From positions 186,001 to 250,000 of the forward strand of contig JAJLTO010000004.1 in the NCBI GenBank assembly GCA_030568195.1: a stretch of 64,000 bases of DNA. The letters run 5' to 3'. The translations under genes and the position numbers were made by a program. Shown piece by piece: positions 1 through 64,000 of this stretch; within the stretch, counting starts at the first letter, position 1; each line of letters begins with the position of its first letter. The notes beneath the pieces were generated by a model. It searched no databases. It saw nothing but the letters and a program-made list of their open reading frames with translations, and was not told the origin of the DNA. The stretch is from Dipodascopsis uninucleata var. uninucleata. Lineage: Eukaryota > Ascomycota > Lipomycetes > Lipomycetales > Lipomycetaceae.

Positions 1-111
1 TCTCTGTTGGAGTTTTGTGCTAAAGCTGGTGTTCCGGCAGGTAAAATGCGAGATCCCGCAACCGAAGAGGATTTCGACGAATCTTCTTTAAGACGGGTGT
101 TTCCAAGCTAA
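1..111 (+). CDS. C-terminal fragment of an unidentified protein
   Basis: The first 36 codons of the window are open in frame 1 and end at a TAA at 109-111. The visible tail is hydrophilic, includes the short stretch AGVPAGKMRDP and ends RRVFPS. The gene starts outside the window. I do not recognise the family. It converges on BMT5 across a spacer of about 195 nt in which I see nothing else. Confidence 0.5.
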   Translation, partial: SLLEFCAKAGVPAGKMRDPATEEDFDESSLRRVFPS

Positions 112-306
112 CTTCGGCTTATAAACTAGGCGTTAATTTGGAGCTGGGGGAAAGAATTGGATAGTATAGTGGATTTTTCTCTGTTTATTAATTTTGAGTA
201 TTTAATTTCATATTATACATTGATAGCTGGAAACTCATGACGGTTTATGTAATCAACTATAACCTTATACTTTATAAGACGATAGTTTAATTGTTATTTT
301 ATCTCT

Positions 307-1445
307 TTAGTCGCTATCAGAGCTCGTGTCATCTTCCGTAGATCTTTTGCGTTTTTTGTTCCTCTTTTCTCGTTCAACAGTGGCATTTTTTCGCTGAAAG
401 ATAAACATTCTGGCCGCTCGCTCATTTGCTTTTTTTGTAGTATCACCAACTCCTGACGTTCTGCGATGTTTATATCCTAAATAATGATCCCATACAAATT
501 TACCGCTTCTTATCGTATTAAGGCCACAAGACAGCGCTAGCTCTTTGAGATTCCATAAAGAGTACGGTAATCCTTCAAAGAGGCTGATTACGATGACACC
601 GTTTGCATCAAGAACGTTAAGTGCTGATTTCAAGAAAGCAAGAAGAAGTTCTTAGGTTGGAAATGTTAATTCAATACTTCAATTGTAGTAGCATTCTTTT
701 CAGCTATATAAACATACCTTGGTTCTTTAAAATATTTCTATCCTGATCAGTGATTCCAGCACCTGTATGAGGAAAATTGAACACGCAACAGTCAAACTTT
801 TTCTTCTTTAAAGCTTTTATTTTATGTAATGCAGTTGCATCAACACTAAACATGAGATTTATTGATTTACTCTGTTCCGTACCTCTATCCGTGCCTTCCT
901 CTGCCTGTCCTTGGCTGTCACAGTTGAAATCTTCTTTATCTATATCTTCTTCATCTACATCTTCTTCATCGTCTTCCTTGAGTATTTTCGATTTGCTTGC
1001 TTTCTCTAAAAAGTCTATGTTACCAGCAGCCGTATCAGAATATTTCTGTAATATAATATTCCGGTTATCATAAACCGTAGCAGTAATATTTCCAGGATCA
1101 AGAGAATGCGGTGGAAGTAGTAGGGATTTCGTAAATGAGAAATCGCCTAAATATAATGAGTCCACACGAATACAATCAGCTCACGACTTTCATCGCTAAT
1201 AATAAGACAATATTATACTATATACCTTCTCCTACAAGTAATATTTTGTCTGTCGGTTTATAGAATTGGAGGAGTCTGTTATTGTTGGTTACTGATAGAC
1301 TTTTCTTCGGCTTATCCTGATTAACATTAAAATTTCTCTCCGTCGATTTGGACTCTTTTCTTTGGCGTTTGTGTTTGATTCTGGACGGTAGCTTCTGGGA
1401 TCCTTTGATTGCTGTTTTCAAAAGTTTTCTGTTCTTTTTTCTCAT
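307..1445 (-). CDS. BMT5: 25S rRNA (uridine-N3)-methyltransferase, Bmt5 family
   Basis: Three exons, complement(307..650, 718..1146, 1226..1445), give 330 aa; introns are 79 and 67 nt and all phases agree. The N-terminus is lysine/arginine-rich, as in nucleolar proteins. It is followed by the Rossmann-like SAM motif VGEGDFSFTKSL, split by intron 1, then the DUF2431 signature FNFPHTG, an acidic insert, and a C-terminal half with the ISLFEGLPYSLWNL strand/helix. The family methylates N3 of a uridine in large-subunit rRNA (U2634 in S. cerevisiae) in the nucleolus. The start is the ATG at 1445. The acidic low-complexity insert (EDDEEDVDEEDIDKED) sits between the DUF2431 core elements and is probably a disordered loop. 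Confidence 0.9.
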
Positions 1446-1918
1446 TGCTATAGTCGTGTTCAGATATTAGCTTCAAGCCCACTTTGAAAGCTATGACAAA
1501 AGCTGTTATAAAGAGCTTTTTTTTTTTTTTTTGAAAATCGAAATTTTGAACGAAGTATATGCATCAACTATATGAAATATCTACATAAGCATACACATCA
1601 ACCTTGACGAAGCTTGAGAGAAAATACAAAGCTTCATCTTAAACTACATAAATATCATACGCAACCATATAAGAGTAACAGTAGATATAGGTACTTTATT
1701 TTAAAGATAAGCTGTCTATGTGTCGATTTCGGTTTTAAAAATATTCAATATGCGCCATTCCCAAAAATCATTATATCATACAATATACAAAGACTCATTA
1801 CAAAATGTTTTAAGCTTGAGTACAAAATATCAAATTACTTTTACCGATTTATCCTCAATTGAGCCTGCCTAATTATCAAACAATAGCTCTTCATAGATTT
1901 AAGCGTTGAAGGAATTGC
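1446..1918. other. BMT5 promoter / BDP1 3' spacer
   Basis: AT-rich gap of 473 nt between two minus-strand genes. It carries an 18-nt T-run near 1517-1534 (poly-A on the BMT5 strand), a common nucleosome-excluding element upstream of yeast genes. Open frames here are short with no recognisable product. No RNA gene seen. Confidence 0.4.
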
Positions 1919-3031
1919 TTATTTTTGAAGATATTCAGCACTAACGGGTATTCTTCGGCTAAGAGCAAGATGAACCTTTGCAGGGTATTTCCGCTCCTCT
2001 GAATTGAACTTATTCTTAATCTGGCGCCGGCTTCGTCCCGGAAACATTTGAGCCATGAGACCAAAATCGGTACCCCACATAGACAAAGCATCGTAAAAGC
2101 GTTTAGTTTCAACTGCGTTCCACCGTTCAACCCTTTCTCGTTTAGACCAAGACGCACTGTTCACTCGTCTCGAATACTCGTCGATGTTCTCAACGTCCTC
2201 AGGACTTACATCCTGTGCATCACGCTCGTGTCGATCAACTTGTAAAGACTCCTCGTCGACGATAATTTTGTCGTCGACAACTCGAAGTCGCGGCATTCCA
2301 CTATCTCTGTAATCACAACGAAGTCAGCGGACCGTCAACACTCTATAAACCTTCATAATATAAAGCACAACTTACACTCCTTTTTCTACGAGCTTAGCAG
2401 CTCTCTTTTTGGCTTCTACTTCTAGAGCCTCTTGCCGCTTCTTTCTCTCAAGCTTCTCTTCGTCGGTTTCATATAGTGCATTTCGCTTTCTTGTCTTTTC
2501 CTTCTGGCGCAGCTGCTCTAGTTTATCGTATACCGTACTTTTCCTGCCAATATGAATATCCCTACAAAGTTCTGCCATAGTAACTTTATCCACATCAATG
2601 ACTCTGTCCTCACTGTCCTCTGGTGTCACAGAGCGTTCCCGGCGTCCGCGATGTGAGACCTGGAAATTATTTGGAGTCGTAGATCTAGGCGATGACGGTG
2701 TTACTGATGCTAGTTTTGGGGAGTCATTTATTACCTGCACTCGATCAACAGTTCGTGACACATTCTCAGCATCATTATTACTGTCATCATTAGTCGCAGC
2801 CTTGATTGTGCTGGCATTTTCCGGGTCACTAGTTGGTTTTTTGCCATCATTTATGTTGCTCGCATTAGATTCTGCGTTGTTGCTTTTTTCTACCGGTGCG
2901 TCTTTGTCTTTCGTCTTTTCCTTGTCTTCCTGTATATTCTCATTTACGCTAGTATATCTGATTGGTATCATTGCTCGTCGTCCTCGTATTGAGCTCAAAC
3001 GAGCTATAGGAATTGGCTTTGGTGCCGGCAT
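1919..3031 (-). CDS. BDP1: TFIIIB subunit B'' (Bdp1), SANT-domain protein
   Basis: Two exons, complement(1919..2306, 2376..3031), give 347 aa; the 69-nt intron has a GTAAG donor and CTGAC branch. Exon 2 holds the extended SANT domain (RWNAVETKRFYDALSMWG, then DFGLMAQMFPGRSRRQIKNK), diagnostic for Bdp1. Bdp1 joins Brf1 and TBP in TFIIIB and opens the promoter for RNA polymerase III. The open frame runs further 5' to 3106 but begins at GTG, so the ATG at 3031 (MPAPKPIPIARL) is chosen. It is shorter than the 594-aa S. cerevisiae protein, lacking much of the divergent termini; an undetected 5' exon is possible. BRF1, a second TFIIIB subunit, lies at 26.9 kb. Confidence 0.87.
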
Positions 3032-3403
3032 GTTGTCTATCGTGTCTCTACAGAGCCTTAACAATGAGACGAAGAATACTCGTCTTTGATTTACTCTCAA
3101 TTTCACGCCTGTTCGTCCGCTACCACGGTTGTTGATAGGTTATATTGCTCTTGAATGCCTTTGACAAACTCCTTCTGTGTTCGCTGAGAGTATTTTGTTA
3201 CCTAAAATTTTTAGAAATATTTAAGAAAAAAAATTAATGTAAAATTGTTAATATAATTTCTTAGGTTGTGAACCAAGAAATATATTTGGGTAATTCGATA
3301 ATTTGAATTAAGGGTGGTATATGAAATGTAATTTTCTACTGATAATAGTAACAGCTATGATCTAGTCACATTCTACGTGTATAACTTACAGACAGTGAAC
3401 AGA
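3032..3403. promoter_or_regulatory. Divergent promoter BDP1 / MGR3-like
   Basis: 372-nt AT-rich intergenic region between divergently transcribed genes. No specific factor site can be supported. Confidence 0.4.
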
Positions 3404-4888
3404 ATGTCTAGCCTAAAAAATAGTAGAATCTATAGCTCTCTGAGTCGTATTAGTGATCTCAAATTTGGACTGAATAGCAAGATCACACAAGGAAGTGCTC
3501 ATGCCCTGCTATTCCGACGAATGCCTCCACGACTAACCAGAGACGTCAGATTTCTTGAAATCAGAGGATCAAGAAACTATAGTAATCAATACAATGGAGT
3601 TGAAGTATCAGAAACATTCATGAAAAGTGAGTTTCACATTAAACTATACGTTATATATGCTCGGGAACAGAAAAATATTGCAATAAACATGTATATTCGT
3701 GTCAAGATCACATAGCTGAAGTGAACAATAACAACACGCTGATACTAGCAATTTATAGGATACAAAATAGTTTATGCTCTTCTTCTAAATGCTGTTTTCC
3801 TTGGAACGGGCCTCTATATTGGACCCCAGGCCATTTCGATGTTTTACGGTAGTAAGATCGATCGGGCACCTACGGAATGGTCCTTGTGGTGGAAGCGACT
3901 GTACTATATAATTCTATATTCCGAGGCACATGGAAGCCAAGTGATGAACCTCCTGGACGGCTATAAGTATCTGCTTGTCTCAATACTCAATAGTGAAGAC
4001 TGCAATGTGACCATGGATAATGTCCTGACGGTGACAGATTATGACTTTACTAACAAAAGTAGTGAGTGGATGTCTGCCCTTGCGGGAATATACGCGAAGT
4101 GCGCGGATAACCTAGCACTCCTCGGCAACGTCAAGGAGGCGGAGATGCTATACGAGCGAAGTATACAATTAAATAGTAGGATTGACACGCATTATGGTTG
4201 GGCTTGTGCTGGTATTGCTGGAATTTACGAGCAAAATGGCGACTTTAGTAAGGCAGAAAATTTCAGACTAAGGTCTATCACAGCTTTTAGCAATATCGGC
4301 ATTCTCTCGGATTACCATAACTTATCTGTCGACGAGCAAGTGAAACTCGGGAAAAATCTCGTAATAATACCTACGGACTCAAGTCCAACTAATGACATCC
4401 TGAATTCAGTAATTGATCTCGGCCTTCTGTATCTCAAGGATAAAAAGTATGAAGATGCACTGAAGGCGCTTGTGTCGGCATCTCGTATTATATCCGAGAA
4501 GCAGGAGCCGCACATAGAGCGATATCCCGAGCTTAAATTGGATCTATCCGAGGAGTGCCGCGTAAAATATTATATTTCAGAAACTCTTTGGGCACTTAAG
4601 CACCAACAAGAAGCACTTGATTGGTGTACGATGGCATACACTTCTGCAATGGAATTCATGCTTCAAGATAACACATGCGCACAATGTGCGAAAACTACCT
4701 TGAGTACTATCTCAAAGATGTATAAGGTAAGCATAAAGATAATACTAGTCATGCAATCACTAATACTAATATTTGTATCATAGTTAATGGGACAACTAGA
4801 AAAATCCGAGCAAACTTTAAGTGTTATCGAACGAATTCCTGCTGATGAGACTGAAAAAACTTCCAAAGTATTTGGATATGTGTTGTGA
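3404..4888 (+). CDS. MGR3: Mitochondrial TPR protein, Mgr3-like (i-AAA protease adaptor)
   Basis: Three exons, 3404..3626, 3759..4726, 4784..4888, give 431 aa; introns are 132 and 57 nt and phases agree. The N-terminus (MSSLKNSRIYSSLSRI) is basic and serine-rich with almost no acidic residues, like a mitochondrial presequence. A single hydrophobic segment follows at about residues 78-96, then tetratricopeptide-like helices (LAGIYAKCADNLALLGN, AGIAGIYEQNGDFSKAE, DLGLLYLKDKKYEDALKA). This layout matches yeast Mgr3, an inner-membrane partner of the Yme1 i-AAA protease facing the intermembrane space. The frame extends 5' to a GTG at 3377, so the ATG at 3404 is chosen. The Mgr3 assignment rests on architecture and weak similarity; another mitochondrial TPR protein is possible. 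Confidence 0.6.
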
Positions 4889-5113
4889 AATCTGAGTATT
4901 AATTAGTGTTACGCTGTAGCTAGAGGTATGGTATCTGCCACTTTGGATGTTTCATACTATTAGTGCATATATGAAATCATATGGAATCAATAAGTATATA
5001 GTTAAATCAATCAAGTTACATTAACCAAGCAGTCTATTTACATTTTCACACAAGAAATCCTTAAGTAGACGAGATGTGATAAAGGAGAAGAACAAGCTGA
5101 AGATACTGGGCAA

Positions 5114-5521
5114 CTACCAGGAAGCGCGCTTCACACCTGGTAATAGCCCATCTCTGACGGCCAATTTAAGACGATACTGTACAATAAACTACAGTTAGCG
5201 ACCAATGCCTCATCCGTAGCACCAAAATCGTATTTTACTTACTCTGGACATCTTAAAATCACTGAGAATCGATCGCCCCTTTCCGCTGACGACACATCTG
5301 TTTCTAAACTCGCCCATTCTCGTCCAACTATGCATATTGGCAAGCTTCAATTGAGCCTGCATTCGCACTTTCATCGGAAGAGTAGTATTGTATGCCATGT
5401 ATTTTAACGCCATTCTCTCGGGTTCAGCTTCAGCTGCAACATGTCGCTTCATATTATCTCGGATAATGTGAGTGTTCAAGTGACAGTTAGGAATTGGTAT
5501 TTTCGGTAATCCTTTCGCCAT
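5114..5521 (-). CDS. MRP2: Mitochondrial small-subunit ribosomal protein uS14m
   Basis: Two exons, complement(5114..5176, 5243..5521), give 113 aa; the 66-nt intron has a GTAAGT donor and GCTAAC branch. The C-terminal half carries the uS14 signature (RNRCVVSGKGRSILSDFKMSR), and the last exon gives the conserved tail DGLLPGVKRASW. Without splicing the protein would lose that tail, which supports the intron. The protein binds 16S-type rRNA in the head of the mitochondrial small subunit. The frame extends to a TTG at 5557; the ATG at 5521 (MAKGLPKI) matches family length. It ends facing the MGR3-like gene. Confidence 0.93.
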
Positions 5522-6344
5522 CTTGTCTTTTGTTGTTGTGTGCGATTGGTCACCCAAGTTCCAAATATAAATATTGTATTTATTTATTGTTCGCAGTCTT
5601 ACTATTGATATGTCTACAATATTTCCTTAAACCGTCTTTCGTCTAATTCATTAATGGATGGAGTGCCTAGTGCTTTACTTATTGTCTAGATGAGGAAATA
5701 TTAAAAAGGATGAAAACTCCACTTGAACGTCAAAAGTTTTGTCGGAATTTTTTGCGAGTACCCAATAGTCCGTATTTTAAGGACTGTAGTACGTAAATCA
5801 AGTACCGTAATCCCAACTCTGGTCGCTCCAAAATTTATCTACCATTAAAAAGTACAAATCTTAGCTCGAGGATTCATTGTAGATACAAGATCAGCATTGT
5901 GCCTTAGTACTTGAATAGTCGCCTTTTCTTTTATTGTACTAAATATTCACGAATAAGAGCTGAATAAGAACTTCGGTAGTTGTCGTGTGCTCTGCAGCTA
6001 CATCTCTAGCAACAGGTTTGCTACAACAAAAATTATCAACTTCTCGGTTCAGCGGACAACACAGCAACTAAAAGATTGTACCGTTAGTCAGCCATCAGAA
6101 AAAGAAAGTAAACCATCTATCTGAATATGCTGGATGTTAAAGATATAAAACTTTACTAATTACTAACGACCCAACATTTGATAATCCTACTTTTAAAACA
6201 CATTTTTTTGGTCGTTTGGTGACAATTTAACTTAATCTTGTTACGCACGGCGAAAAAAATAGAAGCGATTCCTCGCGATAAAACCTTTGTCGAGAAGATC
6301 TAAACACTCTCGGAGCACAAATACGAGCAAGTGCAGAGTAGAGC
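5522..6344. promoter_or_regulatory. Divergent promoter MRP2 / CAB1
   Basis: 823 nt between divergent genes, AT-rich, with many stops in all frames. No recognisable RNA gene or repeat. Confidence 0.35.
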
Positions 6345-7763
6345 ATGAACTCGAGGCGAATACCATATCCTGGATCTATCCGGATAAACGTGAAGGGCGC
6401 TTTTATTGTCGACGATGAACCTATAAATGACGCTGGAAATGGCAATAATGGAGCAGTTCCCACGCATAACCGAGATATAATGCTCCCTCATCATACAGCT
6501 GAAGTTTCTCACATCGCGATTGATGTAGGTACAGGATTAATATGCTAAGAGCTGTATTACGAGCAGTATTAGCGCTCGTCAACAAGATGAGTTTATTGAC
6601 GTAGGACTTACAACAGCTAACCTCGAGATATATAGATTGGCGGATCTTTAGCAAAGCTGGTCTACTTTACTAAGGATGGCGACAACTTGGGAGGTCGACT
6701 GAATTTTACCATGTTCGAGACCGAGAATATTGATAAATGCATTGAATTCATGAAAGGTCTCATATCCAAGAGAAAAGAAAGTTTGAAAAATGGAACTGAA
6801 GAGATTAAAGGCGAGAAACGATCCTCGGACATGTACCTTATGGCGACTGGCGGTGGTGCTTATAAATTCTACGATATATTGAGAGAGAAGCTTCAAGTTG
6901 AAATTTGGAGAGAGGATGAAATGGAATGCCTTATTGTTGGCCTTGATTTTTTTATCACTGAGATACCTTACGAGGTGTTCACATTCAGTGAACAAAATCC
7001 GATGTCATTCGTCGAGGAACGATCTGATATATATCCTTATTTACTTGTTAATATTGGCTCTGGTGTTAGCATGATTATGGTGTCGGGTCCCCGCCAATTT
7101 AAGCGAATAGGTGGCTCTTCTCTTGGTGGTGGTACTTTATGGGGTTTACTTTCGCTTCTGACTAATGCCCGCTCTTTCGATCAGATGCTAGAAATGGCTG
7201 CAAAGGGAGATAACACAAATGTAGATATGCTCGTTGGTGACATTTATGGATCGGATTACGGCCGTATTGGCTTGAAGTCTACCACAATTGCTAGTAGCTT
7301 CGGAAAAGTCTTCAAGCGACGTCAGGAAGCTGGCGACGGCGTCGAAATACGGGACGAGTCTGGTTTTAATATCGCAATCAACTCTGGTGACAGAGACACA
7401 ATCTTAAATGGAAATCAAAGCGACGACTATTCGAATAGTAGAGCAGCTAGATTTAAGGCAGAAGATATAAGCTGCAGTCTTTTATATGCCGTAAGTAATA
7501 ATATTGGACAGATAGCTTACCTTCAAGCTCAGAGGTACAATTTAGAGCATATTTATTTCGGGGGTTCCTTTATTCGAGGACACCCTCAGACCATGAATAC
7601 ATTGTCGTATGCTATAAGGTTCTGGTCAAAGGGTGAGAAAAAAGCCTATTTCTTGCGACATGAGGGCTATCTTGGTGCCGTTGGAGCTTTCTTAAGACGC
7701 CAACCGTCTGGATGGGGTCGAAGAAATTCAATGGAAGACGTTAGGAAAGCGTTCAAGGAATAG
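6345..7763 (+). CDS. CAB1: Pantothenate kinase (eukaryotic type II)
   Basis: Two exons, 6345..6524 and 6636..7763, give 435 aa. Splicing (111-nt intron, GTAGGT donor, CTAAC branch, ATAG acceptor) rebuilds the P-loop-like motif IAIDIGGSLAKLVYF at about residues 57-71, so the junction is well supported. Further family motifs are ATGGGAYKF, LLVNIGSGVSM, the glycine-rich GGSSLGGGTLWGL and the late YFGGSFIRGH. The enzyme phosphorylates pantothenate, the first step of coenzyme A synthesis, in the cytosol. The N-terminal ~50 residues are a divergent extension relative to S. cerevisiae Cab1 (367 aa). The start is the only ATG ahead of the kinase motif in frame. Confidence 0.93.
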
Positions 7764-8490
7764 TCTAGTTTTCCTTACAAATTTTTTATATTTTCATCGC
7801 CGCTTCTCTTGCTCGTTGTTTTAAGGTATATGAGTCTGTGTATGTGCTACTGGCTTCTGTATTTCGAAAAGGATTACTACTATCTTACCTACTACTACCT
7901 TTGTTCCTTATTTATAGATCACAAAAAATTAACGGCATTTTACTTCATTAAAAGCATTTTGAAGTGCTATCATCGATTCTATATACACATTCATTGATTC
8001 TACTTTAGTTGCGTTTTGCAGTAAAATACCATACTTATTACTACAATATTTATATATGTAAATATGAATTGAATAGATATTCATGAGAGAGGCTATTGAT
8101 TTTTAATTCCACGTATTTCAAATTTTGTAGATGTCAGGATATTATGCAATAGATCATACTTGAACGCAGTCGATGATCATCGCCAATGCTGTTACCGTGT
8201 GGAATATAATTCAATATGACAACTTAATAGTGACCATGCAAAGAAACCGTTTAATAAATGAATTACTAATTAACAATACTATATCGATAAAGAAAAATCA
8301 AATAAATATTAGACAATAATTAAGAGAAATATGAATTGAAAATTAACTGTAAATGTGTAGATAATGCCTTTTAAAACACAAATATAACAAAGATATGATT
8401 TCCCAAAACATTAATGTACTAATGATAATATCAGCCATGAAATATGCGCAATAGACGGATGCTAGACAATTTATAGTATATGTATGTACT
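7764..8490. other. Convergent 3' spacer CAB1 / SLP1
   Basis: 727 nt of AT-rich sequence between convergent stops; expected to hold both 3' UTRs. Nothing else seen. Confidence 0.35.
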
Positions 8491-11115
8491 CTAATCCATT
8501 CGCTCTTTCACGCGTACCTGATCTTTTAGGTACATTCTTTCCTTAACATCCATACCTAATAAGCGTCCAATCTCTCTATAATCAAGAAGCTGACGACCGC
8601 GAGCGCTACCTTGCATAAGAGCGAATAAGAGGAGAACAAGCAAAATCACAGATTGGACCATTGTGACTCTTTTCTGATAAACAAGTTCATCAACTACAAT
8701 TCCCAACCTTGTTGTAATGTCTACCATCTCTTTCTCTACAGTCTCTTTATTCGTTTCAAGTTCAATAACGGTAGATTGCCAAAGCTGTTCGTATTGTTGT
8801 TTGAAATTAATAAGCTGATTGAGGACAGTCGAGTTCAGGACATCCAAGAACTCTGCTACCCGAATATTCTGTCGTCTCTCAGCTCGTGTGAATGCCTCAC
8901 GCAGCATACGACTCTGTTCTTCGATATATTGCAGAGATAAACTTGCATTTGCTTCGAGAAGGGACAGGCGCTTCATGATAGTCTTGTAGACTGATTCCTG
9001 CGAAGTAGGATTTGGAGATAGTGCTGTAGAAGTTTGGCTTCCAGTATTACCATCATTAGAATGTGGATTGAAGTTAGCATTGTGAACGTTCATTGTACTT
9101 AGCGATTCCGCATCGCTGTCGCTGACATCATGTTCATTTACTAAGCTTGCCGTCGCACTGATATCGGCAGTATCAGTACTACTATCGTGCACTGATACTC
9201 TATTTTGATGACTATGGGAAACTTCCGTAACAGATTCTAGGTTATGTTCAAGATTTTCATGCGGGAAAACATTGGTCATCGAGATCATATCTTCTATTAC
9301 CGACGGTTTATCACCTTGAATGTTCAAGCTGCATTTGTCACGCGATTCATTCTTCACATTCGTGTCATCTATATTAGCTGTAACTTCATTTGACGTACAC
9401 ATTTGGTCCACGATAGATGAATATGCAGACTGAGAAGGATCATCCATATACCTATCACATACTCTTAAAAACTTCAAGGTGGCTGCATAAGAGATTGACA
9501 TCGTAAAGTTCCCTTTGAAATGAGACGATGATGATACTGGTGATGATACGGGTAATTTTTCTGGACTTCTACCTGCACACTCAAGAGTATCGGGACTTTC
9601 GCTTACTATTGAAGCAGCTGATTTTTTAGTCCCAGAATTTGTTTCGAACTCAGTTATACTATCTTCTTTATCCTCAGAATTATCTAAAGCTTCTGATCCC
9701 TCTTCGTATCTTTGCTCTAAGGATTCAGGAAGTATTTCCAGAGCTACGGCCTCAGGCACAACTTCTTCTCTCTCATCTTCTTCTCCACGGCCAAGTTCTT
9801 CCTGATATCGGTATTCCTCCATCATGGTTATGCCATGAATACGAATCAAGGACAGAGGGCAATAAAACTCGTGACCCCAGTGGCTTAAAAACTCTATACG
9901 AAGATATCGTGCCCATATTAGGGGGTTCTTCACAAGAAAAGGTTGAACAACTCTAGCATTTTGAGCCTCAAATTCACCTAGAACTTTCCATCCAGATACT
10001 TTCACAGGATATCTGTCCGAGACAGATACTCGGAATTTATGTACCATAGACGAGAAAAATTCATAATTTGCAAGCACAACAGTATCAACTTGAATTTCTT
10101 GACAGAGTTCGATGATTACAAATTTATTCGAAACACTGCAAGGATTTAACATATAAGAATCTTTGTTTTCAACTAGAATAGACGAGGCACCTCGAACTTC
10201 TGGGTTGGATTTGAGGATAGTAGCAGCACAATCAAAGGATGCATAATTAAATCGTTCTTTACTTGTCTTTCCTGCAAATTTCAGACGACTGTTGGTTTCT
10301 TTAGACAAACTGTCCGTTTCACGAGATTCAACTTTACTTGCAAGAGTTTCTTCTTCCATATCAGGTGCTTGTCTGAATATCGAAATATCAATTTCAAGGT
10401 CGTCACCAAAGGAGTCTAAAGAATGATCCTGAACTGGTAGTTTACGAGACATAATAGACCCGCCCATTGACTCGTCATTAGTGCCACTTGATGATCGCTT
10501 CTGGGATTTGTCATTCACACCAGAACTACCGCTGCCAGCCAAATTCTGAGATTTCCACTCATCAAAAGATAAAAAACCCGAATTATCCAGAAAAGCATCA
10601 AGTTCCACTTCTTCAGATCCTTGGCGCTTTGAGACCATAGGTGTAGGGACAGAAACGACAATCGGTGAAGACCGTGTCGTAACATATAGAGATCCATCTG
10701 TAATAGTATGTTTAGCATGCTCATAGTCATTAGTGGGCTCCACAGCCATATTATTAATTGTGTTGGAGTTTTCAAGGCTCTCATAAAAAGCAGAATTTGT
10801 CGAACTGCTCGTAGCAGACGAGGATAATGCAGGATCTGATACGGGAGAGAAGTCTGATACAGGCTCTTTCTCCTCTGTATGTGTTGCAGAAGTGATCTTC
10901 ATACTCCGCAGACATTGCTGTGGTAATTGATGCGTAATGTAATTTACTGTTCGATATCTACACGTAGACGCTAAATCTGATCCTTCCAGAAAGCACGCTG
11001 CCAGTCCAGCCCAAGCTAGCAGGGCTAACAGTACCCACGAGACCGTCAACTGATTCCATAAATGCGGACACGTTTGCCTCGGGCAAAGTCGTCTTCGCGA
11101 CAATAGCAAGCGCAT
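8491..11115 (-). CDS. SLP1: SUN-like ER membrane protein, Slp1/Opt family
   Basis: Single exon, 874 aa, ATG at 11115. An N-terminal hydrophobic segment (about residues 25-46) looks like a signal anchor. A long serine-rich region follows, then the SUN-like domain at about 288-435 (FNYASFDCAATILKSN, YMLNPCSVSNKFVIIELC, WARYLRIEFLSHWG, EFYCPLSLIRIHG). Next come a disordered region, a coiled coil near 735-800 and a second membrane segment near 817-838. This order matches yeast Slp1 and metazoan Opt/SUCO, which work with Emp65/TAPT1 to protect soluble ER proteins from degradation. The canonical SUN cysteine pattern is present. Confidence 0.86.
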   Translation of the reverse strand: MRLLLSRRRLCPRQTCPHLWNQLTVSWVLLALLAWAGLAACFLEGSDLASTCRYRTVNYITHQLPQQCLRSMKITSATHTEEKEPVSDFSPVSDPALSSSATSSSTNSAFYESLENSNTINNMAVEPTNDYEHAKHTITDGSLYVTTRSSPIVVSVPTPMVSKRQGSEEVELDAFLDNSGFLSFDEWKSQNLAGSGSSGVNDKSQKRSSSGTNDESMGGSIMSRKLPVQDHSLDSFGDDLEIDISIFRQAPDMEEETLASKVESRETDSLSKETNSRLKFAGKTSKERFNYASFDCAATILKSNPEVRGASSILVENKDSYMLNPCSVSNKFVIIELCQEIQVDTVVLANYEFFSSMVHKFRVSVSDRYPVKVSGWKVLGEFEAQNARVVQPFLVKNPLIWARYLRIEFLSHWGHEFYCPLSLIRIHGITMMEEYRYQEELGRGEEDEREEVVPEAVALEILPESLEQRYEEGSEALDNSEDKEDSITEFETNSGTKKSAASIVSESPDTLECAGRSPEKLPVSSPVSSSSHFKGNFTMSISYAATLKFLRVCDRYMDDPSQSAYSSIVDQMCTSNEVTANIDDTNVKNESRDKCSLNIQGDKPSVIEDMISMTNVFPHENLEHNLESVTEVSHSHQNRVSVHDSSTDTADISATASLVNEHDVSDSDAESLSTMNVHNANFNPHSNDGNTGSQTSTALSPNPTSQESVYKTIMKRLSLLEANASLSLQYIEEQSRMLREAFTRAERRQNIRVAEFLDVLNSTVLNQLINFKQQYEQLWQSTVIELETNKETVEKEMVDITTRLGIVVDELVYQKRVTMVQSVILLVLLLFALMQGSARGRQLLDYREIGRLLGMDVKERMYLKDQVRVKERMD

Positions 11116-12155
11116 TATAATGTGATGATTGGCCGTCGGCCTTTTTTAACGAAATATTCTCATTCACTGGCTTCCTGAGTTAGTTTAGACCACGAGTGGC
11201 ATAAGCGATGATGTGCTTCTCAAGTTATTTTTCGATCCGCGTCGACTACCTGCATTCATAAAGGTCGATCAGCAACCAGGCTACTCTTGATTAATCTATA
11301 CCAATAACCCAGCTCTACGTAGACTGCTTTTATAGAAAACCCATTAATTGTTTGAGAATCACCTCTTGCACTTCGTTACATTTCCTGTCCCTTAGATCTA
11401 TGATGCTCGCCTGGGTACTCTTCCTCGTCCTTTCGCCATCAACAGACATTATTTCAACGATCGCCTCTTGTCATTTGGATTTCAAAGGTATTCTAACACC
11501 ATCCATTTTATCATTCAGTAGAGACCATAATCTGATATAATATAGTCCCTTTTGCCTGTTGTACCCATGGCATGCATACTAATGTTGATTTCTTTCTTCA
11601 GTGTGTATGTTGTTCCGCCACATGCATCTCTACTTGTCATTTTCCGCTTACCTTGCTCCTATTCTGTCTTCAAGTGCCGTCTATCTGTTTAACACATGAA
11701 CTATCTGTCAGCAAAATATTCACAGATTGTATTTGTCGTAGAAGAATCCTGTCCTGTCTTGTGTCTGATCCGGTACGATTTTCTTTAGCAGGCTTGGTCA
11801 TGGGTGAGGGCAAAAGATGCGTTGCTGGGAACCATTAAACTAGACTGGAGCGGCGCGGACTGATATAGTCAGACTAAAACATACACACACCACTACAATT
11901 CAGACCTCCTTTGCTCGACATTGGAATCCAAAAACAGGAAATCCTGAGCCGACATGCGGGAAAGCGGACAATCATAGAATAAGATACAGATTATAAGATC
12001 GTGAAAAGAATTTGGTCCATCATAAGGAAGTAGATAGATACTTTGATTGTGAAAGGACCGGTGAAGAAAGGCAAAAAAGTGAGCGAGGACAACCGAAGAT
12101 AGATCGAGGAACAATCAAACAGCGAGTTTAGACAGGAACCAAGCATCAGAAGGAA
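11116..12155. promoter_or_regulatory. Divergent promoter SLP1 / PIK1
   Basis: 1.04 kb between divergent start codons. Two short plus-strand open frames (around 11.35 and 11.57 kb) show no family features and are not called. Part of this interval must be 5' UTR and promoter for both genes; no specific site can be supported. Confidence 0.35.
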
Positions 12156-15100
12156 ATGATGGAGACGGGCGGATACAATCTGTTGGTTCGATTTATTGAA
12201 TCACAGCATTTCTCGCTGTTTCTGTGCATTTCATATCTGGCTCGATATGCTGACAATGTGGGAGTGCACTTCTATCTATGCAAGAAGCTCAGGACGTTTC
12301 CCTACCAAGAGATTGAGTTTTTCCTTCCACAGCTATGCCAGATTATTTTGACAGTTCCTACTGAGTCTGTGGCTCTAGAGGATTTTTTGATTGAGATGTG
12401 CAATAAGAGCACACACAGCGCAGTACTGGTGAGTGGTCTGTTGTCTGGTTTTGTTGTTGTCGATGGATTGTTAGTAGTCTGGCAAGTTGCTTGATGCCTG
12501 CAAGAAGGCATCGTATTTAAAAGCAGGTATCTCTCACATTAGGATGGTCTAGACTTAGGTCAATTGCCAACAGACTTTGACCTTGATGGATGATTTTAAT
12601 TGATGTCTAAGGAAATAAGTCATGCGAGAATGAGAGTGAAACCAGAAAGGTGGGAGGAGGATCAGGTCTACTATATGCATCCAACATCTGTAGCACGGTT
12701 ATCCACTAACATCTATGTCATCTATTTATTTTATAGACGTTCTGGCTATTACAAGCACATCTTGAGGATTTATCGCATGATCCCGAGGCGCGATCGTTTC
12801 AGATCTGCCGACGAATTTATAATAAAGTGCAGTATATCTTGTTCGGAATTGGAGAGCCACCGAACACCAAAATTCGTGAGAATCCGGGGCCAGCTCTCGT
12901 TTTGGGTAGTGCAATTATGGGTGCTATTGCTGTGCCATTACTCCCCGAGTTTGTAGGGCCTATTACCATTGCTCAGGCACGCAAGCCAAGACTTCGTGTA
13001 TTTCACTTGGCTCCTAAGCTAAATAGAAGTAAATCGAGCAGTAGGTCTTTGCGAAGTGTAGTATCACCGCGCCGATCTAGAGAGCAAAAGGAAGAAGCTC
13101 TGGACACCAATAAATTAACGAGAATCGAGACTGATAACGTTAGGCATAATATGGAGTATGACGAAGACGAGGGTGAGGAAACTGGTGGTGATGGAGAGAC
13201 TGACAATGAGAATGAGAATGACAACAATCATCAAGGCGAGGACACAGAAGAAGAGACAGGATCATTCTCAGCTAAGGATTACGATGATATTCCACTTGCG
13301 GATGAGTATACTCCTCTGAATGGCAATGGTTCCGTCTCTGCTTCACCTACGCGTAGTAGTCAGGGTGACACGCATAAGCTAGCCAATGGATCCGGTCTTT
13401 ATGGTCTCGATAGTGCAGGAATTTCATCTCTACCGGACTTGCGACCGCATCGCATGCATAGTCCAATGCAGTCTGCTTCCATGTCATCTACGGAAATCTA
13501 TACACAGAAGCCTATTCATCATCCCTATATCCGCTCTCATCATGTTCATCCTATCCAAACTACGTCTCTTACGCCTTCAGCAAAAGTAAGGATGCTCAAA
13601 TCAAACTACTTTCGATACGAGACTGCTTTTGCGTATGCGCTCCAGGCAATATCTACTAGATTACGGCTTGTTCCCAAACCAGCACGCTTATCTGCTTTGC
13701 GTGCTGAGATAACTCTTCTGAATAATGCTCTTCCTGCAGAGGTTGATATTCCCATGATTTTGGATAGTGACACCTATCGGGCTAATCCAACTCAGCATAA
13801 AATTGTTAGAATAGCTCCAACAGAAGCTCAGATTCTCAATTCTGCTGAGAGAGTGCCATTTTTATTGATGATAGAGATTTTACGGGATGAGGTTACTTTT
13901 GATCCTAGCACGCCCCGAAATATGAGCATCCTTAATAATCCTACTGACTATCGAAATCTGTTTGATATAGCTTATGCACCATCTCCTCGCAAACCTATGA
14001 CGCCAAATACATTGAGTGAAGATCAAAATGATGGTAGTGAAATGGCAGAAAGTGAAATGGGTGATATCTCGTCTGCTCCCTTGGCCGATTTATCAAATAG
14101 CAACGAGATTACTACTTCATCGGTTACTACTTCCTCCTCTCAGATTGGATCTGTTCCTGCCATTGCTTCTGGTTTTGATTCTGTTTCTTCTTCACCAAGA
14201 AACTCTGACCTCACATTTTCGTCACAGTATCCTTCTGGCAGGCAGTTTCCAATTCCTCGTAACATATCTGAACTTAATGATCTTGCAGTTCATATGCGTA
14301 CGGCTGCTACAATGCTGGCGCAGCTTGATTACGCTCAAGGGGTCAACGGAAGTTTAAAGAAGCTCCCAAAGGAGGAAATTCAACAGATAAAGTCTAGAAT
14401 TATTACTAGTATGCAACATCTCGAAGAGGAAAGTATGTTCACTGATGTTGAACTACCCCAAAGCCTTTCAACTGGGTCTAAGAGACCAGCTGTTAATAGA
14501 GAAGCGGGTCAACGACGTCTTGAAAATGACTTGAAGACCGGTGCTATCAAAGGTAATACTGCAACGATTGGTTTTGGAGAAGAATGGGCCGACAAGAAGG
14601 AGCGCATTCGAAAGACCTCACCTTATGGGCATCTTCCTAATTGGGATCTTCTCTCGGTCATTGCGAAAACTGGTTCAGATCTCCGACAGGAGGCATTTGC
14701 GTGCCAGCTTATATTGGCCATTAAGCGAATCTGGGAAGATGCAGATGTGGATGTCTGGGTGCGACGAATGACAATATTGGTTACTGGTGCTGGGTCAGGT
14801 TTAGTTGAAACGATTACGAATGGTATAAGTATCCATTCGTTGAAAAAGGCGCTTGCAACTTCTCTCCTTGGAGAAAGTGAAAATAATCATAAAGGTCACG
14901 TTGCGTCATTAACAGATTATTTTTACAGAGTTTTTGGTGAACGTGGAACACAACGATTCAAGATAGCACAAGCGGAATTTATAAAGTCCTTAGTTGCTTA
15001 CTCTCTGATTTGCTATATACTGCAGATAAAAGATCGTCACAATGGCAACATTTTGCTTGACACTGAAGGACATGTTGTCCATATAGATTTTGGATTCTTG

Positions 15101-15481
15101 CTCTCAAATACTCCTGGCAGCGTAGGATTTGAGGCTGCACCGTTTAAGCTTACTCATGAATATGTAGATCTGATGGATGGTCCAAATTCTCCCGCGTTCG
15201 ACACTTTTAGGGCCTTAATGAAGATCGCGTTTAAAGTTCTGCGAAAAAAAGTAGACGACGTTGTCGTTCTTGTCGAAATGATGCAGAAAGAGTCACCTTT
15301 ACCCTGTTTCAGTAACGGAGAGGCCACGGCCCAACTACTTCGACAGCGCTTCCAGTTACACATGTCAGAGGCTGAGGTTGATAACTTCGTGGACCACGTA
15401 TTAATTAATAAGAGTATGGGTAGTATATACACAAGATTATATGACCAATATCAGTTCGTTACTCAGGGTATATATAGTTAA
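12156..15481 (+). CDS. PIK1: Phosphatidylinositol 4-kinase, Pik1 type
   Basis: Exons 12156..12428 and 12737..15481 give 1005 aa; the 308-nt phase-0 intron is the second longest in the window. Exon 1 encodes the lipid kinase unique (LKU/PIK) helical region (YLARYADNVGVHFYLCKKL, EIEFFLPQLCQ, PTESVALEDF), which continues after splicing as TFWLLQAHLEDL. A long serine/acid-rich linker with an E/D/N-rich tract precedes the catalytic domain from about residue 690. The catalytic loop DRHNGNILL is near 857 and DFGF near 875. The enzyme makes PI4P at the Golgi and nucleus, is essential, and in yeast works with Frq1. The start is an ATG-ATG pair at 12156. Confidence 0.95.
12493..12583 (+). other. Two perfect hairpins inside the PIK1 intron
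   Basis: The intron contains GATGCCT/AGGCATC (12493-12512, 7 bp, 6-nt loop) and AGGTCAA/TTGACCT (12557-12583, 7 bp, 13-nt loop), joined by about 44 nt. An ACATTA (H-box-like ANANNA) lies between them. No clear ACA tail follows the second stem. A snoRNA is possible but unproven. Confidence 0.3.
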
Positions 15482-16680
15482 TCTGAACGCTTATTCGACG
15501 CTAAACAGTTTAATTTTAATGATGATGATATGATGATGGACGCGCCTATAATATTCTGGAGGAAATATGAAATTAATTATGCGATAATTGCGTGCTAATT
15601 TGGCTTATTGGTTTCTCATAAAGCTTCGGAAATTGTATGTCCGTCTAATTAATTTGATAAATGAGAGGTCTCAGATGCATGTTGAATGCACTTAAAAACA
15701 ACTGGAGAAGTGAAAATGTCAGGAAGGAAGTGTGGTCTTCCACACTTCAAATTTTTATATTTATTATATTCATGAGCAGAACCAGATATAGAGATTTTGT
15801 CTTTTGTTTTGTTACTTCAAAATTTTGCATTCGTTGACTCGTTATGATGTATTGCTGTTTGACTATTATATTATTATTTAATGCGTTCTCTCATTTGACA
15901 GCCTTGTTTCTTGTAATAATCGGGATTCGATCGCTTGTAATATCTTAACTTGGACTAACGGTTTAAGACACTGTTTTATCGTTTATCGTAGTTCAAATTA
16001 TTCTCATTATAATTTTTGTCTCTTCCCAGTTGAAGAATATCATGTCTGTATATGTAGTATATGCCTGCGATAAGAAATATGCGTGCATTTCTCTGGCATA
16101 CTAACTAGTTATTCTATTTCATACATGTCATCTCATATTTTTCCTGCTCCTTTCTTTCCTCTTTAGCTTCTTCACCAGATTCCCGCAGGTATCTTTCTGG
16201 TGACAAGTTGACAGTTTACTCTTATAAAGCGATTAGTACTTTCCTCACTTCTGCATCTCCTTTATCCTGTTAGCGAGTTGTCACAGCCACTTCTATATAG
16301 GGACATTCTGTTTTACATTCAGCCATGCTGCAGAATCTTCTTGCCATTTTTTCGTCTAACAATTCTTATAGGGCACACCGCATATTAGTACGGTATTATA
16401 CAGATGTGTATATAATCTTACTATATAAATGCATAGGTTTGATGTACCTGTAAATCAACTCAAGCTGAAACTATTAATTCTGTTACTTTTATTCAATAGG
16501 TCATGCAATATAATCCCTTTTATCGATAATTACAATACTATCTGGTTACGTAGTATTAAGAGCATTACAGTAAGGATATGACTGTAAATGTGGAATAAGA
16601 AATAAGTATATACAGATGTAATATACAGTATTGCATATAAGAATGAATCGTCTCCAAAATTTACGTTAAGATTAAAATAT
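15482..16680. other. Convergent 3' spacer PIK1 / LRR-like gene
   Basis: 1.2 kb between convergent stop codons, AT-rich, with T-rich tracts. No coding potential or known RNA gene recognised. It is longer than other convergent spacers here, so one or both 3' UTRs are long or an unrecognised non-coding transcript exists. Confidence 0.3.
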
Positions 16681-18144
16681 CTAATACACAATATTCACTT
16701 CTGAATTAGGCCCTCTAGCTTCAAGGATTACTTTGCGAATCTTTTCGCATACATCATGTTCTATTCCATGCAATACCAATGTCCTTAAATTACGCCAACC
16801 AGAACTCCATTCACATGAAGCAATAACTTGCTCATCTACCCAAGTACAGTAACTGAGATCTAGCCACTTCAGACAAATAGCAGTTTTACTTAGCGTCCCC
16901 AGTGTAGAATTCTGGGGTCTACTTGGAAACACTTGTGCTTGTCTATCGGGCGTAGAATAGAATAACTCAGGAGGAATTGGCCAGCTAGCCAACGATAATG
17001 CCACAAAAGTAGGATGTGACTTCACCATGGAGAGCAATGTTGACCATAGTTTAGTTGGTGAAGAAGTTGATGGATATGCAAGTGAGAGAGCTGATAAAAA
17101 AGGAAATATCCTATTCGAGGATGCAAAGTGCTGTTGCCATGAATCTGCCAGAGATGCCTGAACTTTAGGAGTAATGAATTTACTGAAAAATGCAAGTGAA
17201 AGATTAGAATCATCTATTTGGAAGCTAAGATCCAGAGACGTAATACGATCATTCATATCTTCAACTTCAGATCCATTACTTAATTCATTGTCCTCGTCTT
17301 CAATGAAATCATTATAGGTGCCACTATTACAGTTAAATGCACTAGTATCCATATCAAGCTGCCCATCTTCTTCTTGCTCATACATTTTCGCTAATCGTGA
17401 GTCAAAGAGAAGTTCAAGGCCCTGTGGACCAACGCCATTTGTACTATACAGACCTAGATATGATATCAGAGCCATTTTCATGGAAGGCTCAAGAGATGGA
17501 AGATAGTATTGAAGGTAATGTATATTGAATTCCCAATCTCGAGCAAGCCTGATAAGACACCAATGTTGCAACGATCCTTCCCGAGGAAGCAACTCAGGAA
17601 GGGTCGATAATGGTAGACCTGGAAGATTTTTACGTAGACAGCTCCGATCTTCTCTGAACTGTTGAAACTCTGGTTGTGAGCGAAAGCGCGACATAGCTAG
17701 ATATTGATCTATTTTCTTCTTGTTTCGACTTCCAGGAACAGGTACAAAGTTTGTCCGCTCCTGCCGCAGCCATGTCGGTGGAGGAGGCGGCCCTGCAAAA
17801 TTGCGACGTCCTCTTCGAGAAGGCACAGCTGGCTGGACAGGTTGATCCGCCTCTATAGGATTCGCCAAATAAGAAGAAAGCGAGGAATGATATAGCTTTG
17901 CTGTCTGATCTATCTGGTCTTGTGCAATATACGCAGACAGCTCCGCCGCGGTATGCGGATCTGAGGCCATGTTTGCAACTGTTGCGGCTATCTCCATAGC
18001 TCTTGATCTTGCCCGAGACTTTTGGATCAGCTCATTTACCGTCTGCTGATTTTTACTAGAAGATGCACTCGAATTGTTATTGGCACTTACTAACGCTGCA
18101 TACTGCTTCGTAAGAACATTTGAATTGACATGACGTTTTGGCAT
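16681..18144 (-). CDS. Conserved-looking protein of unknown function, leucine-rich-repeat-like C-terminus
   Basis: Single exon, 487 aa from the ATG at 18144; the frame extends to a TTG at 18189. The first ~100 residues are polar with alanine-rich helices (EIAATVANMASDPHTAAELS). A proline run (GPPPPPTWLRQE) leads to a folded middle region (GSLQHWCLIRLARDWEFNIHYLQ, LISYLGLYSTNGVG). An acidic linker follows, then a C-terminus with LRR-like strands (LKWLDLSYCTWVDEQVIAS, WRNLRTLVLHGIEHDV). I do not recognise the family. The LRR-like end suggests a protein-binding surface, which is inference only. Confidence 0.75.
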   Translation of the reverse strand: MPKRHVNSNVLTKQYAALVSANNNSSASSSKNQQTVNELIQKSRARSRAMEIAATVANMASDPHTAAELSAYIAQDQIDQTAKLYHSSLSSYLANPIEADQPVQPAVPSRRGRRNFAGPPPPPTWLRQERTNFVPVPGSRNKKKIDQYLAMSRFRSQPEFQQFREDRSCLRKNLPGLPLSTLPELLPREGSLQHWCLIRLARDWEFNIHYLQYYLPSLEPSMKMALISYLGLYSTNGVGPQGLELLFDSRLAKMYEQEEDGQLDMDTSAFNCNSGTYNDFIEDEDNELSNGSEVEDMNDRITSLDLSFQIDDSNLSLAFFSKFITPKVQASLADSWQQHFASSNRIFPFLSALSLAYPSTSSPTKLWSTLLSMVKSHPTFVALSLASWPIPPELFYSTPDRQAQVFPSRPQNSTLGTLSKTAICLKWLDLSYCTWVDEQVIASCEWSSGWRNLRTLVLHGIEHDVCEKIRKVILEARGPNSEVNIVY

Positions 18145-18740
18145 ACCGATGATAGAAATAATTAGCTTCCTTATTTCAGTAAGAAACAAGGGCCTATAAC
18201 CGAAAAGTCTGATTGTAGTATGTTTTTCTCTATACTAGTTTGTGGAGAAATTATAGAATATCCGACAGTTATATTTTCTTCTTCACTCTAATATTCTCGT
18301 CTGTCTTAGTTACCAGGATTTGAGCTAATAGCTTTTTCAATAATGCAAACTGATTTCAAATATTATTCAAATTTTTCGCTGTTTCGTTGTCGTATGCTAA
18401 TATGGAAGTAGCCTATTGACTATAATTCTAATTTCTGTTAGATACTACTCCTTATCGAAGACATATAAATCGCTTGCTGTCTCTTCGATCCTCCTACCAT
18501 CTATTACTATAACCTCCTTCTGACTACAGATATCTGATATTATAAATGAAATATATTATTATTTCTTATCATTCTATGATATTTAATCCGTTACACTTTT
18601 CAATTTGTGCCTTCCTTCTAGATTTTGTTATGGAGATTGCTCTATCGAATCCTTAAATACTAACACAATATTAGTGTACTTAATTACCCTAACCTATTGT
18701 AGAGATACATTGTAAGCCTACATTCTGAATGTCAAGACAG
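18145..18740. promoter_or_regulatory. Upstream region of the LRR-like gene and tRNA-Gly
   Basis: AT-rich 596 nt. A pyrimidine-rich stretch lies near 18.46-18.53 kb. No LTR or other element recognised despite the neighbouring tRNA gene. Confidence 0.3.
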
Positions 18741-18811
18741 GCGTTAGTGGTTTAGCGGTAAAATTCGTCGTTGCCATCGACGAGCCCCCGGTTCGACTCC
18801 GGGCTGACGCA
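18741..18811 (+). tRNA. tRNA-Gly(GCC)
   Basis: 71-nt cloverleaf without intron. Acceptor GCGTTAG pairs with CTGACGC and the discriminator is A. The anticodon loop TTGCCAT is closed by CGTCG/CGACG, giving anticodon GCC. The T-arm is CCCGG-TTCGACT-CCGGG and serves as the B box. The isolated gene lies between the LRR-like gene and RRP42. Confidence 0.97.
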
Positions 18812-18813
18812 TA

Positions 18814-18843
18814 TTTTTGAATCTAATATGTAATTTTTTTTTT
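18814..18843 (+). terminator. Pol III terminators of tRNA-Gly
   Basis: A T5 run starts 3 nt after the tRNA 3' end (18814-18818) and a longer T-run follows at 18834-18843, giving a primary and a back-up Pol III stop. Confidence 0.8.
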
Positions 18844-19039
18844 ATTGGTTCATACTTAAGGTAAGTCGAGGTTATGTGGTCATGAAAGCTTGGTAATGTT
18901 TAAAAGGAAAGGAAGATGGCAAAGTGTGAGATTGAGATTATCATCGCGATTTTCAATCTAGAAATCATTATATTTTAACTATAACGCCGCTATAAGATCA
19001 ACAATAAACACACATATATGTAATTGGAATGATAATGCA

Positions 19040-19966
19040 TTATATCACACCGTCAAGAGCTGAAGTAATCTGCATGGAAGCAGATGAGAGCACATTGACA
19101 GCATGTTCAATTAGTGAGGGTCTGAAAACTTGTCGACTTGTGTCCCTTGTATTGATGGTTTGCAGACCGATCGTACGTTCCTCATGCCAGATGCTTATGA
19201 TTCCTCCATCACTGACACTAGTTTCTTCAGCAGTAGGATCAATGAAAACATTTTTCCCTGCCAATATCGCTAATTGAACTAACGGAGGTCGCCAGCCATC
19301 ATCACATAGACTGTAGGAATCGGCCCAATCACTGGAAAACTGAGGAATGCCAGTAGCATTCTCATCTAAATCAGTGATACTGATGTCATTGGCTAGTCGC
19401 GGTAGACGTGTGTCCAACAAAGCAAGATATGTAGCCATAGAGAATAGCGTAAGAGGATGAGAAGTGTGATCCAAAATGACTCCGTCTATATACAGCTTAT
19501 AGCGGTAGCGCTTTGAAATCTGTAATCTTCCAGGAGGAAGAGTTTCTTTTATTGCTGATTCTATCGTTGTTCGCAGCAGTATATTTAAAGATGAGTTTGT
19601 TTGAACACCCATACTAGTAGTTACATTGTTAGTATCTCAGAACATTGTTCTTCTTCCTTTCAACTTTCGTAGCTTGCCTACATGTTCGTTTTAATTAACT
19701 TACATATCACAATCAACTGATACTAAAGCAGTTTCTTCGAACGGCATTCCTTTCTTGCCATCCTTCACTACTTCGGCTTTTACTCCTACAATGCATTCAC
19801 CTCCATCACTAAGTCTAATTCGTGTAGAACCGTTCGTCTGAGGTAGTAGTCCAACCGCAGCATCTATAGGTCTAAATTGTTGTGGATCCCTACCATCAGG
19901 GCGACATGGTGGTCGCAGCGATAATGATGCATTGATATACGCCTCTTCTGAAACTGAAAGGGGCAT
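19040..19966 (-). CDS. RRP42: Exosome core subunit Rrp42 (RNase PH-like)
   Basis: Two exons, complement(19040..19613, 19704..19966), give 278 aa; the 90-nt intron has a GTAAGT donor, TACTAAC branch and ACTAG acceptor. The N-terminus carries the RNase PH-fold Rrp42 signature (RPDGRDPQQFRPI, GSTRIRLSDGGECIVGVKA). The second exon continues with RYRYKLYIDGVILD and ends in a conserved AxSLI-like helix. Rrp42 is a catalytically inactive subunit of the six-member RNase PH ring of the nuclear and cytoplasmic exosome. It starts at the ATG at 19966, divergent from the kinase gene downstream. Confidence 0.91.
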
Positions 19967-20232
19967 GATTTCCGTGGTCTATAAGTGCTTATTTGAGAAT
20001 GTTTGCTGAAAAGCTGCCGGACAAATAAATTTTCCAATGTAGTCAGAAAACCTAGAGTTTGAGCCGCATCAACGTCAAATCCCAACACCATACACCACCA
20101 TAACCAAGAACAAAGGAATGATATGTTTTCAAATCGTTAGCAATGAATCAGAACACTCTTCAGTCTAGTTTAATATAAGGTCCCTCAATAATAGTCGCGG
20201 CTACAACTAGCAGGACAGCAACTGGATTGAAG

Positions 20233-21288
20233 ATGCAGATAGACTTGTCCGATGCTATATCTCTTGACAGCAAGGTAGCAGGTCATGACGGAGTATTGCA
20301 GGATGCGTCTGGCGCATTGGTAATAAAGCCAGCAGTACCAGCCGAAATCGAATTTTATGAAACACTGCCTTTACATCCAGAATTTAGTGCCTGTGCTCCT
20401 CGTATGTATGGTAAGCTTGAAATGGCTGCTACTCAGAATTCAGTGGATCTAAGTATTGGAGCGGGCTCGACGGTTACGTCTAGTGAGCTACATGTAGCAA
20501 AGGATGCAAAGTCTGCAATTGTGATTGAAAATGTGACCGCAGGCTTTAGGAAACCATCTATTATAGATGTGAAGCTTGGGCGGCAGCTGTGGGATGAGAA
20601 TGCACCAGAGGAGAAAAGAAAGAGGCTAGATGAAGTTGCTGCCGTCACTACATCGGGTTCTCTTGCAATGCGTATTGCTGGCATGAAGGTATGGGAACCT
20701 TCAAAGCAAGAATACCTTATCTACGATAAAAATTATGGACGCATTTTTAGTGCAGAAAATGTTATCACAGGTATTGGAGCTTTTGTTCCTGCGTCTGTGA
20801 AAAGTGAGCAGCGAATGGATATCATCAAGCGAATTATCGGTGGCTTGCAAAAGATCCAAGATGCGTTTGAAATAGAAGAATGCCGAATGTACTCGGCAAG
20901 CATTCTTATCGTTTACGAAGGTGATGGCAATGCTTATGATGAGGGCTTACTGGAAGAAGAGAAGTCGAATGATAATACTAAAGAAGAAGAAGAAGAAGAA
21001 GAAGAACTGCAGGAGGCTGATATCATCACCGAGACTGTCGAGATAGACGGGCAATTAGTAAACCAAGTAACGTTATCAGATTCTGTAGAACTCAAGATTC
21101 CGGTAGCTGATGTGAGTGAAGCTATTGACGATGATTTTGAGGAATTTGAGGTGAAGCCAATATGCAGAGTGAAGTTGATTGACTTTGCTCATGCGAGCTG
21201 GACACCGGGACATGGCAAAGATGCTAACTCTTTGGAAGGCGTCATTAATCTAAAGCGTCTTTTCACGGAAGTTATTCAGAAGCTCTAA
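20233..21288 (+). CDS. ARG82: Inositol polyphosphate multikinase
   Basis: Single exon, 351 aa. The IPK signature PSIIDVKLG (PxxxDxKxG, inositol-phosphate binding) is near residue 107, SGSLAMRIAGMKVW follows, and the catalytic/Mg-binding IDFAH is near 315. Asp-rich loops are typical of Arg82/Ipk2. The enzyme phosphorylates IP3 to IP4/IP5 in the nucleus, and in S. cerevisiae it also stabilises the ArgR-Mcm1 complex. The acidic run encoded by (GAA)n at about 20.98-21.00 kb lies between the ATP-site strand and the DFAH region; S. cerevisiae Arg82 also has an acidic tract. The frame starts at a TTG at 20227; the ATG at 20233 is used. Confidence 0.92.
   Translation: MQIDLSDAISLDSKVAGHDGVLQDASGALVIKPAVPAEIEFYETLPLHPEFSACAPRMYGKLEMAATQNSVDLSIGAGSTVTSSELHVAKDAKSAIVIENVTAGFRKPSIIDVKLGRQLWDENAPEEKRKRLDEVAAVTTSGSLAMRIAGMKVWEPSKQEYLIYDKNYGRIFSAENVITGIGAFVPASVKSEQRMDIIKRIIGGLQKIQDAFEIEECRMYSASILIVYEGDGNAYDEGLLEEEKSNDNTKEEEEEEEELQEADIITETVEIDGQLVNQVTLSDSVELKIPVADVSEAIDDDFEEFEVKPICRVKLIDFAHASWTPGHGKDANSLEGVINLKRLFTEVIQKL
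20981..21005 (+). repeat. GAA trinucleotide microsatellite coding poly-Glu
   Basis: Eight consecutive GAA-type codons within the multikinase gene give a glutamate run. Length variation between strains would stay in frame. Confidence 0.8.
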
Positions 21289-21470
21289 TCCGACAATATG
21301 GGATGTTGGGAATAATAATATTAATATGTTTTTGGCTTTAGTCTACGCGAATCTGGGATTTGATAATAACATCAAATTGACAGTCTCACTTGCTGTCAGC
21401 AGTTTTAATAAAATACTACTAGAATTCAATTTTCATAGCAAAATACATTAAACGTCGAAACAAATATAAT

Positions 21471-22564
21471 TTAGACTTGCAGTACAACCTTTCCTGTAGA
21501 CTGTCTTGTCTCAAGTGCCTCGGCAGCGCTCACATAGTCCTCAAGAGGATAGGTTTTGTAGATTTTAATGTTAAGGCTGTTGTTAAGCAAACTCTCCCAT
21601 AACATGGCGAAATAATGACTTTTCTCCTCTGGAGTGACCAAGTAGTTGAATAAGACGGGTCTTAGGAGCCGAAGATTCTTGGTCTGAAGCAATTGAAGTC
21701 TGAATGGGGGAACCATGCCAGAAGCATTTCCAAAACTGACAAAAGTGCCCTTCCGTCTAGTGCAAGTGATTGAATCCTGAAATGTGGCTTTTCCAACACC
21801 ATCGAGAACAGCTTCGCATCCTAAACCGTTTGTAATTTCCAAGACCTTCTTGACATAATCCTCGTTAGAATAATTGATGACATACTCAGCACCGTTCTGT
21901 TTTGCAAGCTCAGCTTTTTCCTCGGTAGAAACAGTGCCGATAGCATGGCCACCCAAGCTCTTGACAAGCTGGCAAAGCAACAATCCCATACCACCTGCAG
22001 CTGCCTGAATGAGTATATAGTCGCCCTTCTTGACTTCATAGGCTTCTCTGACCATACTCAGAGCGGTCAAGCCTTGGAGAAAAGAAGCAGCTGCTTTTTC
22101 GTAGCTGATCTCATCTGGGATCTTAGAAACAACACTAGACTCGTCAACAGTAGAGTACTCAGCAAAGACGCCAGCATCGAGAAATACGACACGATCGCCA
22201 ACACTAAACTTAGAAACCTCTGATCCCACAGCAACAACTTCACCAGCACCCTCTCGTCCCGCAACGTAAGGAGTGGCGATAGGATATAAACCGGAACGGA
22301 AGTACGAGTCAATAAAGTCTGAATATCAGTTTGTTAGTCACAGTTTCACGTAGAAATTCGCTTAGGATATGCACGCTAGTAGCAACTACTAAATAAACAG
22401 TTCAAAACAAAACAGAACTTACTGAGACCACAGTGAGAAATTTTGACGAGTATACTAGATCCCTCAGCCTTAGGAACAGGAAGATCGGTCTTAAACTCTA
22501 GTACCTCGCGACCACCGTTCACAGGCACCAGCCACCCCTTCATAGTAGTTGGAATAGACGACAT
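21471..22564 (-). CDS. ZTA1: NADPH:quinone oxidoreductase (zeta-crystallin type)
   Basis: Two exons, complement(21471..22318, 22423..22564), give 329 aa; the 104-nt intron interrupts the CGLNFIDSYFR motif, and splicing restores it. Family features are PYVAGREGAGEV, the nucleotide-binding AAAGGMGLLLCQL, VSFGNASGMVPPF and the C-terminal NIKIYKTYPLEDY, all matching yeast Zta1. The fold is a zinc-free medium-chain dehydrogenase that reduces quinones with NADPH and is linked to oxidative stress. The open frame after splicing begins at the ATG at 22564; MKGWLV seven codons later is an alternative. Confidence 0.93.
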
Positions 22565-22566
22565 TA

Positions 22567-22600
22567 TTAGTAACTCTACGTAGCACTACGTAACTACGTA
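22567..22600 (-). promoter_or_regulatory. Clustered bZIP (Yap/AP-1-like) sites at the ZTA1 start
   Basis: Directly 5' of the ZTA1 ATG, on the gene strand, lie TTACTAA (22567-22573) and three TACGTA cores (22577-22582, 22587-22592, 22595-22600), two of them as TTACGTA. TTACTAA and TTACGTAA are Yap-family response elements. Their position suggests promoter or 5' UTR. Confidence 0.4.
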
Positions 22601-23643
22601 ACCCTATGTAGCTGGACAAATTGTTGAGATACTATCTCTCACACTAGAGTCTAATATAATAATGTATTATCCTATAGAAAATATCAGGAATTGACAGGAT
22701 GTTTGCTACAAGACAGATATGGAATGGAGGAGGAGGCTCGTGGAAATTCTAGGACTTACTAATTGACTTGCAAATTAGGGTTCTGTCCTTCCCAAACGTA
22801 GGAAGCTCTTCTAATTGTTAATAGATACCTTGCCAGTAAATGCTAGCTTCCTCAATAAATCTAATCTAAAGGTCGCAAAGGCAATCTATTTTCTATTGCC
22901 GTCATTAACGATTATTGAGTAGTTTAACGCTGTATTCTCCGAAACTAGAAACAGCAAAATGATAGATCTAATTCGTTGCGAAAATCGCTGTCAGGGGATC
23001 ACTATAAATATAATCTTGCAATGAATATATTTCAATCGAAACAATTTCTAAGTATTTCCAAGAAACCGTCTACTAGTACTACTATACATTGTTACTGTTT
23101 AATCTATTCTTTTCCTTTACATTATCTTAAAGTGAGCGGCAAATCGTACTCTAAATTGTTCTTTTGATACGGGGTTTTGACTTGTTGCAAATTCATGCTG
23201 GAGCCTGACAGACTTGAAACTAATTATCTCTCAGTAATATATTCTATTTAATAATATAGCCAAAAATCTAAAGAGACTGGATATATCCCTGTGTCTAGAA
23301 GTATATATCATAATTTTATGACCAAACATCAGTAAGGATTGTCTTGTTTCACTTATGATTCTGCTCAGATCTGTTCATGTCATAATAATATTATATTATT
23401 AATAATTAGCCAATAACTCAATCTTCCACAATACTACTCAACCTAAAATATGATATTAAACCTTGGGACATAAAGTGAATTGTAAAATTTCTTGGTTTCT
23501 AATGCTTATTCAATATAAAAATAATCTCTACTTCTATTCATGAAAGTCGTTATAAAAGATTCAGCACGCAATCCCAGTGATGCTGATCTATGCTAGCTCG
23601 TTATGTGACGTGATTCTGTCGGCATTCCTTTTCTTCCTTCCTT
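22601..23643. other. ZTA1 promoter / MFS-gene 3' spacer
   Basis: About 1.04 kb of AT-rich sequence between tandem minus-strand genes. No gene, RNA or repeat recognised beyond the site cluster at its left edge. Confidence 0.3.
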
Positions 23644-25081
23644 TTATACAGATACTAGGAGACGCCAACCGACTATAGAATATCTGGTCATTACTGCAAA
23701 AACCACGGATGCTGCTACTATGGCCCCGCAAAAATATATCGCTCCATCATAGCCTGCAGGTGTCTTTAACAAGGCACCCGCAATAGGCGTTCCCACCAGC
23801 AAGCCAATACCGGTAAATGATAAGCCCATACCTATGCGTGTACCTACGACCTCTATGTCCCTCGTTATAGAGACAATAACAGGCGCTGGAAGAGACACAA
23901 AGGCTCCAGAGAAAAACCCATAAGCAACACTGAACACAAACAAACCGGCAGATTCGCGAACAGCAAGCCAGCAGAAGGCGCAGATCATAGTAGAGAAACC
24001 AAAAGGAAGACCAATATTTATCGGCCCAATCTTGTCAGCAATGAAGTTTGGTAGAATTCGGCCAAAACATGATGCCGCGTTCATAATGGCAATCAAATAA
24101 AATGCTGTCTTTGAAGTTAAAATGTTCTTGTCAATTGCAAATGACTGAATATAGTAAAATGGAATATAGACGCCGACGAACGTAAAAAAGGTAGATAACA
24201 CAAACAAAAGAAATGCAGAGTCATGAAAAGCAGACTTATCCCATAGGATACGCGCTTTCAGAGGCTTAACGCGCAATCTCATAAAAATAATGGAATACAT
24301 TTGGGTCACCAGGACAATAAGTCCGAGAATTCGAGTAGTCCATGCGAAGCCAATTCGCGGTTGTAGCTTGTGAAATACAATAGGAAAGATTAGACCACCA
24401 AGGGAAGAACCACTATTTGCAATACCAGTAGCAAACACCCGCTTCGTAGAGAAATAACTTGGTATAATAGCAACACTAGGCACAAAGATACAGCCAGCTC
24501 CAAGACCTATACACACGCCCTGCGCTAGAAGAACTTGCCAGTACTCAGTTGCCAAACTAAGCATCATAAGACCGAGAACAGTGAGACAAGTGCCTGTTAT
24601 AAGCAGTTCTCTGAGATAGCCTTTGTCAAAGAGAGCGCCTGTAACGATTCCACCGAGAAGCAGAAGGAAAGATTGAAGAGAGCCAATCCATGCAAAATCG
24701 CTCGGCGACTTATTTGATAAATGAATATCAGTGTAATAAGTTTCAAATACACCAAACGTGCTCGATATACCCCTGCAGTAAGAGAGAAGCACTGTTAATA
24801 AGAATTCTACCATCTGAAAGACAGCACGTTAAAAAAAGCACTTACCAACTATTCATAGTCAGAAAGAAGGAACCGAGAACTTGCATCCAGGCAACTAATC
24901 CACCGTTGGGTATTTCCAGACCAGTATTCTTCTCGTAATCTTGATCCTCCGCAAAATCTTCACTCCGGTCTACCAGCTGATCACCGTTTTTTGGACCACA
25001 GTCGTCGGTTTGCAGTTGCATATCCTTCGCGGTCTTCTGGAGATCCTTTTCGCCAATATCGACGTTCATTATATCGGTCAT
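23644..25081 (-). CDS. MFS transporter, monocarboxylate-permease (MCH) type
   Basis: Two exons, complement(23644..24772, 24846..25081), give 454 aa. The hydrophilic N-terminus ends in the family entry motif NGGLVAWMQVLGSFF. Splicing yields NSWGISSTFGVFETYY, typical of the MCT/MCH subfamily, followed by about 12 hydrophobic segments (e.g. FIPYY-type loop SFAIDKN, GRILPNFIADKIGP). Substrate is not predictable: S. cerevisiae Mch proteins include a riboflavin importer and several orphans. Inside the 73-nt intron an earlier TTTCAG could serve as acceptor, but it would create an immediate TGA, so the CTGCAG at 24773-24778 is chosen. Confidence 0.86.
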
Positions 25082-26397
25082 ATTGTATGTAAGAATATTG
25101 AATTAGAATATAAAGAACAGTGCACACATGCTAGATTATGGACGAGCTGGTCTACACATTCGATTCGCCTTTACGTTTTCACACTGCTGTCAACGTGCAA
25201 GACCAGATGCTTGTACTCTCGTGACAGTTTTCTTATGTACAGCGTGTTACGACACGACACTAGTAGTAGCTTACGCGAGTGATGCTTTGGAAATTGCGTC
25301 AGAATATTAATCTTTTTTTGTCATTCAAGTTGCTATCTCAGCGAATGACTAATAGAACAATACTTGTGTATGACTTGGTCCAATATTCGAGAATGCCTGG
25401 ACCATAAAAACAAAAAAGTAGCGATATAGATAGACTGTCTACTAACGAGTCTATTCAATAGGGCAACAATCCAGGGGAGCTACTTGAAGAGTGAGAGTAG
25501 TAGTACAACAACTATACATGAATGTGAAGCATCATGTACTGGCAACACTTACGATCTGCTAGTTAACTAGCTGACTATGCAAATTCTGATTTGGACCTGC
25601 TTCGCGGAATTGAATGCCGATGGCACCAAATTGGCTTCTACTATGTTTCTTAGTTTTCTCTCTATTATACTTTGCGAAGTAAATAAAATTTTAACCTTCT
25701 GTCGGAGAGCTCTATTGCATAATCAATCGGTAATAATTGACACATAGCTGACTAAATTCCGCTCTGAAATGACTATAGTTCAGACTTTAGGAGGACTAAA
25801 AAAATCCCACTTACCGTTAACCGCATTGTTTTCCGAGACTTTGGAAGAACAAAAGACTTGGTTTTCCACTGTGCACTTATACTCGACAGACATTGTTTGT
25901 ATTCCTCACAGAACTAAAAGTTGGTTGAATTGCTCCGCACTATTAAGCCAAGAGATATACAGTGTAATGGAAGTTTTGTGACCATATGTAGTAGTCTTAT
26001 GGCATCGAGGTAACTATTCTCGGTAGTTCAACGAGCTATTCGCTTATATGGTTTCACCGCACGCAATAATATGTTGATGTTACTAGATATATAGCCGACG
26101 CTATTACAACAGCAGCTTCCGCCGTTGCCACTAACATAGGACCTGATCACTTCCCAGTAAATGTGATATATCTATCTAGAGCCTACAGGAGAGTGCGCGA
26201 GTGAGGTCGGCTGCATCAAGCCCTAAAACCTCAGCTAGAAACGCCGTTAAACACTGGAATAGATCTAGTACTAATGTCCGCTTTTCAGACCTATTAAGGG
26301 TAAGGTGTAGTACAGGCAACGAATTTAAACAATAATAGTAAGCAGGGTTAAGTAAACTAAAATGGTAAAAAAAAGAAAAAAAGACAATAAAAAATTA
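25082..26397. other. MFS-gene promoter region and tRNA-Ala downstream region
   Basis: 1.3 kb without a supported gene. It contains a perfect 12-nt palindrome CTAGTTAACTAG near 25559 and no LTR-like ends. The open frame near 25.77 kb shows no family features. Much of this should be the transporter promoter. Confidence 0.3.
26389..26394 (-). terminator. Pol III terminator of tRNA-Ala
   Basis: A T6 run on the minus strand begins 4 nt past the tRNA 3' end; longer T-runs follow (T7 and T8). Confidence 0.8.
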
Positions 26398-26471
26398 TGG
26401 ACAACTCCGGAATCGAACCGGGGACCTCCCGCATGCTAAGCGGACGTGATAACCAACTACACCAGATGCCC
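26398..26471 (-). tRNA. tRNA-Ala(AGC)
   Basis: 74 nt, no intron. On the minus strand the acceptor GGGCATC pairs with GTTGTCC and has a G3:U70 wobble, the alanine identity element. The discriminator is A. The anticodon loop TTAGCAT gives AGC, and the T-arm is CCCGG-TTCGATT-CCGGA. One U:U mismatch is present in the acceptor stem. The gene is divergent from BRF1, whose product transcribes it. Confidence 0.95.
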
Positions 26472-26874
26472 CCAACTGTTAAAGTAAAAGGTAGCACTCT
26501 CTCTATAATGTGAAAACTTTTCCAAATTATTTTCTTGCCCACTGCGTCTATTTTTACTAAACATTCTAGTCGTGTCAGGTTCAGCAACTCTTCTGATCAA
26601 GAAAGGCCTCTGAGATATCACGAGAAGCGCAACTGGCTGTTTTCCTTGTTCCAAGTCTACGAGTAAGGTCTACTAGAAGTGTATGCAATTTATCATTAAC
26701 GGGAAACCGGTAGTCGGCTTCTGCCTGCGTCTTTTTTAATCATCAGTTCTGTAATACTCAGTTTAAGGCAGACATAGCAGTAGTGGTGAAGTCACCTCAG
26801 AAATAACTCGCAGCCCTATACTGCGTACGGCAACACAGTTGTTTAGAAATAGCGTGATATTTCTCGCATAGAAA
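26472..26874. promoter_or_regulatory. tRNA-Ala / BRF1 divergent spacer
   Basis: 403 nt between the tRNA 5' end and the BRF1 ATG, containing the BRF1 promoter. No clear TATA box close to the start. Confidence 0.35.
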
Positions 26875-28447
26875 ATGGCACCGAGGCCTGCATGTAAAAA
26901 CTGTGGTGCGACTACCTTCGAGCACGACAATGCTGCTGGTAACGTCGTGTGTACTGCCTGTGGTTACTTATTTGAAGAATCCCAGATCGTGTCTGAAGTT
27001 ACCTTTGGTGAGGCGTCAAATGGTGCTGCAGTTGTACAGGGAAGTTTTGTCGGCGCAGATCAAGGTGAGAAAAATTTTGTATGGCGAGCTCGCTAATAGA
27101 ATGTCTGTTGTTCTGTTTTCAGTGTACTAACTTGCTTACTTGCTTGGACAGCATTCGCACGTAATTCTGGAGGCGGCTTTCGAAAAAATGGTTCGTGGGA
27201 GAGTCGTGAACAGACGCTGGCAAATGGTATGTGGTCTCCGTAAGAATTTAATCTTATATTGTGATGACGCTAACATGGCTCTTCTTACAGGCAAACGAAG
27301 AATTATGAATCTTGCCAATGCGCTCAAGCTTCCAGAATTCATTGGTGAAGCTGCAAACAGATGGTTTCAATTGGCTGTCACTCATAACTTTGTGCAAGGT
27401 CGAAGATCACAGTACGTTGTTGCTGCCTGTTTGTATGTAGCCTGCCGTCAACAAGAAACCACGCACATGCTGATTGACTTTGCGGACTTACTTCAGGTGT
27501 CTGTGTTTGCTATTGGTGCTACATATTTAAAGCTTGTCAAGGTCCTACAGATTAAAAAGATTCCTCTTATAGATCCGTCTATTTACATTCAAAGGTTTGC
27601 CGTTCGTCTTGAGTTTGGTACCGAAACACGCAAAGTCATGAACGATGCTGTGCGTTTGGTTCAGCGCATGGGTAAAGACTGGCTACATCAGGGTCGAAGA
27701 CCAGCGGGCGTAGCCGGTGCATGTCTGCTTGTTGCAGCAAGAATGAATAATTTCCGCCGAAGTAAAGCTGAGATTGTTCATGTCGCTAAAGTTGCCGAAG
27801 ATACTATTCAGCGTCGATTAGATGAATTCAAGCACACTGCTGCAGGCCAGCTCACGGTCCAGGACTTCCGTGGAACGAACATTGAGTCGGAGGCTGATCC
27901 GCCATCATTCACGAAGCATCGCAACAGAGAGGTAGCCGAACTACGGGAGCGCGAGGCGAAACTGCGTCTTGCTGATGCAGCAGTTAACGAAGCAGAGCGA
28001 GTAGTTGCGCATGATTTGGATGAGACATTAATGGACAGAAGTTTTCAGAAAATATCGGATATTATCACGGAAGGATCAAACGATCAGTCTAGTAGCAAAA
28101 TATTTAGTGAAGACTCCGAAAATCTCTCAGACGTAGATGATGATGAAATTCAGTCTTTCATGCTTAACGAGCAGGAGGTTGAAATCAAGTCTCAAGTCTG
28201 GGAGCAAATTAATCGGGAATATCTGATCGAGCAAGAACAAAAACGGTTGAAGTTTGAGGCCGATCAGAAGGCAGGAATTGTGCGTGCTCCTCGAAAGCGC
28301 AAACGCAATAAACCTCGAGATTCTACGACCGAAAATCTCCCTGAAACGCCTGCAGAGAGTGCTAAAGCTATGCTACAGAAGAAAGCATTCTCTAAAAAGA
28401 TCAACTATGCTGCGTTGGATCACCTTTTCAACAAGGCGAAAAAATAA
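26875..28447 (+). CDS. BRF1: TFIIIB subunit Brf1
   Basis: Three exons, 26875..27064, 27152..27226, 27291..28447, give 473 aa; introns are 87 and 64 nt and all phases fit. The N-terminal zinc ribbon has CKNC and CTAC (Cys 7, 10, 26, 29), followed by the B-reader/linker IVSEVTFGEASNGAAVVQGS. Two cyclin folds follow (NRWFQLAVTHNFVQGRRSQ, RMGKDWLHQGRRPAGVAGA). The acidic and basic C-terminus matches the Brf1 homology blocks that contact TBP and Pol III. The 75-nt middle exon gives FARNSGGGFRKNGSWESRE, needed to join ribbon and core. It acts at all Pol III genes with BDP1, also in this window. Confidence 0.95.
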
Positions 28448-28772
28448 TCTCGTCCGCCAACAAGTGCATCTGCAGTTGTATAACGGTTCTTTGGTTTTAA
28501 TTGTCTATTGTAACGATAACGATTACTTTGACATTTTGGAGTATGTGTGCATGGCGCGTGGTATTTTATTTCTATTGGTGGCTGATATTTTAAAAAATAT
28601 TTCGTTTCATTTCGTGCGCGTGTCGGAATATATAGATGAGTAATATTTATGGCGTCTGTATTGATTTTGTGTTACTTTGTATACTAGATGTTTATTGATA
28701 TAATAGTTGAGTACCGGCTACAATGATAAAATTTATGACAATAATGAGCTATTAAAAGAGTGTACAATTAGT
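28448..28772. other. Convergent 3' spacer BRF1 / RPN13
   Basis: 325 nt, AT-rich, expected to hold both 3' UTRs; nothing else seen. Confidence 0.35.
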
Positions 28773-30084
28773 CTACTCTTGCATATCGTCATTTTCTTGT
28801 GATTGCTGGTTGTTTTCACTTTGTTCTTCCTCAATAGCAGCTCGAATGCCTAGTAAGAAACCTTCGATACCTTCACCACGGTAAGGAAAACCAAGTTCAT
28901 TTGATACAAGTTGACCAACATTCGACCCCTCAGATGATCTCAGTGTTTGACTCAAACTGTTTAGGCCTTGGAGAAACTGAGGAGACTGTATTACACGAAG
29001 TAACTCAGGCTTAGTGTGAGGGATCCCTTCTGGCAAAAACTCATATAGGCCGTCCAATTTAGGTGACGATCGGTCGAGGCTATTGACATACGCGATCATT
29101 CGGGCAGGTGTAATAACGTCGACTAGATTCACAATTGGCGTACCAGAAGATGATGTCGGGTTATCTCCTGCTGGCGGAACAACGATCGATCGTAACAGTG
29201 ATGTGATATTGAGCCCTCTTTAAAAGAAACAAAATAACAACCATATATTAATAAAATAACCTTGATAACATATAAACAGAACAATTAAAAAGTAATAGCA
29301 ATGACATCTGCATTAATACATCTAACAATTAATACTTCAGTAGTTGAGACCAGTATGAGGGCGCAAGAAGCGAGCAGTGAGTCACGTTATTACTCTTCAT
29401 AGACACACCTCTTCGTTCTCAAGATACTATCCGTAATATGCTCATGAGATCTCATTATACATTATCCGTGATAGACACTCAATCTCTATTCACAGCATTA
29501 CTAGTATAACCTCAAAATAATACAAATCATTCCTTATCTTCTACAAGTTTAAAAATAAATAAAGCGTAAACTCACTGGGCAGCTTGGTCGGGCGCAGATG
29601 AATCAGTCATCTCAACGTCTCCTGTAGCAATAGCAGTATTATCTTGATTGGTAGCACTTTCATCTTCGTCATTCACGAAAGTGTCTTCCAGTAAAGCATT
29701 AACCTTCTTGGATATTTCCAAATCCGTTTCAGTAAGCTTGTTCAGCTCGTCGGACGCTGGTGCATCTTGCATCCAGAAGAATATTCGCTGACTTGAACTA
29801 TTAAATTTAAGCACGTATACTCGTCCAGTCTCGCACTGAGAAACCGGTAGCCACTCAGCTTCTCCAGGAAAAATCATCAATTCATCTTTCTCTAGATCTG
29901 GATTGCCCTTTGATGATCCTCGTGGCTCCCATACGAATGATACCAGCGATGGATCTTCATCCGTGGGACGACTTAGAGTGATCTTGCCTTTGTATGGCAA
30001 TGGTGTCAGGCGTTTCGATGGAGGATTGAAATCAACTCGTCCTGCTTTGAATGTCAAAGGCTGTGCCGTGGCCGTTTCCGCCAT
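28773..30084 (-). CDS. RPN13: 26S proteasome ubiquitin receptor Rpn13/ADRM1
   Basis: Two exons, complement(28773..29217, 29576..30084), give 317 aa. Exon 1 carries the Pru domain (FKAGRVDFNPPSKRLTP, FVWEPRGSS, DELMIFPGEAEW, RVYVLKFNSSSQRIFFWMQ), which binds ubiquitin and Rpn2. Exon 2 carries the DEUBAD domain (NLVDVITPARMIAYVNS, GIEGFLLGIRAAIEEE), which in ADRM1 binds the deubiquitinase UCH37/UCHL5. S. cerevisiae Rpn13 has only Pru, so this is the ancestral two-domain form. The 358-nt intron is the longest in the window. Without splicing the frame stops just after the Pru domain, giving a yeast-like short protein. Confidence 0.93.
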
Positions 30085-30158
30085 TATATTATATTTGAGA
30101 AACTTAAAATCCGATCAAGGATCCTTCAGGCAGGATATATTTTTTATTTATAGTCAAG

Positions 30159-30441
30159 ATGGACTTCCAGAAGGTAAATATAAACTGGAGAGATGAATAT
30201 TTACGCTATGTTAAGGAAGCGCATAGGCTGAAAGTCAGGTCAGCCTTGTACCCAAAGTTACGTACAATATATTATATACGTAAATGTGATACTGATTTGA
30301 TAATAGTGCAGAACATTGCAATCACCACGTAAGTTTCTATCTCAATCCCAATTTTCTCTAGACTTCTTATAGCGATTTCATTACTCAAGGAACTGGTTTT
30401 ATCTAATAAACTATCTTTCTAGTAATTTGAGACGCTCTTGA
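30159..30441 (+). CDS. Possible small protein, weakly like F1-ATPase epsilon (ATP15)
   Basis: An ATG at 30159 opens 56 codons up to a good donor (GTAAGTTT at 30329). A matching acceptor (CTAATAAACTATCTTTCTAG, ending 30422) adds a six-residue tail, giving 62 aa. Unspliced, it stops at 30332 with 57 aa. Residues EYLRYVKEAHRLKVRSALYP resemble the YxRY...VRxAL core of the mitochondrial ATP synthase epsilon subunit (about 60 aa in yeast), but the usual AGLSY motif is not clear. It starts only 75 nt from the divergent RPN13 ATG. It could equally be non-coding leader of RPT5. Low certainty. Confidence 0.3.
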
Positions 30442-30480
30442 AAATTACATTTAGCAGAATTACGGATTTTGTTGCGCTGG

Positions 30481-30488
30481 TATAAATA
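30481..30488 (+). promoter_or_regulatory. TATA box upstream of RPT5
   Basis: TATAAATA, 224 nt before the RPT5 ATG in the RPN13-RPT5 intergenic region. No GGTGGCAAA (Rpn4/PACE) site was found on either strand between the two genes, unlike S. cerevisiae proteasome promoters. Confidence 0.45.
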
Positions 30489-30711
30489 GCGATTGAAGAA
30501 GAGTACGCAAAGGATCAGTCAGCAACATAAGCACTTAAAATCAGCAGTACCGCTACCGTAAAAGTGCTCTAGTTATAGCGAAGATATCTCGATTTCATCC
30601 GCAGCGTCTTATATAGTGATTCATTGATCGAAATTACTGTGATATCATATTTCTGAGATAGTATTGCGTATACAAGTCATTTGCAAAGAAGAATAATATT
30701 GTTAAGAAGCG

Positions 30712-32107
30712 ATGGCAACACTCGAAGATCTGGAAGCCCTCGAGCGGCAAAACGATGCTGAGATGGTTGACGTCTCAGCCGAAGGAAAGGATAATGATGA
30801 ATTAGATGATGACATATTAAATGCTTCTACAGCAGATATAATCAGCCGTCGAAGACTTTTGGAAAATGATATTAAAGTATTAAGATCAGAAGTTCAGCGA
30901 CTGACACACGAGAAGACCACAATGACAGAAAGAATCAAGGATAACCAGGAGAAGATTGAAAATAACAGGCAACTTCCATATTTGGTTGGCAATGTTGTAG
31001 AGATTCTTGATATGGATCCGAATAGCGAGGACTTGGAAGAGGGTGCGAATGTTGATTTGGATGCCACTCGTGTTGGAAAGTCTGCTGTAATAAAGACATC
31101 CACGCGACAGACTATATTTTTACCTTTAATTGGATTGGTAGACTCCGAGAAGTTGAAACCTGGCGATCTCATTGGTGTTAATAAGGATTCTTATTTGATA
31201 TTGGATACTCTCCCAGCAGAATATGATAGCAGAGTAAAGGCAATGGAAGTTGATGAGAAGCCTACTGAAACTTATGCGGATATTGGTGGTCTTGACAAGC
31301 AGATTGAGGAACTCGTTGAAGCTGTCGTTCTGCCAATGAAGCAGTCTGAGAAATTCAAGAAGCTTGGAATTAAGCCACCAAAAGGTATCTATTATTTACA
31401 GTTTCTCTTCTAAATTTTACTCTTCGACCTTTGACTAACTCTATGATATAGGTGCTCTTATGTATGGTCCTCCCGGTACAGGTAAGACTCTTCTTGCAAG
31501 AGCTTGTGCTGCTCAAACAAACGCAACATTTTTGAAGCTTGCTGGTCCACAGCTTGTTCAAATGTTTATAGGAGACGGTGCCAAGTTGGTGCGAGATGCA
31601 TTTTCCTTAGCAAAGGAGAAAGCACCAGCCATTATTTTCATTGATGAGTTGGATGCTGTTGGAACGAAGCGATTTGACTCAGATAAGTCTGGTGATCGAG
31701 AAGTACAACGAACTATGCTTGAGCTTCTTAATCAGCTTGATGGTTTCAGTAGTGATGATCGAGTAAAAGTTCTGGCAGCTACTAATCGTGTTGATGTTTT
31801 GGATCCTGCGTTACTACGAAGTGGTCGTTTAGATCGAAAGATCGAGTTTCCTCTTCCGAATGAAGAGGCAAGAGCAGGTATTTTACAAATTCACTCGAGA
31901 AAGATGACTGTAGATGATTCTATCAACTGGCAGGAGCTTGCTCGAAGTACTGATGAATTCAACGGAGCTCAGTTGAAGGCTGTTGCCGTTGAAGCTGGTA
32001 TGATTGCACTTCGAAATGGTCAGAGCAAGATCCGACATGAAGATTTTGTTGAGGCAACCACAGAGGTCCAGGCCAGAAAATCTAAGACCGTATCATTCTA
32101 TGCTTAA
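30712..32107 (+). CDS. RPT5: 26S proteasome AAA-ATPase subunit Rpt5
   Basis: Exons 30712..31384 and 31452..32107 give 442 aa; the 67-nt intron has a GACTAAC branch. Order: N-terminal coiled coil ([19 protein letters not shown]), OB domain, then AAA module with Walker A GPPGTGKT, Walker [15 protein letters not shown], sensor ATNRVD and arginine fingers in [13 protein letters not shown]. The C-terminus SKTVSFYA is the HbYX-type tail that docks into the 20S alpha ring, and the FYA ending is typical of Rpt5. It unfolds and translocates substrates in the regulatory particle base. It is divergent from RPN13. Confidence 0.97.
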
Positions 32108-32302
32108 GCTACCTATATCGTACATTTGGAACCTTTAATTATCCTCAAGGAACATAGCTCCATTTACGGTGTTTCGTGTTATGTTAAAACCATAACCAAA
32201 GTATGCATTTGATTTTCTCTATTTACTAAACTTAGCTTGATTTGTTCGTCTCTTATGCTTATTGTTGATAATATATATTATATACACAGTAACATTGAAA
32301 TT

Positions 32303-33785
32303 TCATGTATTTATGAAAGTCAAAAGGCTGGTTTTTATAAGGTCACTATTAAGGCCTTTTCCTATCATTACTATTTTTCCCTCGCTGGTCGTGACTGCAG
32401 AATTCTGAGAAGGAACTGGTAAAACGTCATAAACGTCGCGTACACCTTGAATTATATAAACCTTTTCGTCCAATCCGTCAGATTCTTTTAATACTATTCT
32501 GGCTTTCAGTCTGTGTAGCTCAACTACATGAGGCTGGCTCTTATCATAAGAATCAGATTGTGGTACTAAATTTTCCCAGAGTAGTTGTCGAAGCCATAAA
32601 TCAAATTTGTCAAACTGCGACTTTGAGAATGAATTTATCAAAAAGCTTATTGTAGTTATACGCTGTGAATGCGCCAAACAGAGAGAAGTTAGTACTTATG
32701 GTTGCCAGTAAATGCAATATGAATAGGCCATATGACACTTACATGATCATGATGAGATCTAATATTAGACATTTTCAAGGACTCCCATCTTGAGGAATCA
32801 TCATTAACGGTGGATATATCTAATATAGCAGTAAGATCGTCAATCTTCGAGAATGAAGACTCTATGATTGTTGCTACGCCATTTATGCTAGCTATCCGTT
32901 TCTTAATATCATCTAGCTCTGACCTCTTGATGAGATCGCATTTGTTCATAACAATGACATCTGCGTATGAAATTTGAATGTAGGCAGTAGATGTAAGTAC
33001 GAGATCTGAAGATGCACCAGCAGCCCCAATTTGCTCACTCTCAGTCTGATGATGGTCATCTACGGTGGCATCATCTAGATTCTTGATAATATTTGAGGCA
33101 TCGACAACAGTGACAATGCCATCAAGACATATAGATGATGCAAGCGCGGAATCCAGCCAAAACATTTGCGCAATAGGACCCGGATCTGCCAGTCCAGTGG
33201 TCTCAAGCAAAATGTAATCGAATTTCCCTTTTTTCTCCATAAGAGCCTCAAGAGCAGCTACACCATTATCTTTCACTGAGCAACATAGGCATCCGTTCCC
33301 TAGTTCGAGCCATTCGGTATATGTCTTGTCGCCAGAACTCACAGTAAGTGCTTTCTCTATATCCGATGAATCCCCAAATTCTGATACAGTAGGAAATTAG
33401 TCCTTACAATATTTTAATAAATCATATAAGTTTGTATTACCGTTCATTATAACTGCGATCTTCTTGTCGGTCTGCGTCATGATGTAATTTAACAACGACC
33501 TATTATATAAAGTTCATTAGACATGAGATACAGAGGTGATTTACTCAGTAACTTATCATTCGCCTACGATTTGCCAGCACCCAAATATCCAGTAACAATA
33601 GTCAATGGAACTTTTTTCTCGGCGAACAGTTCTTCATCTTCAACCTATGATTCAAAGCATATAGCGTTAGAGACGTTGAGGGGATGCATCACCATTCGTA
33701 TACTAACTTCCTTGTAGGGCGCTGAATTTGTTTTGATGGTTTCTTCAACATCAATGAGTTCAGGTACGTCATCTGTATCATCCAT
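32303..33785 (-). CDS. ZNG1: Zinc-chaperone GTPase, COG0523 (Zng1)
   Basis: Five exons, complement(32303..32662, 32743..33380, 33441..33499, 33568..33644, 33708..33785), give 403 aa; introns are 80, 60, 68 and 63 nt and every phase fits. Exon 1 carries VPELIDVEE, the counterpart of the CPELVPIE docking motif for methionine aminopeptidase, though the motif cysteine reads as valine. Next come Walker [10 protein letters not shown], the metal-binding GCLCC (CxCC), ETTGLADP, the guanine motif NKCD and a C-terminal domain with a His-rich RSHHDHVS junction rebuilt by splicing. ZNG1 hands zinc to methionine aminopeptidase 1. A TTG further upstream (33857) opens the frame, but the ATG at 33785 fits the motif at the N-terminus. 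It is the most intron-rich gene here. Confidence 0.92.
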
Positions 33786-34017
33786 TATGCCTCGATATTG
33801 TGGTCTGTAATCTTTGAGAGTATTTACGCGTAGATCGAAGTGGTGCGCTGACGGCAAACTATACTACAGGCAAGACAAGTTCAGACAAACAATTTAAATT
33901 TCACGAACTTTTTGATGTTGTACATTTGCGTAACTTCTGCGAGACTACATTCCCACAATATCATGATTTACTCGGACTAAAGGACAATCTCTCTTAACTA
34001 TCGCAGAAACATACGAA

Positions 34018-34712
34018 ATGGAATCCAGATTTGTTGGTAGTGGACTAAATCGCGCAACTAGCAGCAACAATGTACCGGTGTCCAGCAGCCGTGGACAAAC
34101 GAGGGATAACAGATCTCTTTACGACATACTACAGGACAATAAAGGTATTTTAGCAAGATGAAGCTGCGAAGAACTACGAAGAAGAAGAAGAGAGTATTTT
34201 TATTAACGTCGATATGTATAGCTCAAAAACAACAACTTCAGGAAGAGCAATATGCGCAACGAAATCAGATGCACAGGCTCGAGGACGACGAGATTGAGTT
34301 TCTGGACACCCTATCAAAGAAAGAAAGGGAGAAGGAACGTGAATTGAAGAACGAAGTAGATAATTACCTGAATAAGTTCAGAGAACGCCAAAGAACCATA
34401 GACAAGAAAATAGCCGTAAGCAGCAGTTCATTATCAGAGCGAGAAAAGCAAGAATACGACGAGAAAATTGCCATGACAGAAGCAGAAAAGTTCATGGCTT
34501 CGCTAGGGAACCGGTTCACAGAGTCTAAAACTATTCTGAAGGAGGGAGAAGAGACAGAAAAAGCTGTAAGTGACGAGAAGAAGCGTAGCTGGGAAGATGA
34601 AGAGTCAAATCAAGAAGAAGAGAAGTCAAAAAGACAGAAAGAATCTATTGAGAAACTGCTGGAGCTACGGAAAAAGAAGAAGAAAGCTCTACCATTTGTT
34701 AAGACTAAATAA
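34018..34712 (+). CDS. NIP30/FAM192A-family nuclear protein
   Basis: Exons 34018..34144 and 34222..34712 give 205 aa; the 77-nt intron has a GTATTT donor. The spliced N-terminus (SLYDILQDNKAQKQQLQEE) runs into the NIP30 domain core MHRLEDDEIEFLDTLSKKE. A long charged coiled coil and a lysine-rich tail (RKKKKKALPFVKTK) follow. In mammals the family member PIP30/FAM192A binds the PA28-gamma proteasome activator in the nucleus; most fungi are not known to have PA28-gamma, so the partner here is unknown. It is divergent from ZNG1 with 232 nt between starts. Confidence 0.8.
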
Positions 34713-35345
34713 AGACGACAGCCGAGAAATTCTATAGTGAGCCCGTGTGATATAATGATCGATATGCGTAATGAATCAAATGAGTTTTGTATATGATAAC
34801 CTGTAAGGAATGTGAATAAGAAGTCATTTGCCAATCTACGCGAATCTACTAAATTAGAAATAATAGGATATATACCGAATGATGTATTGACACATTCCTT
34901 AGCAGATGCAAGTAAGCATCTGCGGACTAACAGAGATATATACATTTCTAGCAGGATATTCCTCTCTTCAAAAAAATGTCCCGTGAATAATATTACCGAG
35001 CTGCCAAACCATCCTCCAAAATTGCACCATATCGAATGACAAGTAAAAATATATAATTGGCAGCATCCTTAAGCGAAAGCACAGTGTAATAAGAACGATT
35101 AAGCATACAGTATGAATGAAACGACCAGAAGAAAGTTCGGTCTGCGCTATTAGTATGCTAACATCGAACATGGTAACAACCGAAGTGCAAACGCCATATT
35201 AAATAGTCGATGAAAACGAACGACGCATGGATATGTATGTAGTACAACAAGAAAAAATTCCAACAAAGCAAGAGAATACAAAAAAGTAAATGTAGCATCA
35301 AATAAAAAATCCAGTCATATAGTCATAGAAATCATCACATTCTTT
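34713..35345. other. Convergent 3' spacer NIP30-family gene / GFA gene
   Basis: 633 nt, AT-rich. A plus-strand frame at about 34.8-35.0 kb has no family features and is not called. Confidence 0.3.
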
Positions 35346-35952
35346 TTACATAGCGATTCGTTCGCTTCTAGAAAGTCGTCCATGCATGCCTCGCTCAACA
35401 GCTGGCACCCAGTCAGTAAAACTGCGGGCACCATCCACCTTCTTAACCCAACTGTATCGCTCAGCAACATTGATTTCCTTTTCAACGCTCATTATCCTAG
35501 CCTCAAGAAGAGGGAACGTTCGCACCTGAATCTCGTCCCCGCGACTCTCGTCTCGGTGGAAGGCATGTGTGGTGCATGTGCTGCAATATGTACAGTGGAC
35601 TTGGTTACCGTCCTCATTAAAGTAAGAGTAGACCTTCGGCGTGCCCTTCATGAAGCGCACAGCTGAAATCGATGTCAAGAGAATTCCACAAAAATCACCT
35701 CCACCAAGGAGCTTGCACGAACGGCAGTGGCACAAAGTGTGACTCTAAATATACAAAAAGGTCAGGATTTGTCACGTACAAACGACTTGTTACCATTAGG
35801 GAATAAGAACCCAACCACTCCACCAACTCTCACGCACCACCCAATGACCAGACAAAGCATGCAGTATTACTTACAGGCAAGGCTCTCGAGTCGCCAGTGA
35901 CAGTCCACTCAAGCTCGCCGCAGTGGCATCTGCCGTGTAACGTAGCCATCAT
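35346..35952 (-). CDS. GFA-domain (CENP-V/glutathione-dependent formaldehyde-activating) protein
   Basis: Two exons, complement(35346..35744, 35875..35952), give 158 aa; the 130-nt intron has a GTAAGT donor. Zinc ligands in order: RCHCGELEW in exon 1, LCHCRSCKLLGGGDF after splicing, and CTYCSTCTTHAFHRDES, the standard GFA Mss4-like fold pattern. Some relatives react with S-hydroxymethyl-glutathione, while many fungal paralogues have no known substrate. The ATG pair at 35950-35952 and 35947-35949 gives MMATLHGRC. It faces the large non-coding block at its 5' side. Confidence 0.86.
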
Positions 35953-36944
35953 TCAAAAATTTGGAGTTAATACTAATAGTTATTAGGATAGTTGTGAGTC
36001 AAGTTTAGTTGTGGTAATATATAGTTTTGCGAATTAGGAAAACAAATTGGAAATCAGTTTTAATACGTATAACGAACTCGTGCCAATGATAAATCGCTCG
36101 TAATTGACGTATTGATGCTAATAAAAGAAATTAAACAATAATAGTCGTATCGTTCTCTATAACGAAGGTAAAGTGCCAGTAGACGGAACGGAACTTGACC
36201 AAGTATATATAATATTAAATAGTAAGACGCTGATGGCTATTTTGCCTCCCAGGCCACTACAATAGATATAAGTTCAGATATCGCGAAAGTGACCGGAGCT
36301 TAAAGCAAAAAGCGACAACCAAGTAAAAAGGAACGACAATAGGAAAGCAAGCCAGGCAGACCAGCTTGAAAATGCCTAAAAGTGGTTATCTTTGCGACTT
36401 TTAAGTTGAGTTATAGTGTTCTGCGAAGCGGCGCACTGAAGAAAGAGTAAACTGGTAATACAACAGTAATAATAAGGCAGGTACCCTTCACAAAGAGACT
36501 GTCACTAGCACCAAAAGGCAGATAGACATACAGGGAAGCAGTAACAGACAAGCGGAAATAAAAAAGGTACCAAACTTCTCTTATATATACAAAAAAAGCC
36601 GATGCCGAAAATACGCGATCAAATAGCTAAGAGTTCCTGTTGTGGGGTCACGGTCACGTATAAAAATACCAAAAAAGTAATATTGGCGTGTATCGCTAGA
36701 TTTTTAATTTTACTCGTATACAGAGAGCGGATTTCCAATCAGTGGTGGCAAGGTATGAACCATACACTTCTGCACATGAGTCGCCGCTGCGCAGCTTCTT
36801 CGCATCCAAGTAATTCAGCTGTCTTCTCTTATTCAACAACTTCCTGTCTGGTACGCATGCGTGCTACTTTTTGTGCCTGTCAATAGGCGCGGCTATAGGC
36901 AGCCGGACTACACCGAGCTAAACTGGTATCAGGTGCAGTGATAT

Positions 36945-37038
36945 TTTTAGCTCTCGTATTGCTATAGTGGCGCGGAAGAATTGTAAGAAGCGATAATTTT
37001 AATTCCAATAAACTCTTCCGACGACGTGAGAGCTAAAA
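36945..37038. repeat. Composite hairpin with an 11-bp perfect outer stem
   Basis: TTTTAGCTCTC (36945-36955) pairs perfectly with GAGAGCTAAAA (37028-37038) and two G:U pairs extend inwards. Inside, CGGAAGA (36973-36979) pairs with TCTTCCG (37014-37020), and ATTG with CAAT closer to the loop. Confidence 0.7.
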
Positions 37039-37060
37039 TAGCGGACCGACTCACCAGCAA

Positions 37061-37087
37061 CCGCCGAAGTCTGTCGTGTCTCGGCGG
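37061..37087. repeat. Perfect 7-bp GC-rich hairpin
   Basis: CCGCCGA and TCGGCGG flank a 13-nt loop, 22 nt after the composite hairpin. Confidence 0.65.
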
Positions 37088-37298
37088 GAGGCTCACTGTA
37101 AGAAGTTGCTTTGAACACTGTTTTTGAGGGGCCATCATGTATCTCGGTGCGGCCTACGTCCGCGACGCAAGCTCTCACCAGTAGCTGCTCATAAATAATG
37201 GATTTGCGAGTATCTGCTACTGTTGGGCGATTACTTTTGTGGCTGCAGCTTATGTATCTTCTAAGTATGGTGCTGTTCGGCGCCTATGTACCGCATTT

Positions 37299-37317
37299 TA
37301 GAGCCTGTGAGGCTCTA
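37299..37317. repeat. Perfect 8-bp hairpin with GTG loop
   Basis: TAGAGCCT - GTG - AGGCTCTA, a perfect inverted repeat with a 3-nt loop. Confidence 0.75.
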
Positions 37318-37448
37318 GCAGTACGCTACTGATCTTTTCTTTTGCGTGCCCCAGTGCTAAGTGCTTTTGACGCGAATCTGAGTGCAGTCCAGTGATATTA
37401 CCGCGTGTGCGCGCAGGCGCTATGCGCTACGTAGAAGTAGCAATTGAG

Positions 37449-37463
37449 CCTCGCGTGGCGAGG
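37449..37463. repeat. Perfect 6-bp hairpin with GTG loop
   Basis: CCTCGC - GTG - GCGAGG, followed by TTTTG. The loop is the same three bases as the hairpin 130 nt upstream. Confidence 0.7.
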
Positions 37464-38422
37464 TTTTGCTTATCGGCAACAGAGTACAGTATGCTGTGTC
37501 TGTGCAAGTATTGTGTGATTAGTAATGCCGGAGGGAATCTCAGAAGAATCTTGGAGCAGATATTCGAGTATAGTATAGATATGTCACAGTCTGGAAGAAT
37601 TGCTATACATCTCCAGCGATATGTATACGAGCTGTGAGCCCTATATATGCAGCGTGCTGGTACTTCCGTTGCTACTACTTAGGTAACGGTCATACTATGT
37701 GTCTGAGCTATACTGGGTGCGTGTTCGACGTGTATCTATAGAGAAAGGAACGAAGAAACAGCTGGCGCGAATGTGATACTGTTGCCGATAACTACACTGT
37801 CTGTCCGTCTACATATATCTACATGTCTACAATATAGGGACCAGAGACAGAGCGCCAGGCGTACTGTGCACGCAGCTCGCTCTTGAATATTACCGCTACC
37901 CTAGTGAGGGCGTTTGTGCGTAGCACAGCGCTGTACTATAACTATCTATGCTTGCATCACTGCATTCACCTCTATCACGCTGTATGTCTACAGATTATTG
38001 CACAGAACCATACACAGCTATATGTAAAGGTCCTATACACGTATACGCGTACACACGCATATACTGTCCCCGCACGCAGGCACTGCAGCTAGACGTGGGG
38101 CAGCCGATATGGTACGTGCATGTAGATGCTTGTGCGGACGGTATGTCCTCAGTTCCTAGCAGTCACAGATAACTACCGACCCCAGGGCCAGTCTGCGGTA
38201 GCAGGAGAAAAGGTCCACGCTGTCTACACTACGGCGATTCTTCTGTCGGAGCCAGCCTATGGCAACCTTGCTGATAATCTGCACGCGGTAAGGGTACCAC
38301 GTAGTTTGCCAGGACATAGTTACGGTCAGCTAGAGTCAGCTTATACAGACAATGGCGCTCTGCCCTGCAAGATAAAAATGCTGTGCTGTGCTGAGCAACG
38401 CTGCATCTAGCACCGTAGGAGT

Positions 38423-38445
38423 GCTCGCTAGCTGGCTAGCAGAGC
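38423..38445. repeat. 9-bp bulged hairpin
   Basis: GCTC/GAGC continued by GCTAG/CTAGC with one bulged A, around a 4-nt loop. Confidence 0.6.
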
Positions 38446-38910
38446 CACATGCAAGTAGGAGCGACTGTGTATTAGGGTGAGCACTAACGCAGGTCCTAAG
38501 TAGCTCTTTCGGCAGTAGTTGCTCTCCTTACGCCAGAGAGCCGAGTCTGCAGCGGAATGACCAGTCTCTCCTTACAGGCATAACGGAGCTACATGATTCT
38601 TTCAGCCAGCACCCCGCAGCATGCGCAGTCCGCCACCAGCTTTCGTCCCTCAGGACGTAACCGGCACCGCGAGAGACCATCGACGCGGCCTAAGGGTATT
38701 GTGCCACTGCTCACGCCGCCAATGGACGCGGCCCTACTCCGATCAAGTGTTCCAAAAGCGACGACGTATTATAGTCGCATCTAGTAATCGCGCACAATTT
38801 AGGACAAGTTCGTCCAGTTCAGGAAGTCTGTAGATTCGGCGTTCTTCGGTTGCACTGCCCGTCTACATCTTCTGTACATGGATGTATCTAGTACTTGCGC
38901 ATATAGCAGT

Positions 38911-38930
38911 TATATATATATATATATACC
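38911..38930. repeat. TA dinucleotide microsatellite
   Basis: About ten TA units in a row within the non-coding block. Confidence 0.8.
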
Positions 38931-40704
38931 CACGCAGCACAAAGCAGTCGCAGCAACAATAATAGCACTGGCCATATAACTACATACCAGCATTCTCCTC
39001 TGTACATATCTCCTGTGGCTGACTGCAAGTGTTCTCGTGTGGTGCCGTTTTACGTAAATACTGGATATTACGATATTGGCTTAAACGACACTATGCCCAA
39101 GAACGGCTATGCTAAAACAAGCAACAGATCTACCAGTTCCAAAAAAAAAGTAGTCTAAACACAGCAATGGCACTCTGAATATGGCAACACAGACACCCAA
39201 AAAGTTTTCCTATATCTGGTACTGAAAGCAGTTCAATTAAATATAAAGTGGATCTGAAATAGAACACAACAAAAGATGTTCTGGTCAACCTTGCTACTGT
39301 AGTATCGTCCTGTAAAAGCTCCGCAGCGCCGTAGATAATACAGAGACGAAAACCCTAATGACACTTGCATGCTTGCAGAAAAACCGCCTGTGCTACCTTT
39401 AGGGCACAAAATATGCAGTAAATATTATATGCAGTAGTATGCATATAATATGTACTATACCCAGAAAAGCAAGAGCGGCTTAAAACAGCAACCAGGCAGT
39501 CTAAGCCTAGTCTTTTTTAACCCTTTTCTGCTGTGCAAAAAGCCCTTGCTGTTGGATTTTTGTCAATCTTAAGCTCTTTTATTTTCCCGGTCATTTTTTA
39601 CTACTAAGAGCAAACTTATTGTAACTACTGTTATTATTATATACTTATACTAGCACTAACACAGGCATTTTATTTTTTTATACTCTCAATTTGCTTTCCC
39701 TAACTCTTCCCCTTGGTTACAGATTTATTCTGGCTTTTCAGTCCGTCCTGTCAGTTCTGCTGTTGTCGATTCTTTCCTGTTCGCCCATTTATCTTTCCTT
39801 CGCGCTTTCGTTCTTTTGGTCCTCATCAGATCGACCAATTCTACGCTAATCCGCTTCATTTTCTTTGGTCCAGACCAAGCGTCCACCGCCACTAGCGCTG
39901 CACTCGCCGGCTCACAATCGGCATCCCAAGGAGCTCTGTTTCTTAACTGAGCTATCACAATTTCTTGTTCAAGGATCACACGTCTTCTGCAAAGGTTGAA
40001 CAATCATAGATAGGTATGCTGCATAGAATTAGTTCCACGTAATTGTTGGCGCATTGTTACCTAAGAAGGGTGCATAAGAGACTATGACTGCACAACGGTG
40101 CGCTGGGCCCGACAGCCCTGCACAGATAATGTTTGGCTGCCAGATTATTGTACTGCTGAAATAATTTTTTTATTTTCTCATGACATGGATCTTGTGGCTC
40201 CTACAAACCGGACTACTCCTTCCACTGTGTGTGAGGCAAAGTTGTTCGCGGCACACCTGGAATTAGCGGATGACGTTCGCTAGCACAAGTGCTGGGGCGT
40301 CTGAGGGCGCAGCATCCGGATGATGCTGTGCAGTGATGACATGACTCGCTGCCAGCCAATATCTTTAAATAGAAGATGTTGAATCCGCAATATCCTTATA
40401 ACTGGCTCTTATTTCGTCTCTTCATGCTTATTTAATCTTCTGATGTAATGATCGGGTGGCATTTATGTGTTCGTTTATACTAATATTAATTAAAATCGCT
40501 GTGGTTTAGGTCGTCACTTCAGCTGCTGAGATATATTTTTACATTGCATTATCTAATTTCTGGGTCCTATTACCCGTTGTCGCGCGGACTTGTGTACATA
40601 TCAAAGGGGGAAAGGACACTGTTCATATTTTTATCAAAAGATCAGCTCTTGCTATAAACCACGTATTTTATTTATTCATTATTGAAAATATATTCTAGAT
40701 AATA

Positions 40705-41651
40705 ATGGCATACAACTCACAGTATGGCGCCAACGGGTGAGTATTTTCTCGTCTGCATGCTGCATTTAATCGTATGGGGATCGACGACTAACTTCCATCG
40801 TCTTTAGCGGAAATCCGTATGGCCAGCAGGAGTATGAAATGCACAACTACAATAACAACAACAACAATGGCTATAGTCAAGATGACATGGGTGCTTTCTT
40901 CGCTGAGATCGATGATATCAAGAACGCCATTGCCCAGTTCGATGACAACATTGCCAGAATAGAATCTCTTCACAATCGATCTTTAAACGAAATCGAGGAT
41001 GAGTGGAATCAAAAGCAGATCGACGCTCTCACTGCTCGCACTTCTCAGATTTCCGGTTCTCTCAAGTCCAAGATCAAGACCCTGGAGGCACGAAGTCAGA
41101 CTGATAGTACCAAGAAGCTTCAGGTAGAGGCTGTAAAGAAGACATTCATGGACTCTATCCAAAACTACCAATCCGTTGAAGCCACATACGCTAGAAAGTA
41201 CAGACAGCGTGCTGAGAGACAGTACAGAATTGTTAAGCCAGACGCAACTGATGAGGAAGTGCGTGCTGTTATTGAAGATGACTCTGGAAGTCAGATCTTT
41301 TCTCAGGCTCTGCTCAACTCTAACAGACGCGGAGAGGCCCGTACCGCTCTTACCGAGGTCCAGAATAGACACAAAGACATCCAAAAGATGGAGCGAACTC
41401 TTGGTGAATTGGTTCAGCTTTTCAAGGACATGGAGGAGCTTGTTGAGATCCAGGGCAACGATGTTGTTGCTGTAGATAATACTACCAAGCGTGTCGAACA
41501 GGAGGTCTACAAGGGTGTTGACGAGACTCGCGTTGCTGTCAAGCATGCTCGTGCTGCCCGAAGAAAGAAATGGATCTGCTTGGGTATTGTTGTCCTCATT
41601 TGTATTATCTTAGCTCTTGTTCTTGGTCTTGTATTCGGTCTCAGACACTAA
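40705..41651 (+). CDS. SSO1: Plasma-membrane t-SNARE (syntaxin), Sso1/2 type
   Basis: Exons 40705..40736 and 40808..41651 give 291 aa; the 71-nt intron sits 32 nt after the ATG, with a CGACTAAC branch. The N-terminus is N/Q/G-rich. The Habc bundle begins at MGAFFAEIDDIKNAIAQF. The Qa-SNARE helix (EVQNRHKDIQKMERTL onwards) has its zero-layer Gln in LVEIQGND. A basic ARRKKW stop leads to the C-terminal anchor (ICLGIVVLICIILALVLGL). It pairs with Sec9 and Snc to fuse secretory vesicles at the plasma membrane. Confidence 0.94.
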
Positions 41652-43044
41652 AAAGAATTATCAATTGCTTGACTTCTTTTAATGCAAGATTAGTAGCGAA
41701 AGCGGGAATGTGCAGTTTCATTATAGTTTAATTATGTGGTCATGTTCATGAATGCGCTTTGCCTTTATAAAATAGTGTTTCTGTCTTGCTATAGTAAGAA
41801 GAGGTCTGTGTTTAATTCTCTGTAATTTGTTATTTTGACTTCGCCTCTATTATTATTTACTGTCATGATTACTGCGACCAAAATTTTTTTTACTTCCAAT
41901 TATTTAGTTTAATATTGGGCGTGTTTAACCTGTCTGTTTTCAGTATTTTGTAAGTTTTGTGGTCAATCGTTTACTTGTTTTCTCTTGTATGCGTATATAT
42001 GTGCGTGCTTTCATATCTTTATAGTTTTTTGACTATTCTCTCCTTTATATTTCATTTCCATTTGTTCTCGCCTCGTCACTTGAGCATGCTCTCTATGTTA
42101 GAGTGACTCATGATCTGTAATTGATTTATTTTTTAATCAACATTATAATATAAATTATCTATAAAGCTGTTCTGCAAGAATGAATTTGGGCTATAACGCG
42201 AAAGAGGCAGATTAGTACTTTTTTTCCAGTCTCATACTCTTCTTGATATGTCTTGTATTTTAACAACCAGTGTTAGTTAGTGCTTTTATAATTTCTCTAT
42301 GGTTTTATTTATGTGGTATATTATTTCGAATGCAAAAGTACAGTGCTGTACTGACATATCATTCACTAAAGCTTTTATTACATGAACCTTAGTTGTGTGT
42401 AATATTCGTCGTCTCTTTCATATATTTACTGCCCATTTTATCCGCGGTGTTATTTTTATTACATTTTGTATCGCAGTCGTGCAATTATATGGCATTCAAA
42501 ACCCCCGTTTCTATTACTCCTATATCATTTTATGTTCATTTATAAGTATATATATATATCTTTCGTGTCGTTACTTTCTCTTATCCGATGCTCTCTCGTT
42601 GTTAGTTAAATATCTCTACATTTACGAGTTCTCAGTTAAAGGATGACAGGATTGTTGCTTGTTACCCTGACCAAAATGTCCCAAGGAAAAACAAAAAAAA
42701 TTTAAAAAATAATTTTCATTTGCTTTTCTCGCAACCTCAAAGATCTAGATATAGTCCAGGACCCAGCATTCCAATTTCAGCTTCGCATTTTACTGTAGGA
42801 AAAGAGTAAAGAGTACTTAATCTGCACGTGCATCTCGGATGCAGAGATAATTTAATTTGTAATCGCAATCAAATATCAGGTCGTATTATATTGTTGGTCA
42901 GAGCTTGGACAATCTTTACTGTAAACCTAGGACAAATCTTGGAATCGAAATTTTTTTCTCGCTGGTACTCAAGAAAGCTACAGGCTTTCAGTGCTCTCGA
43001 CATATGTTTTATGAATCTAACTAAAGTGTCAACTTAAAGAAGTT
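41652..43044. other. SSO1 3' region / UTP4 promoter
   Basis: 1.4 kb of T-rich, AT-rich sequence between tandem plus-strand genes. Open frames within it start at GTG and are membrane-like only because of T-richness. GAAATTTTTTT at 42947-42957 resembles the RRPE element of ribosome-biogenesis promoters and lies about 90 nt before UTP4. Confidence 0.35.
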
Positions 43045-45505
43045 ATGATATTCTATAGAAGTAAGCTATTAGAGCTCTCTGGTCATTCTATAACGTCCTT
43101 GGCGTTTAGCCATAAAAGTTCAGCAAAAGCTGTCGACAAGGCTAATCCGAAGGCAACAGTCAACGGTGAGCCAAATAGCGTTAATTTCTCGGAAAAGAGG
43201 ATAAATGGCTGGTCAACATCGGCAGACGAGAGTTTTACTCCCAAATCGCTTCGACTGGCAGTCGGGCGAGCTAATGGTGACATCGAAATATGGAATCCTC
43301 GATACAACTGGGTACACGAAAAGGTATGTTGAGATCAATTTGTTCTGAATGAGAAAAATGTGATTTAAAGGCGCTGACAAGTTCTGTATTTAGACTATTA
43401 AGGGTGGCAGAAATCGGTCAATTGAGGGATTAGCATGGTCAACAGATTGTGACACTGGTGCTCTTCGTCTCTTTTCCATTGGTGGTTCTACTACTGTCAC
43501 TGAATGGGATCTCAGCACCGGTTTGCCGATAGAACATTATGATTGCAATGCAGGTATTATCTGGAGCATTGCAGTCTCACCCGATGGAAATAAGATTGCA
43601 TCTGGCTGTGACGATGGGTCTGTAGTAATTGCAGATATCTCGGGAGGTAGAGGTAGCATTGTGCATTCAAAAATTTTGCAACGTCAAAAATCAAGAGTTT
43701 TAAGCATTACTTGGCGAGGAAATAATCAGATAGTAGGTGGTTGCGCTGATGGTCGAATACGTATTTGGACGATTGGAAGCACAGATACAGGAGAAGGTGC
43801 GTTCGGAAGAGTCGTTAGCATGCGTGTGGATAAGGCTGCTGGAGAAGAAACTCTCGTTTGGTCCGTATTAACGCTTAACGACGGTAAAACCATAGTTTCT
43901 GGAGATTCGACTGGTAGTATCAAGTTTTGGGATGCCCAGAGATTTTCGCTCTTGCAGAGCTTTGAGGTACATGAAGCTGATGTATTGTCGCTTGCTGCTA
44001 ACTTTGTTGGTGATACTGTTTTCTCTGCTGGTGTCGACCGTAAAATTGTGAAGTATTCGATTGTTGACCCCAAGCTAAGACGTTGGGCAAACATGTCGAG
44101 CAGACTTCTTCATTCCCAGGACATTCGCGCTTTAGCTGCTTATGAAGCCAAAGGATCCAGCTATTTAATATCCGGGGGAGTTGAGAAAACCATCGTCATC
44201 AATTCTGTCGACAACTTTATCGACGGCGTGTTCAGAAAGATCTCTGTTTCTCCTCAACACAGCTGTATGCAGATCGTCGGATCCAAGCGTCTCGTTCCTG
44301 TTTGGTCTGATAACAAAGTCAAGGTCTGGTCAATAGAAAAATTTTCTTTGCCAGCGACTCATGATAGTCAACAACATCATCAAGTGCCATTTCATGTGAC
44401 ACCTAGTGAATTGAAGACTAGAAAATTAGTTGCCTCATTATCTTTGAATAATGAGGAGAATATAACTTATGCTTCGCTCTCTAGCAATGCAAAATTCTTG
44501 GCTATCTCCACTAATTCGGAGACCAAACTTTTCCGCTTAATACCTGCCAATGATGGTTCAATTTACAAAGTTAAGAAGATCAATGCCCCAGAGCTTTTAG
44601 AGCAAGGTGCGTTGACCTCTTCGTTCGACACTCAAAATGAAAATTTGGTATTGGTCAATCCAGAGTCTGACGTTCTTGTATACCCTCTCTCTGGAGAGGC
44701 ATCTATAAAAGAGTTTATTCCATCGATGCCACAAAATCAGAAGGAAATTGTTGCGGAAGAAGAACCTATTGGGTCTAAATCCTTATCTCAAGCAGTACCA
44801 TACCTTGACAATATCTGCTCAATCACATTCTCGGATGACGGACACTATATGGCTACTGCTACCACTGGTGGTAAGGTACAAATATATGACTGGAATAAGA
44901 AGAGCTACTTATGGACTACACCAAAACTGTCGTCTCCATCTGTAGTTATGAAATTTGGCCCGGATAATGATTCATTATTGGTCATTACTACTCAGATGAA
45001 GATTTTGCAGTTCTCAGTCCAAGACCAAGCACTCACTCCTTGGGCTCGCAAGAACAATGGACGAGTGCCTCGCGAGTTGAGCAATCTTGTCGACAAATGT
45101 AGTGGTGCTGCCTTTATTCCCGATGATACTGCAGTGGAAAATAATATTGACACAGACGAGAACACTGAAGGCCAGACTAATGAGCTTTGGATATGGGGCG
45201 TTTCATGGTTCGCAAATCTGGATATTACCAATGATATTGAACCTGTCTTACGAATTCCTAAGAGAAAAAGACAAGTGCATGTTTCTATAGACGATACGCG
45301 ATCCGAGACTACCAATGGTGTGTATGAAAGTCGTATTGAGTCCAAAAGTGTCGCTGTCAATGGAAATGGTACTGCTACTGTAAGCAAAATTAACGGTGTT
45401 GGGAAGCGGGCCACTCAAAATCACTTTGAAACATCATCACCAATGATCACTCGAAAGTCACGCCGGCTATCAATAAATACCAAAGAGAATGGAGTTCATA
45501 AATGA
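43045..45505 (+). CDS. UTP4: U3 snoRNP / t-UTP protein Utp4 (Cirhin), WD40
   Basis: Exons 43045..43323 and 43394..45505 give 796 aa; the intron is 70 nt, phase 0. The N-terminus HSITSLAFSHKS starts the first of two WD40 propellers. Blades are visible as LAVGRANGDIEIWNP, LRLFSIGGSTTVTEWDL, KIASGCDDGSVVIAD, IVGGCADGRIRIW and IVSGDSTGSIKFWD; a second set lies in the C-terminal half (MATATTGGKVQIYDW). The tail is basic (TRKSRRLS). Utp4 belongs to the t-UTP/UTP-A complex that couples pre-rRNA transcription to small-subunit processing in the nucleolus. Length is close to S. cerevisiae Utp4 (776 aa). Confidence 0.88.
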
Positions 45506-45870
45506 GCGTTGTAAACTTAGAAAAGTGAGAAAAATGCATTACGATGTGTATTATCTGTTAAAATTACTTTTATGAATTTGCTTAGAAAGCATGCATATGG
45601 TTAAGAGACTCAAAAATTGTTGATATAGAATAAAATTTACGGATGATGAATAAGAGAATTCAAATCCTACATTTTGGCGGAATAATACGCATCTGTCAAA
45701 AGAATAAAATTGTATTACAATATTATAATTTGACCAGTTTGTAATTCTGTAATCAATATATAAAGTTATCCATTCTTCCATGAATGAATGAGTCTTTTTC
45801 TAAATATTTGCATATATCATTATGTACAACTAACTAAATTACAAAACTAAAAGCTACTGCTTAATTTCTT
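45506..45870. other. Convergent 3' spacer UTP4 / MPH1
   Basis: 365 nt, AT-rich; nothing recognised. Confidence 0.3.
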
Positions 45871-48687
45871 TCATCGTGATGATCTGTACTTATCCAAAAT
45901 TGCAGCAATATCCATGACTTCGTTTTCGCTAAGATCGCTCGAGTTCGTGAGAGGACTCGAAGGTGTTAGACCCATGCTATTGCGAATTCCACTTGTATTT
46001 CGACCACTTTGTAATGACGTCTCATCGTTAACAACGATTTCGGCTGGTGGAGAGACTTGACGCACCTCTGCACTATTACCTATGCTATAGCATTGTTGCT
46101 CTGCAGTCATATCAATATTTTTCATATTCTCTATCAATTGATTAGTGACAAATGAATGTGGTATCCGGGCATCAGAGGACTTGAATTTAGTTGCCCTGAT
46201 AGACTCTACTGGATCGTACTCTCTGCGTTTGACTATTAACTTCCCATTATTACCATCGCTCACTGTTCTATATTTCTCTCTCAGCTCATCTTCCTGGCGC
46301 CTAGTTAGCAAACCAGTAGTTAACAAGCCATTATCTTGGTGCGGCGAATAAGCCAAGGAGTGTAGAGACGACGATGACGAAGATGCTGATTTTCTTGCTC
46401 GAGAAGTGGATATGACATCGAGCTGATTTGCTAATAGGCCCATAGAGTGTCGTGAAGAAGATTTGCGGGGCTTCTTCGTTGCAACAGGATTAGAATTTTC
46501 TTTTTGATCTAATTCCTGTACTAGCTGCTCACTTCGCTTTCGCTTAGCCTTTGTGATACCTGGTGTTAAAGCTTCATTTTGCCTAAGAAGCTCACTTGCA
46601 GATAGAAAAGATGTTTCTGCATCTTCTGGAAGGCTGAATGCTTTAGGCTTCCGTTTAGTTTTTGTGACTCTTGTTCTTGGCACTGGTGGAGCATCGACCG
46701 GCTCTGCACTCTCATTCTCTTTAGGTATTTCTATTGCCTGAGGAGTGAACTTCGGTGTGACATTATCAGGAATTATACGGGCACAAGGTATAAATTCAAA
46801 AGAGGAATCTAGAATAGCATGCTGAATTTCTTTGTATTTTGACATAGCCTTATCCCATTTTCGTTTCTCGGCTTCAGTTAACAATGTAACAACACGACCA
46901 TCTCTAAAGCGTCCAGTACGTCCGATTCGTTGAAGGACACGAACTGGAGAAGCGGGTGCATCATAACATACAATAAGATCGACTTGTTTGATATCCAAAC
47001 CTTCTTCTCCGATGCATGTTGCTATCAATGTGTTATATTTACCTTTATGAAATGACTGTAATACCTCTTGTTGCAGTTTTTGTGACATACCAGCAGACGA
47101 GTCTCTTCCAGCAGCCTGCCCAATAAATAAGTGAGACTTTACATCACTGATAGTCTCAAGGACACGACTGACTTCAGCTGCGGAGGAACGATATTCACAG
47201 AAAATTATTACTTTCGAAGACTTGCTTCCATCCACGCTCCTGCTGAAAAAGCCTTCCAGAGTATTGATCAGAGCGGTGATCTTTTCATGACTGACAAAGT
47301 CCGGTCTCTTAGATATCTGCTTAGCAAGCATGAAAGTCTTGCTAAAAGTCTCTAGTTCGTATTTAACTGGATCTTTAAGACGGGACAGTTGCGTTTCAAC
47401 CTGCTTATCTTTGAGATAATCTATACACTGATTTATTCCGTGTGTTTTTAAGAGACTGGCAGCATAAGTGATAGGCGAAAGAGCTTTGAACAAAGGATAC
47501 GCTTTCCAAGCTACAGACTTAGAGTTCGGATTTCGCTTGAGATCATCTTGCGCCTTGACGAGTGTGTAATGTGCTAGCTTGCGGGGGTCTGACGTGTAAA
47601 TCACGCCCATTCGATTCAGATCATCCACCATAGGCGCCATGACTCGGACAAATCCATCTAAGATCTGCTCGATATCTTGTGAAAGAGGAACAATTTGAAC
47701 ATCAATGGATGTACCACGAACATAGTCTTTGACATCCGCGCTATCCTCAGTACGGATTTCTGCATGTGAGACCTTCAAATTTGAAATAACTTCTTGGACA
47801 GCTTCCACACTGGAACCTGGAGTCGCAGAAAGTGCTAGTATGCGGCACTGGTCCGAGACGGCATATAATTTGCGTACTATCTCTGCGTACGCGTAGTTTC
47901 CCGTAGCCCTGTGAGCTTCGTCGACAACGAGACAAACAATATCTCGTGGATCTATTGCACCTCTGTCAATGTCATTGTTCAGAGTTTGGGGAGTCACAAA
48001 GAACACGCGCCGTTCTTGCCATATAAGATCACGAATAGCTGGTGAAGAGGTACTGCCCACGAGAACAGCCGTGTCATTCCGAGGAATCCCAACAATATTA
48101 AAACACGCCTCTGCTTGTTGAGTCACCAGCGGCCGCGTAGGCGCCATGAATATAATTTTCGATTTCGTAGTCCATCGATAGAAGTTGAGCATGACTACCG
48201 CAGCGATCAGAGTCTTTCCAAGACCTGTAGGAAGTGAGCATAGCAGATTAGATAGCAGAGCTCTATTCGTGATATTCTTCTGATATTCACGAATAGGCAA
48301 ATTGCTAGGATAAACGAAGCTATCAAGGTTTTCAGTCACGAGAGAATGATGTTGACGCGTAGGCTGTGGTGACCAGAGCGGCACAAAATCTTGGGGACGT
48401 CTGTATACTAATGGTGAGCGCTCAACGCCGCCCTTAGCAAGATTCACAGCGACTCTACCAAAGAGATCCAGCTGACGTTTAGGCGTCTGAAAGCGTGTCA
48501 TGTTGATATCGCTGTCTGCAATAGCTTCTGAGAGCGTGTTGACACTTATGGGATCTGAACGCTGAAGAGCCAAACTCGGTGGACGTGTGTACTGACTGTC
48601 AGCTGCTGTTGCGACCTCAATGATCGCACTGTCGTCAGAGGATCCGTATCCAAAATCGTCAAAGCTCTCGTCTTCAATTCCAGCCAT
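45871..48687 (-). CDS. MPH1: FANCM-family DNA helicase Mph1
   Basis: Single exon, 938 aa from the ATG at 48687; the frame opens at a TTG at 48738, which is not used. Motifs: IREYQKNI (Q-motif-like), Walker A SLPTGLGKTLIA near residue 150, DEAH in VVDEAHRATG near 254, SATPG, the FANCM-type insert, then helicase domain 2 with IATCIGEEGLDIKQVD and motif VI QRIGRTGRFRDG near 582. The C-terminus is disordered and basic. Mph1 unwinds D-loops and remodels forks to limit crossovers; SRS2, with a related role, lies 4 kb away. Confidence 0.93.
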   Translation of the reverse strand: MAGIEDESFDDFGYGSSDDSAIIEVATAADSQYTRPPSLALQRSDPISVNTLSEAIADSDINMTRFQTPKRQLDLFGRVAVNLAKGGVERSPLVYRRPQDFVPLWSPQPTRQHHSLVTENLDSFVYPSNLPIREYQKNITNRALLSNLLCSLPTGLGKTLIAAVVMLNFYRWTTKSKIIFMAPTRPLVTQQAEACFNIVGIPRNDTAVLVGSTSSPAIRDLIWQERRVFFVTPQTLNNDIDRGAIDPRDIVCLVVDEAHRATGNYAYAEIVRKLYAVSDQCRILALSATPGSSVEAVQEVISNLKVSHAEIRTEDSADVKDYVRGTSIDVQIVPLSQDIEQILDGFVRVMAPMVDDLNRMGVIYTSDPRKLAHYTLVKAQDDLKRNPNSKSVAWKAYPLFKALSPITYAASLLKTHGINQCIDYLKDKQVETQLSRLKDPVKYELETFSKTFMLAKQISKRPDFVSHEKITALINTLEGFFSRSVDGSKSSKVIIFCEYRSSAAEVSRVLETISDVKSHLFIGQAAGRDSSAGMSQKLQQEVLQSFHKGKYNTLIATCIGEEGLDIKQVDLIVCYDAPASPVRVLQRIGRTGRFRDGRVVTLLTEAEKRKWDKAMSKYKEIQHAILDSSFEFIPCARIIPDNVTPKFTPQAIEIPKENESAEPVDAPPVPRTRVTKTKRKPKAFSLPEDAETSFLSASELLRQNEALTPGITKAKRKRSEQLVQELDQKENSNPVATKKPRKSSSRHSMGLLANQLDVISTSRARKSASSSSSSLHSLAYSPHQDNGLLTTGLLTRRQEDELREKYRTVSDGNNGKLIVKRREYDPVESIRATKFKSSDARIPHSFVTNQLIENMKNIDMTAEQQCYSIGNSAEVRQVSPPAEIVVNDETSLQSGRNTSGIRNSMGLTPSSPLTNSSDLSENEVMDIAAILDKYRSSR

Positions 48688-49877
48688 AAGAAATGCTCGA
48701 ACTTGGTTTAGTAGGTGACCATCTGGCCAAGTAAACAAAGCAGACCGAGATTTGCTTGCTACTGTTTTAAATTGGATATTCTGTTATAGAAAGTTGCACA
48801 AAGTCACAAAACTGTCGACATGCGTGTCGCAACGCGCTCGAGTGGCTGGTGCTCACAGATGTCTTCTGAATCACAAAATCCGAGACAAAAAAAAAATTGC
48901 ATACATGTTGAGTCACAAAATCAGGAATCACAAAATGACATAGACCAGACTATTAGAGATCCCTGGGAGTTACTAAAGTCACGAGTCATGAAATGTTAAC
49001 AGGTTCGGGTGAGAGCAACTTAAAAATTTATAAGTTACGAAAGTTACAGATTTCAACGAACAACTAGATACCGAGCAGTTTTAAGGCTCCCCCCACGATC
49101 TCGTTCTGGCGCTTGTTCTCTCTGAAAAAGTAATACTTCCACTAATATCTAATGATATAGGACTCCTTGTCGTGAACCTTATGCCACACGCTCTCAGTCC
49201 TCTTTCGGTTCATCTGTGGAATAATGTTACCCGGAATAGATATTCGGGTCATGATATTGTTTCCATGCAGAGCGCAAGTTCCATAACGGGAAAGCCTGGA
49301 GTTAATATTACTGCCACATTTGGCAGAACATGGTATATAGCCCTGCCACATCTTAGTGAGGAGGCTGCTAATACCACCTTAACAAGTATATTACTAGCCA
49401 TCGCATCGATGTTAGGGTAATGTCATTAAAGTATCGAATTTTCCGAGAGCAGAAATCTTTTCTTTTATTATTTTCTCTTAGTATATAATAATAGGGCAGG
49501 CCGCATGGATATTAAGAGGTTCTCGAGGCCAGGAAATATCAATTGGTAGATTTAGAAACAGTATATATATATATTTCATATAGAAGTGTCACCATAGCAA
49601 ATTTATAGATCTGAAAGAGCTACTATATAAAGTGGTATATTGTTGTTCCATCTTATATAAACTTGCGCGTGCCTTTTTGTAATATATTATATATATATAA
49701 ATATATTTATATTCAGTTATAATTGCTGAACGTACCCTGAACTTGTTTGTTTACTCTAATCCCTGAGGCATAAACAAGGAACTCGTTTTTAGACAGTCCA
49801 CAGTCTCGAGATTTTATCTTTAGACACAAAATTAAAGATCAAGAGTTGTCTGGAGTTGTATTTGTTTTTATGAGAAA
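48688..49877. promoter_or_regulatory. Divergent promoter MPH1 / four-CxxC gene
   Basis: 1.19 kb with TA-rich tracts near 49.56 and 49.68 kb. A 79-codon ATG frame at 49181-49420 ends in a hydrophobic stretch but has no family features. No RNA gene recognised. Confidence 0.35.
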
Positions 49878-50544
49878 ATGTTCTATCATCAGATGCAAGA
49901 GCCAGTCTACCACCACCAGCGACAACAGCAAATTGGAATATATGACAACTATGGAATCATGAACCTGAACAGCAGCTTTACAAAATCAGTTGTGTCAAAC
50001 GGGAATCAGAACAGTGCAATGCCGCCGTTCGGTGGATATAATAATAACGGTGGTTCGCGGTCTCGAAAGAGACGTGTTCAGGATGTCTATGATAACAGCA
50101 CTGAGCCTGAGGAGTCTTATTATGCATCCGTGGCTGCAAACGCATTCCCAGACTCAAGAACTCCTTTTAATTCGCTTAAAAAGCGAAGTGAAAAGCCACT
50201 GGAGTCCCATATTCATGGTAAGTTGTGAGTACGAATTAAAGTGTAAGATGGGACGATATATACTGACGCGCTTAATAAATAAAGCATCAACACTTCGAAA
50301 ATTGTTTGAAGGCGCGCATCGAGGACCGAACGCGACTATGGCGCCATCCAACGATCTTTCGTGTGAAGATTGTGATAATGAAATCCCAATGGATGAATAC
50401 AACCTGGAACCAGAATCATATTCGTGCTCTTCTTGTAGAAGAACTGTATGCTGGCGCTGTTCGCTTCGGAGCCAAGAATATGGAAATTTGTTAGAGTGTC
50501 TCCAGTGCGTGTCGACGCGTTCTCACGATGCGATGGAAATGTAA
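49878..50544 (+). CDS. Unknown protein with four CxxC motifs (zinc-binding)
   Basis: Exons 49878..50217 and 50285..50544 give 199 aa; the intron is 67 nt with a GTAAGT donor. The first half is Q/N/Y-rich and disordered, with a basic nuclear-signal-like RSRKRRVQD. The C-terminus has CxxC pairs at Cys140/143, 161/164, 169/172 and 185/188 (CEDC, CSSC, CWRC, CLQC), enough for two zinc ions in a cross-brace. I do not recognise the family. The splice is required: the finger module lies entirely in exon 2. Confidence 0.72.
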
Positions 50545-51362
50545 ATATCTACGGTATAGTGTGGAAACATCATTCCTAGAAAAGCAACATAATAAGTTCG
50601 ACTGCAGCTATTTCTGACGGTTATGACCGTATTAAATTGCTCGTTATTATTGTCATTGAAATAAATTCAATGATCTGTATAGTATCTGGTGTATTTCAGA
50701 GTAATCTTTTTTTTAGTATAAAATATGGCAGGCAGGTATGCGGGGTTGGTTAGTTGGGCGAATATTGAGATTTTCTCACCTAAACAAGTTTTGTGAGAAT
50801 AAAATATAAAATACTCTTGTTGATTTGCGTTTTGATTTTTATTCACATACTTGAGAAGTCAAAAAAATTGAAAATATACAATGCAGTTAGTTGTATTTGG
50901 TGTTATTGGTTATAGTGTTGTACCTATAGTTAACAGAGAAGTCTTCTTTTTTATTTATTGTTTTACTGCTTATGTATATGTATCTGTATCTATCACATTT
51001 GTTTTTGATTGACGTTTTCTGTATAAGTATCGCGACAATATACTAAATCTGTTTTTCAAGTTAAGTAACTAGATCATTGAAAATCTTTGTGATACAAATT
51101 AATTTGTTGCTTATTTTCCAGCGTTTGCTGGTCTAATTTTATCATACATCAATTCCCTATAATTATAAATCGCTAAAACAACTCGATCAGCTTCTCTCCA
51201 TTCATTACGCATTACATAAAGTGGTACAGCATATTTAATACGAGTGCAAATATTCCAAGAGCGTCCTGTTATATGTATTAAGAACCAGCAATAGGCTATT
51301 GGATTCGTGATGAGGTCGACGTAATCAAGGCAGCTACATATTTCAGTGTTGTCTCAAAGTTT
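50545..51362. other. Convergent 3' spacer, four-CxxC gene / SRS2
   Basis: 818 nt, AT-rich with T-runs; nothing recognised. Confidence 0.3.
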
Positions 51363-54300
51363 CTAGGGCGATGACGACGAGAACACAACATATTTCCCTG
51401 ATCTCTTGCTAGATTTTATCTTTACCGCATTTGTTACAGCAGCAACCAGTGGCTTTCTTTGAAATTCTGTTGTTTTCTCGATAGCTCTAGTAGCTGATAC
51501 TGTGGTGACACTAGGCGACTTTAACGAATTAGGGACTAGTGACTTGTTAAAAAATGACGAGAGCTTTTGTTGGTCTTCCGCTTTAGCCTTGTTTTTCTTC
51601 GATTGCGTAATAGCTCGTTTACTCGATTCTGCCGGCCGCTTGGAAGCGGTAACAATTTTCGTCTCTCTAGTGTAAGAAGATTTGGAATCATTTTCTCGCC
51701 TTCTATTTACAATATTCTTGTCCGCAACTTCAATGCCTTCCATAGCAGCTGAACCGCTGATAAAGGATGATGCAAAGTTCCGATAAACTGCACTCGCTGG
51801 AGTAAAAGATGTGAAGGGATGTCTAGATGCATCCTCCGAGGTATCGCGAGCCTTGCCTGCAAGCGCTGCAATGGTTGATACTGTTGTCTTGGATGCGATT
51901 TTGGAAACAAATTCATTTGCCGAGTGTGTTCGTTTCCTTTCAATCCGAGTACCAACAGACTCAAATGAGGTATATCGCCCGCTTGAGTTCGTATTCCATC
52001 GCTGACGATATTCAGCAATTGTAAGTAGAGTTTTTGATGTATTATAGTAGCCGTAGTCATAGTCATCACAATATTCGACATCTTCGTCATATTCATTGTA
52101 TTGCGACTGCTGGTGCTGACATTCCTTCGACTCGCCCAATTTGCTGGTTTGTAATGCCATCTGCGCCCTGATGAATTCTTGAGGCTCGGTGACGATTTTA
52201 CTGTTTAAAATACGTAGTTAGTAATAAAGATTAAACAGATATTTATAAATAGAAAGAGAGATCGCACACCACAGAGCTCGAGCTTCAGATATATCAGACT
52301 TGGGGGGACATTGACGTTGTAGAAGCCCGGCGAGACTCCTGATATCCTCGTATTGGAAGCGCGGTTCTTTAGCTTGAAAGCACTGCAATGATGCTTTGTC
52401 TATAAATCGAGATCTCTTAAGCTCTCTGATATCTTTCATAGAAGAATCTCCGAATGTTCCTATAAAACCAGCTCCTGGAATAGTTGGCATAGTAAGGTAA
52501 AGCAAGCCTTTGGCACGAGTCATAGCTACGTATAACAATCTTCGCTCTTCGTCTATTTCTTCGGAATTATCTACTGATCGCTTGTGAGGAATAGAACCGT
52601 CATATACACCAGGAACGAAAACAACGGGCCATTCGAGTCCCTTGGCAGAATGTATAGTAGATATGACAGCAAGCATATCAGGATCTTTTGAGCTAGCCTG
52701 CTCCTCGGTAGGCGATAGATTAACAGTCGCAAGAAATTCAGTAAGACTGTCAAAGTAATCACCTTGCGAACTTAAATTTCTCGTATCACTATTGTCTTGT
52801 AAATCACTTACGTCCGGTAACTGATTACCTATTGAAGGATGAGTAGAGAAGTGAACTATCTGTGAATATAGTTCCTGCACATTCTCCCACTTGAACATCC
52901 AGGTCTCCGGACGCTCGCGCTTCAGGACCTCTTTATAGTCCAATGCTTCTAATATATAGTTGAACATGTCAGGTAATCCATGCTCTTTTAGTAACTCTTC
53001 TGCTTTTGTTATTATACTGATGTAGTCGCTCAGAGACTTGATGTAGCGTTTATGTACTTTGATCTTGCCGTCTCTAACATCGAGAAGTGCATTCCATAGA
53101 CTGATATTATTCACCTCAGAGTATTTTGTCACAGTTTCCAAAAATTTTTCACCTATTCCTCGCTTGGGATTATTCAAAGTCTTTCTTACTGCAGGACTGT
53201 TCTTTCGTGACTGCACCACAGACAAATAACTCATCATCAGTTTGATCTCCTCGCGCTCGTAAAATCTCAGGCCACCTATCATACGATAATCGATTCCAGA
53301 AGCTGCGAGTTTGGCTTCTATCGGACGAGTTAGTCTAGCAGACCTCACTAAAACTGCAATATCGCAAGGCCTAATAAGGCCACATCCAAGTTTAATTATG
53401 CGCTCTATTTCACGCGCAATCCACGTAGCTTCAGACTCGTCATCCAACAACTTCACAAGAGAAGGTTTTTGTTCCAAACTATCATTAGCCATTAAAGACT
53501 TTTTTATTCTCAAGTCATCTTGCTCTATAATGCTCAACGATGCTTGCACGATCTCCGCTGAAGATCGATAATTATGCTCCAAATGAATGGTAGCAGTATC
53601 AGGATAATCATGAAGCATGTTCTTAAGATTGTGAATGTTAGCAGCGCGGAATCTGTATATACTCTGGTCAGGATCTCCAACAACCGTGATATTTGATTTG
53701 GCAGACGCAAAAAGCTTCATTAGCTGGTATTGCACTACATTTGTGTCTTGGAATTCATCTACCAGTACAGCCTCAACATTCTTTATGACATGTGGATGAT
53801 TTTTAAGCAGATGAGCACATTTTAAAAGTAAATCGTCAAAATCCAGCATAGCAGATGAATCTAGATGTGCCTGGTACATGGTAAATATCTCGGCTAATTC
53901 AGGCTCTTTGTTCGGGAGCTCATCATAGTCAGCTGATTCTATTCCGTGCGACTTCAGATACGAAATATCTTTCCGAACTCTTATTGCTCGTCCTTTGTCA
54001 TTTTCCTTTTTCAATGATCTGATTATAGATCGAACTATATCTACTGAGTCATTGTCGTCTGCAATCTGGAAATTTCGAGGTAGAGATATAAGATAGCCAT
54101 ATTTCAGTAAATATCGGCGAGAAATAGAATGAAATGTGCCCAAAATAAGACTGTTTGCAACCGAATCAGACTGTAGAAAGCTCGATATACGTTCGCGCAT
54201 TTCATTAGCAGCCTTTGTCGTGAAAGTAGTGATAATCATATTTTCAGGTCTCACACCCTCAGCCAAATAGAATAAAGCACGTGCTACCAGAGTTTTGGTC

Positions 54301-54476
54301 TTTCCAGTTCCTGGTCCTGCAAGGATTTGTAACTGAGAATCTATTGGATATTTGACTGCTTCACATTGTGCTTTGTTAAGATTGAATGTTATCTGACGCG
54401 TCAGTGTTCGCTCGCCGGATGAAGAGGACAAAGTTGGCACTCCAACCTGTCCATTGCTAGAATCGATATCCGCCAT
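51363..54476 (-). CDS. SRS2: UvrD-family anti-recombinase helicase Srs2
   Basis: Two exons, complement(51363..52200, 52270..54476), give 1014 aa; the 69-nt intron has a TACTAAC branch and a slightly unusual GTGTGC donor. Motifs: Q-motif NLNKAQCEAVKYP, Walker A AGPGTGKT (53-60), TTFTTKAANEMRERI, Walker B VDEFQDT near 235, GDPDQSIYRFRAA, and helicase 2B TIHSAKGLEWPVVF with VAMTRAK. The C-terminal tail from residue 737 is disordered and carries a canonical PCNA-binding box QQKLSSFF (946-953) and a final hydrophobic KYVVFSSSS, SUMO-binding-like. Srs2 strips Rad51 and is recruited by SUMO-PCNA in yeast. Confidence 0.92.
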
Positions 54477-55055
54477 TTCCAGTACTGCTCTTTCTCTAAC
54501 CTTTTCTTCGTCACTGACTTAGTATATATTTATCGGCGTATACTTGAGTTTCCGTGTCTTCAGAGTCATCTAATGGGTGTCCTTAACCATCACTGTACAG
54601 ATCACCTTTATCGTTTTTCTAAATATTTATTTCAAGCAACCTCAATCAAAAATATATATACATCTAGAATGCCTTAAAGGTTTTTGCATTTCTGACAGTA
54701 TAACCTGCCGAATATCTTTAATATTGTCAAAGATACACAAAGAATTTGCAGCTAGCTCTGATCAATTTGCGACAGAACGCGTTTTAGTACAAAGCCCTCA
54801 TTGGTCCAAAAACAATTCTCAACTACAATAATAGGCCTCAAGTACAGGTGGAAAACACCTTAGATCATAAAATTAATTTGAGAACTGCCTATAGAATTAC
54901 ACGGAGCAACGAGTTGAATTTTCTTTATATAATTGTATAAATTGATATCAAACAAGTCTATAGACAAATTTACAAATAACAAATAACATAGATGTATCTA
55001 AATAATCAAGTAGTCTGTCAGCTCCTGCCGGATTTTATAATTTGGAACTAGGGTG
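54477..55055. other. SRS2 promoter / ABC transporter 3' spacer
   Basis: 579 nt between tandem minus-strand genes, AT-rich; no feature recognised. Confidence 0.3.
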
Positions 55056-58000
55056 CTACTCGTCACTGCTTTTCTCTTCAAAATTATCCTCTTGCTTTTG
55101 ACGCTCAATCAGAGCTCTCTCATCCTTCCTTCTTTTGATCTGCTTTCCATCTGCAGACAGTTCTTCCATATTCTCTGGCTCTGCACCTGCAGCAAATGAT
55201 CTCATAATCGATCTGCCGATGCTTCGCAAACAGTGTAGTGGTCTTGGAAGAGACCACTTCATTATTCTGAAGATATAATATCCGGCAAAGATGAAGAAGA
55301 CGTTGAATACGATATAGGCGCACATAATACCCACATTGCGCCAGTGACTGCTGTGGTAGACAATGCCAATGGTTGCTAGATATTCATCTGCTACACTGAA
55401 CCTGCAGAACTGACAGTGAGAAGTGTCATTTAAGTTGTTAATATAACCTCCTGCAGCCGCAGCAAATTGACCTGCATATGTATAGCAACTATATCCAGGA
55501 GGAGGATTGAACACGTTGAATTCTTCAGCTGCACACATAACTTCTCTGTTATGGAACACTGCTCCTAATGCTGACTGTACAAAGTACGTCAGTGGAGACA
55601 CTCGGTACATGAACACCCAGAAACCAGGCATATTATCTCTTGGTTGCAAAACACCGCAGAATGACAGAAGCATTGAAAACAAGAGAGATGATATCACGGA
55701 TGCTGAACTTGCGTCAGGAGAGAATGCTGCAATTGATAAGCCGAAAGTTGTAATGAATATCTGATACAGAACGACATAAATAAAGTAAAAATATCCTGCT
55801 TGTGGTGCATCAGTAGAGAATTTAGTTGGAAAATAAAAGCAACAAAAGAACAAAGTCATGAAAAAGATGTTATATGGTATTTCCACAACCAATTGACTAA
55901 GGAAAAGATTGCTCCAGTGATAAGTGTCGCTCATACTCTCTCTGACTTCGAATAGTTCTCTTAAATTGATTGTACGCGGCTGCATTTGATTGATAAAAGA
56001 GACACTAATCAGGAGAGCCATGAATATAGCAAACATACCATTCTGAATTCCGGAAATGTTTCTGGAAACATTCCAGAATGTGAATCCAATGAACAGACCA
56101 GCAAGAACTGACAAGAACAGCTTAGATCTGATATACACAGGCGATCTCCAGTAATACTTAAACATTCGCAGGGTGACAGCTCTAAACTGAGAGGTCCACG
56201 GCATTGCAAACTTTGCTCTCATCTCCGGCGTCGAGTTTTCGTCAGGTAACTTACTCATTTCTTCCTGCATGTCCGCAATTTCTTTTGTCGTTAATGCGCA
56301 ATCTTCTGAGTTTGTCCATTTCTCATTCCAATCAGTGTTTACTCCTGCAGTTGCACCTGCTCCTATAACATTGAGAACATATTCTGCTGGGTTCTCACTG
56401 GGCTTACAGGGAGGAGCTCCTTGGCGCTGGAAATAGTCCAACAGAGTCGAAGAGTTTTTGCCGATGTCACCAAAATAAACCGTCTTTCCACCTCTCTTCA
56501 ATAGCAATAGCCTATCAAATTGCTCAAATAGAGTCGCAGAGGGTTGATGTATAGTACATAGAATAGATTGTCCAGCATCTGCTAGACGGCGCAAGAATGA
56601 AACAATGGCCCACGCAGACTGTGAATCTAAACCTGAAGTAGGCTCATCCAAAAATAATAGCAGGCTTGGTTTAGCAGCAAGCTCTACCCCAATGGACAGC
56701 TTCTTACGTTGTTCAACATTCAGTCCGCGACCAACTTCTCCGATAATAGCTTCAGAATACTCTTCCATGCCTAAAAGTCCGATAATAGTCTCAACATACT
56801 CGTACTTTTCGCTTCTGGGCACTGATTTTGGCTGACGCAGCTCGGCTGCAAATCTCAAAGCTTCTCTAACGGTTGCCTCTGCTAAATGCAAGTCCTGTTG
56901 CTGGACATATCCGGTGCGTCTTTGAAAGCTTGCATCCAATGATTTTCCATTTACAAGCATGTCTCCAGTAACGACACCAAAGTCAATTCTTTGAGCAAGA
57001 ACGTTAAGAAGAGTCGTCTTTCCTGCTCCGGATTCTCCAACAAGAGCAGTCATTGTTCCAGGTTTGACGTACCCCTGAATATCATCCAGTAACTTTCTGG
57101 TACCATCTTTAACGGGAATCACATAATTGACGTGCTGCCATGAAAATATTTGTTTGGATTTGATAGACTGTTGCAATTCAGACACAGCAGTCTCATTTTT
57201 ATTTTCTGTCATTTTGGACATCTCATTTTGAACTATCGCACCTTCGTTTTTGTTCGAACTCGAGGAAGATTTATTCTCAGCAGCTTTTTTCATAGCTTTA
57301 GCTGACTCCTTTGTACGCTTAAATAGCAGTACATCTCCACCTCCAGTAGTTGGCCTGAGAAATTGGGCTGCGCACACATAAATAAATACAAAAAACATCC
57401 AGAATCCAATCATGATTCCAAAATTACGCCAAAGATGTCGCCATTTGTACTGGAAGCTGACTTCAAGGTAGTCATCGCCTAGAACATAATCCAGTCCTGG
57501 CTTACTTCCTGAGACTGCACAGACCTTGTATTCTATTGGCAAGTCGTCATAAGGGCCGCCTTGAGGAATGAGAGTATCAGCGCAATCCATACGACGATTG
57601 TGAAATTCATTGGCCATAAGATTTTCAAATCCAAAAGCAACTGGATTGAGGTAACTTATCCACTTGAACCACGGATGCATCGATGGTCTAGGAATTACGT
57701 ACCCGGCATAGATTGACAGAGCTAAAAGACCCAATCCTGCAACCGAATTTGCAGTTTCTACAGTCTTTGTAAGTGTCGCAATCATTTGAAAGAAAACTTT
57801 CATAACTTGTGTCACTATCAGGATAAAGAACAGATATAAAAAGAACTGTCCAGGTGTTCTATTTAAATTTGCAAGAAAGTAAAGGATTAGATTGAAGCAA
57901 ACTGCTGTCACCAACTTCAAAGGAAGATCTGACACCATAGATGAAAGTGCTTCTGCAGCTGGCATATAAAATGCATAAGATTTCTGCTTCTGTATAATAG

Positions 58001-59669
58001 GACGCTGCGCGTAAGTATTTGTGATTTCAGCAACAGATGTGAGAGCATTAAATAATAAAGCAAAGAAAAGAACACCACCACGAGAGAATGCTCCATTAAC
58101 ATTGCTAGGAATATTATAAAAGAGAGAACCCATAATGAGACTCTGAACAATATTAGCTCCAGTATTGATTATAGCATAGGCTTTATCGCCTTTAAGACGC
58201 TGGATACCTCGCCGAAAGCAAAGAGCAATCTGATGTCTAAATGAGATAGTCATAGACGACGAATGAACCATCAACTTCATCTTCTCCTGCATGGCGGAAT
58301 CTTTAAATTGAGCATACGTCTGTTCTGCCAGATTATCTTTCGAATAATCTTCCATTTCGGATATTAATTCTGCATAATCTGGGGATTGCTTCCAATAAGC
58401 AACAAATTCTTCTGGTGTACTAGGAACGTTTTCCATTCCCTTTCTAACATATCTGCCGTTTGGATCGGTTACAGCAGTAAGAAATTCTGGCGTTGTCTGA
58501 CGAGATGGGCATTCATAGCCCATTCTCTCGAAATATTTCTTCGCTTTACTTATAGGTCCGAAGAAAACTTGCTTTCCAGAATAAATAACAGTAACTTTGT
58601 CAAAGAGATTGTAAATATTCTCTCCTGCCTGGTAGATAGCAACAAGAGCTACACAGTCCAGCAAATTAGTGGAAGTTCGAATGGCATGTGTGTACTCTAA
58701 AGCTGTCGATGAATCTAGTCCGCGAGTGGCATTGTCCCAGCAAACAACTGATGGACGCCCTGCCATCACCTCTGCAATTGACACACGCTTTCGCTCTCCT
58801 CCAGAAACACCGCGTACATAGTCATTACCGACCTTAGTATTAGACGCGTGAGTAAGTCCGAAGAGATGCAATAGAATATCTCTTGTTTTGTTAACAAATT
58901 CTTTTCTTGACATGTTGTCAATCCGAGAGCGAGGAGTTCGAGATGCAATGGCAAAGGACATAGTCTCATTCACGGTCAAAACGGGGAAATGAATGTCCAG
59001 TTCTGCATTGTATATAATATCACCTTTGAATCTCTTTTTCATGGTTCGCTGATCCACACCGTCATAAGTAACTTCGCCTGAGATACCTTTAAGCTGGTCT
59101 ATTTCGCCCGCACAACACTTTAAGAGCGTCGAGCAGCCAGATCCTGGTCTTCCCAAGACAAGGAGCATTTCACCCTTGCAAACCAGACCGTTAAAGTCCT
59201 CAATAATATTTCTTAATGGAAGATTCATCTTGGACTTTATATAGCCTGGAAAATTCAATGTCGAGCGTATAACCTCACCGATGGAGGGTGCAAACGATGC
59301 AGCTTGATCAACACCCCTTGCAGTGAGATCTTTGAACATGACTCCGACACTTCGTCGCTTTACTCCTTGATCCTTCTCTTTCTGAACGAAAGTTTTTAAA
59401 ATCCTCTGAAAATCAAAATCGTCGCTTGATAGATCGTCATATGCTTCAGCTGCATTTTTTTTCGATAGATTATTGGAGGTTTCAGCAACACGACGCTGAA
59501 ACTTTTCAGCATCTTGCGGATTTGGACGAGTATTGGTGACCGTGTTCACTGATCCAGACTCCAGATCCTCATGGCCGTGGTATTTTTCATTTTCGTCGGT
59601 TTGCTCCTCTGTCTGTGTAGCCCCTGGTTGATGTGATCCCGTAGGGTCTCTCCCTTGTGAAAAATCCAT
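55056..59669 (-). CDS. PDR/CDR-type ABC multidrug transporter (ABCG full-size)
   Basis: Single exon, 1537 aa, ATG at 59669: full length for Pdr5/Cdr1 relatives. Order is NBD1-TMD1-NBD2-TMD2. NBD1 has the PDR-typical degenerate Walker A GRPGSGCSTLLK (Cys for Lys, about 173-184), signature VSGGERKRVSIAE and Walker B VVCWDNATRGLDS. NBD2 has canonical Walker A GESGAGKTTLLN near 880, degenerate signature LNVEQRKKLSIG near 983 and LLLFLDEPTSGLDS. This asymmetry is normal for the family. It exports drugs, lipids or weak acids at the plasma membrane. I saw no clear PDRE (TCCGCGGA) in the upstream region. The C-terminal tail is charged. Confidence 0.95.
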   Translation of the reverse strand: MDFSQGRDPTGSHQPGATQTEEQTDENEKYHGHEDLESGSVNTVTNTRPNPQDAEKFQRRVAETSNNLSKKNAAEAYDDLSSDDFDFQRILKTFVQKEKDQGVKRRSVGVMFKDLTARGVDQAASFAPSIGEVIRSTLNFPGYIKSKMNLPLRNIIEDFNGLVCKGEMLLVLGRPGSGCSTLLKCCAGEIDQLKGISGEVTYDGVDQRTMKKRFKGDIIYNAELDIHFPVLTVNETMSFAIASRTPRSRIDNMSRKEFVNKTRDILLHLFGLTHASNTKVGNDYVRGVSGGERKRVSIAEVMAGRPSVVCWDNATRGLDSSTALEYTHAIRTSTNLLDCVALVAIYQAGENIYNLFDKVTVIYSGKQVFFGPISKAKKYFERMGYECPSRQTTPEFLTAVTDPNGRYVRKGMENVPSTPEEFVAYWKQSPDYAELISEMEDYSKDNLAEQTYAQFKDSAMQEKMKLMVHSSSMTISFRHQIALCFRRGIQRLKGDKAYAIINTGANIVQSLIMGSLFYNIPSNVNGAFSRGGVLFFALLFNALTSVAEITNTYAQRPIIQKQKSYAFYMPAAEALSSMVSDLPLKLVTAVCFNLILYFLANLNRTPGQFFLYLFFILIVTQVMKVFFQMIATLTKTVETANSVAGLGLLALSIYAGYVIPRPSMHPWFKWISYLNPVAFGFENLMANEFHNRRMDCADTLIPQGGPYDDLPIEYKVCAVSGSKPGLDYVLGDDYLEVSFQYKWRHLWRNFGIMIGFWMFFVFIYVCAAQFLRPTTGGGDVLLFKRTKESAKAMKKAAENKSSSSSNKNEGAIVQNEMSKMTENKNETAVSELQQSIKSKQIFSWQHVNYVIPVKDGTRKLLDDIQGYVKPGTMTALVGESGAGKTTLLNVLAQRIDFGVVTGDMLVNGKSLDASFQRRTGYVQQQDLHLAEATVREALRFAAELRQPKSVPRSEKYEYVETIIGLLGMEEYSEAIIGEVGRGLNVEQRKKLSIGVELAAKPSLLLFLDEPTSGLDSQSAWAIVSFLRRLADAGQSILCTIHQPSATLFEQFDRLLLLKRGGKTVYFGDIGKNSSTLLDYFQRQGAPPCKPSENPAEYVLNVIGAGATAGVNTDWNEKWTNSEDCALTTKEIADMQEEMSKLPDENSTPEMRAKFAMPWTSQFRAVTLRMFKYYWRSPVYIRSKLFLSVLAGLFIGFTFWNVSRNISGIQNGMFAIFMALLISVSFINQMQPRTINLRELFEVRESMSDTYHWSNLFLSQLVVEIPYNIFFMTLFFCCFYFPTKFSTDAPQAGYFYFIYVVLYQIFITTFGLSIAAFSPDASSASVISSLLFSMLLSFCGVLQPRDNMPGFWVFMYRVSPLTYFVQSALGAVFHNREVMCAAEEFNVFNPPPGYSCYTYAGQFAAAAGGYINNLNDTSHCQFCRFSVADEYLATIGIVYHSSHWRNVGIMCAYIVFNVFFIFAGYYIFRIMKWSLPRPLHCLRSIGRSIMRSFAAGAEPENMEELSADGKQIKRRKDERALIERQKQEDNFEEKSSDE

Positions 59670-60107
59670 CTTTCTGATTGCCTTGACGAACTCCAGGCAG
59701 ACTGAAAGAGCCTAGCAAATACTTTAGAATATCGTCTAATACAACTGGTACTCTCCAGTACAGTCAGTGAGTTTAAAGTCAATGTGTCTTCTTAATACAG
59801 AAATTATGGATATTAAGTGAGTTCACCTTTTAAAAATACCACGTTCAAATACAAGATCCCATAAATTATATATTGAACTGCGTTCTGCAAATTTGATCCG
59901 TCTTTTAAGTTTAAACGTCTACGTAAATCTTTTTTACTTTTATTGCCTTCTGATATTTAAATATTATTGACTATCAAAAATCGGTTCGCGGTAACTTGTC
60001 TGATCCGTGCTCGCATGCCTCGGTCCAAAGTAATGTGATGCATATCTGTAGAACCAAATGTACGAGCCCTTTTCTGGATAGACTGAGAGCATTGTAGATT
60101 CGCACCT

Positions 60108-60323
60108 TTAGGTTTGGCATACTAGCTCAATGGTGTGTTTATGGATGAACTTACTAGTGGCGCCACAAATATCGGCCGAGAAATCCTCAGTCGTCATAGT
60201 CGTGGTATAGAACTGGCGGAAAGTGTATAGAGCCAAATCCGTTAACTGTGTGGAAGCAACAGAGATGACCTCTGCAACTAGCAGCTGAAAATCATATGCT
60301 TGAGTATTATCCGGGATCTGCAT
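60108..60323 (-). CDS. Doubtful small ORF, unknown
   Basis: An ATG at 60323 opens 71 codons (MQIPDNTQAYDFQLL..). A consensus donor (ACTAGTAAGTTC) lies within it at codon 57, and a downstream ACAG acceptor would continue the frame for about 29 codons. No family resemblance seen. It may be chance in a long promoter region. Confidence 0.2.
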   Translation of the reverse strand: MQIPDNTQAYDFQLLVAEVISVASTQLTDLALYTFRQFYTTTMTTEDFSADICGATSKFIHKHTIELVCQT

Positions 60324-61155
60324 TTTATTCCGATATCAACATACCAGCTTCTCAGTAATTACACATCTATGAGTATATCAGGAGTTTTTCGCTGACTAAA
60401 CATGATAATTGCTTTCAATGATATTATTAGCTACTGCCCTTTTTTTCCTTCTCGAGTTCGAGACAATACCGACGAGGTCTGTCTATTCGGGCTGCGCGAC
60501 CTGACTCTAACGTAATCTTGCATCTACATAAAATTTACTTTTAAGCCATCATCACTAGCGCATTAACCTTTTCACACAGCGCCCGTCATGAGTTCGCATT
60601 TCTTTACAGAAACAATTGTTTCCACGCTCTCTTCCGATTCAAGTGATGTTCTACGCTGAATCCAGAATTAATCCGCCCTTACTCATCGGCCTCTATCTTC
60701 TGGTCTACAGGGTCCAAGATCGGCGTCTCTGCAAATGATACCCTAACCGTATATTTCACGTGAATCCCAAAACAGCAATTAATATACTTAAGATAATGTA
60801 CAATTTATTATGCAGTACTTGGAGCTAGCGAAAGCTTATATACCTATCCCAGTCCTATTGTATTGTTTAAATCTCAAGACAGTGATCGGTATTCAATAAC
60901 GTGTGCGAATACGAACTGTTAGCTAGTGGCAATGGCTGATAATAGTGATGTTAAATATCGTGCATGAATTTATCGTTCGAAAAGCATCTCTGAGGAGCAT
61001 ACAATGCTGATTTCAACGAAACTTGGTGATGTGCTGAGGTGTGCATAATCACAAAGTGGAGAGCGAACTACAATGTCGTCATAACACTTGAAAGCGGCAC
61101 ATCGACTGACAAGCAGCTACCCACGTGAGGAATCGCTCCCTATATACTAAATAAA

Positions 61156-61164
61156 TATAAAAAG
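61156..61164 (+). promoter_or_regulatory. TATA box of the BDH1-like gene
   Basis: TATAAAAAG lies about 90-98 nt before the ATG at 61254, a typical distance for a regulated yeast promoter. Confidence 0.55.
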
Positions 61165-61253
61165 ACACCACGGTGTGCTCATAGGAGACATTGAATTGCA
61201 AGCGCAGCTGATTCATACTAGTTTCCTTTGTTAATTGTCATTTTCAAATCGTA

Positions 61254-62339
61254 ATGAAAGCTATCAGATACTACGGAAGAGGTGACGTGCGACTAGATAC
61301 AGATATTCCGGAACCGGTAATTAAGGATCCGAACGAGGTTCTCATTGCTCCACAATGGTGCGGAATATGCGGAACGGATCTCCATGAGTTTCTTGATGGT
61401 CCCATATTTTGCCCTGCTACTCCTCATCCATTGACTCATGAGAAGATTCCCGTTACTCTGGGCCATGAGTTTTCTGGGATTGTCTTGAAAGTTGGCTCTG
61501 ACGTCACAAGTATAAAGCCAGGTGACAAGGTTTGTGTAGAAGCAACTTTGAGATGCAACACAAAATGCTATGAATGTAGATGTGGACGAACGAACTGCTG
61601 CGAGCATGGCGGTTTTATTGGTCTGTCGGGTCGCGGTGGTGGTCTCGCTGACAAGGTCACTGTACCTGCAAATCAAGTCTTCAAGTTGCCGGATGATATG
61701 CCTCTGGAGGCTGGTGCACTGGTGGAGCCTTTGTCAGTTGCCTGGCATGCTATTCGCCTAAGTGGTTTTAAATCTGGACAGACTGCACTTGTTTTGGGTT
61801 CGGGTCCAATTGGTATTGCTACAGTCCTAGGTCTCAAGGCCAAGGGAGCCGAGTTGATTATTGTATCTGAGCCTGCGAAGGCCAGACGAGAGCAGATCGC
61901 TGACTTTGGTGTGAAAAATTTGCTGGATCCCACTCACGATGACGTTGTTGCCATAACCAGAAAATTGACAGGAGGCGTAGGAGCTGATGTTACTTATGAT
62001 TGCTCTGGTGTGCAGGCCACTTTCACCACCGGCCTACTGGCAGCGAAGCCAGGTGGTGTTGCTTTCAATATCGCAATTTGGGGCAAGCCTGCCACTTATA
62101 ATCCAAACGATTGTCTCCTTATGGAGAAGAAGATCATGGGATCGATTGGCTATGTTGGCGAAGATTTTAAGGAAGTAATCGAAGCTTTCTCTCAGGGCAG
62201 ATTCAAGGGTTTTGAAAAGATGATTACTGCTAAATTACCAATTTCTGAAACTGTCAGTGGTGGGTTTGACAGACTGATCCATCACAAGGACGAAAACATT
62301 AAAATTATTTGTACGCCAAATTACGACCTTTTGAAGTAA
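61254..62339 (+). CDS. BDH1: Zinc-dependent (R,R)-butanediol dehydrogenase-like
   Basis: Single exon, 361 aa. Catalytic zinc ligands lie in CGICGTDLHEF and GHEFSG. The structural zinc cluster is the cysteine-rich CNTKCYECRCGRTNCCEHG, with two extra cysteines. The Rossmann motif VLGSGPIGIA and the YDCSGVQATF stretch are typical of Bdh1/Bdh2 enzymes, which reduce acetoin to 2,3-butanediol with NAD(H). Sorbitol/xylitol dehydrogenases are the nearest alternative, but PHPLTHEKIPVTLGHEFSG is BDH-like. Confidence 0.88.
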   Translation: MKAIRYYGRGDVRLDTDIPEPVIKDPNEVLIAPQWCGICGTDLHEFLDGPIFCPATPHPLTHEKIPVTLGHEFSGIVLKVGSDVTSIKPGDKVCVEATLRCNTKCYECRCGRTNCCEHGGFIGLSGRGGGLADKVTVPANQVFKLPDDMPLEAGALVEPLSVAWHAIRLSGFKSGQTALVLGSGPIGIATVLGLKAKGAELIIVSEPAKARREQIADFGVKNLLDPTHDDVVAITRKLTGGVGADVTYDCSGVQATFTTGLLAAKPGGVAFNIAIWGKPATYNPNDCLLMEKKIMGSIGYVGEDFKEVIEAFSQGRFKGFEKMITAKLPISETVSGGFDRLIHHKDENIKIICTPNYDLLK

Positions 62340-62527
62340 GAACTATTATGTTTATTATGTTATTCATTCATAACAATTACTTTTATCTGTTACGCACATT
62401 ATGTGCAAGTTTTACGATGATCACATAATATTATCATGCAAAAATAGGAGAAAATCAAATGGTGAAAATACTTCGTAGGAGCATTGAGTCATTAAATGCA
62501 GAGCCTAAACACTTTATTTATAAGGCT

Positions 62528-63748
62528 TCAGCCACTAGCAATACAGGCACATAGAACCCTTCCGCTTGCTCGTGCCGCTCGGCGCTCGTTTTCTTTTTCC
62601 CAGTATTCCTGCCTGTATAATTCCCAACCTTCTCTGAATTCAGTGTTGAAAGCTTTTGGAAGCATAACTAACTTAACTAAGTCACCTCCAGGTGGTTTAT
62701 AGTGATAGTAGTAGTAATGAAAAGATGGATAACGTGTAAGTGCATTATTACTATCTTGAGTTTGTGTGCTTTTAATAGATGAGCCTTTCAGATTATGATG
62801 TGGTGATTGTTGTGAATTGGCAGATTTATGGTGTGATCTAGAAGAGGATGCCACGCCTTGTATTTTCGAAGCCGGTGAGGGACGATACCAAAACTTAAAC
62901 AAGGCTACTCTCAAAAATCGAATTGACGGTCGTACTATTAATGCCGTAGCACTTGATTCTGTAACGACAAGTCTCATGTTGAATTGCCGTATACCTTTAT
63001 TGGTGTTCGATAGGAACTTTCTGGGATACACCATTGTCTTCGAATACATTCCTGATAAGTAATATAATAATGACGTAACAACGCCTATCGTAAGACATAA
63101 TTGGTGGAACAAGTGAACATATGTATAAATAGAATACCATATAAAAACTCCGTAATAAAAGTATCCTGTCCAAAGGATCAATCCCGCGCAAAATAAAGTG
63201 TACTTTAATCTTCGTGTCTTCATCTCGATGTACTGGTTACGTAGCGATTCCTCAAGTATAAGCATATTCCGATATATCTGAGCAGGAGATGAAGGAATAG
63301 CATCCATTGGGTCTGTAGGTTCTTGATCCGTTTCTGTCGCATATGCCGCGCCATGTCCTTCTGATATGTCTCCACCATCAGTAGTAATTGCCGATCCACC
63401 ATCTGAATCTGAGGAAGCATATTTGCTACGCAATCGTATGGCTCCAGATGCAGTCTTATATTTCTTTCTGCTTTTAGAAGACTTAATTCGTTTTACCTTG
63501 CTACTGGAAGATGGCTTCTCTTCGTCTGAAGTTACCACATCTGAATTAGTGCTGGAGCTTGCCTTCACGGATTGATTCTCTGCCAACTTTTGAGAGTTAG
63601 CCGCCACGGCTGAGATATCGTCACCTCCTGAAGCTGAGTCCGAAGCATTAGACCCAACTTCTTCCTGATTGTCCAAAGTGACAGCTTCATTCGACGGTAT
63701 AGACCGCGACTCCAGATATTCGACCTTCTTGTCGATATCCTCTTGCAT
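62528..63748 (-). CDS. SPO7: Nem1-Spo7 phosphatase regulatory subunit Spo7
   Basis: Single exon, 406 aa. A long serine-rich, charged N-terminus (to about 150) precedes the conserved core AQIYRNMLILEESLRNQ (about 156-172). Two membrane segments follow near 183-205 and 213-236. The C-terminal hallmark FNTEFREGWELYRQEYWEK is present. Spo7 anchors Nem1 in the nuclear/ER membrane to dephosphorylate lipin (Pah1), steering phosphatidate between storage lipid and membrane synthesis. The ~150-residue N-terminal extension is longer than in S. cerevisiae (259 aa in all). Confidence 0.88.
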   Translation of the reverse strand: MQEDIDKKVEYLESRSIPSNEAVTLDNQEEVGSNASDSASGGDDISAVAANSQKLAENQSVKASSSTNSDVVTSDEEKPSSSSKVKRIKSSKSRKKYKTASGAIRLRSKYASSDSDGGSAITTDGGDISEGHGAAYATETDQEPTDPMDAIPSSPAQIYRNMLILEESLRNQYIEMKTRRLKYTLFCAGLILWTGYFYYGVFIWYSIYTYVHLFHQLCLTIGVVTSLLYYLSGMYSKTMVYPRKFLSNTNKGIRQFNMRLVVTESSATALIVRPSIRFLRVALFKFWYRPSPASKIQGVASSSRSHHKSANSQQSPHHNLKGSSIKSTQTQDSNNALTRYPSFHYYYYHYKPPGGDLVKLVMLPKAFNTEFREGWELYRQEYWEKENERRAARASGRVLCACIASG

Positions 63749-64000
63749 AGGTATACAGTGTTGTTTATTACCTTGTAAGAGTCAAAAATTCAAACTAGTT
63801 GTTGAAAACGATATCCCAACAGATGACTATCAAAACGACTTGGAAGTTACTGCCTTTTTCCACGAAGATCACCTTCAATACTGTAGAGGAAGTGATATCT
63901 TTGAAAAATGTAGATTTTCTCTTATGGTGTCTTGCCCAAAAGCGCTAGAATATGTGTTTCTCTATGTGAATAGGCATACAAATCTCATATAGCTTTGCTC
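63749..64000. other. SPO7 upstream region, edge of window
   Basis: 252 nt to the window edge. A plus-strand frame is open to a stop at 63992 (ends VNRHTNLI) but begins at a TTG inside SPO7. It could be a downstream exon of another gene or chance; not called. Confidence 0.25.

What the first reader, a model, noticed from the sequence alone, without database searches (positions are those of the whole stretch)
35953..40704. GC-raised, hairpin-rich 4.7-kb non-coding block between GFA and SSO1
Every other intergenic gap in the window is at most 1.6 kb and AT-rich. This one is about 4.7 kb and locally about 57% GC (34/60 and 35/60 in two hand-counted samples, against 19/60 downstream of SSO1). It carries no supported ORF but several perfect hairpins. 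In this setting that pattern fits a long structured non-coding RNA, a large regulatory region or acquired DNA. No known ncRNA signature (U1-U6, SRP, RNase P/MRP, 5S) was recognised.
Basis: partly seen in the sequence, partly recalled or inferred. Interest (0 to 1): 0.7.

Follow-up and report, generated by a model that had tools for sequence, protein, structure and literature searches.

The report
Long GC-raised gap beside SSO1
A yeast chromosome has an unusually long gene-free stretch between two genes, with a middle richer in G and C than its surroundings; a stretch upstream of another gene in the same genome has much the same GC profile, so it is most likely an ordinary long regulatory spacer rather than a new RNA gene.

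Summary
The 4,752-base gap between a GFA-family gene (start 35952, minus) and SSO1 (start 40705, plus) is real and non-coding: no coding periodicity, no open stretch longer than shuffles give, no Pfam match. The GC claim is overstated: the gap averages 44.5% (window 40.6%, other intergenic DNA 35.2%); only about 37.15-38.96 kb is raised, to 50%, peaking near 58%. That core is poor in A/T runs, TA-enriched, and no second copy was found in its genome. "Structured RNA" is not supported: the core folds no better than shuffles. One isolated stable element (39.40-39.56 kb, minus) stands out, but comparable outliers occur in 2 of 3 other long gaps scanned. Rfam gave one single-copy, probably chance match; no telomerase template is present. 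Of three other long upstream gaps examined (about 8-10 kb, at WOPR and APSES regulator genes), the APSES one has an equally GC-raised non-coding block (0.495 over 3.7 kb); the other two are lower. Best reading: an ordinary long divergent intergenic, probably cis-regulatory, spacer with AT-rich edges and a GC-raised interior. Left unexplained: AA/TT depletion and TA excess beyond all comparators, and GC far above four-fold synonymous sites (31%).

The parts
35953..40704 (.). whole divergent gap between the GFA-family gene (-) and SSO1 (+), 4,752 bases, GC 0.445
35953..36600 (.). AT-rich flank on the GFA side (GC 0.366; 21.6 A4+/T4+ runs per kb); promoter role inferred
37151..38960 (.). GC-raised core (GC 0.502), poor in A/T runs (5.0 A4+/T4+ runs per kb), depleted in AA/TT and CC/GG, enriched in TA; no general RNA structure, no second copy found
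38911..38930 (.). (TA)n run at the right edge of the core; gives the only other match (to itself, reversed) in the own-genome search
38961..39600 (.). flank rich in A/T runs (29.7 A4+/T4+ runs per kb, GC 0.397)
39401..39560 (-). isolated thermodynamically stable element; the 201-base stretch 39380-39580 has z -4.5 (0 of 200 shuffles as stable), best 150-base window z -6.1; unknown role
39422..39451 (.). perfect 12-bp inverted repeat with 6-base loop, the only place of that pattern in the genome
39601..40704 (.). SSO1-side flank (GC 0.416), composition close to ordinary intergenic DNA; promoter role inferred

Best explanation
The block is an ordinary, though unusually long, divergent intergenic region. 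AT-rich flanks lie next to GFA and SSO1; between them lies about 2 kb of single-copy DNA that is GC-raised and poor in A/T runs. Shown: it is non-coding, without a detected second copy, not generally structured as RNA, and its GC profile is matched by another long upstream gap of the same genome. Inferred: the flanks are the two promoters, and the interior is a nucleosome-dense spacer and distal cis-regulatory DNA, possibly partly transcribed as a long 5' leader, that keeps the two divergent promoters apart and carries scattered binding sites. On this view it acts through chromatin and regulator binding, not through a structured RNA.
For: Non-coding by ORF length, periodicity and Pfam. Folding at shuffle level apart from one element. 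Three other long gaps exist in this genome upstream of WOPR and APSES genes, about 9.8, 8.3 and 8.1 kb. The APSES gap has a 3.7-kb interior block at GC 0.495, highest 2-kb GC 0.511 against 0.5075 here, no Pfam match, and the same CC-low, GC-high, GA-low dinucleotide steps. In all four gaps GC is lower and A/T runs denser near a gene start than in the interior. Large upstream intergenic regions are described for targets of the C. albicans switch regulators (passage of PMC7793994).
Against: SSO1 and GFA are not developmental regulators, the gene type of the three comparators. The two WOPR gaps reach only 0.44 and 0.417 GC over 2 kb. The core's AA/TT depletion and TA excess are matched by none of the comparators. 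Of 13 recalled motifs only CACAAA is above its shuffles in the gap (6 against 2.3 +/- 1.3), and E-boxes are fewer (12 against 21.1 +/- 5.0). The three comparators were chosen by gene family, not at random. No expression or chromatin data.
Confidence: 0.52

Rival explanations
1. An unannotated non-coding RNA gene lies in the gap: either a long, mostly unstructured transcript over the core, or a short structured RNA at 39.40-39.56 kb on the minus strand.
For: Stable multi-hairpin element at 39.40-39.56 kb (z -4.5 to -6.1). A box C/D-like arrangement at 40333-40443 (+) is expected 0.027 times in shuffles of the gap.
Against: Core folding at shuffle level. No Rfam family beyond one single-copy CRISPR-repeat match and a sub-threshold snoRNA hit. 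Stability outliers also in 2 of 3 other long gaps. The whole window holds 4 C/D-like arrangements, 2 inside long ORFs, against 1.3 +/- 1.4 in shuffles.
Confidence: 0.15
2. The gap is a regional centromere or other special chromatin domain with a GC-raised core, set by composition rather than by a motif or repeat.
For: One long gene-free, single-copy block with a sharp compositional core and AT-rich flanks. Budding-yeast centromeres vary widely in structure (abstract of PMC12711049).
Against: Putative centromeres of Blastobotrys adeninivorans, a possible relative (kinship recalled, not tested), are GC troughs of 31-33% against 48% (passage of PMC4022394). The GC profile recurs upstream of an APSES gene. 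No Ty5-like cluster or large inverted repeat in the gap.
Confidence: 0.1
3. GC-biased gene conversion at a recombination hotspot has raised GC in the interior of this long gap, and in the APSES gap.
For: GC 0.50 in non-coding DNA against 0.311 at 4,076 four-fold sites (16 open frames) and 0.344 in 11 other window gaps.
Against: Does not by itself explain depletion of both AA/TT and CC/GG with TA excess. No recombination data.
Confidence: 0.1
4. The core is acquired or mobile DNA that has decayed beyond recognition.
For: Dinucleotide distance 0.215 over 1.5 kb, above all but one (telomere-bearing) of 130 sampled windows. A 31-base AT-rich direct repeat, 77% identical, lies near both ends of the gap (35966-35996, 40473-40503, whose output warns that such pairs are often chance in two-copy families).
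Against: No match in phages or plasmids, no second genomic copy, no protein remnant, no inverted repeats at the core edges. TA excess is unusual for any coding source (recalled, not tested).
Confidence: 0.07

Closest known systems
Large upstream intergenic regions of yeast regulator networks (C. albicans switch-regulator targets; passage of PMC7793994)
   Same: Several kb of non-coding DNA next to a gene start; in this genome WOPR and APSES genes have such gaps, one with the same GC rise.
   Different: The neighbours here are a t-SNARE gene and a GFA-family enzyme gene; tested motifs are not convincingly enriched; AA/TT depletion and TA excess are stronger.
Regional yeast centromeres
   Same: Long gene-free single-copy block with its own composition.
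   Different: GC raised rather than a trough as predicted in B. adeninivorans (passage of PMC4022394); no binding data; not shown to be one per chromosome.
Yeast telomerase RNA
   Same: A long ncRNA gene could hide in a gap of this size.
   Different: Telomeric repeat is (TTACATAGGG)n; no exact stretch of 9 nt or more of it lies in the gap.

Membership tests
Long upstream/divergent intergenic (cis-regulatory) region | Several kb without coding capacity between gene starts | tested here: met
Long upstream/divergent intergenic (cis-regulatory) region | Composition like other long gaps of the same genome | tested here: inconclusive
   GC profile matched by 1 of 3 long gaps, weaker in 2; AA/TT depletion and TA excess matched by none
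Long upstream/divergent intergenic (cis-regulatory) region | Clustered regulator binding sites or effect on neighbouring genes | tested here: inconclusive
   13 recalled motifs, only CACAAA above shuffles, single test of many; effect on expression not testable
Long structured non-coding RNA | Folding better than shuffled sequence over the body | tested here: not met
   core mean z +0.26, gap mean -0.09; one element at 39.40-39.56 kb is the exception
Long structured non-coding RNA | Covariation in related sequences | not testable with these tools
   the genome has no relatives here
Telomerase RNA | Template complementary to the telomeric repeat | tested here: not met
   no match of 9 nt or more in the gap on either strand
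Regional centromere | CENP-A occupancy or centromere clustering in Hi-C | not testable with these tools
   no such data
Regional centromere | One such block per chromosome | not tested
Acquired or mobile DNA | Terminal repeats, protein remnants or homologous DNA elsewhere | tested here: not met

The most novel reading that the evidence does not exclude
The core is a specialised chromatin domain: DNA kept free of poly(A/T) runs, TA-rich and near-equal in all four bases. It could be a GC-raised regional centromere or a nucleosome-locked boundary, specified by composition rather than by motif or repeat; long yeast gaps such as the APSES one may come under a related force that raises GC well above the synonymous-site level.
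Probability: 0.1. Interest if true: 0.6.

Novelty: new member of a known kind. Interest (0 to 1): 0.3.

Why it matters
If the best reading is right, the finding is fairly ordinary: long gaps in this yeast can carry GC-raised interiors, and such blocks should not be read as RNA genes from GC alone. What would matter is the force behind it: non-coding DNA at 50% GC in a genome with 31% GC at four-fold sites (16 open frames of this window) calls for selection, biased gene conversion or a chromatin role, and comparing long gaps across sister species would tell these apart.

Tried and rejected
Telomerase RNA: telomeric repeat derived from contig ends, no template in the gap. Hidden or decayed protein gene: six-frame Pfam, 3-periodicity, ORF length (one search gave two sub-threshold matches, E 0.05 and 0.09, taken as chance). 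Short prenylated pheromone-like ORFs: the pattern scan printed none. Tandem or degenerate satellite: self-similarity as in 8 shuffles; no array in the gap. 10-bp periodicity of nucleosome type: none convincing, smallest shuffle fraction 0.055 among 20 tests. CRISPR-DR56 match at 39716-39752: one copy, no array, taken as chance. Bacterial promoter/terminator scan: 8 against 8.9 and 6 against 3.8 in shuffles, not meaningful in a yeast. Finding other core-like regions by short IUPAC patterns: designed, judged too weak, search not run. Species: not identified; text searches for the telomeric repeat listed only papers with unrelated titles (5 of 5; 30 of 98 shown).

Limits. The three comparator gaps were chosen by gene family (3 of the 5 WOPR and KilA-N/APSES matches), not at random. 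The five homeodomain loci were only looked at for GC in 500-base bins. The composition samples are 40 contig ends and 15 internal 4-kb stretches, coding and non-coding mixed; contigs 21-25 were not sampled.

Full report
Setting. The window is G000:C4:186001-250000, part of a 16.2-Mb assembly in 25 contigs. Gene content (SSO1; a GFA-family protein and an Fyv6-type protein) points to a budding yeast (inference); the species is not identified. Two tRNA genes lie in the window.

Observation. The GFA-family gene starts at 35952 (-) and SSO1 at 40705 (+), read from the sequence, which leaves 4,752 bases. With open stretches of 100 codons or more masked, the longest other gap of the window is 1,851 bases. 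The gap shows no coding signal: its longest open stretch, 113 codons, is what shuffles give (mean 112), the 3-base periodicity is flat (SSO1 reaches 10.5), and six-frame Pfam scans are empty at E 0.5.

GC. The gap averages 0.445 against 0.406 for the window and 0.352 for 15,670 bases of other intergenic DNA of the window. The rise is confined to an interior core of about 37.15-38.96 kb with GC 0.502; 35953-36600 and 38961-39600 are at 0.366 and 0.397. The core has nearly equal base counts, AA and TT at 0.67 and 0.70 of expectation, CC and GG at 0.71 and 0.65, TA at 1.34 and GC at 1.41. Over 1.5 kb its dinucleotide distance from the window average is 0.215; among 130 windows from 40 contig ends and 15 internal samples one, bearing telomeric repeats, is higher, and none has AA below 0.85 or TA above 1.18. 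Against intergenic DNA only, 3 of the 8 pieces of about 600 bases that make up the gap exceed the largest of 42 control windows. The core has 5.0 A4+/T4+ runs per kb against 17.5 in 11 other window gaps. No internal tandem repeat and no convincing 10-bp periodicity was found.

Uniqueness. Searches of the own genome with the whole gap (E up to 0.001) and with the core (E up to 10) returned the gap itself and an 18-base self match of the (TA)n run; the tool scores only its best candidates, so weak relatives could be missed. Phage and plasmid collections gave nothing.

RNA. Folding z-scores over 150-base windows average -0.09 in the gap (124 windows) and +0.26 in the core (48), against 0.01 in 142 control windows; 8% of gap windows and 3% of control windows fall below -2. 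One element at 39.40-39.56 kb on the minus strand is much more stable than shuffles (z -6.1 for the best window; -4.5 over 201 bases) and includes a perfect 12-bp inverted repeat found nowhere else in the genome. In three other long gaps 3 of 650 windows, at 2 sites, fall below z -4, two of them near -6, so such an element is not special to this gap. Rfam finds only a single-copy CRISPR-repeat match and a sub-threshold hit. The telomeric repeat read from 11 of 40 contig ends is (TTACATAGGG)n; no exact stretch of 9 nt or more of it lies in the gap, which excludes telomerase RNA there.

Comparators. WOPR domains lie on C6 and C7 and KilA-N/APSES-type domains on C7, C8 and C1. I fetched the DNA upstream of three of these five and extended two. 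All three gaps are long and without coding signal: about 9.8, 8.3 and 8.1 kb. The APSES gap has a 3.7-kb interior block at 0.495, with a highest 2-kb GC of 0.511 against 0.5075 at the focus, no Pfam match, and the same CC-low, GC-high, GA-low steps. The two WOPR gaps reach only 0.44 and 0.417 over 2 kb. None matches the AA/TT depletion or TA excess of the focus core; the nearest is the far end of one WOPR gap (AA 0.80, TA 1.22). The four gaps share no convincing sequence similarity (best E 0.014 over 21 bases between the two WOPR gaps; 0.067 over 39 bases between the focus and one of them).

Interpretation. I therefore file the block as a long divergent intergenic, probably cis-regulatory, region with a GC-raised interior. 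The regulatory role is inferred: of 13 recalled regulator motifs only CACAAA exceeds its shuffles (6 against 2.3 +/- 1.3) and E-boxes are fewer than expected (12 against 21.1 +/- 5.0), and SSO1 and GFA are not the gene type for which large upstream regions are described (passage of PMC7793994). Blastobotrys adeninivorans centromeres are predicted as GC troughs (passage of PMC4022394), which speaks against a centromere without excluding it; budding-yeast centromeres vary widely in structure (abstract of PMC12711049).

Unexplained. GC 0.50 lies far above the 0.311 at 4,076 four-fold sites of 16 open frames of the window, and homodinucleotides are depleted below chance. Drift under the genome's ordinary mutation pattern would not be expected to give this (inference). 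Selection, biased gene conversion or a chromatin role remain open, and no related genomes were available to tell them apart.

Noticed in passing
22598-22610 (+): A 13-nt exact match to the telomeric repeat (GTAACCCTATGTA), about 35 bases upstream of the apparent start (read by eye) of a quinone-oxidoreductase-like gene on the minus strand; probably a telobox-like promoter site rather than a telomerase template (no Rfam match over its cut-off there).
   Followed up: partly
L097 + L100 (C6:497500-516500), L098 (C7:571000-579900), L099 + L101 (C7:487200-504000): Non-coding gaps of about 8-10 kb upstream of WOPR and APSES regulator genes; the APSES gap has a 3.7-kb block at GC 0.495, and the gap upstream of the second WOPR gene holds more TTAAMKTT (10 against 4.3 +/- 2.1) than shuffles.
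   Followed up: partly
L099:3951-4100 (-) and L098:8151-8300 (-): Isolated very stable RNA-fold elements (z about -6) inside other long gaps, with no shared sequence with the one at 39.4 kb.
   Followed up: partly
contig ends of G000 (L008, L010, L012, L017, L019, L026, L029, L031, L033, L035, L036): 10-nt telomeric repeat (TTACATAGGG)n at 11 of the 40 contig ends examined.
   Followed up: partly
40333-40443 (+): Box C/D snoRNA-like arrangement (GTGATGA ... CTGA with a 4-bp terminal stem), expected 0.027 times in shuffles of the gap, but 4 such arrangements occur in the window against 1.3 +/- 1.4 in shuffles; not an Rfam match.
   Followed up: partly
39716-39752 (-): Single match to the Rfam CRISPR-DR56 repeat model just over its cut-off (36.4 against 35 bits) in a yeast; no array, probably chance.
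   Followed up: partly
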